In this document: piece after piece, positions 1 to 35,604 of the stretch
Layout of the letters: every line of letters starts with the position of its first letter
Position numbering within the stretch: the stretch's first letter is position 1
Assembly: GCA_902805615.1 (NCBI GenBank)
Contig: CADCTQ010000335.1
Location: 1-35,604, forward strand
From: an uncultured Cytophagales bacterium
GTDB lineage: Bacteria > Bacteroidota > Bacteroidia > Cytophagales > 172606-1
Direction: 5' to 3'
Length of the DNA: 35,604 bases
Made by a program: the position numbers and the translations under genes
The notes under the pieces: model-generated
What the model was told of the DNA's origin: nothing
What the model saw: the letters and a program-made list of their open reading frames with translations, nothing else
Databases searched by the model: none

Positions 1-264
1 TCTAAAGGTTTACAATTTCTGCCTAAATAGACTTTGACTCTGCCAATTCCTCAATAACAGCTAACAATCGTATAGTCCCAATGTATCAAAAACGGGCTAG
101 ACTCGAAACGGTGGACCATTTTGCGGGCCTGGCTTGCCGGTGAAAATAAACGAAATACAGTGTACAAGAGACACCAACCCTCCCGCAAACCTGATCGGTT
201 GTAATTTCCTTTTCCACCTGACACTTCTCCCCGCCCACCGGTTTGTCACAACGGTAGATAAATT

Positions 265-291
265 AAAAGCCCGGTTTCGCCGGGCTTTTTT
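265..291. terminator. Rho-independent terminator-like hairpin (AAAAGCCCGG-TTTCG-CCGGGCTTTTTT), probably bidirectional
   Basis: Perfect GC-rich stem with A-run on one side and T-run on the other, just beyond the stop of the 294-704 minus-strand ORF. Confidence 0.85.
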
Positions 292-293
292 GC

Positions 294-653
294 CTACGCC
301 GTTTCGGTTTTTTTGCCGCGCGGCGCGGCTACTACGTTGAAACCGAACTCGCCGATCTTCCGGGGTTCGTTCCGGTAGATGCCCTTGAGCACGTCGCGGC
401 TCTGGCGGACGATGGCGTCAACGGGCTCCAGCAGGGCGTCGCGCTGCTCGTAGGCCTGCTCCATGAGTCTTTTCAACTCTTCGGCGCGTTTGTGGGCGGC
501 CAGGGCCTGGGCAACCCGCGGGCCTTGCGTCTGCCAGTCGAGGACGGCCAGGGGCGAAGCCTTGCCCAACCCCTGGTGCTTCTGGTAAATGATTTCAGCC
601 AGGGCCAACAGTTCTTCTACGTTGGGGGAAATGGTAACTTTGATCTGGGGCAT
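294..653 (-). CDS. Hypothetical protein; start likely at MPQIKVTISPNVEELLALAEIIYQ rather than the longer ORF start (704)
   Basis: Non-repetitive protein-like composition, terminator immediately downstream; no family recognised. The upstream ORF extension (MPGAPLRVYFYSPMIRS) looks non-coding. Confidence 0.6.
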   Translation of the reverse strand: MPQIKVTISPNVEELLALAEIIYQKHQGLGKASPLAVLDWQTQGPRVAQALAAHKRAEELKRLMEQAYEQRDALLEPVDAIVRQSRDVLKGIYRNEPRKIGEFGFNVVAAPRGKKTETA

Positions 654-1136
654 ACTGCGGATCATTGGTGAATAAAAATAAACCCGTAGCGGCGCACCGG
701 GCAAATGCCGTCCGCCGTACCCGCCAAAGATAAGCCCTCCCGCCTGCCCGCTGCCCGCCGGAACCGCCCCGGTCCTTACAACCGTCAGATTTGCCCGGGA
801 GTTACGGGCAGGAAGTTGCCGGAATCATTCTTCAACCAGCCGGTACCAATCCCCGATTGCGCCTTTCGCATCGCCAAAACGCCCCTACCAAAATGCATAC
901 CGGCCGCAGAGAGATTCATATCACCAATCCGGAGCTTCATAGAGGTGATTCTGATTACAAAACCGCCGCCATTGATCTTCCGGCCGGCGATATTGATCCG
1001 CCGGCCGGGGCATCCTGCTTTCATGTCACCGCTTGCAGCCGTGAAACCGGCGCAATCCATGCTGCATCCGCCGGGTTGAATGGCAATACCGGGAAACGGA
1101 CGGGCAAGCCCACCGCCAGGCAAACCTGGGTAAGCA

Positions 1137-1245
1137 CGCAAAGGGATCAGGATTCACAGGATGGAAGGATAAACAGGATTTCGGCGCAAAGCGGTACGCG
1201 TACGCCTTGCGGTCTTTGCGTCTCCTTTGCGCCCCTTGCAGTTCA
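1137..1245. repeat. Intergenic repetitive block: degenerate CAGGATT-type tandem motif followed by GCAAAG/CTTTGCG motifs
   Basis: GGATCAGGATTCACAGGATGGAAGGATAAACAGGATT, then GCGCAAAG...CTTGCGGTCTTTGCGTCTCCTTTGCGCCCCTTGC. Confidence 0.6.
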
Positions 1246-1325
1246 GTGCTAACCAGTACATGTATTGAAAAAGCGTTTGTGCTGGCCCAAAATCCCACGT
1301 TTAGCGCCTGGTAGAGCAACCCCAG

Positions 1326-1472
1326 CCCACGGTTTCAACCGTGGGAGAACGGGCATAATGAGATTGCGCAACGGTTTTAACCGTTTCATTGGCAAAATGA
1401 CGCAATTCGAAGGAGTAAACGGTTAAAACCGTTGGATACCCATCGGTTCCGGTACCCAAGGTTAAAACCGTG
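1326..1472. repeat. Cluster of four REP-like palindromes with core ACGGTT(N2)AACCGT
   Basis: CCCACGGTTTCAACCGTGGG (1326-1345), AACGGTTTTAACCGTT (1370-1385), AACGGTTAAAACCGTT (1418-1433), CAAGGTTAAAACCGTG (1457-1472). Confidence 0.8.
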
Positions 1473-1943
1473 TATAAGATTAGCGCCCTGCCTAGTGGAT
1501 ACGCAGTGTGTAGATACGCAGTGAGCAGCCAGGCCGTGAGCGGGCACGGTTCCTTACGCGCTGGTCTCGTATCCCCGGCAGCGGTGGTATCGCGGCGCGT
1601 GGGCCTGGCCCAATGGCGAGGGGCGGGTTGATTAGCGGGGGGAAGCATCATTGGGCCTAGACTTTTTTGGTTCTTTTTGGGGCAATGCCAAAAAGAACAA
1701 ACCCTACTCACGCAACTATAAACCCTTCACTATCCCCTTACAAATCATCCCATCTCCTCCCCTCACAACCGCTACATCACCAACCCTAAACCCCTCAAAT
1801 ACGCATATCCGCTAATCTCATGCAAACCCGTGGGCTGGGAGGCGTCTACTCCTGAAGTCATGCGACAACATACCCTCTCTTGTCAATCCAAGTCCACGCA
1901 CGCCTGCCGGGAGGTTGTTTACGTCGCAAATGATACCCGCCAC

Positions 1944-2190
1944 CTAGCCCTTCTGGCTGGGTTGAGTCTGTTTATGCATCTGGTCGGCCATTACCTCGTC
2001 GGGCAACAGGTTGCCGGCGGCGGCCATCATCTGGTTCTTAAAGCCCGGCACCACTTTGTCATCGCCGGCCAGCAGGGCCTTGCAGCCGTCTTTGGTCACC
2101 TTGGCCGGGTCGTCCATGCTGCCTTCCTTCAACATCTTGGACGCTTCCATCTGGGCTTTGCGGAAAAAACGCTGTTGAATGCGCTCTTCT
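1944..2190 (-). pseudogene. Truncated C-terminal fragment of a short-chain dehydrogenase/reductase (SDR, DltE-like)
   Basis: In-frame FFRKAQMEASKMLKEGSMDDPAKVTKDGCKALLAGDDKVVPGFKNQMMAAAGNLLPDEVMADQMHKQ resembles SDR C-termini; no Rossmann or YxxxK region upstream before the next gene's terminator. Confidence 0.65.
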
Positions 2191-2216
2191 TGGTGTCCAT
2201 TTTTTGGATGAAGCCA

Positions 2217-2247
2217 AAATCCCCCTCCGGATGGGTGCCGGAGGGGG
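2217..2247 (-). terminator. Terminator-like hairpin downstream of the giant T9SS protein
   Basis: CCCCCTCCGG-ATGGGTG-CCGGAGGGGG perfect 10-bp stem, followed on the minus strand by ATTTTGG; 13 nt past the stop of the 2260-9399 CDS. Confidence 0.8.
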
Positions 2248-2259
2248 AAATGGGTGCGG

Positions 2260-5200
2260 CTACCGGCTGATGCGTACCTTTTGCACCGACTGCGTTCCGC
2301 CGGTGACTACCCGGAGCAGGTACACCCCGCCGGGCAGCGCGACGGTCGGCACCACAATCCGGTTGGGACCGGCCTGGACGTCGTACGTACCCGATTGGGC
2401 GCTGCGGGACAGCACATCCGTGAAGATTACCTGAGCCTTCCCAGCGGATGGGGCGGTGAACTGGATGGTGATCCGGTCGGTGGCCGGGTTGGGGTACACC
2501 CGCACCGGCAATGACCGGTTCCCGGCGGGACCAGGCGCCGGAGCCGCAGCCGTTCTGGCCGCGGACGGGGCCGGTGCCACCGGGTCGGTTACCCGCAGCA
2601 GGTCCAGGTTGGAGTTCTTCTCACCCGTGGTCGTGAGGCGGATTCTGTGCGTGCCTTCGGCCAGGTACGCGGTTGCTTCCACGAACGACCACTGCTCCCA
2701 GGAGCCCGTAAAGTTGAATACCAGGTTGGGGTTCACGGTCGTCCCGTTCACGCTCAGGGCGAAGCCTTGCTCCTGTTTGAGCCCGTTGGCGTACCGGAAC
2801 CGGAGCCGGTGCAGTCCGGTATGGCTGGCCCGTACCGTCCACTCCACGTAGTTGCCCTCGTTGCTGGGAAACTTCACGAAGCCCGTCCCGGAGTAGCCGG
2901 GCTGGTTGCTGAATACGGCCGCCCGGTACAGGCTGGCCGCTTCGGCCTCGTAGGAGGCGCTGTCGGGCGGCAGGGTCATCACGCGCAGTTCCGGCGTGGC
3001 CGCCGACCAGTTGCCGGCCGCATCGCGGGCCCGCACCCGGAAAGTGTAGCCCTGGCCGGCCGGCAGCCCGGTTGCCACGTAATCCGTCCCGCTGACCACG
3101 GCCAGCCGCAGGGTATCGCGGTACACTTCATAGGCAGTAACGCCCACGTTGTCGGTGGCGGCCGTCCAGGCCAGGGAGATGCCGTAGGGCGTCCGGGCCG
3201 GGGAGGTCAGGTCAGCCGGCGCCGTGGGCGCCTGGGTGTCGGTAGTGGTTACGGCAATCGCGGCGCTGGCGGCCGAGGCGTTGCCGGCCCGGTCGGTGGC
3301 GGTTACGTGGAACGAGTAGGCGGTACTGGCCGCCAGTCCCTTCACCGTAAAACCGGTTTCCGCCACGGGGTCGTCATTGACTTTCACCGAATCGCGGTAC
3401 ACGTCGTACCCGGCCACGCCCACGTTGTCGGTGGCCGCCGTCCAGGCGAGGGTCACCGTGCTGTCGGTCCGCGCCGGGGCGGCGAGGTCCGCGGGGGCCG
3501 CCGGGGCTTGCGTATCCGGCGTGACGACCACCAGCACGCGGCTGGCGGCAGACAGGTTGCCGGCCTCGTCCCGGGCCCGCACCCAGAAGCGGTACGTCCG
3601 GGCGGAGGCCAGGCCGGTTGCCACGAAACGGGTTTCCGTCACGTTTGCCGCGTTCACTTTCACCGAGTCCTGGTACACGTCGTAGCCGGTCACGGCCACG
3701 TTGTCGGTGGCCGCCGTCCAGGCCAGGGTCACCGTGCTGTCGGTCAGGGCCGACGCGGCGAGGTCAGCGGGAGCCGCGGGCGGCTGCCCATCGGCGGTGT
3801 TGAGGGCCACCCGCCGGGAGAGCCGGTTGTTGGAATTGTCCTGTTCGGCGTACCGCCCGATGTCATTCACGAAGGCGCCCAGCGTCAGGCTGTCCACGGT
3901 GGGAGCCCGCCACGACTGGTCGCTGTTCTGCACCAGCTCCACGGTTTCGCCCGGCTGAATGGCCGCGTTGTAGGTATCCGAATAGCCGACGTTTCCGCCG
4001 TCGATGCTGAAGGCGACGCCCGTGGTGATGCCCGCCGGCGTGGGCAGCGTGCCCCGGTTGCGCACCACGGCCACCAGCCGCAGCAGGTCGCCCGGGCGGG
4101 GTTCGGCGGGCAGGGTTTTGACGTCGGTAACGACCAGGTCCGGTCCCGGGCTGACGGGGCTGCCCAGCAGGCCCAGGAATTCGAGGTGGCTCACGGTGAT
4201 GCGCTTGTTCTCCTTGCCCACGATCCGGATGGTGTGCGTGGCGTCGGTGAGGCCCGTCTTTTCGTACACCAGCTTGTTGGGGCCTTCCAGGGCGGCGGCG
4301 GGAATGTCCACGGTGCGGTCGAGCACGTTGTCAATGTACACGTCGGCCAGGCCCATGTCGGCAGCCACGTTGGAGAACCAGCGGAAGCCGGTGCCCTTGA
4401 TGGTCATCTGCGCGTTTTCGCCCGCCCGGCTCGTTTCGTGGGCGTCGCCGCCCGCGTTGGTCACGAAGGCGGACGTGTACAGGATCGCCGGGCTGGTGTG
4501 GCTCACGAAGCGCCACTCGGGCTGCGGGGCGGCCACCCGGCCGGTATCGAGCCGGAAGTAATCGTACTCCCCGCCCTGCACCTGGCCGAAGTCCACCTGC
4601 ACGGCAATGATGTTCTTTTTGCCCGGCACCAGCGTAATGTTCTGCCGGGCTTCCTTCCAGCCGTTGTTGCTGTTGGTGATCTGAATGCGGGTGGAGAACT
4701 GCCCGGCGTTGAGTACTTCGTTCACGCGGACCGAACGTTCGGAGTCGAACGTGGAGCGGTAGCGGATGGTGAGCACGTAGTTGGCCTGTACGGCCGTGAA
4801 ACCGAAAATCTCGCAGCGGGTGGTGGTGAAGTTGTTGGTCACCATCTGCCCGTTGGAAGCGGTGGCGTTGCTTACCGCCTGCGGGAACTGCGAACCGGCC
4901 GGAATGCACCGTTCGGCTTCGAAGACCGGGCCGCCGGCCGTGACCGGCATGGCGGGCGTAGTGACCGTGGCCGGGTTGCTGCGGGGCGACTGGTTGCCCG
5001 AATCGTCGAAGGCTTCCACCGTGTAGCTGTAGGCCGTGGCTTCCTCCACCGTAAAGTCGGTGAAGAACGTAACGGCGGCCGGCGCAAGGTTGAGGTAGGT
5101 GCCGTTGCGGTAGATGCGGTAGCCCGCTACGCCCACGTTGTCGGCCGAGGGCTGCCAGGACAGGTCTACCTGCCGGAAGGAACGGGGCGTGGCCCGCAGG

Positions 5201-8200
5201 CTGAGCGGGGCCGTGGGGGCCTGGGTTTCCTTGCGGTTGAGGATGTACTGCACCGACTCGCCGGGGGCCAGCGTCTCGGTGAACGTCAGCGTGTCGCCGC
5301 CGAAATCCACGCGGGAATGGGCCTGCAGGTAGACGTCCCCGCTGCCGTACCGGTCGCCGGTGTAGGTACCGCCGCCCGGCATGGCTACTTTTACCTCCAT
5401 GGTTAGCGTCGAGGTCTCGAAGTTCACGAAGTTCATCAGGTACTTGTCCGACCGCGCACCGGTGACCGACCGTCCCAGTGCGGCGGTGTTGACGGCCCGG
5501 AAGTAGGCTTTTTTGCCGGCCAGGGCGGCCGCGTTCCCGTACACGTACGCCAGCGGTTCGCCGTGGGTGGCGTAGGCCAGCGCCAGGCGGCGGTAGGTGT
5601 TGAGCCGCGACAGGCTGGGGTCGTTGCGGTTGGGCCGCACCCGGGCATTCTCGGGGTTGAGCTTGCTCAGGGCCACGTCGGCCGTCCACATGTTGAAGGG
5701 GGCCGGGTCAAAGTCGGCGTGGTACATGATGTGGTCCACGTAGCCGATGCTGGCCCGCATTTCCCGGTCAAACACGGCGTCGAAGCGGTTTTTGTAGGTG
5801 CCGTACCGGGCGTTGTCGGTGGCGTCGTCGTTGCTGCCGGTTTCACTCATGGCCATGTCCTTGGGGAAACCGTCGCCGGTGTAGTCGGCGTAGGTGCGCA
5901 GGGTTTCTACCAGCGAGCCGCCCAGGCCGCCCACGCCCGAAGTGCTGTAGCTGTGGCCGTTGGTCAGGTCGCTCAGGTCTTCGATGGGCCGGCGCTGGGC
6001 GGGGTCGCGTTCCCAGCCGTTGGGGGTGCCGTTGGTGGGCCAGTACGCCCAGCCGGGGGCTACGATCTTGAGGTGCGGGGCGTACACGGCTTTTTCTTCC
6101 CGGGCCATGCGGGCCACGGCCACGTTGCCCGCCTGCGAGGTGTTGAACAGGCCCGGCTCGTTGGAGATTTCCAGGGCGGCAAACAGGTCGCCGTAGTCGG
6201 CCAGGTACTGCCGGAAGCGCCGCCGGCCGGCTTCGGTCATCGTGCCGCTGCCGGCTTCCCGGTTGATGAAGCCGCCCGGGAAGGTGATCGGCATGGCCAC
6301 CAGGTTCAACTGCTTGAGGGTTTGCAGGTACGCCCGGCGGTCGGCGGTGAGGCCGTCTTCGGCCGTGATGCCGATCCGGATCCAGTTGCCGCTGTAGGCA
6401 ATGCCGCTCCACTTGGAAAGCAGGAAGGCGTTGCGGGCGTTGATCTCGCCGTTCGAACGGAAGTCGTTGCCCAGGTGGACGTACCGGCCGTGGAGGGGTT
6501 CCCGGGCTTTTTCGGCCAGTGTCTTCAACGTTACGTGGTCCCACTCCCACCAGTGGTATTGGTCGCCGGTGTTGTCGGCAAACAGGCCCCGGTCGGCTTC
6601 CAGCTTCAGTTCGTTGACGCCGGTTTTGAGGAATTCTTTGGGAATGTAGAGGCGGTAGGTCTCCTTGAACTTATACGTGAGCCCGTTGCCGTTGAGGCCG
6701 GCAATCTGGATCATCCCCGCCAGGGTGTTGTTGGAGAACACGGCCATCTGGGGCGTGGACTGGAAGGCGTCCAGGATGCGGAAGCTTAGTTCCACCCCGA
6801 ACTCGGGAATCGCCAACAGGTTGTAGGTGAGTTTCAAAGCCCCGTTCTTGTCGAGCTTTAGCCCCTTGGAGATGAGCTTCCAGTCGCTGCGCGTGTTCCA
6901 GTCGGCGGGCACGGCCAGCGAATCGGTGCGCCGGGCCGCGGCGTAGTCGGCAAATTCCGCCGAACGGTTGTCGTCGCGGCCGATGCGCCACAGGACCGTA
7001 CCGGGCACCACGGGTTCGGCCGGGACCGGGCTGATGGTGTAGGCGCCGTTGGCCGAAAGCGGGTAACCGGCCGGCCGGGAGGCCGCGGCATCGGCTTTGA
7101 CGCGTACCTGCACGGCGCCGAAGGCGTACACCTCGTCGCCCACCGGCTGCGGGTTATCCGTCACGGGCTGCCAGGTCTGGCCCTTGTTCACCGAGTATTC
7201 GTAAAAGCCGGCGCCCGGGTACTTGCCCGCATCCGTCCAGGCAAAGGTGTCTTTCGCGTCGTCCACCACGGGGCCGGCGGGCACCACGTCGGCGGCGGGT
7301 TCGAGGCGGAAGTAGTCGTAGTCGGCCCCCTGCGTGTCGCCGAACTCGGTTCTCAGGACGAGGGTGTTGTTCTCATTGGCCCGCAGGGGCAGGAGCTGCT
7401 GGTAGACGGCAAAGCCGTTGCCCGAATTGAGCAGGGTGATTTTGGTCACCTGCCCGTTGACGATCAGGGACTTGACCTTGTTCTCGTCGGCGCGGTAGCG
7501 GATCGAAAGCAGGTACTCCCCGTCCCCGAAGGCGTAGAACGCCGGCAGCGTGAGGGCCGTGGTGGTGGTATTGTTGCCCACTTCCTTGCCCCCGGAAGCC
7601 CCGCTGTTGTTGTAGATTTTGGGAAACTCCGACGTGGCGGCAACCAGGCTTTCGGCCTCGAACAACGGTCCCGCCGGGGCCGACGGTACGGTGGTGGTGG
7701 TCAGCGAACTCCCGGTGGCAAAGCCGTCGGCGTCCCGGGCTTTCACGGTAAAGGTGTAGGTGGTGCCCGCCGCAAGGCCGGACGCGGCGAAGGTGGTTCC
7801 GGTGGTGGAGCCGAGCAGGGTCGTGCCGTTGAGTACGTCGTAGCCGGTTACCCCCACGTCGTCGGTGGCGGCCTCCCAGGCCAGGTCCACGGTGGTGGTC
7901 GTTTTGGCGGTGGCGCGCAGGTTGCCCGGCGCCGACGGGTAGGGCGGCACGAACGGGCTCAGGCGGTTGCCGGGAATGGGTCTTTCCAGGACGGCATCGG
8001 GCAACTGCCAGCCCACCGCCAGGTTATCCCCGCCGGTGGCTTCCTTGCAGAGGGCTTCGATGTAGTACTTGTTGCCGGCCTGCAACGGGATGAGGGCTGA
8101 TTTCTGGGAAGGGAACTTGGTCCACTCGCGGGAAGCGGTGAAGCCGGTCACGGAAGCAATTCTCGTTTTGTTGGCCGGGTCGGCATTGGTGCTCAGCCAC

Positions 8201-9399
8201 AACTCACCGTTGTCGTCGGAAGTCATCCAGAAGGTATAGTTGCCGCTTACCGGCGGACACACGTACCCCCGGATGCGCGTCGCGTAGTTGTCGCCGATGT
8301 TGACGGGGGCTTCGAACGAAGGAATCAAAACGGAGGTATTGGGTACCGTGTTGACGGGAATGCTCGAAATGGCGTTGCCGGCCAGGTTGGTCCACACTTC
8401 CCGCAAGATATTTCCCGTAACGGTGCAGGGCGTCTGCACGGGTACGGTCGTTGCCGTCACGGCCGCACCGGGGGTGGACAACCGCCCCCCGGCGTCCCGG
8501 GCCCGCACGGAGAAGGAAAAGGTGCCGCCCGACCGCAGGCCCGTCACCGTAAACGTAGTGTCGCCGTCGGTGGTGCCGGCCAGGGCCGTGCCGTTGTACA
8601 CGTCGTAGCCCGTGACGGCCACGTCGTCGGTGGCGGCCCGCCAGGCCAGTTGCACCGAAGTGGTTTCCACTGCCACCACCTTCAGGCCCGCCGGGGTCAT
8701 CGGGTATTCGGGCACGAAGGGCGAAAGGCGGCTCCCGGGAATGGGCCGCTCAAAAATGCCGCCGGGCAACTGCCAGCCCACGGCCAGGTTGTCGCCGCCG
8801 GTGGCTTCCTTGGCAACGGCTTCGATGTAGTAGGCCGTTCCCGCTTCGAGGGGGATGGGGGCCGACTGCTGGGAAGGGTACTTGCCCCACTCCCGGGAAG
8901 CAGTAAAGTCGTTGACGGCCGCAATGCGGACCTTGCCGGCCGGGTCGGCGGCCGTGCCCAGCCACAGTTCGCTCTTGTCGTCGGAGGCGATCCAGAACGT
9001 GTAGTTGCCGCTCACCGGCGGGCACAGGTAGCCCCGGATGCGGGTGGCGTAGTTGTCGCCGATGTTGAGCGGCGCTTCGAACAGGGTCAGGTAGTTGATG
9101 CTTTTAGGGGTGGTACTCACCGGCACGTCCGACACGTTCACGCCGGGGATGCCGTCCCAGAACTCGCGCAGGATGGTACCCGTGGCCGCGCAGGGAGCGG
9201 CCGCTGGCCGGGCGGCCCGGTACGGGGAACGCGCTTCCAATGGGACCTTTTTGTCGTCCGCCGGACGGGTGGGCGCCGGTCCGGCCTCCGCGGCCGCCGG
9301 GGCGAAAAGGTGGGCAAAGAGGGCCAGCAATACCAGCAGTTTGTGCCGCGTACGGGTGCTGGGACGGGCAGGATGGGGGGTGTAAGGGTTCAGGTGCAT
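2260..9399 (-). CDS. Giant secreted multidomain protein: signal peptide, PA14-FN3-PA14-FN3, CBM-like, rhamnogalacturonan-lyase-like beta domain, GH-A-like TIM-barrel core, FN3, CBM-like, CARDB-like, 3xFN3, CBM6/35-like, T9SS type A sorting tail
   Basis: 2400-aa ORF (GTG at 9462 in track; ATG at 9399 gives signal peptide MHLNPYTPHPARPSTRTRHKLLVLLALFAHLFAPAAAEA). ALEISNEPG and MSETGSNDD motifs; terminal PVRVYPNPATDRITIQF...GGVYLLRVVTGGTQSVQKVRISR. Confidence 0.93.
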   Translation of the reverse strand: MHLNPYTPHPARPSTRTRHKLLVLLALFAHLFAPAAAEAGPAPTRPADDKKVPLEARSPYRAARPAAAPCAATGTILREFWDGIPGVNVSDVPVSTTPKSINYLTLFEAPLNIGDNYATRIRGYLCPPVSGNYTFWIASDDKSELWLGTAADPAGKVRIAAVNDFTASREWGKYPSQQSAPIPLEAGTAYYIEAVAKEATGGDNLAVGWQLPGGIFERPIPGSRLSPFVPEYPMTPAGLKVVAVETTSVQLAWRAATDDVAVTGYDVYNGTALAGTTDGDTTFTVTGLRSGGTFSFSVRARDAGGRLSTPGAAVTATTVPVQTPCTVTGNILREVWTNLAGNAISSIPVNTVPNTSVLIPSFEAPVNIGDNYATRIRGYVCPPVSGNYTFWMTSDDNGELWLSTNADPANKTRIASVTGFTASREWTKFPSQKSALIPLQAGNKYYIEALCKEATGGDNLAVGWQLPDAVLERPIPGNRLSPFVPPYPSAPGNLRATAKTTTTVDLAWEAATDDVGVTGYDVLNGTTLLGSTTGTTFAASGLAAGTTYTFTVKARDADGFATGSSLTTTTVPSAPAGPLFEAESLVAATSEFPKIYNNSGASGGKEVGNNTTTTALTLPAFYAFGDGEYLLSIRYRADENKVKSLIVNGQVTKITLLNSGNGFAVYQQLLPLRANENNTLVLRTEFGDTQGADYDYFRLEPAADVVPAGPVVDDAKDTFAWTDAGKYPGAGFYEYSVNKGQTWQPVTDNPQPVGDEVYAFGAVQVRVKADAAASRPAGYPLSANGAYTISPVPAEPVVPGTVLWRIGRDDNRSAEFADYAAARRTDSLAVPADWNTRSDWKLISKGLKLDKNGALKLTYNLLAIPEFGVELSFRILDAFQSTPQMAVFSNNTLAGMIQIAGLNGNGLTYKFKETYRLYIPKEFLKTGVNELKLEADRGLFADNTGDQYHWWEWDHVTLKTLAEKAREPLHGRYVHLGNDFRSNGEINARNAFLLSKWSGIAYSGNWIRIGITAEDGLTADRRAYLQTLKQLNLVAMPITFPGGFINREAGSGTMTEAGRRRFRQYLADYGDLFAALEISNEPGLFNTSQAGNVAVARMAREEKAVYAPHLKIVAPGWAYWPTNGTPNGWERDPAQRRPIEDLSDLTNGHSYSTSGVGGLGGSLVETLRTYADYTGDGFPKDMAMSETGSNDDATDNARYGTYKNRFDAVFDREMRASIGYVDHIMYHADFDPAPFNMWTADVALSKLNPENARVRPNRNDPSLSRLNTYRRLALAYATHGEPLAYVYGNAAALAGKKAYFRAVNTAALGRSVTGARSDKYLMNFVNFETSTLTMEVKVAMPGGGTYTGDRYGSGDVYLQAHSRVDFGGDTLTFTETLAPGESVQYILNRKETQAPTAPLSLRATPRSFRQVDLSWQPSADNVGVAGYRIYRNGTYLNLAPAAVTFFTDFTVEEATAYSYTVEAFDDSGNQSPRSNPATVTTPAMPVTAGGPVFEAERCIPAGSQFPQAVSNATASNGQMVTNNFTTTRCEIFGFTAVQANYVLTIRYRSTFDSERSVRVNEVLNAGQFSTRIQITNSNNGWKEARQNITLVPGKKNIIAVQVDFGQVQGGEYDYFRLDTGRVAAPQPEWRFVSHTSPAILYTSAFVTNAGGDAHETSRAGENAQMTIKGTGFRWFSNVAADMGLADVYIDNVLDRTVDIPAAALEGPNKLVYEKTGLTDATHTIRIVGKENKRITVSHLEFLGLLGSPVSPGPDLVVTDVKTLPAEPRPGDLLRLVAVVRNRGTLPTPAGITTGVAFSIDGGNVGYSDTYNAAIQPGETVELVQNSDQSWRAPTVDSLTLGAFVNDIGRYAEQDNSNNRLSRRVALNTADGQPPAAPADLAASALTDSTVTLAWTAATDNVAVTGYDVYQDSVKVNAANVTETRFVATGLASARTYRFWVRARDEAGNLSAASRVLVVVTPDTQAPAAPADLAAPARTDSTVTLAWTAATDNVGVAGYDVYRDSVKVNDDPVAETGFTVKGLAASTAYSFHVTATDRAGNASAASAAIAVTTTDTQAPTAPADLTSPARTPYGISLAWTAATDNVGVTAYEVYRDTLRLAVVSGTDYVATGLPAGQGYTFRVRARDAAGNWSAATPELRVMTLPPDSASYEAEAASLYRAAVFSNQPGYSGTGFVKFPSNEGNYVEWTVRASHTGLHRLRFRYANGLKQEQGFALSVNGTTVNPNLVFNFTGSWEQWSFVEATAYLAEGTHRIRLTTTGEKNSNLDLLRVTDPVAPAPSAARTAAAPAPGPAGNRSLPVRVYPNPATDRITIQFTAPSAGKAQVIFTDVLSRSAQSGTYDVQAGPNRIVVPTVALPGGVYLLRVVTGGTQSVQKVRISR

Positions 9400-9436
9400 A
9401 GCGAATGGGTGGGGAATTGTAATGAGGCAGGAAGGT

Positions 9437-9470
9437 AAAAAGGGCTGCGGCGAATCATGCACCGCAGCCC
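9437..9470 (-). terminator. Terminator/attenuator-like hairpin between the two giant paralogs
   Basis: GGGCTGCGG...CCGCAGCCC 9-bp perfect stem followed on the minus strand by TTTTTACC. Confidence 0.75.
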
Positions 9471-9488
9471 CGTACTTACCCGGATTGG

Positions 9489-12400
9489 TTACCGGCTGAT
9501 GACAACCTTGAGCGGCGTGACCGAACCGTCATCCGCCACTACGTTCACCAGGTAGAGCCCGGTGGACAATTCCCGGGTGCCGACCACGATCCGGTTGTCG
9601 CCGGCGTGCAACACCTCGTTCACCGCTTTCACGGGGCGGCCCACGGCGTTGGTGAGGGTCACTTTTACGCCTTGTGCCGCCGGCGAGAAGTAGTGCAGGG
9701 TAAACTGGTCGCCGGCCGGGTTGGGATAGAGGCGTACCTCCCCTGCCCCACTGCGGGCTTCGGCCCCCCCGCTGGCGTCCAGCCGGGCGGTTGGCGAACC
9801 GAGTTCCACCAGCGAGAAGTCATCGCCGTAGGCAGCGCCCGAACCCAGGTACTTGTAGAGGAATACCGTGCCGCTGGTGTTCGTCGCGCCGGTGGTAAAT
9901 TCCACGACGGCTTCGCGGTAGGTGGTGCTGCCGATGGTGGCGAACTTGTTGGCCCCGCCGTACGCTTTGATCCCCAGGATCACGGAATCTCCCGCCGTGG
10001 TCACCCGGGCAAAACCCCGCAGTTCGTAGCGGGTGTTCGGCCTGAGGGTCACTACCTGTTCAAGGGTAGCCGGGTTGGCCCCTACCCGGCCGGCGTAGGT
10101 GCCGGTGCGGGCATTGGTGTTGGCGACGCCGGCATCCTGCCAGGTGGTCCAGGGCGTGAGCGTACCCGTTTCGAAGCCGGGGTTCCCGATCAGGTTGGTT
10201 TGCACCGTAGACGTACTGAAGAGCTGGCTCTGGGGAATTACTTGCCTGGCCTGGCTGGCGCTGGCCCATTGCAGGTTGGCCAGGGCACCATTGCCGTTCT
10301 CAAAGTACTCCATGCGGATGGCGTAACGCCGGCCGGCCGTGAGGGCAATGGTGCCGTTCCACTCGGTAGCCCCCTGGCTCACCCACTTGTCCACGAGCAG
10401 CTGGCCGTTCACCCACAGCCGCACGCCGTCGTCGGTGGTGGTGTAGAAGGTGTAGGTCTGGGAGAACCGGGGCAGCACCTCGCCCGTCCAGCGCGCGGAG
10501 AAGGTCTCTCCGGCAATGCCCGGGTCGGGCGAACCGGTTCCCCAGTTGAAGTTCACCGTCTTGTCTATCCGGCTGAGCTTGAACTCGGTCAGGTACATCG
10601 AGTCGTAGTATTCACCCTTCAGGCCGTCGCCCGGCGCGGGGGTGCTGAAAAGCTGGCTCTGGGGAATCACTTGCTTGGGCTGGCTGGCGCTCGACCATTG
10701 CAGCGTAGCCAGGGCGCCGGCCGTGTTCTCGAAGTACTCCATGCGGATGGCGTACCGCTGGCCGGCCGTGAGGGCAATGGTGCCGTTCCACTCGGCGGCC
10801 GCCTGGTTCACCCACTTGTCCACGAGCAGTTGGCCGTTCACCCACAGCCGTACGCCGTCGTCGGTGTTGACGAAGAAGGTGTAGGTCTGCGAATACCGGG
10901 GCAGGACTTCGCCGGTCCAGCGCACCGAATACGTATCAACCCCTATCGTCGAGGCGGGTGAACCCGTGCCCCAGTTGAAGTTGACGGTCCGGTCCACGCG
11001 ACTCAGCTTGAAGGCCGTCAGGTCCATGTTGTCGTAGTACTCACCCTTCAGGCCGTCGCCGCCGCCGCCGGCCGGGCCCACGGTCACCGCGTTGCTGGCC
11101 GCCGACTGGTTGCCGGCGCGGTCAACCGCTCTTACCGTGTACACGTAACTGCCGCCGGCCGCCAGCCCCCGGTCGGTGTACGTGGTGGCGGTCGTGGGCG
11201 TCGCGTTCACTTTGACGGCATCGCGGTACACGTCGTAGCCTTTCAACTCCACGTCGTCGGTGGAAGCGTTCCAGGAGAGCACCACCGTGCTGTCGGTGCG
11301 GTTGCTGCTGATCAGGCTGGCCGGCGCGGTGGGCCGGATGGTATCGGCAAAACCGATGTAGAGCGGTTCGCTGTAGCGGTTGTTGGTGCGGTCCTGCTCG
11401 GTGTACCGCCCGATGTCATTTACGAACGCCTCCACCCGCACGTTCACGTTGGGCGGCCCGGTCCAGGTCTGGTTCTGCGCCAGTTCCACCGACTCGCCGG
11501 GCTGGATCGCCGCCGTGTACGTATCCGAGAAGCCGGTGCTGCCGCCGTCCACGCTGAACAGCACGCCCGTGGTGATCCCGGCCGGCGTGGCCAGGGTGCC
11601 CCGGTTCTGGGCCACGGCCACGAACCGGATCTGGTCGCCGCCCCGCGGGTTGGCCGGCACGGTTTTGATGTCGGTCACCACCATGTCGGGGCCCGGGGCC
11701 ACCGGGCTGCCGAGGATGCCCAGGAACTCCAGGTGGCTCACGGTGATGCGCTTGTTCTCCTTGCAGACGATCTTGATCGTGTGCGTGGCGTCGGTGAGGC
11801 CGGTCTTTTCGTAGACCAGCTTGTCGGGCCCTTCAAAGGCGGCGGACGGGATGTTGACCGTGCGGTCGAGCACGTTGTCGATGTACACGTCGGCCGTGCC
11901 CATGTCGGAGACCACGTTGGAGAACCAGCGGAAGCCGGTGCCCTTGATGGTCAGTTGCGCGTGTTGCCCGAGGGTGGCCGTTTCGTGGGCGCTGCCCGCG
12001 GTGTTGTTGAGGAAGGCCGGCGTGTACAGCACCGAGGAACTGGTGTGGCTCACGAAGCGCCACTCGGGCTGCGGGGCGGCCACCCGGCCGGTATCGAGCC
12101 GGAAGTAATCGTATTCCCCGCCCTGGGTCTGGCCGAATTCCACCTGCACGGCAATGATGTTCTTCTTGCCCGGCACCAGGGTAATGTTCTGCTGCACTTC
12201 CCGCCAGGCGTTGTTGCTGTTGACGAGTTGAATCTGGCCGAAGAACTGCCCCGCGTTGAGCACTTCGTTGACCCGGATGTTGCGGGGCGAATCGAAGGTG
12301 GAGCGGTAGCGGATGGTGAGCACGTAGTTGGCCTGCACGGCCGTGAAACCGAAAATCTCGCAGCGGGTGGTGGTGAAGTTGTTGGTCACCATCTGCCCGT

Positions 12401-15400
12401 TGGAGGCGGTGGCGTTGCTCACCGCCTGCGGGAACTGCGAACCGGCCGGAATGCACCGTTCGGCTTCGAAGATCGGGCCGCCGGCCGTCACGGGCATGGC
12501 GGGCGTCGTGACCCCGGCCGTGTTGCTGCGGAGCGACTTGTTGCCCGAATCGTCGAAGGCTTCCACCGTGTAGTTGTAGGTGGTGGATTCTTCCACGGTA
12601 ATGTCGGTGAACACGTTCAGGGCAGCGGGTACCACGTTGATGGACACCCCGTTGCGGAAGATGCGGTAGCCCGACACGGCCACGTTGTCGGAGGAGGGCC
12701 GCCAGGCCAGGTCCACCTGCCGGAACGAACGGGCGGTGGCCGTGAGCGTGGCCGGCGGGGTGGGCACCTGGGTTTCCTTGCGGTTGAGGATGTACTGCAC
12801 CGACTCGCCGGGGGCCAGCGTTTCGGTGAACCTCAGCGTATCGCCGCCGTGTTCCACCCGCGAAACGGCTTCCGAATACACGTCCCCGTTGCCGTACCGT
12901 TCCCCCGTGAAGGTGCCGCCGCCCGGCATGGCTACCTTCACCCGCAGCGTCAGGGTCGAGGTTTCGAAGTTGACGAAGTTCATCAGGTACTTGTCGGAAC
13001 TGGCCCCGGTGCTGGCGCGGCCCAGCGTGGCCGTGTTGACGGCCCGGAAGTAGGCTTTCTTGCCGGCCAGTTCGGCCGCATTCTCGTACAGGTAGGCCAG
13101 CGGTTCGCCGTGCGTGGCGTAGGCCAGCGCCAGGCGGCGGAACGTCTTGAGGCGGGGCTGGGCGGGCTCCCGGCGGTTGGGCCGCACCTGGGCGTTCTCG
13201 GGGTTCAGTTTTCCGGTCGCCACGTCGGAGACCCACATGGTGAAATTGCCGGGCGAAAAGGCGGCGTGGTACATGATGTGGTCCACGTAGCCGATGTTGC
13301 CCCGCATCTCCCGGTCGAACACGGCGATGTAGCGGTTGGCGAAGGTGCCGTAGCGGTTGTCGTCGGCGGCGTCGTCGTTGGCCCCGGTCTCGCTCATCAC
13401 CATGTCTTTGGGGAAACCGTCGCCGGTGTAGCTGTCGTAGGTGCGCAGCGTTTCCACCAGCGAGCCGCCCAGGCCGCCCACGCCCGAGGTGCTGTAGCTG
13501 TGGCCGTTGGTCAGGTCGCTGATTTCCTCAATGGGGCGGCGCTGGGCGGGGTCGCGTTCCCAGCCGCTGGGAATGCCGTTGGTGGGCCAGTACGCCCAGC
13601 CGGGGGCCACCACCTTCACGTGCGGGGCGTAGGCGGGTTTTTCGGCCTGGGCCATCTCCACAATGGCTTTGGTGCCCACCTGCGAGGAGCCGAACAGGCC
13701 CGGTTCGTTTTCGGTTTCCACCGCCGCCAGCAGGTCGCCGTAGTTGGTCAGGTAGTCGCGGTAGCGCTGCCGCACGGTGGTGTTGATGGTGCCGGCCAGC
13801 ACGTCGCTGCTGCGGGTGGTGCTGCCCTCGAACGGGATGGTCATCGGCAGGATGTTCAACTGGCGCATCGTGAGCAGGTAGGCGCGGATGCCCGGGTTGA
13901 ACGACTGGGTGATGTCGGCCCCGTCGCGCATCCAGTTGCCGCTGTAGGCAATGCCGCTCCACTTGGAAAGCAGGTACGCCGACCGGGCGTCGAAGTACGG
14001 GTCTTCGCGGAAGTCGTTGCCCATGTGGACGTACCGGCCGTGGAGGGGCTCCCGGGCTTTTTCGGCCAGTGTCTTCAGGGTCACGTGGTCCCACTCCCAC
14101 CAGTGGTACTGGTCGCCCGAGTTGTCGGCAAACAGGCCCCGGTCGGCTTCCAGCCGCAGTTGGTTGACGCCGGTTTTGAGGAATTCTTTGGGAATGTAGA
14201 GGCGGTAGGTCTCCTTGAACTTGTAGGCGAGGCCGTTGCCGTTGAGGCCGGCAATCTGGATCATCCCCGCCAGGGTGTTGTTGGAAAACACGGCCATCTG
14301 GGGCGTGGACTGGAAGGCGTCCAGGATGCGGAAGCTCAACTCCACGCCGAACTCGGGAACCGCCGACAGGTTATAGGTGAGTTTCAAAGCGCCGTTCCGG
14401 TCGAGCTTGAGCCCCTTGGCAATGATCTTCCAGTTGGTGCGCGTACTCCAGTCGCCCGGTACGGCCAGGGAGTCGGTACGCCGGGTGGTGGCGTAGTCGG
14501 TGAATTCGACCGAGGAGTTGTCGTCCCGGCCCAGCCGCCAGAGGACGGCGCCCGGCACGATGGGCGGGCCGGAAACGGTGGTGATCGTATACGCCCCGTT
14601 GGCGGAAAGCGGGAAGCCGGCCGGGCGGGAGGTTGCCGCGTCGGCTTTGAGGCGCACCTGCACGGCGCCGTAGGCGTACACCTGGTCGCCCACCGGCTGC
14701 GGCTTGGCCGTGACGGCCTGCCAGGTCTGGCCCCGGTTCACGGAGTATTCGTAGTTGGCAATGCCCGGGTACCGGGGAATGTCCGTCCAGGAGAAGGTGT
14801 TGGTGGCGTCGTTGACGACCGGGTTGGTCGGCATCACGTCGGCGGCCAGTTCGAGGCGGAAGTAGTCGTAGTCGGCGCCCTGCGCGTCGTTGAAGTCGGT
14901 CCGGAGCACAATCGTGTTGTTCTCGCTGGCCCGCAGTTGCAGGAGTTGCTGGTAGATGGCAAAGCCGTTCCCGGAGTTAGCGAGGGTGATGCGGGTGGTG
15001 ACCCCGTTGACGACCAGCGACTTGGCCTTGTCTTCGTCGGAGCGGTAGCGGATCGCAAACACGTACTGCCCGTTGCCGAAGGCGTAGAACGGCGGCAGCG
15101 TGAGGGACGTGGTGGTGGTATTGTTGCCGACTTCCTTGCCGCCCGAAGCCCCGCTGTTGGCGTAGACCTTGGGAAACTCCGAGGTGGCGGCGATCAGGTT
15201 TTCGGCTTCGAACAGCGGACCGGCCGGCGCGGTGGGCACGGTGGTGGTGGTCAGCGTGGCGGGAGTGGATGCCCGGCCGTCGGTGCCCTTGGCTTTCACG
15301 GCAAACGTGTACGTGGTGCCGGCCGTCAGGCCCGTCGCCTGGTAGGTGGTGCCGGCGGTGGTGGTGAGCGAATCGGCGCCCCGGTACACTACGTACCCGC

Positions 15401-16151
15401 TGATGCCGGCGCTGCTCGTGGAAGCGTTCCAGGCGAGGCTTACGGAAGTGCCGGTTTTGGCCGTGTAGCGCAGGTCGCCCGGCGCGGTCGGGTACTCGGG
15501 TTCGAACGGTGAAAGGCGGCTCCCGGGAATGGGCCGCTGCTGGGTGCCGTCGGGCAACTGCCAGCCCACGGCCAGGTGGTCGCCGCCGGTGCCTTCTTTG
15601 TGCAGGGCCTCGATGTAATAGGCCGTTCCGGCCTGCAAAGCGATGGGCGCCGACTGCTGGGAAGGAAATTTGCCCCACTCCCGGGAAGCGGTAGAGCCGG
15701 TCACGGAAGCAATGCGGACCTTGCCGGCCGGGCTGGCACTCGTGCTCAGCCACAGTTCGCTCTCGTCGTCGGAAGCAATCCAGAAGGTGTAATTGCCCGT
15801 GGCGGGCGGACAGACGTATCCCCGGATGCGCGCGCCGTAATTGTCGCCGGTGTTGGTGGGCGACTCAAAAGAGGTAATGTACCCGTTGCTGCCCGGCGTC
15901 GTGTTTACGGGAATCGCCGTGACGGCCGTACCCGCAATGCCGTTCCACTGTTCGCGCAGGATGGTGCCCGTGGCGGCGCAGGGCACGGCCTGGGCCGACA
16001 CGGCCGACTTGTTGGTTCGCGCCAGCAAACGGGTATATCGTTTGGTGCCGGCCAGGGTCACCAGGCCCAGGGCCGTAATGAGCAGCAGGGCCCCCAGGTT
16101 GCGGAGGGTCAGCCGGGAAAAAGTTCGTGGAGGCGTAAATTGTTGAGACAT
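9489..16151 (-). CDS. Paralogous giant secreted multidomain protein: PA14, FN3, CBM-like, rhamnogalacturonan-lyase-like beta domain, GH-A-like core, FN3, CBM-like, CARDB-like, FN3, 2x PA14, CBM4/9-like, T9SS tail
   Basis: 2230-aa ORF; start likely MSQQFTPPRTFSRLTLRNLGALLLITALGLVTLA (16151) rather than 16181. ETENEPGLFG and MSETGANDDAADDNRYG motifs; tail ARSGAGEVRLYPNPAGDQFTLHY...TGLYLVNVVADDGSVTPLKVVISR. Confidence 0.93.
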   Translation of the reverse strand: MSQQFTPPRTFSRLTLRNLGALLLITALGLVTLAGTKRYTRLLARTNKSAVSAQAVPCAATGTILREQWNGIAGTAVTAIPVNTTPGSNGYITSFESPTNTGDNYGARIRGYVCPPATGNYTFWIASDDESELWLSTSASPAGKVRIASVTGSTASREWGKFPSQQSAPIALQAGTAYYIEALHKEGTGGDHLAVGWQLPDGTQQRPIPGSRLSPFEPEYPTAPGDLRYTAKTGTSVSLAWNASTSSAGISGYVVYRGADSLTTTAGTTYQATGLTAGTTYTFAVKAKGTDGRASTPATLTTTTVPTAPAGPLFEAENLIAATSEFPKVYANSGASGGKEVGNNTTTTSLTLPPFYAFGNGQYVFAIRYRSDEDKAKSLVVNGVTTRITLANSGNGFAIYQQLLQLRASENNTIVLRTDFNDAQGADYDYFRLELAADVMPTNPVVNDATNTFSWTDIPRYPGIANYEYSVNRGQTWQAVTAKPQPVGDQVYAYGAVQVRLKADAATSRPAGFPLSANGAYTITTVSGPPIVPGAVLWRLGRDDNSSVEFTDYATTRRTDSLAVPGDWSTRTNWKIIAKGLKLDRNGALKLTYNLSAVPEFGVELSFRILDAFQSTPQMAVFSNNTLAGMIQIAGLNGNGLAYKFKETYRLYIPKEFLKTGVNQLRLEADRGLFADNSGDQYHWWEWDHVTLKTLAEKAREPLHGRYVHMGNDFREDPYFDARSAYLLSKWSGIAYSGNWMRDGADITQSFNPGIRAYLLTMRQLNILPMTIPFEGSTTRSSDVLAGTINTTVRQRYRDYLTNYGDLLAAVETENEPGLFGSSQVGTKAIVEMAQAEKPAYAPHVKVVAPGWAYWPTNGIPSGWERDPAQRRPIEEISDLTNGHSYSTSGVGGLGGSLVETLRTYDSYTGDGFPKDMVMSETGANDDAADDNRYGTFANRYIAVFDREMRGNIGYVDHIMYHAAFSPGNFTMWVSDVATGKLNPENAQVRPNRREPAQPRLKTFRRLALAYATHGEPLAYLYENAAELAGKKAYFRAVNTATLGRASTGASSDKYLMNFVNFETSTLTLRVKVAMPGGGTFTGERYGNGDVYSEAVSRVEHGGDTLRFTETLAPGESVQYILNRKETQVPTPPATLTATARSFRQVDLAWRPSSDNVAVSGYRIFRNGVSINVVPAALNVFTDITVEESTTYNYTVEAFDDSGNKSLRSNTAGVTTPAMPVTAGGPIFEAERCIPAGSQFPQAVSNATASNGQMVTNNFTTTRCEIFGFTAVQANYVLTIRYRSTFDSPRNIRVNEVLNAGQFFGQIQLVNSNNAWREVQQNITLVPGKKNIIAVQVEFGQTQGGEYDYFRLDTGRVAAPQPEWRFVSHTSSSVLYTPAFLNNTAGSAHETATLGQHAQLTIKGTGFRWFSNVVSDMGTADVYIDNVLDRTVNIPSAAFEGPDKLVYEKTGLTDATHTIKIVCKENKRITVSHLEFLGILGSPVAPGPDMVVTDIKTVPANPRGGDQIRFVAVAQNRGTLATPAGITTGVLFSVDGGSTGFSDTYTAAIQPGESVELAQNQTWTGPPNVNVRVEAFVNDIGRYTEQDRTNNRYSEPLYIGFADTIRPTAPASLISSNRTDSTVVLSWNASTDDVELKGYDVYRDAVKVNATPTTATTYTDRGLAAGGSYVYTVRAVDRAGNQSAASNAVTVGPAGGGGDGLKGEYYDNMDLTAFKLSRVDRTVNFNWGTGSPASTIGVDTYSVRWTGEVLPRYSQTYTFFVNTDDGVRLWVNGQLLVDKWVNQAAAEWNGTIALTAGQRYAIRMEYFENTAGALATLQWSSASQPKQVIPQSQLFSTPAPGDGLKGEYYDSMYLTEFKLSRIDKTVNFNWGTGSPDPGIAGETFSARWTGEVLPRFSQTYTFYTTTDDGVRLWVNGQLLVDKWVSQGATEWNGTIALTAGRRYAIRMEYFENGNGALANLQWASASQARQVIPQSQLFSTSTVQTNLIGNPGFETGTLTPWTTWQDAGVANTNARTGTYAGRVGANPATLEQVVTLRPNTRYELRGFARVTTAGDSVILGIKAYGGANKFATIGSTTYREAVVEFTTGATNTSGTVFLYKYLGSGAAYGDDFSLVELGSPTARLDASGGAEARSGAGEVRLYPNPAGDQFTLHYFSPAAQGVKVTLTNAVGRPVKAVNEVLHAGDNRIVVGTRELSTGLYLVNVVADDGSVTPLKVVISR
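10212..11060 (-). repeat. Tandem duplication of a PA14 module (about 425 bp per unit) inside the second giant CDS
   Basis: Two units DGLKGEYYD(N/S)M.LT.FKLSR.D.TVNFNWGTGSP...WVNGQLLVDKWV...EWNGTIALTAG.RYAIRMEYFEN...QVIPQSQLFST, encoded by near-identical DNA. Confidence 0.9.
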
Positions 16152-16510
16152 AAACGGGGGGTAGTGTTGAACGTAATACAATCAGGTTACAGGCTTTTTG
16201 GGCTGCTATCGTATAATCTCATGTTGAATAAATCCTATTTTTTCTCCGCAAAGGAAGTACTCTCCCAGTAGCTGCTCCTGGAGAAGCAGCCCGGGCAAGA
16301 CGAACCGTACGCAAGGGAACCGGCATGACTGCCTTCAGCGAAAGGCGGCTAAAAAACGCAGTCCCCGGCGGGCAAGAGGGTAACCCGCCGGGAAGCAGCG
16401 CCGCCTCGGTCAATCAGGTTGGAGAATCAAACGGGGCACGCAAGGGTACTGTCATTTTTCTTTCCATAGCGGGTATTTTCTCACGCAAATCCTATTCTTT
16501 TAGTACTCGG

Positions 16511-16613
16511 TATTAGGGATTAGGGATTAGGGTATTGGTGGTGCCCGGCGGCGCTGCTGCCCCAATCCCTCATTACCCCAATACCCAATACCCAATCCTT
16601 AATCCCTAATACC
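16511..16613. repeat. Heptanucleotide tandem arrays (ATTAGGG)n and (CCCAATA/CCTAATC)n arranged as a long imperfect inverted repeat, overlapping the susD-like stop codon
   Basis: TATTAGGGATTAGGGATTAGGGTATTGG ... CCCCAATACCCAATACCCAATCCTTAATCCCTAATACCC. Confidence 0.8.
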
Positions 16614-18138
16614 CGTTGTTCTGCGTCATGGCGGGGTTGAGTTGGATTTCGTTGGTGGGGATGGGCATGGCCTGGTGAATGCCCGGCGTAAAGCCCCGGG
16701 GGGTGAGCAGGTCGTCGGCAACGCCCCAGCGCAGCAGGTCAAACCAGCGGTGGCCTTCCCCGCACAGTTCGAGGAACCGTTCGTCGCGGATGGCCTGCCG
16801 CAGTTCCGCCGCACCGGCCACGGTTCGGTCGGCCTCCGGCGAAGGGGTGCCCGGGCTGAGCCCGTAGGCCCGGCGGCGCACCTTGTTCACGTATTCGAGG
16901 GCCACGGTGGCGTTGCCCCTTTCGAGCTGCGCCTCGGCGTACATCAGGTACACGTCGGCCAGCCGCATCAGGGGCATGTTGATCTCGTTGTTGAACAGCC
17001 CCGGGCCCGTGTTGACGGCGCTGCGGTCGGCGCGGATGAACTTCTTGGGCGAGTACCCCGTGCCGTTGGTATTCTTGTAGGGCTGCCAGTTGGCATTGTC
17101 GCCCATTTTCACGCTGTCTTTGCCGGGAATGAACGCCGTGTGGCGCAGGCGGGGGTCGGTGCCGAACTGCGTGACGGTGGCCGGCGACAGGCTCACGTTG
17201 CCCCAGCCCAGCGGGTCGGGGGCGTGGCGGGTGGCGTAGGCGTGGCCCGGCCCGCCGTCCCACGACATCATGGGGGACTTGTCGGAGAACTGCACCTCGA
17301 AGATGGATTCGGGGCTGTTTTCGGCTTTGCCGTTGAAATTGTCGCCGTAGTTGGGCAACAGGCTGTAGGCGGGGTTGCCGATGACTTCCTCGAACTTGGC
17401 CGCGGCCCCTTCCCAGTTCTGCTGGTACAGGTACACCTTGCCCAGGTACGCCGTGGCGGCGCCTTTGGTCACGCGGCCCAGCCCGTTGCCCGTCCAGGCC
17501 ACCGGCAGCAGTCCCTCGGCCGTCCGCAGGTCGGCAATGACCTGGGCGTACACTTCACTGACCGGGGCCCGCTTCACGTACATCTGGTCCCGGTTCACCG
17601 GCGTGCCGGTCACCACCGGGAAGCCCGGGGCGGCCCCATCCACGATCACCGGCTGCTGCCCCCAGATGTTGACGCCCAGGAAGTGGGCAAAGGCCCGGAT
17701 GAAATACGCCTGCCCAAGGATGTATTCCTTGTTCTGTTGAGTGATCTGCTCGGGCACCTTCATCTTCTCCACGTTTTCGATCACGTCGTTGGACCGCAGC
17801 ACCATTTTGGCCACGCCGTACCACGCCGAGCGGAGGGTGGCATTTTCGGAGGAGACGCTGAACTGCTTGATCTCGTTCCAGCCGGCGTCGCCCTTCCACA
17901 CCAGGTCGTACTCGTCGGTGATCTGGTGGAGGAAAAAGTGGATCTGGTCGCCCCACAGGTCAATGTCCTTGAGCGGCGCGTACACCCCCGTCAGGGCCAG
18001 GTTGGCATTGTCGGTGTCCACGTAGAGCGAGGAGGCGCCCAGGTTGTTGGGGTCGGGCGTCTCGAGGAACTCATCTTTGCAGCCCGGGGCGGCCAGCAGG
18101 GTAATCAGCAGGGGGGTAAGTATATAGCGTTTTTTCAT
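16606..18138 (-). CDS. susD-like: SusD/RagB family nutrient-binding outer membrane lipoprotein
   Basis: MKKRYILTPLLITLLAAPGCKDEFLETPDPNN lipobox; SusD-type GQAYFIRAFAHFLGVNIWG and LCGEGHRWFDLLRWG motifs. ATG at 18138 preferred over track start 18303. Confidence 0.97.
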   Translation of the reverse strand: MKKRYILTPLLITLLAAPGCKDEFLETPDPNNLGASSLYVDTDNANLALTGVYAPLKDIDLWGDQIHFFLHQITDEYDLVWKGDAGWNEIKQFSVSSENATLRSAWYGVAKMVLRSNDVIENVEKMKVPEQITQQNKEYILGQAYFIRAFAHFLGVNIWGQQPVIVDGAAPGFPVVTGTPVNRDQMYVKRAPVSEVYAQVIADLRTAEGLLPVAWTGNGLGRVTKGAATAYLGKVYLYQQNWEGAAAKFEEVIGNPAYSLLPNYGDNFNGKAENSPESIFEVQFSDKSPMMSWDGGPGHAYATRHAPDPLGWGNVSLSPATVTQFGTDPRLRHTAFIPGKDSVKMGDNANWQPYKNTNGTGYSPKKFIRADRSAVNTGPGLFNNEINMPLMRLADVYLMYAEAQLERGNATVALEYVNKVRRRAYGLSPGTPSPEADRTVAGAAELRQAIRDERFLELCGEGHRWFDLLRWGVADDLLTPRGFTPGIHQAMPIPTNEIQLNPAMTQNNGY

Positions 18139-18175
18139 GTTGCGCAGGATTAGCGGGAAATGGGAGTGGGAATGT

Positions 18176-21100
18176 TTACAAGCCGATCTGGATGCCGAAG
18201 AGCAGCGTGCGGGACTGCGGGTAGATGCCCACGTCAATGCCTTTGTCGGTGTTGCCGCGGGGGTTGTTGTCGGGGTTGCCGGCCGCGTCGAATTCGGGGT
18301 CAATGCCCGAGTACCGGGTGAACGTGAACAGGTTGTCGCCGCTCACGAACAGCCGCAGGCTCCCAAGCTTTGCCTTGGCGGCCAGGGCTGCCGGCAGCGA
18401 GTAGCCCAATTGCACGTTCTTGACGCGCAGGTACGAGCCGTCTTCCACGTAGAAATCAGAAACGTTGGTGCGGTTCTTATTGGGGTCGTCGCGGTGAATT
18501 CTCGGCAGGGTCGCCCCCGGGTTGTCGAACGTCCAGCGGTCCAGGGCCGCGGTGCTCATGCTGTAGTCGCCCTTGAGGTTGGTGAGGATGGACTTGAAGC
18601 TGTTGTAGCGGTCCAGGCCCTGCACGCCTTGCAGGAAAAGCGACAGGTCGAAGTTGCGGAACGAGGCGCCGGCGTTGAAGCCCAGCACCCACTTGGGCCA
18701 GGGGTTGCCGATGAAGGTCCGGTCGGCCGCGTTGATCCTCCCGTCAGGCACCCCGATGATTTTGCCGTCCGCATCGAAACTGCCGATGTCGCGGTACTTG
18801 AAGTCGCCCGGGCCGGTGCCCTTGTTCTGGTAGTAGGTGTTGGCGTCGGCGGTGAGTTCGTTGGCCGCGTTCACCTCGTCTTCGCCCCCGAAGATGCCTT
18901 CCACCTGGTAGCCGTAGTAGTAGCCCAGGGGCTGGCCCACCTCGGTGCGGGCCACGAACCCGTCGCCGTCCCAGTTGCCGCTGGTGATCACGTCGTCGGC
19001 GTTGAGGCGCTTGACGGTGTTTTTGTTGTAGCTGGCGTTGGCCGACACGTTGTAGGCGAAGGGCTTGCCGGCCGGGCTGCGGTAGCCCACCGAAAACTCA
19101 AATCCCTTGTTCTGCATCTGCCCGATGTTGAGGATGGGGTCGGCCACGGACTGGTAGGCGGCGTTGGAGAGGTAGCCCGACGACCGGGGCACGCTCACGG
19201 GGGTAAGCAGGTCGTGCGTGTTTTTGACGTAGTAGTCGGCCGTGACGGTGATCTGGTTGTCGAGCAGGCTCAGGTCCAGGCCAATGTCGGTCTGCTCGAT
19301 TTCTTCCCACTTCACCTGCGTGTTGGGAAAGCGGGTGGGCCGCACGCCCTGCACGGCGTCCTGGTTGGCCCCGAAGCTGTAGGTGGTGTTGTTGGTGGTG
19401 TAGGTGGCGTAGGCCAGGTAGCGGGGAATGCCCTGGCTGTTGCCCAGGATGCCCCAGCTGCCGCGCAGCTTGAGGTCGGAGACGAGGGGAAAGTTCTGCA
19501 TGAAGCTTTCCTGGCTGATGCGCCAGCCGGCCGAGAACGAGGGGAAGATGCCGTAGAAGTTTTCGCGGCCGAACTTGTTGGAACCGTCGCGCCGGATGTT
19601 GGCCGTGAGCAGGTATTTGCCCCGGTAGGCGTAGTTGAGCCGCCCGAACTGCGAGAGGAGGCGGTCGTAGTCTTTGGTGCCGAACGAGGTGCGCGACGCG
19701 GTGGCCGCGCCGTTGAGCACGTCGAGGGTGCCGGCAAAGCCCGAACCCAGGGCCTCGAAGGCCAGCAGGTCGCCCCGCAGCACTTCGTAGCCGGCCATGG
19801 CCTTCAGGTTGTGGCGGCCCAGCGTCCGGTCGTAGGTCAGCACGGCGTTGCCGATCAGGGTGATGGATTCGTTGTACTTCTGGACCAGCGAGGAAGTGTT
19901 GTTGACGGCGGCGCCGCCGCCCAGGTATTTGTCGTTGAAGGTGCGGTTGTTGTCGAAGCCGAAGTTGCCGCCGAACGAGGCGCGCAGGTTGAGGCCCTCC
20001 AGGATTTGCAGGTCGGCGTACAGGTTGGTGTTTACCCGGTGGCCCTTGTTGAGGCGGTACACGCGCAGTTCGCTGGCCAGCGGGTTGCCGCCTTCGTAGC
20101 CGTACAGGTTGCGGTCCACGGTGCCGTAGCCGCCGTAGGCGTTGTCGGAGTTGTAGAGGGGCAGTGCCGGCGAGGCGCGTACGTACGCGTCGCGGTCAAT
20201 GCTCTGGGGGTCGTTCTTGGTGATCCCGGCCATCAGCGACTCGCCGATCTTGAGCCGCTTGCCGATGGTAAAGTCGGAGTTGGCCCGCAGGGTGTAGCGT
20301 TCAAACCAGGTACCCACCTGGGTGCCTTTCTCGCGGAAGTAGTTGCCCGACACGTAGAAGGTGGCTTTTTCCCCGCCGCCCGACACCGACAGGTCGTAGT
20401 TCTGCACGGCGCCGCGGTCGTAGAGCACGTCTACCCAGTCGGTCGAAACCGCCGGCAGGTTGGCCGGGTCGGCAAAGGCCGGAACGCGGGGCTTGCCGGC
20501 CAGGTCGTTTGCTTCGTTGCGCAGCAGGGCGTATTGCTCAGTATTGAGCATTTGGGGCAGGCCGATGGGACTGCTGGTGCCGGCGTAGCCGTTGAAATTG
20601 ACTTTCGGCGTTCCCTTGGTGCCCCGCTTGGTGGTGACGATGATGACCCCGTTGGCGGCGGCGGCCCCGTAGATGGCGGCGGCCGAAGCGTCCTTGAGGA
20701 TCTCGATGGCTTCCACGTCGTTCATGTTGAAGTTGGGCCCGGGCGCAGTCCGCACGCCGTCAATGATCCAGAGCGGCTCGGAGCCGCGGATGGAGCCGGC
20801 GCCGCGGATGAAAATTTCGGCCCCGCTGCCCGGCGCGCCGCTGTTGCGGGTCACGTACACGCCGGGGGCCCGGCCCTGGATGGCCTGGTTGAGGGTGGGC
20901 ACGGCCAGGCGCTGGATGTCTTTGGCCGATACCGACGACACGGCGCCCGTCAGGTCCGATCTCTTCTGCTCCCCGTACCCTACCACCACGACTTCGCCCA
21001 GCGATTTGACGTCGGCAACCAGGGCCACGTCAATGACCGAGCGGTTCCCCACCGGTTCTTCGCGGGTGACGTAGCCGATGGAAGAAAAAACCAGGGTGCC

Positions 21101-21694
21101 GCTGCGGTCCGGCACGTCCAGGCTGTAGTTGCCGTCGGCGTTGGTGGTCGAGCCGGTGGTGGTGCCCCGGAGCAGTACGGTCACCCCGGGCAGCCCCTCG
21201 CCCTGCTCACCCGTCACGCGGCCCGTAATGCCCACCGTGGCGGGGGCGGCGTGCCCGGGCAGCAGCCCGCCCGGCCCGGCCGGGTTGCCGCCGGCATGGT
21301 TGAGCAGGGGGCCGTCGGCGGGGCTGTCGGTCTTGCTCCCGGCGTTGTTGCCAGCGGCTTTCGGACGGGCCACCGACAGGATTACGTAGAAGGTGTCGCT
21401 GATGCGGTCGTACGACAGGCCGCTGTCCTGGAGCACCCGTTCCAGCTCCTCGGCCAGGGAATTGACGGCTTGCTTCTTGAGCTTCACCGTTTTGTTGTGC
21501 ACCAGCTTGCTGTCGTACATGATCGAGACTTTGTACTTGGCTTCGAGCCGGACGAGGGCGTCTTTCAGGCTGATGATTTCGCCCTGTACCTCCCAGGAGT
21601 GGGTAGACCGGATGGAAGCGGCAAGGGTTTGGGCGGGGAGTGGCAGGTGGTGCCCGCAGAGCAGCAGCAACAGGCAGGTAAATGGTTTTTTCAT
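18176..21694 (-). CDS. susC-like: SusC/RagA family TonB-linked outer membrane protein with N-terminal STN domain
   Basis: Signal peptide, STN domain, CarboxypepD_reg (GITGRVTGEQGEGLPGVTVLLRGTTTGSTTNADGNYSLDVP), plug (VVVGYGEQKRSDLTGAVSSVSAKDIQ), C-terminal RTLLFGIQIGL. Confidence 0.98.
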   Translation of the reverse strand: MKKPFTCLLLLLCGHHLPLPAQTLAASIRSTHSWEVQGEIISLKDALVRLEAKYKVSIMYDSKLVHNKTVKLKKQAVNSLAEELERVLQDSGLSYDRISDTFYVILSVARPKAAGNNAGSKTDSPADGPLLNHAGGNPAGPGGLLPGHAAPATVGITGRVTGEQGEGLPGVTVLLRGTTTGSTTNADGNYSLDVPDRSGTLVFSSIGYVTREEPVGNRSVIDVALVADVKSLGEVVVVGYGEQKRSDLTGAVSSVSAKDIQRLAVPTLNQAIQGRAPGVYVTRNSGAPGSGAEIFIRGAGSIRGSEPLWIIDGVRTAPGPNFNMNDVEAIEILKDASAAAIYGAAAANGVIIVTTKRGTKGTPKVNFNGYAGTSSPIGLPQMLNTEQYALLRNEANDLAGKPRVPAFADPANLPAVSTDWVDVLYDRGAVQNYDLSVSGGGEKATFYVSGNYFREKGTQVGTWFERYTLRANSDFTIGKRLKIGESLMAGITKNDPQSIDRDAYVRASPALPLYNSDNAYGGYGTVDRNLYGYEGGNPLASELRVYRLNKGHRVNTNLYADLQILEGLNLRASFGGNFGFDNNRTFNDKYLGGGAAVNNTSSLVQKYNESITLIGNAVLTYDRTLGRHNLKAMAGYEVLRGDLLAFEALGSGFAGTLDVLNGAATASRTSFGTKDYDRLLSQFGRLNYAYRGKYLLTANIRRDGSNKFGRENFYGIFPSFSAGWRISQESFMQNFPLVSDLKLRGSWGILGNSQGIPRYLAYATYTTNNTTYSFGANQDAVQGVRPTRFPNTQVKWEEIEQTDIGLDLSLLDNQITVTADYYVKNTHDLLTPVSVPRSSGYLSNAAYQSVADPILNIGQMQNKGFEFSVGYRSPAGKPFAYNVSANASYNKNTVKRLNADDVITSGNWDGDGFVARTEVGQPLGYYYGYQVEGIFGGEDEVNAANELTADANTYYQNKGTGPGDFKYRDIGSFDADGKIIGVPDGRINAADRTFIGNPWPKWVLGFNAGASFRNFDLSLFLQGVQGLDRYNSFKSILTNLKGDYSMSTAALDRWTFDNPGATLPRIHRDDPNKNRTNVSDFYVEDGSYLRVKNVQLGYSLPAALAAKAKLGSLRLFVSGDNLFTFTRYSGIDPEFDAAGNPDNNPRGNTDKGIDVGIYPQSRTLLFGIQIGL

Positions 21695-21725
21695 GAATGT
21701 TGACCCGGATTAAACTGTAGACAAA

Positions 21726-21760
21726 TTCGTTGTTGGTTATTCGTTGTTCGTTGTTCGTAA
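21726..21760. repeat. Heptanucleotide tandem repeat (TTCGTTG)~5 in the susC-like upstream region
   Basis: TTCGTTG TTGGTTA TTCGTTG TTCGTTG TTCGTAA, 7-nt period. Confidence 0.85.
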
Positions 21761-21946
21761 TGCCCTGTTTTACAAGTAGCCGTGAAAGATCAGATGCGTA
21801 ATCATGAAGTCATTTCGGGATCATGATGAAAAGGATGGTTGGCGGGTTACGTGCGCCGGTTGGCTTTACGACGGGCAATGAGGGGCCAGGCACCCCGCGG
21901 GCGGCGCGGGGAGTACGGCAGGAAAAGGCATCGGGGTGGGTAATGG

Positions 21947-22981
21947 TTAGGTACCGGGGCTCCGGATTTCGACTCGGTTTTGGGTCTTGGTAATTTGCAG
22001 GTCAAACGTGCGGGCCAGGCCCGCCAGGAACACGTCAACGTTCTGGATGGGCGCCGCCCCCGACAACTGCCGGTCGAGCAGGGCGGGGTCGGCCACGGCT
22101 ACTTCCAGCCCGTAGGTATCGCGCAGCATGGCAACCACTTCCCGCAGGGGCGTATCGTCGAACAGGAGCTTCTTTTCCGTCCAGGAGGAGTACACCCGGG
22201 GGTTGACGCGTTTGTGCGTGACGCGGGCCGCCTCGTTTTTCCACGCCACCAGTTCCCCGGGTTTCATCAGGATCTGCGCCGGCGGCCCGGCGCCGGCCAG
22301 GGTCAGCCGGACGGAGCCGGAATTCAACACGACCCGGGCGCCTTCCCGGCGGTCGGCAACGGAAAACTCGGTTCCCAGCACTTCCACGCGGGCCTGGCTG
22401 GTGGCGTGCACCACGAAGGGCCGGTGCGTGCGGGTGTGTACCACCGAGAAAAACGCCTCGCCGTCGAGCCATACTTCCCGCGGGCCGGTCGCGGCCCAGT
22501 CGGCGTCGTAGCGCAGCTCCGAATTGCCGTTGAGGCGAATGACCGACCCGTCGGGCAAAGTAACGGTCAGCATCTGCCCGTAGGCGGTCTGGTGGGTAAC
22601 CGACGGGCCGGCCCCCAGCAGGCGGTACAGCAGCCCGGCCAGCAACAGCAAGCCGGTGCAGGCGGCGGCCACGCGGTACCAGCCCGGCCACCCGAGGGTC
22701 CGGGTCCTGGCGGCCGGCGGCCCGGGCACTGCTTGCTGCCCCCCGGTTTTCCGGAGAATGGCCTCGAACATCCGGTCGGCATCGGCTTTCTGCACGGGTG
22801 GGTACGCGTGCAACTGACGCCATACCTGCTGCATCACGTCGGCGTACTCCTCCTCCGGGTCTCGCTGCAAATGCGCCAAAAGGGTTTCCAGTTCTTCCCG
22901 GGTGCACCCGTCGGAAAGAAACTTATGGAGCAACTGCTGTTTGGTGGGCTGGGCGGTCAAGGGGCTTCCGGCTAAATACAC
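21947..22981 (-). CDS. FecR family anti-sigma factor
   Basis: Central TM (YRVAAACTGLLLLAGLLYRLLG), FecR motif YGQMLTVTLPDGSVIRLNGNSELRYDADW..REVWLDGEAFFSV, C-terminal STN-like region. Confidence 0.96.
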   Translation of the reverse strand: MYLAGSPLTAQPTKQQLLHKFLSDGCTREELETLLAHLQRDPEEEYADVMQQVWRQLHAYPPVQKADADRMFEAILRKTGGQQAVPGPPAARTRTLGWPGWYRVAAACTGLLLLAGLLYRLLGAGPSVTHQTAYGQMLTVTLPDGSVIRLNGNSELRYDADWAATGPREVWLDGEAFFSVVHTRTHRPFVVHATSQARVEVLGTEFSVADRREGARVVLNSGSVRLTLAGAGPPAQILMKPGELVAWKNEAARVTHKRVNPRVYSSWTEKKLLFDDTPLREVVAMLRDTYGLEVAVADPALLDRQLSGAAPIQNVDVFLAGLARTFDLQITKTQNRVEIRSPGT

Positions 22982-23110
22982 CCCTAATACTGTTCTCCCG
23001 GAAGGAGGGATTACCCGGGCGAAAAATATTTTTCAGATTTTTACCCAAAGTATGGTTATTCCGGGAAGGTTCTGGTCAACAAAAATGGCAAACGGCTGTT
23101 GTTCAGCGAT

Positions 23111-23707
23111 TTACGCCATTGCCAGCCAGGCAGCCAGGGCCAGGGGAATGTCGGCGTGCCGGTGCAGGTACTCGCGGATGAACCGCGACGCTTTCACGAT
23201 CTGTACTTTCACGGTGTTTTTGGCAATGCCCAGTTGCCCGGCAATCTCCTCGTGGCTCAGGTACTGGTCCCGGCTCATCTCAAAGATCAGCTTGCGCTGC
23301 GGCGGCAACTGGCTGATGGCGGCCTTGATGATCGTTTCGTACTCGGCCAGAAAAATATCCGCTTCAATGGGGTCACACATCCGCTCCACGTGCCGGATCA
23401 ACCCTTTCTTCACGGACTGGTCGAGCGCCGCTTTTTTGAGGAAATCGAACACTTTGTTCTGGGTGATTTTGTAGAGGTACGCCCCCAGCGACAGTTCCGG
23501 ATTGAGACCGGCCCGGTTTTCCCATACCTTGATGAACACTTCCTGCACAATTTCTTCGGACAGGACCCGGGACTTGGTAAATTTCAAACTGAAGGCGAAT
23601 AACTTCTGGTGGTACAGGTCGAATACCTGCCGGAAAGCGGCAGCATCACCCGCCGAGAGCCGGGCAATCAGCGTGGGGTCAAGGGTGCGGGTAGAGATTT
23701 TCTCCAT
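23111..23707 (-). CDS. ECF RNA polymerase sigma-70 factor (Bacteroidetes FecI-like family)
   Basis: Region 2 FDLYHQKLFAFSLKFTKSRVLSEEIVQEVFIKVWENR and region 4 LPPQRKLIFEMSRDQYLSHEEIAGQLGIAKNTVKVQIVKASRFIREYL. Confidence 0.97.
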   Translation of the reverse strand: MEKISTRTLDPTLIARLSAGDAAAFRQVFDLYHQKLFAFSLKFTKSRVLSEEIVQEVFIKVWENRAGLNPELSLGAYLYKITQNKVFDFLKKAALDQSVKKGLIRHVERMCDPIEADIFLAEYETIIKAAISQLPPQRKLIFEMSRDQYLSHEEIAGQLGIAKNTVKVQIVKASRFIREYLHRHADIPLALAAWLAMA

Positions 23708-23806
23708 GTATAGAATAATACAAAGAAGGAATTACACTAAAGTAATCCTTTGTCCATTCACTTGCAACCTGTGCCAGCAAAGAAGCCCAAAACCCGGCTC
23801 TCTAAA

Positions 23807-23828
23807 GGGCAAAGGGCTCTTTTTGCCC
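23807..23828. promoter_or_regulatory. Small hairpin GGGCAAA-(N8)-TTTGCCC in the divergent intergenic region
   Basis: Perfect 7-bp stem between the sigma factor (-) and TIR gene (+). Confidence 0.4.
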
Positions 23829-23963
23829 AAAGCACCCGACCGGAAGCAGCCGGGGAATGAGACGCATCAGGGCGGATTTTTACGCGCGGCAACATTCCCT
23901 TCACGTGCGCTGCCTCAAAAGACTTCTCAAGCGCACTGCGGCCGTGTGCTACTCCCCTAAATA

Positions 23964-23981
23964 TACCCAGAAGTAGGTATT
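23964..23981 (+). promoter_or_regulatory. 18-nt motif TACCCAGAAGTAGGTATT (copy 1)
   Basis: 16/18 identical to 30682-30699; about 105 bp upstream of the TIR gene. Confidence 0.55.
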
Positions 23982-24085
23982 GCGGGGCATTCTCCGTTTC
24001 GTAACTTTTCTGAGTTACCCGCTCAGTATTCCACCGGTTCACCGATGACCACGCATTACACAGTAAAACCACCCATCCCAACGCA

Positions 24086-25294
24086 ATGAAAGAAGCAGCG
24101 CACGAGGGAGCAGTACCCGAAAGTTTTGGCGGGGGAGCCGCGGAGAGTTTTTTGCGCATCTACATCGTATCCCATCCGGCCTCGCCGCACCGGAGCTATT
24201 TCTTCAATTGGGCGCATCATACCCTCTGTAAGGACAGCACCAATCTTCCCTTCGGCCGCGGGCTGGGCATTCCCGTGTACGATTTCCCGGAAGTACCCGA
24301 TAAACGGGAAGTACTCTCGTCCCTCGCCGCCCGGGTGGAGAAGCTTTTCATCATCATCCTGCTTGATTCCTGGCTGCTGGCGGACGAAGACCTCCGCAAG
24401 TTATGCACGCTGCTGGGCGAAGAAAACCAAAGGAATCCCCACAGGGTTACCCTCTTGCCCGTCGCTTTGGCGTCAGAAAGCGAAATAAAAGCCAGGAACC
24501 CTCTACCGGAGATTGAATATTTGTCCTTTTGGGAAAACAAGGAAGCGGAAAACGTACAAAACAATGGGCTGCTGAAGAACCAGTTTTTAGTGAACCTGCT
24601 GCACAATATGGGCCGGTTTGTCGTAGATGTGTCGCCGGCCGGAGGTCAATTCCCCATCAAGCTGTTCATCAGCTGCAAAAGTGATGATGAAGGCGAACTC
24701 GCCCTGGCCATTGACAAGCGGATCAAAGAAGCGTACCAGGCGCTCGAAACCTACCTGTACGTGGTCAGAAGTGCTCCGGGCACGAATATTTTAACCAAGA
24801 TTGACATGGCGGTAAAAGATTCCGTCCTGCTGATCATCCATTCTGACAAGTATTCCACCAGCCGGTATTGCCAGCGGGAGGTCAGACTCGCCAAAAGCCT
24901 GTTAACACCAATCGTGGTGATCAACCGGTACGTCAACGGCGAGGAAAGAAGTTTCCCCTACATGTTTAACGTGCCCCATCTGCATTACTTCAACAACGCA
25001 TTTGACGACGTCTTTCTGGACAAAGTGGTCCTGCACCTTTTGTACGAAATTGTAAGGCATCTCTACCAGAAAAACAGCCTTCATTACGAAGCCAGGCGGT
25101 TACAACAATTTGGTTCAGACGTTGGGATACTGGCCACTGCCCCCGAGCTGCTGGTATTTCCGGTGCTGAAAAAGCAACAGTACACGAAAGTCATTTATCC
25201 CGAGCCGAAACTCACCGCCGAGGAGATCCAAATTCTTCAGGCCATGGATCACGGCATCCGGTTCATTACGCTCACCGAACTCATTTCCGCCTGA
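24086..25294 (+). CDS. Tandem TIR-like domain protein (degenerate N-terminal TIR-like + canonical C-terminal TIR)
   Basis: FLRIYIVSHPASPHRSYFFNWAHHTL...KLFIIILLDSWLLADEDLRKL...; second domain IKLFISCKSDDEGELALAIDKRI...NILTKIDMAVKDSVLLIIHSDKYSTSRYCQREVRLAKS retains a Glu at the TIR NADase position. Confidence 0.82.
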   Translation: MKEAAHEGAVPESFGGGAAESFLRIYIVSHPASPHRSYFFNWAHHTLCKDSTNLPFGRGLGIPVYDFPEVPDKREVLSSLAARVEKLFIIILLDSWLLADEDLRKLCTLLGEENQRNPHRVTLLPVALASESEIKARNPLPEIEYLSFWENKEAENVQNNGLLKNQFLVNLLHNMGRFVVDVSPAGGQFPIKLFISCKSDDEGELALAIDKRIKEAYQALETYLYVVRSAPGTNILTKIDMAVKDSVLLIIHSDKYSTSRYCQREVRLAKSLLTPIVVINRYVNGEERSFPYMFNVPHLHYFNNAFDDVFLDKVVLHLLYEIVRHLYQKNSLHYEARRLQQFGSDVGILATAPELLVFPVLKKQQYTKVIYPEPKLTAEEIQILQAMDHGIRFITLTELISA

Positions 25295-25302
25295 AAGCCA
25301 CT

Positions 25303-27273
25303 ATGCCCATTCCAGAAGCAGTGCGAAGACTAACGGTCGGTTTATCCGTGTACCCCCACCCGGAAATGCACCGGTACGGGCTGCGGGACATCCATTTTTT
25401 CGACTACTCCCTGGAACTGGCGCCCTATTTATTCAGCATGGGGGCTAAAATTGCCCTTTGCCTGGAATGGACGGATGACACCGTCAGCCACCTGTACCGG
25501 CCCCTGGCGGAAATTGCCCGAAATTATGCGCCCGACGACGAAGGGGCTACGGCTCCCATCCTTTGCCTGGTGCCCTCGTTACCCGGCCCCTACCAGTCCC
25601 TGGCGGCATCCCTGCAAGACGTGCTGGAACTGGTGGTAGTGGATGCGGCAGCCGTGGTTGCCTCGGGGGTATTTGCGCATTACCAGCAAGCAGTTAATCC
25701 GCCCGTGCCGGTACAGGCCACCCCTGCCGCCGCGGTACGGGTCCAGTTCATTGAGTCCATTGATGCCCACATTGTGGCCGGAGGGGCCTTTTCGGAAGAG
25801 GACGGCGGGGTTGTGGAAGCGTTTTGCCTGGCGCTCTGGCAGCGCAAACCGGTTTACCTGCTGGGCGGTATGGGCGGAGGCGCCGGGGCCCTGGTGGACC
25901 TTCTTTTTGCCGGGCAGCGTAAGGCTTTGGTTACGCAGACCGGGCAAGCCGTTCCCCCAACCTACCAAGCGTTTTTACGCAAGTACACCGGGGGGAAAAG
26001 CATGGCGTCGGTTTTATCGAATCAACTGGGCGAGCCGGAAAACCGGGTTCTGTTTCAATCCATGAGCAATGTAGAACTGGCCGGGCTACCACTCAAGGGA
26101 TTATCCCGTTTCAATGCCCGGCGCACCGGAATATGGGAAAGACAATTCACGTCCGGCGAAGACCGCACGGCCGACCTCGATTTTTTGCTCCACCACGCAG
26201 CCGGAAATAAACAATATACGGCGTACTGTTTGCACCAACTTTTAAAGATTAGCAACAGCATCAGCCTCTATCCCCAGGTGCTGGAGGAGATTAGCCGGAT
26301 GGGCCCCCAAGCGGCGACTGCCCTCAAGGAGGCATTGGCAGACCAGGACCAGGACATCCGGCGAATGACAGTGGTAGCACTGGGGCAACGTGGCATGAGC
26401 ACAAAGCCCGCTGTTACTGCCTTGATAGAAGCGCTCAAGGATGAAGATGAAATGGTACGCTTTTACGCCGCCGAAGCCTTAGGACGAATCGAAACGGCTG
26501 CTCAGCCAGCCGTTCCTGCCTTAGCAGAAGCGCTCAAGGATGAAGATGAGAGGGTACGTTCCTCTGCCGCCCAAGCCTTAGGACGAATCGGAGGGGAAGC
26601 GGTGACTGCCTTGGCAGAAGCGCTCAAGGATGAAGATGAAATGGTACGCTCTTCTGCCGCCGAAACTTTAGGACGAATCGAAACGGCTGCTCTGCCTGCC
26701 GTTCCTGCCTTGGTAGAAGCGCTCAAGGATAAAGCTAAATCGGTACGCTCCTACGCCGCCCAAGCCTTGGGAGGAATCGGACCGGTTGCTCAGCCAGCGG
26801 TTCCTGCCTTGGTAGAAGCGCTCAAGGATAAAGATGAAGGGGTACGCTCTTCTGCCGCCCAAGCCTTGGGAGGAATCGGACCGGTTGCTCGGCCAGCCGT
26901 TCCTGCCTTGATAGAAGCGCTCAAGGATAAAGATGAAGGGGTACGCTCCTCTGCCGCCGAAGCCTTAGGACAAATCGGAGGGGAAGCGGTTAAAGCTTAT
27001 CTTACCAACCTGGCGAAAAGTTTGACAAGTGGAAGCAGCGAGACCAGGGCCGCTACTGCGCGGGAGTTAGGCATTATTGTCCCGTTACTGCAAAAGCATG
27101 TTCGGGAAGATGCTCTCCGTAAAAGCATTGATAGCATTGTTATTATACTGTCCGAAGTAGCAGAATATGATGAAGAAAGCAAAGTACGTTCTTCCGCTGA
27201 AAAAGCTTTGGAAAATATCACCGGGCCCAGTGGCAGGCATCAGCCTCAGGAAGTTCCCAGCCCGGTGCATTGA
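25303..27273 (+). CDS. SLOG-like (STALD-type) nucleotide-sensor domain protein with C-terminal HEAT repeats
   Basis: LTVGLSVYPHPEMHRYGLRDIHFFDYSLELAPYLFSMGAKIAL and AHIVAGGAFSEEDGGVVEAFCLALWQRKPVYLLGGMGGGAGALVDLL are SLOG-like; then six A-PAL-EALKD-DE-VRSSAA-ALG-IG HEAT units. Start lies 8 nt after the TIR gene stop. Confidence 0.78.
   Translation: MPIPEAVRRLTVGLSVYPHPEMHRYGLRDIHFFDYSLELAPYLFSMGAKIALCLEWTDDTVSHLYRPLAEIARNYAPDDEGATAPILCLVPSLPGPYQSLAASLQDVLELVVVDAAAVVASGVFAHYQQAVNPPVPVQATPAAAVRVQFIESIDAHIVAGGAFSEEDGGVVEAFCLALWQRKPVYLLGGMGGGAGALVDLLFAGQRKALVTQTGQAVPPTYQAFLRKYTGGKSMASVLSNQLGEPENRVLFQSMSNVELAGLPLKGLSRFNARRTGIWERQFTSGEDRTADLDFLLHHAAGNKQYTAYCLHQLLKISNSISLYPQVLEEISRMGPQAATALKEALADQDQDIRRMTVVALGQRGMSTKPAVTALIEALKDEDEMVRFYAAEALGRIETAAQPAVPALAEALKDEDERVRSSAAQALGRIGGEAVTALAEALKDEDEMVRSSAAETLGRIETAALPAVPALVEALKDKAKSVRSYAAQALGGIGPVAQPAVPALVEALKDKDEGVRSSAAQALGGIGPVARPAVPALIEALKDKDEGVRSSAAEALGQIGGEAVKAYLTNLAKSLTSGSSETRAATARELGIIVPLLQKHVREDALRKSIDSIVIILSEVAEYDEESKVRSSAEKALENITGPSGRHQPQEVPSPVH
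26407..26987 (+). repeat. Six near-identical HEAT-repeat-coding units of 99/90 bp
   Basis: GAAGCGCTCAAGGAT invariant in all six; GCGCTCAAGG starts at 26431, 26530, 26620, 26719, 26818, 26917 (spacings 99, 90, 99, 99, 99). Confidence 0.95.
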
Positions 27274-27317
27274 TGATCCGGGTAGCAGGCACCGGCGTTG
27301 CCGTGATTCCTGACCCG

Positions 27318-30300
27318 TCAGTCGAACGCGGCAAGCAGGGCAGATGCATCAATGACGCCGTAGCCCTGCCCCCGGTCCCAACGCCCGTTGTTGTTCTGCG
27401 TCTTCTGGAGAAGGGTGGAAATAATCTGGCTGCCGCTGGGGATTCTCCCTGCCTTCGCTGCCCGTGAAAGCAGTAATGCGATGGCGCCGGCAACGTGCGG
27501 AGCCGCCATGCTGGTGCCACTTTTGAGGGACACGTCCTGATCGGTGCCGCCTTCGGCCGCCCGAACCTGCACGCCCGGCGCACAGACAAGCGGCTTTTTC
27601 TGCCCGTCGCGGGTGGGGCCGTACGAAGAGAAACCACCCACCCGGATCGGCTTGAACGCGTCCACTGCGCCCACCGTGACCACGCTCTGTGCGGTTCCGG
27701 GAATGCTGAGCGTCATTTCCTCGTCTACGAAAGTCAGGAACGAGGTGGGCTCACCCGGACTGCGTTCGATCCAGCAGTGCACTTCTCCGCTGTCCCGAAC
27801 GGTCCCGCTGCGCATTTCGAGCGCCCAATCCCCCTGGCCCGCCGCGCGGGCCGGGTTACCCAGTTCGATCAGCAACTGGCTGTCGCCGTTATCAATATGG
27901 CGCTTGGTGAAGACCAGGCGATACGGGCTACCCCCGGGAAATGTTCCCTGGCGCTCAGGCGCCGCAGTGCCCACCCAATCCGACCAGTTTTCGGGTGGAT
28001 CAGGGGCAGGCGGTGTGGTTCCGGGCGGAACCGGCTGACGCAACCGGAATTCGATCTCGTCGGCACTGCTCCACCACAGCTCGATGCGCTCGGTGCGGCC
28101 TGCTTCCGGCGCCCGTCGCCAGCGTAACTCCTCCTGCGAGCCGGGCGGCAGGGTGACCTTGGCGTGGCCGCGCTTGTCGCGTTCATTCCCTGCTGACTTC
28201 ACCACCACGCGGCCTGGCTTACGCCCGGATTCGGAGAAGGCGTCGAATGCTACTTCGAGCGCCGACTTGCCGTCGTGCGCCCCGGCGTTCATGCCCTGAC
28301 TTACGTTTACGACCACGGGCAGGCCGAGGCTGGTCGCGAAGGTGTTGATGAAGGCAAGCGCCTCGACGTGGCTCTGCGAATAGCCAATCGGTCCGCTGCT
28401 GGCTGATACGATGATCAGCAGTTTCGCATCCGGAGCGACGCCGCCGAAGAAGTCCCCCACGGCCCGGCCCCCCGCAATGCTTGCCACGTGCGTTCCGTGT
28501 CCCCCACGGTTGCGTCCCAGGCCCGGAGGCACGATTCCCGTCTTCACGTAACCGTCAATCGCCCCTGCATCGTGAAACGTTCCGTAGGTGAATCCTTCCG
28601 GAGGGGGACCACCCGCAGCGGTTTGATCCCATATGCCCACGATGCGCGAGTTCCCATCGGCACCGAGAAACGTCTCGTGGAGCACATCAATGCCGTTATC
28701 AATCACTGCGATCAACGCCTGGTCACCCCGCTCCTTGTACGTGCCGGCCACGTGGGCATATTCGTCAGCTACTTTGATGAATGGCACTGACCGGTCACAT
28801 TCGATCTGTCCGGCGGGTCGGCTCTCCTCGATTGAAATTACCTGCGGATCGGCGAGCAGTTCTCTGACGCTTGCGTCCGAGCCGCGTGCGGAGAGGATTT
28901 TGCCCAGGCGCGAATGGATTACAAGGTCGGTAATGCCTGCGGGCTCCCGGGCGGCGTCTCCCAGCCGGATGAGCAGGGGTCTGGTTGGGGCGGGCGGCGC
29001 AACCGACTTTGACGAGAAGTCTTGCGCCGGGATGGGGTGAACCGTCACCTTGCCGGCGCGGTAGCGTTCCACGGTGCTGCGCAGGCGGGCGAGGAGGGCC
29101 GCCCCGGGTGAGGTGCGGTCCAGTTGGAGAACCTGGTCGTACTGGCGGAAGGTTGAAGACACTTCGAACGTCGTCATGTCCGGATGGTGGATGTACACGT
29201 CAAGGGCCCGCCCGGCCTCTTCGTATTGGTCGAGCGCCAGCAATGCTTCGACCCGCGATGCACAGTCCCACACAGCCAGGGGCGCATTTTGCGCAAGTTG
29301 ATCGAGATCCTCCACGATCTGCCGGGCAATCTCCCGGGCCCGGCCGGGTGGTGCGGCGTTGATGCCGTCGCGTTCTGCCCGCAGCATGCAACTCGCCGCG
29401 TTCACCCCGTGCCAGAAGTTGCCCGGGTCCTCCACGTATGCGGTTTCGTAGGCCGCAATGGCCTGGCGGAGCAACTCGTCTGCGCCGGGTGCGGCCGGCG
29501 CGTTCACGTAGCGTTGTTTGAAGGTACGACCGACCAGGCCGCGGGCCTCGAAGAGTTCCTGCCGCGAGGCGTTTGGGTCATCAATGATTGACTGGAGCAC
29601 GCGGAGGGCAGGGTCGTATTGCCCGGTTTCAATGAGTGCCTGACCGAACAGGCGTCGAACGCCGTCCTGTCTCGTTCCGGATGCAATCACCGCCTCCCCG
29701 TACCGGCGCATCAGCTCGAATGCACGCTCCCGGCGCAGCTTCTGCAGATCGTTGTAGGCATGTTGTGCGGGGTAGGCATACGGACGGTGTTTGAGATGGC
29801 TAACGATGGCGTCAACCAGTGCCTCCGCACTCACGTGGTCGTGCCGGGCGGTCGCCCGGGCAAGCGCGGCGGTGAAAATTTCCTCGTTCCATTCGATGCG
29901 CCGGGCGTTGGCCGGTACCCTCGTTTCAAACCCGCCACTTCCAACGGGTGGCAGCAGGCCGGCGAGCAGGCGTTTGGCTTGCTCTTCCCCCTCCTCCGCC
30001 GTGAAGTCGGCCTTGGGCAGCACCCAAAGCCTCGCCGGCAGCCGGGCTGCCTCCTGCTCGTCGAGGGCCGCGATCTGAACCACGATCAGGGTGCGCCGGT
30101 CGGCTAGTGCAATGTCAATCTCGCCGAGCGGTACCGTCGAGGCGAGGAGCGCCGGGGAAAGGATGATCAGTACGGCCTGGCATTGGTTCATTGCCTGCAC
30201 AATTGCGTGCCCACTGGCGTCAGCACCGGCCACCTGGGGTCTTGCCAGCCAGTATTCGTAGCCGTTGCTGGGCAGACCCCTCAGCACGCGCTCCTTTAAG

Positions 30301-30344
30301 AAGGGCGCATCTTCCCCGGCGTAGATGACATATACGGTTGCCAT
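27318..30344 (-). CDS. TIR + TRAFs-binding-like/TPR-like helical region + S8 (subtilisin) peptidase fusion
   Basis: N-terminus ATVYVIYAGEDAPFLKERVLRGLPSNGYEYWLARPQV...QCQAVLIILSPALL (TIR); middle EARGLVGRTFKQRYVN...AIAAYETAYVEDPGNFWHGVNAASCMLRAERDGI; S8 triad ALIAVIDNGID / RGGHGTHVASIAGG / SGTSMAAPHVAGAIALLLSRA. Confidence 0.9.
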   Translation of the reverse strand: MATVYVIYAGEDAPFLKERVLRGLPSNGYEYWLARPQVAGADASGHAIVQAMNQCQAVLIILSPALLASTVPLGEIDIALADRRTLIVVQIAALDEQEAARLPARLWVLPKADFTAEEGEEQAKRLLAGLLPPVGSGGFETRVPANARRIEWNEEIFTAALARATARHDHVSAEALVDAIVSHLKHRPYAYPAQHAYNDLQKLRRERAFELMRRYGEAVIASGTRQDGVRRLFGQALIETGQYDPALRVLQSIIDDPNASRQELFEARGLVGRTFKQRYVNAPAAPGADELLRQAIAAYETAYVEDPGNFWHGVNAASCMLRAERDGINAAPPGRAREIARQIVEDLDQLAQNAPLAVWDCASRVEALLALDQYEEAGRALDVYIHHPDMTTFEVSSTFRQYDQVLQLDRTSPGAALLARLRSTVERYRAGKVTVHPIPAQDFSSKSVAPPAPTRPLLIRLGDAAREPAGITDLVIHSRLGKILSARGSDASVRELLADPQVISIEESRPAGQIECDRSVPFIKVADEYAHVAGTYKERGDQALIAVIDNGIDVLHETFLGADGNSRIVGIWDQTAAGGPPPEGFTYGTFHDAGAIDGYVKTGIVPPGLGRNRGGHGTHVASIAGGRAVGDFFGGVAPDAKLLIIVSASSGPIGYSQSHVEALAFINTFATSLGLPVVVNVSQGMNAGAHDGKSALEVAFDAFSESGRKPGRVVVKSAGNERDKRGHAKVTLPPGSQEELRWRRAPEAGRTERIELWWSSADEIEFRLRQPVPPGTTPPAPDPPENWSDWVGTAAPERQGTFPGGSPYRLVFTKRHIDNGDSQLLIELGNPARAAGQGDWALEMRSGTVRDSGEVHCWIERSPGEPTSFLTFVDEEMTLSIPGTAQSVVTVGAVDAFKPIRVGGFSSYGPTRDGQKKPLVCAPGVQVRAAEGGTDQDVSLKSGTSMAAPHVAGAIALLLSRAAKAGRIPSGSQIISTLLQKTQNNNGRWDRGQGYGVIDASALLAAFD

Positions 30345-30681
30345 GTTGATTCCCGTTAAGAATGTTGTTTACGTGCTCAATGCAATGATTGGGGCAGGAC
30401 ATTTCTCCGCGCAACGAATCCCGCGGAAAAAGGCCCTGCCCCGCAGGAGAAACCCCGAACCGGCCCTACGCTTTACGGCCATCCCCGAACAATTGAAGAA
30501 CAGCCCCCGGGTCCTGCCGTACGACGCATCGCGGCGTGCTGCTGCCAACTTCAGGCGCACCGTACCGCCTGCCACCTCCACGACGGGGAACGGGTATCCG
30601 GTCACATCGAAGCGGTTGCTCTGCTGGTCAAGTTCCCCGGATTTGACGGCAGAAGATCAGCAGAGAAACGCCCGCTGTCAA

Positions 30682-30699
30682 TACCTGGAAGTAGGTATT
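30682..30699 (+). promoter_or_regulatory. 18-nt motif TACCTGGAAGTAGGTATT (copy 2), itself a short dyad (AATACCT...AGGTATT) followed by a T-run
   Basis: 16/18 match to 23964-23981; lies upstream of the TIR-S8 gene. Confidence 0.55.
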
Positions 30700-30809
30700 T
30701 TTTAACAATTGCCGGTTGTATCAATCAAATCCCGAACCTGATCCACGTTTGCCGGGGAAGGACAGCCTCTCTGCCATTTTAAGAGAAAAACGAATTTCTG
30801 TAATCCTGC

Positions 30810-30825
30810 TGACACAGGGCTGTCA
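30810..30825. promoter_or_regulatory. Palindromic operator candidate TGACA-CAGGGC-TGTCA
   Basis: Perfect 5-bp half-sites with 6-nt spacer, about 58 nt upstream of the DUF2461 fragment start. Confidence 0.5.
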
Positions 30826-30882
30826 CTGGGTAGGGTTTACTTTGCAGGGTAGAATCAATCAGTAACCCTAGCCCGTTTTCCC

Positions 30883-31150
30883 ATGCTTCAACATACCTCG
30901 GTTCAATTTCCGAAAAACCTTAGCCAGCACAACAATAAGGAGTGGTTTGACCAGAACAGGAAGCAGTACGGGCAGGCGAAAAGCGATTTTGAACGCCTGG
31001 CGGCAGCTCTTCCCGAGCGCCTGGGCAAAACCGACCCGACCATTGCCCATCTGATGCCCAAAGGCTGCCTGTTCCGCATCAACCGCGACGTACGGTTCAG
31101 CAAAGACAAATCGCCCTATCAAACGAACATGGGCATGTCAATTGCCAGGG
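30883..31150 (+). pseudogene. Truncated DUF2461 (TIGR02453-type) protein, N-terminal part only
   Basis: FPKNLSQHNNKEWFDQNRKQYGQAKSDFERLAAAL...RINRDVRFSKDKSPYQTNMGMSIARG is DUF2461-like; similarity stops abruptly and a stop follows at 31257. Confidence 0.75.
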
Positions 31151-31160
31151 GACAGGGCTT

Positions 31161-31532
31161 TTATTGCCGGATCACATCCACTTGCCAAACAATACTTTGC
31201 GGAGGGGATTTCTTGGCGGCGCATTCTCCGCAGGTCATGCCGGTTTCGGTGGCATAGCGGATAAAAAACAGGTTCCCCTCATCGGTTCCACTCAAGGAGA
31301 AAAATACGTACTGTTTCGAAGTGGTCGCCTCCAGTGGGAAGGAATGGTGCTTCAACACTTTTCCTCCCAGTTTCTGAATGTAACTCACCTTGTGTTCATC
31401 AATGAGCAAATTGAATTCATCAAATTCAAATTTGACCCGTCCTTTGTAAAACCAGTGGATGCCTCCTTTATACAGCCACCTCCCCTTGTAGTTTTGCAGG
31501 ATGAACGCAGCACTTTCGGATATTTCGTCCAT
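31161..31532 (-). CDS. Hypothetical protein
   Basis: 123-aa ORF with balanced composition (MDEISESAAFILQNYKGRWLYKGGIHWFYKGRVKFEFDEFNLLIDEHK...); no family recognised. Confidence 0.5.
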   Translation of the reverse strand: MDEISESAAFILQNYKGRWLYKGGIHWFYKGRVKFEFDEFNLLIDEHKVSYIQKLGGKVLKHHSFPLEATTSKQYVFFSLSGTDEGNLFFIRYATETGMTCGECAAKKSPPQSIVWQVDVIRQ

Positions 31533-31541
31533 ATTATTTCT

Positions 31542-32041
31542 TTAGCGACAAGATAAGGACCTTTTTACTGGCTTCAAAAAGGCAGGGGCTTGTCCCTTTC
31601 CCTTTTTATTTCCTTTTTTATCCCGTTTGCCTTCCTGGTCTGTCTCCGCCCGGGGGAAATTCGCTTGAGCGGCCCGCTGCTGTCCTTCCCACCACGTTTT
31701 GTCCCACTCCCGGGGATTGGTGATGTCGCCCAGACCGGGACCGTCGATCCGGGCAAAGAACTCATTACCGGTGCCCGTCAGGATAACTACTTTGTTGTCC
31801 CGGTCCCGGGCGATCATGAAAAGGCTTCGACAAAATCATGGCGGTCTTTGCCGGTGAACACAATGGGGCCGTTGTTGGTGGTCAGCCGGACGGTTAAAAT
31901 ACCACTGGCGGACCGGTGCATCCGCAGGTGTTCATAGCGGGTAAAATAGGCAGGGCCGGATGCGATGGGGGCTGTCGGGCTGGCGGGGTTGTCTCTCATT
32001 ATTCTTACTTTTTCCTCACAGTGCCGCAGGCCCGTTCCCAC
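31542..32041 (-). pseudogene. Frameshifted and C-terminally truncated enoyl-CoA hydratase/isomerase-like gene
   Basis: YEHLRMHRSASGILTVRLTTNNGPIVFTGKDRHDFVEAF in one frame continues as IARDRDNKVVILTGTGNEFFARIDGPGLGDITNPREWDKTWWEGQ in another, junction about 31810-31820. Confidence 0.72.
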
Positions 32042-32494
32042 CGTTTTTACGCCGGGGGGTGGTTTAGCGTAACCGGTCCGGGCGCTTGGTGTCCCGGCCG
32101 GAGGAAACGCGCCACATCCCGGTCATTGTCCAAGTCACTGCAAAGGGTGTACTCCGCGTGAGAAAGCCCGTGGGTGTGGCAGTAGGCCGGCAGCGACTGG
32201 AACAAGGCCGGCGTTTTCCAGGAAAGCTGCCCAAAATCTTCGCCGCGAAAACTGACTCCCGGAACCTTTTCCTTTACGGTTTTTAACCCGATTCCGGTCT
32301 TATCTTTTCGCACTTTTTATCGAGGGAAGACCACCCGTTGGGGTATTGTTGCAGCCGACTGAACGAAAAAGGTTAAATTACCCACTAATGCCCAACGTAA
32401 AGCGGGGAGATGTACTCCTGACGGACTACGGACTTGCATTCCTTTCTTACGGGGCGGGAACCACTCTTTTCTGCTCACCCTCTTTTGACAGTCC

Positions 32495-35400
32495 ATGAAA
32501 AAAAGACCTTTCCTCCCGTTGCAGGGCGCCGTTGCCGGTCGCTTTCCGGGCGGCTGGCTGTTGGTTTGGTCCGTAGCTGGCTGGCTGGCAGTGATGGGGG
32601 CAGTGCAGGGCCAGGAAAATGGGCTAACGTTCAAACACCTGTCTACGGCTGATGGCCTTTCCCACAGCAGCATCACCCATATCTTGCAGGACCGTCAGGG
32701 CTATATGTGGATTGCCACCGAAGACGGGCTCGACCGCTACGACGGGTACCGGTTTACCAGCTTCGCGGCGCAACCGGCCGGCAAGGGCAGCGTTTCCGGC
32801 AGTTGGGCCTCGCCGCAGCGTTTGTTTGAAGACCGGTCAGGCGGCATTTGGGTAAGCTTTGTTTCGGGTGGCGCGGCCCGGTACGATCCGGCCACGGAAG
32901 CCTTCGTCCATTACTTTCACGACCCCGCCAGGCCCCGGGGATTATCCCACGACAAAGTCACCTGCTTTTACCAAAGCCCTTCGGGCACCCTATGGCTGGG
33001 CACTCAGGAGGGGCTCAACCGGTACGTTCCGGCTACCGGCAGTTTCCGGCGGTATTTTCTGGAGAAAAATGCCAAAGGGCCGGCCAATCAAATCACCCGC
33101 ATCCTGGAAGACCGCCGGGGCCGCCTGTGGGTCGGAACCCAGTACGGCTTATACCTGCTTGATCCGGACACGGGCACCGCACGGGCCTTCTACCCCAACC
33201 CCGCTCAACCCAAACTGAGCAATACCCCCAACTGGCACAACTGGATTACCGAACTGTACGAAGACCGGCGGGGAAGATTTTGGGTGGGTACGCACCGGTC
33301 AGGCTTGTTGCGGCTGATGACCGAAAGCCCCGGAAGTGCGGAAGACTTCGCTTTTTCGCCCTGCCGGCAGGAGGGCCTGCAGCGTACGCTGATCACGTTC
33401 CTGCGCGAATCCGGGAGGGGCGATTTGTGGGTAGGTACCAACCGGGGCGTGGTGCGCCTGCGGGAGAGCCCTCAGCATGGGCAACGGGCGGAAAGATACC
33501 TGCACGAAACGGCCCGCCTGGATAAATACGACCACCACCGGGCCCAGTACTTTTACGAGGACCGCCGCGGGCACATCTGGGTGGCCTTCCCCAAACACGT
33601 ATTTCGCTTTGACCCCGACCGGAATGCTTTTTCTCCCGTCCTGCACAATCCCAACGACCCGGGCAGCCTGAGCAGCAATGCCGTGACCTCCCTGTACGAA
33701 GACCGGGCCGGGGTACTTTGGTTCGGAACCTTAAAGGGTGGCCTCAACCTGCTCAACCCCCACCGGAAGCCCTTCCGCCACTTTCGCCACCTTCCCGGTG
33801 ATTCCGGTTCCCTGGACCACCCGGACGTGTATTCGATCCGGGAGGACCGGCAGGGGGTCTTGTGGGTCGGCACGTACACCGGCCTGAACCGGTACGATCC
33901 GGGCACGGGACGGTTTGCCCTGTACCGGCGGACGTTGGCCGGGCAAAAGACCCCGCAACCCGAAACGGTGGGCGTCATTGCCGAAGACACCACGGGTTTT
34001 CTTTGGATCGGGTATTACGACGGGCAACTGGCCCGGTTTTTCCCCGGCAGCCAAAAGTTTATCTCCCACGATTACCATTCACACCAGCCGGGCACCAACC
34101 TCAGCTGGTCCATCCGGGCGTTGCACCAGGACCGGGACGGCCACTGGTGGATCGGGGCCTGTACGGCCGGGCTGGGCCGGTGGCACCCCCGGACGAACAC
34201 GTTTGCCTATTACATGCCGGATACCGCCAGCTACGTGAACTCCGGCGTATCGGTCAACCCCTCGCGTACCATCAACGACGTGTTTATCCGGGCGCTGCAC
34301 GAGGATAAGCAAGCGATATTGTGGCTTGGAACCCTTGCCGGCGGGTTAAACCGTTTTGACCGCCGGCAGGGAACGTTCCGCCGTTACCTGCACAATCCCC
34401 GCAACCGCCATTCCATCAGCAGCAATACCATCAACGCCATTTACGAAGATGACGCCGGCCGGCTGTGGGTAGGCACCACCAGCGGAGGGTTGAATCTTTT
34501 CGACCGGCGTACCGAAACGTTCCGGCACTATACCACCGCCGAGGGGTTGCCGAGCAACACCGTCTACGGCATCCTCGATGACGGGAAGGGCTGCCTGTGG
34601 CTGAGCACCAACCGGGGTTTGTGCCGGTTCAACCCGCAGACGCAAGCCTTCCGCAATTTTTACCAGTCAGACGGTTTGCAAAGCAATGAATTCAATCCGG
34701 GCGCTTACTTCCGGAGCCCGGGGGGTGTGATGTACTTCGGCGGCATGAACGGCGTAACGGCTTTTCATCCCGACAGCATTGCCGACAACCGGCAAGCGCC
34801 GCGGACCCTCATTACCAGCTTCAGCCTTTTCAACCAGCCCCTGACTGCCGGCACGTTGCGGCACGGCAAGGCAGTACTGTCCCGGCCGGTCTCCCAAACC
34901 CGGGCAATCACCCTCTCCCACGCGGACAACACGTTCTCGCTGGGTTTTGTGGGGTTGGACTACGCCGCTCCGGACCACCACCGGTACGCCTACCAGCTGG
35001 CCGGCTTCCGTCCGGAATGGACGTACGCGGATGCTTCGCAACGGGTGGCTACTTACACCAATTTAAGCCCGGGCCAGTACACCTTCCGCGTGAAAGCGGC
35101 CAACAGCGACGGCGCCTGGAGCACGTGTGCGTCCCTGCGCATTACCATCACGCCGCCTTTCTGGGCCACCTGGTGGTTCCGGACTGCCTGGGCAACGGGC
35201 GTTCTGGCGGGTTTGGGGTTGCTGTACCGGACCCGGACCAACCACCTCCGGCAGCAGAAGCAACGCCTGGAAAAGGAGGTAGCGTCCCGTACGCAGGAAG
35301 TTATGCAACAGAAGGAGGAAATCCGGGTGCAGCGCGACCACCTTCAGGAGCAGTTTAAAAACATCCGCGTCCTGAGTGAGATCGGGCAAAAAATCACCGC

Positions 35401-35604
35401 TTCCATCCGGCTCGAAGACATTTTTGAAACGGTATACGACCACGTGAATGAATGGATGGAGGCACCTTCTTTCGGCATTGGCCTGGTAAACCAGCATGAT
35501 CAATCCGTGGAATACCTGGCCAAAACGGGCCCCGGGCAGGTAACGACGCATGATCTGCTCCGGCTCGACGATCCGGAAAGGCTTTCGGTCTGGTGCATCC
35601 GGCA
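32495..35604 (+). CDS. Two-component sensor histidine kinase N-terminal part (Reg_prop beta-propeller, Y_Y_Y domain, TM, coiled coil, GAF); runs off window edge
   Basis: ATG at 32495 (MKKRPFLPLQGAVAGRFPGGWLLVWSVAGWLAVMGAVQGQENGLTFKHLSTADGLSHSSITHILQDRQGYMWIATEDGLDRYDG...); frame 2 open to window end (...LEDIFETVYDHVNEWMEAPSFGIGLVNQ...). Absent from ORF track, presumably because it has no stop. Confidence 0.9.
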   Translation, partial: MKKRPFLPLQGAVAGRFPGGWLLVWSVAGWLAVMGAVQGQENGLTFKHLSTADGLSHSSITHILQDRQGYMWIATEDGLDRYDGYRFTSFAAQPAGKGSVSGSWASPQRLFEDRSGGIWVSFVSGGAARYDPATEAFVHYFHDPARPRGLSHDKVTCFYQSPSGTLWLGTQEGLNRYVPATGSFRRYFLEKNAKGPANQITRILEDRRGRLWVGTQYGLYLLDPDTGTARAFYPNPAQPKLSNTPNWHNWITELYEDRRGRFWVGTHRSGLLRLMTESPGSAEDFAFSPCRQEGLQRTLITFLRESGRGDLWVGTNRGVVRLRESPQHGQRAERYLHETARLDKYDHHRAQYFYEDRRGHIWVAFPKHVFRFDPDRNAFSPVLHNPNDPGSLSSNAVTSLYEDRAGVLWFGTLKGGLNLLNPHRKPFRHFRHLPGDSGSLDHPDVYSIREDRQGVLWVGTYTGLNRYDPGTGRFALYRRTLAGQKTPQPETVGVIAEDTTGFLWIGYYDGQLARFFPGSQKFISHDYHSHQPGTNLSWSIRALHQDRDGHWWIGACTAGLGRWHPRTNTFAYYMPDTASYVNSGVSVNPSRTINDVFIRALHEDKQAILWLGTLAGGLNRFDRRQGTFRRYLHNPRNRHSISSNTINAIYEDDAGRLWVGTTSGGLNLFDRRTETFRHYTTAEGLPSNTVYGILDDGKGCLWLSTNRGLCRFNPQTQAFRNFYQSDGLQSNEFNPGAYFRSPGGVMYFGGMNGVTAFHPDSIADNRQAPRTLITSFSLFNQPLTAGTLRHGKAVLSRPVSQTRAITLSHADNTFSLGFVGLDYAAPDHHRYAYQLAGFRPEWTYADASQRVATYTNLSPGQYTFRVKAANSDGAWSTCASLRITITPPFWATWWFRTAWATGVLAGLGLLYRTRTNHLRQQKQRLEKEVASRTQEVMQQKEEIRVQRDHLQEQFKNIRVLSEIGQKITASIRLEDIFETVYDHVNEWMEAPSFGIGLVNQHDQSVEYLAKTGPGQVTTHDLLRLDDPERLSVWCIR

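Follow-up and report, generated by a model that had tools for sequence, protein, structure and literature searches.

The window analysed here, a stretch of 35,604 nucleotides, carries a gene for a 1008-residue protein in which a TIR domain (TIR_2), a TPR-S domain ('Tetratricopeptide Repeats-Sensor') and a Csp-type subtilase are joined in one chain, as identified by Pfam and structure-database matches (Table 1). We give an even chance to the view that this protein is a TPR-S-gated, normally inhibited cytoplasmic signalling protease of an immunity- or abortive-infection-like type. In this scheme the subtilase would be the output, kept inactive both by the TIR-TPR-S arm and by a prodomain-like segment of its own. 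The TPR-S would act as the gate; in line with what has been proposed for TPR-S domains generally, it is predicted to bind either a protein trigger or a nucleotide derived from NAD. The TIR would either make this nucleotide in cis after oligomerisation or dock the protein onto other TIR oligomers. Opening of the gate would free the protease, which would cleave a specific target without random protein digestion; in the ancestral operon this target would probably have been a 260-residue partner with a conserved hydrophobic helix. We infer trigger, ligand, inhibition, substrate and immune role, the last from the genes found nearby: TIR, SLOG-HEAT, patatins and a further TPR-S gene in the loci of the window and of its relative, and TIR-nSTAND1 beside a TPR-S-trypsin operon.

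Table 1. Features of the TIR-TPR-S-subtilase gene and its surroundings (window positions)
Feature	Position	Strand	Support or remark
TIR-TPR-S-subtilase gene, 1008 aa	27318..30344	-	ORF and Pfam; full-length relative L034:6162-9134, 54% identity
TIR_2 domain, residues 4-126	29967..30335	-	Pfam, E 8.8e-10; putative catalytic Glu E75, codon 30120-30122
Helical TPR array, residues about 193-430	29055..29768	-	E 3.4e-13; contains TPR-S (29385-29720); pLDDT; ASK1 match
Prodomain-like segment, residues about 456-512	28809..28979	-	Alignment with pre-protease segment of other S8 relatives
Csp-type subtilase domain, residues about 540-1002	27339..28727	-	D549, H616, oxyanion N720, S945; 9sj6 and CspB 4i0w matches
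Insertion between S8 stretches, residues about 733-876, beta-rich	27717..28148	-	Position of Csp jellyroll; strands from low-confidence model
Relic of upstream partner gene, 47 codons	30489..30629	-	Residues 160-206 of 260-aa L034 protein, 64% identity
DUF2461, cut to first half	30883-31257		
Possible further frameshifted fragment	31572-31999	-	
TIR protein, 402 aa, neighbour	24086..25294	+	Pfam; 8 bases upstream of SLOG-HEAT gene
SLOG cluster 2 (LD_cluster2) and HEAT repeats, 656 aa, convergent neighbour	25303..27273	+	Pfam

The reading frame starts with ATG, is uninterrupted, and shows a strong bias in GC content by codon position (69/50/73%). TPR-S (PF20308) scored 50.5 bits at residues 209-320 (curated cut-off 27.6), and Peptidase_S8 scored 117 bits in two stretches, the last ending at residue 996. 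A preliminary description had proposed an N-terminal TIR, an intact Asp/His/Ser triad and the absence of a signal peptide, and all of this was borne out. TIR_2 was matched by Pfam at the N-terminus, D549, H616 and S945 were all found, and the N-terminus is not hydrophobic, the strongest 19-residue hydrophobic window lying within the TIR core. A secreted subtilase was ruled out by the lack of a signal peptide together with the TIR at the N-terminus. Pfam detected no kinase or PH domain in the 1008-residue protein. The model of the full-length protein was of such low quality (mean pLDDT 46.7) that inhibition could not be read from it.

A scan of about 85,000 species genomes (GTDB) returned a single full-length relative, in a Bacteroidia MAG (L034, JAUILF010000063.1), with 54% identity, the same domain order and conserved D549, H616, N720 and S945. 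Since this relative, in another Bacteroidia genome, keeps the same three parts, the architecture is not due to chance. In 396 genomes of the window's phylum, tblastn otherwise gave mainly S8-only matches and one TPR-S-only match (G367). The fusion is known from these two genomes only, a very patchy distribution, occurrence outside Bacteroidota being judged from plasmid records and one GTDB scan. The flanks of the window (SusC/SusD, FecR, Por secretion tails) show that it belongs to a Bacteroidota genome; contamination of the assembly is given as 6.3%.

The middle segment had been likened to the TRAFs-binding region of ASK1/MAP3K proteins. This resemblance held for the profile, the TPR-S score and the fold, whereas the family MAP3K_TRAF_bd itself (PF13281) gave no Pfam match to the window protein at E <= 0.1; it was just under the cut-off in the relative (22.1 versus 24.1 bits) and above it in other TPR-S proteins. 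When a profile of four TPR-S-region sequences was compared with PDB, human ASK1 was the best match (8qgy, E 0.0012; 5ulm, E 0.0014) and generic TPR proteins came at E 0.067 or worse. Similarity to generic TPRs only, a possibility raised in the preliminary description, was ruled out, as TPR-S scored 50.5 bits versus 29.9 for TPR_19 and ASK1 preceded generic TPRs in the profile search. In an AlphaFold model of residues 1-450, pLDDT was mostly 76-96 across residues 191-390. With this model as Foldseek query, ASK1 (8qgy) ranked fourth by E-value and exceeded all other folds in the list in query-normalised TM-score (0.45); the alignment, 478 columns long, covered most of the query, which fits, without proving, a co-linear TIR-TPR module. 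Profile and predicted fold together support homology of the TPR-S region with the ASK1 regulatory region. A conserved Lys is common to ASK1 and to TPR-S fused with subtilase, trypsin and DRHyd-like domains, as is, in most of the sequences, a G-x-N motif.

The TPR scaffold was reportedly described by Burroughs and Aravind in 2020, as a predicted sensor of NAD+-derived signals, and traced into the ASK signalosome. A bacterial origin of parts of the ASK signalosome is given in PMC8195603, citing Burroughs and Aravind. ASK1 residues 269-658 form seven TPRs and a PH domain, and the central region of ASK1 binds TRAF proteins and substrate (PMC8705584). Like other TPR-S proteins, the window protein has TPR-S above the cut-off and a TIR in the same system, but its fused output is a subtilase. 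With the N-terminal half of human ASK1 (MAP3K5) it shares the homologous TPR region and the position of the output enzyme, C-terminal of that region; it differs in that the output is a subtilase and not a kinase, that no PH domain was detected and that a bacterial TIR stands at the N-terminus.

The position of the TIR catalytic Glu (Ser69+6) is occupied by E75 in the window protein and, by alignment, by Gln in the relative. Judged from these residues, NADase activity of the window TIR is possible, yet not assured, the catalytic residue not being conserved; as the sole full-length relative has Gln there, NADase signalling in cis cannot be a general property. Alternatively, the TIR might be a non-enzymatic adaptor and the TPR-S a ligand-free scaffold, activation resulting purely from homotypic assembly with TIR proteins of the locus such as the 402-residue neighbour. 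We consider this rather unlikely: the Glu to Gln change, the separate TIR genes nearby in both loci and the binding of TRAF proteins and substrate by the ASK1 central region (PMC8705584) argue for it, but the window copy retains E75, the polar residues conserved across TPR-S fusions are compatible with a common ligand, and the TIR genes of the two neighbourhoods do not resemble each other. The 402-residue TIR protein was also compared with the GAF-TIR gene of L034 as a possible orthologue, and no significant similarity was found.

The two plus-strand neighbours form a TIR and SLOG-cluster-2/HEAT module (window 24086-27273), the TIR of which keeps S-x5-E. By analogy, this module could be Thoeris-like in logic, with TIR as producer and SLOG as sensor. 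In L034, the fusion lies in an island with patatins, TIR and a further TPR-S gene nearby. Contig C664 of the window's own genome (L126) carries a separate conflict locus with TIR genes, ParA-TIR, a patatin and a protein in which a nucleotide-enzyme-like domain is N-terminal to TPR-S; a similar gene set adjoins the fusion in L034.

The solved structures closest to the protease part by sequence were a germination protease (9sj6, E 1.4e-43) and CspB (4i0w), and Csp germination subtilases were also nearest by fold, despite the poor model. As in Csp, the Asp/His part and the Ser part are separated by an insertion, here of about 145 residues. The segment preceding the protease could be aligned with its counterpart both in S8 relatives that look cytoplasmic and in others that are likely secreted; the Pfam I9 prodomain was not detected in it. 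According to the preliminary description, a secretion signal or propeptide would speak against a cytoplasmic protease; no secretion signal was found, but a prodomain-like segment is present. In CspB, the prodomain stays bound over the active site as an inhibitor and the jellyroll lies within the protease; Csp proteases act in a pathway that cleaves and activates the enzyme SleC (PMC3567191). The window protein resembles Csp germination subtilases (CspB, 4i0w) in being matched best by them in sequence and fold, in the insertion inside the protease and in the prodomain-like segment, and differs from them by the N-terminal TIR and TPR-S, the immunity-like context and the absence of spores. The PADLOC subtilase and IetAS models gave no strong full-length match (partial subtilase match, 5.5e-23; IetS, 0.028).

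Germination proteases being the nearest solved relatives, the protein might be a house-keeping intracellular subtilase that serves protein turnover or development and in which TIR and TPR are interaction domains of a general kind. This is very improbable in view of the patchy distribution, of the island with TIR, SLOG and patatin genes, and of the presence of TPR-S with other conflict-type proteases.

Residues 164-441 of the window protein, the TPR-S region, share 33% identity with a plasmid-encoded Sinorhizobium protein that carries this region fused to a trypsin-like protease. TPR-S-trypsin fusions are present in L018 and L037, similar trypsin proteins in L137 and L138, and all four have a gene of about 300 residues (alpha/beta hydrolase) directly upstream. 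The arrangement, alpha/beta hydrolase then TPR-S-trypsin or a close trypsin relative, is a conserved two-gene operon (L018/L128, L037, L137, L138). A TIR-nSTAND1 gene adjoins the TPR-S-trypsin operon, and the trypsin domain of the TPR-S-trypsin proteins is similar to that encoded by genes whose annotation reads DNA/RNA non-specific endonuclease. TPR-S is also part of a CHAT protease in L131 (29.1 bits, cut-off 27.6). The fusion of TPR-S to trypsin-like and CHAT proteases in rhizobia makes the protease an exchangeable module, swapped behind or in front of TPR-S.

A second recurrent element is the gene that precedes the fusion in the relative (L034:5287-6069, 260 residues), which ends about 90 bases upstream of it. 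In the window this gene is reduced to a relic flanked on both sides by in-frame stops, and no partner sequence was found elsewhere in the window's genome. The fusion probably had a small membrane-type protein as partner in the past, and a fragment is all that survives of it in the window. Homologues of the partner adjoin a caspase-amidase-GDSL gene in L134, are two genes away from a trypsin in L129, L130 and L132, where an amidase intervenes, and stand between the CHAT-TPR-S gene and a TIR-nSTAND1-WD40 gene in L131; a hydrophobic stretch at about 121-140 is present in all of them. More distant, tandem homologues occur in Sinorhizobium plasmids, where no protease neighbour was detected. The partner gave no Pfam, PADLOC or convincing PDB match. 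Given its recurrent protease neighbours and conserved hydrophobic stretch, it may be a substrate of the protease, a pore-former or an inhibitor.

With only a relic of the partner left, the copy in the window may be in decay and may no longer function. In the stronger form of this idea the system is dead or dying, an operon remnant that has lost its effector partner and whose reading frame is open by chance for a brief time. The 47 codons left of the partner, the half-length DUF2461 fragment and the broken-looking genes at 30345-32490 point in this direction; we nevertheless judge it unlikely, given that 1008 codons are intact and no catalytic residue is missing, that identity to the relative is 54% and that the codon-position GC bias is strong. 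The gated-protease, TIR-docking and decay readings are mutually compatible. The region 30345-32490 is of lower GC and comprises, besides the partner relic and the DUF2461 fragment, a possible frameshifted fragment; for this last fragment, Pfam gave no confirmation of an enoyl-CoA-hydratase-like reading in the part examined.

In type IV Thoeris, described by Rousset et al. in 2025, a TIR signal reportedly activates a caspase-like protease. A gated protease encoded in the window would likewise have TIR input and protease output, but in one polypeptide, with a subtilase for the caspase-like protease, TPR-S in between and a putative messenger. PADLOC gave no Thoeris match for the window protein, in which TIR and protease form one chain and not separate genes. 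NucA-trypsin and protease-gated conflict systems (PMC7159879, PMC12799240) would be similar in that a protease triggers a second effector, but there is no nuclease partner at the window locus. The parts and the principle are already known. As far as the literature could be searched, we know of no report of TIR, TPR-S and S8 in one chain, and this chain and the partner family are apparently undescribed. A single chain with TIR, TPR-S and protease would allow TPR-S sensing and effector switching to be studied with one purified protein, and the partner family provides a concrete candidate substrate. The protein would also link the regulatory core of the ASK1 stress kinase to bacterial protease-driven cell suicide.

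The preliminary description compared the chain to an inflammasome or apoptosome; such behaviour can be no more than inferred here. Carried further, the protein could be a bacterial counterpart of ASK1, in which a NAD-signal-gated TPR-S would fire a zymogen-type subtilase and cleavage would release a small membrane-active partner. Proteases gated by TPR-S, whether subtilase, trypsin or CHAT, would then make up one general class of suicide systems, in which membrane or cell-wall-lysing partners could replace one another; we regard this extended proposal as speculative and quite unlikely in its entirety. Homologous small proteins (54%), annotated GH108 in one record, are encoded at L037:4365-4985 and L131:7073-7690, in both cases close to TPR-S proteases. 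Taken with the amidases that adjoin the partner in L129 and in L134, they hint at protease-triggered cell-wall lysis. For the proposed class, the pattern of a partner adjoining amidase and caspase or trypsin, and of a GH108-like gene in the vicinity of two TPR-S protease loci, is a hint of lysis from within.

A phage origin of the fusion was rejected, as the TPR and TIR parts were absent from the viral contigs searched and only S8 parts matched in phage records; a search of a viral structure library returned generic repeat proteins only. In two provirus-like viral contigs (L044 and L045), an alpha/beta-hydrolase-like sequence is fused to a subtilase in one chain.
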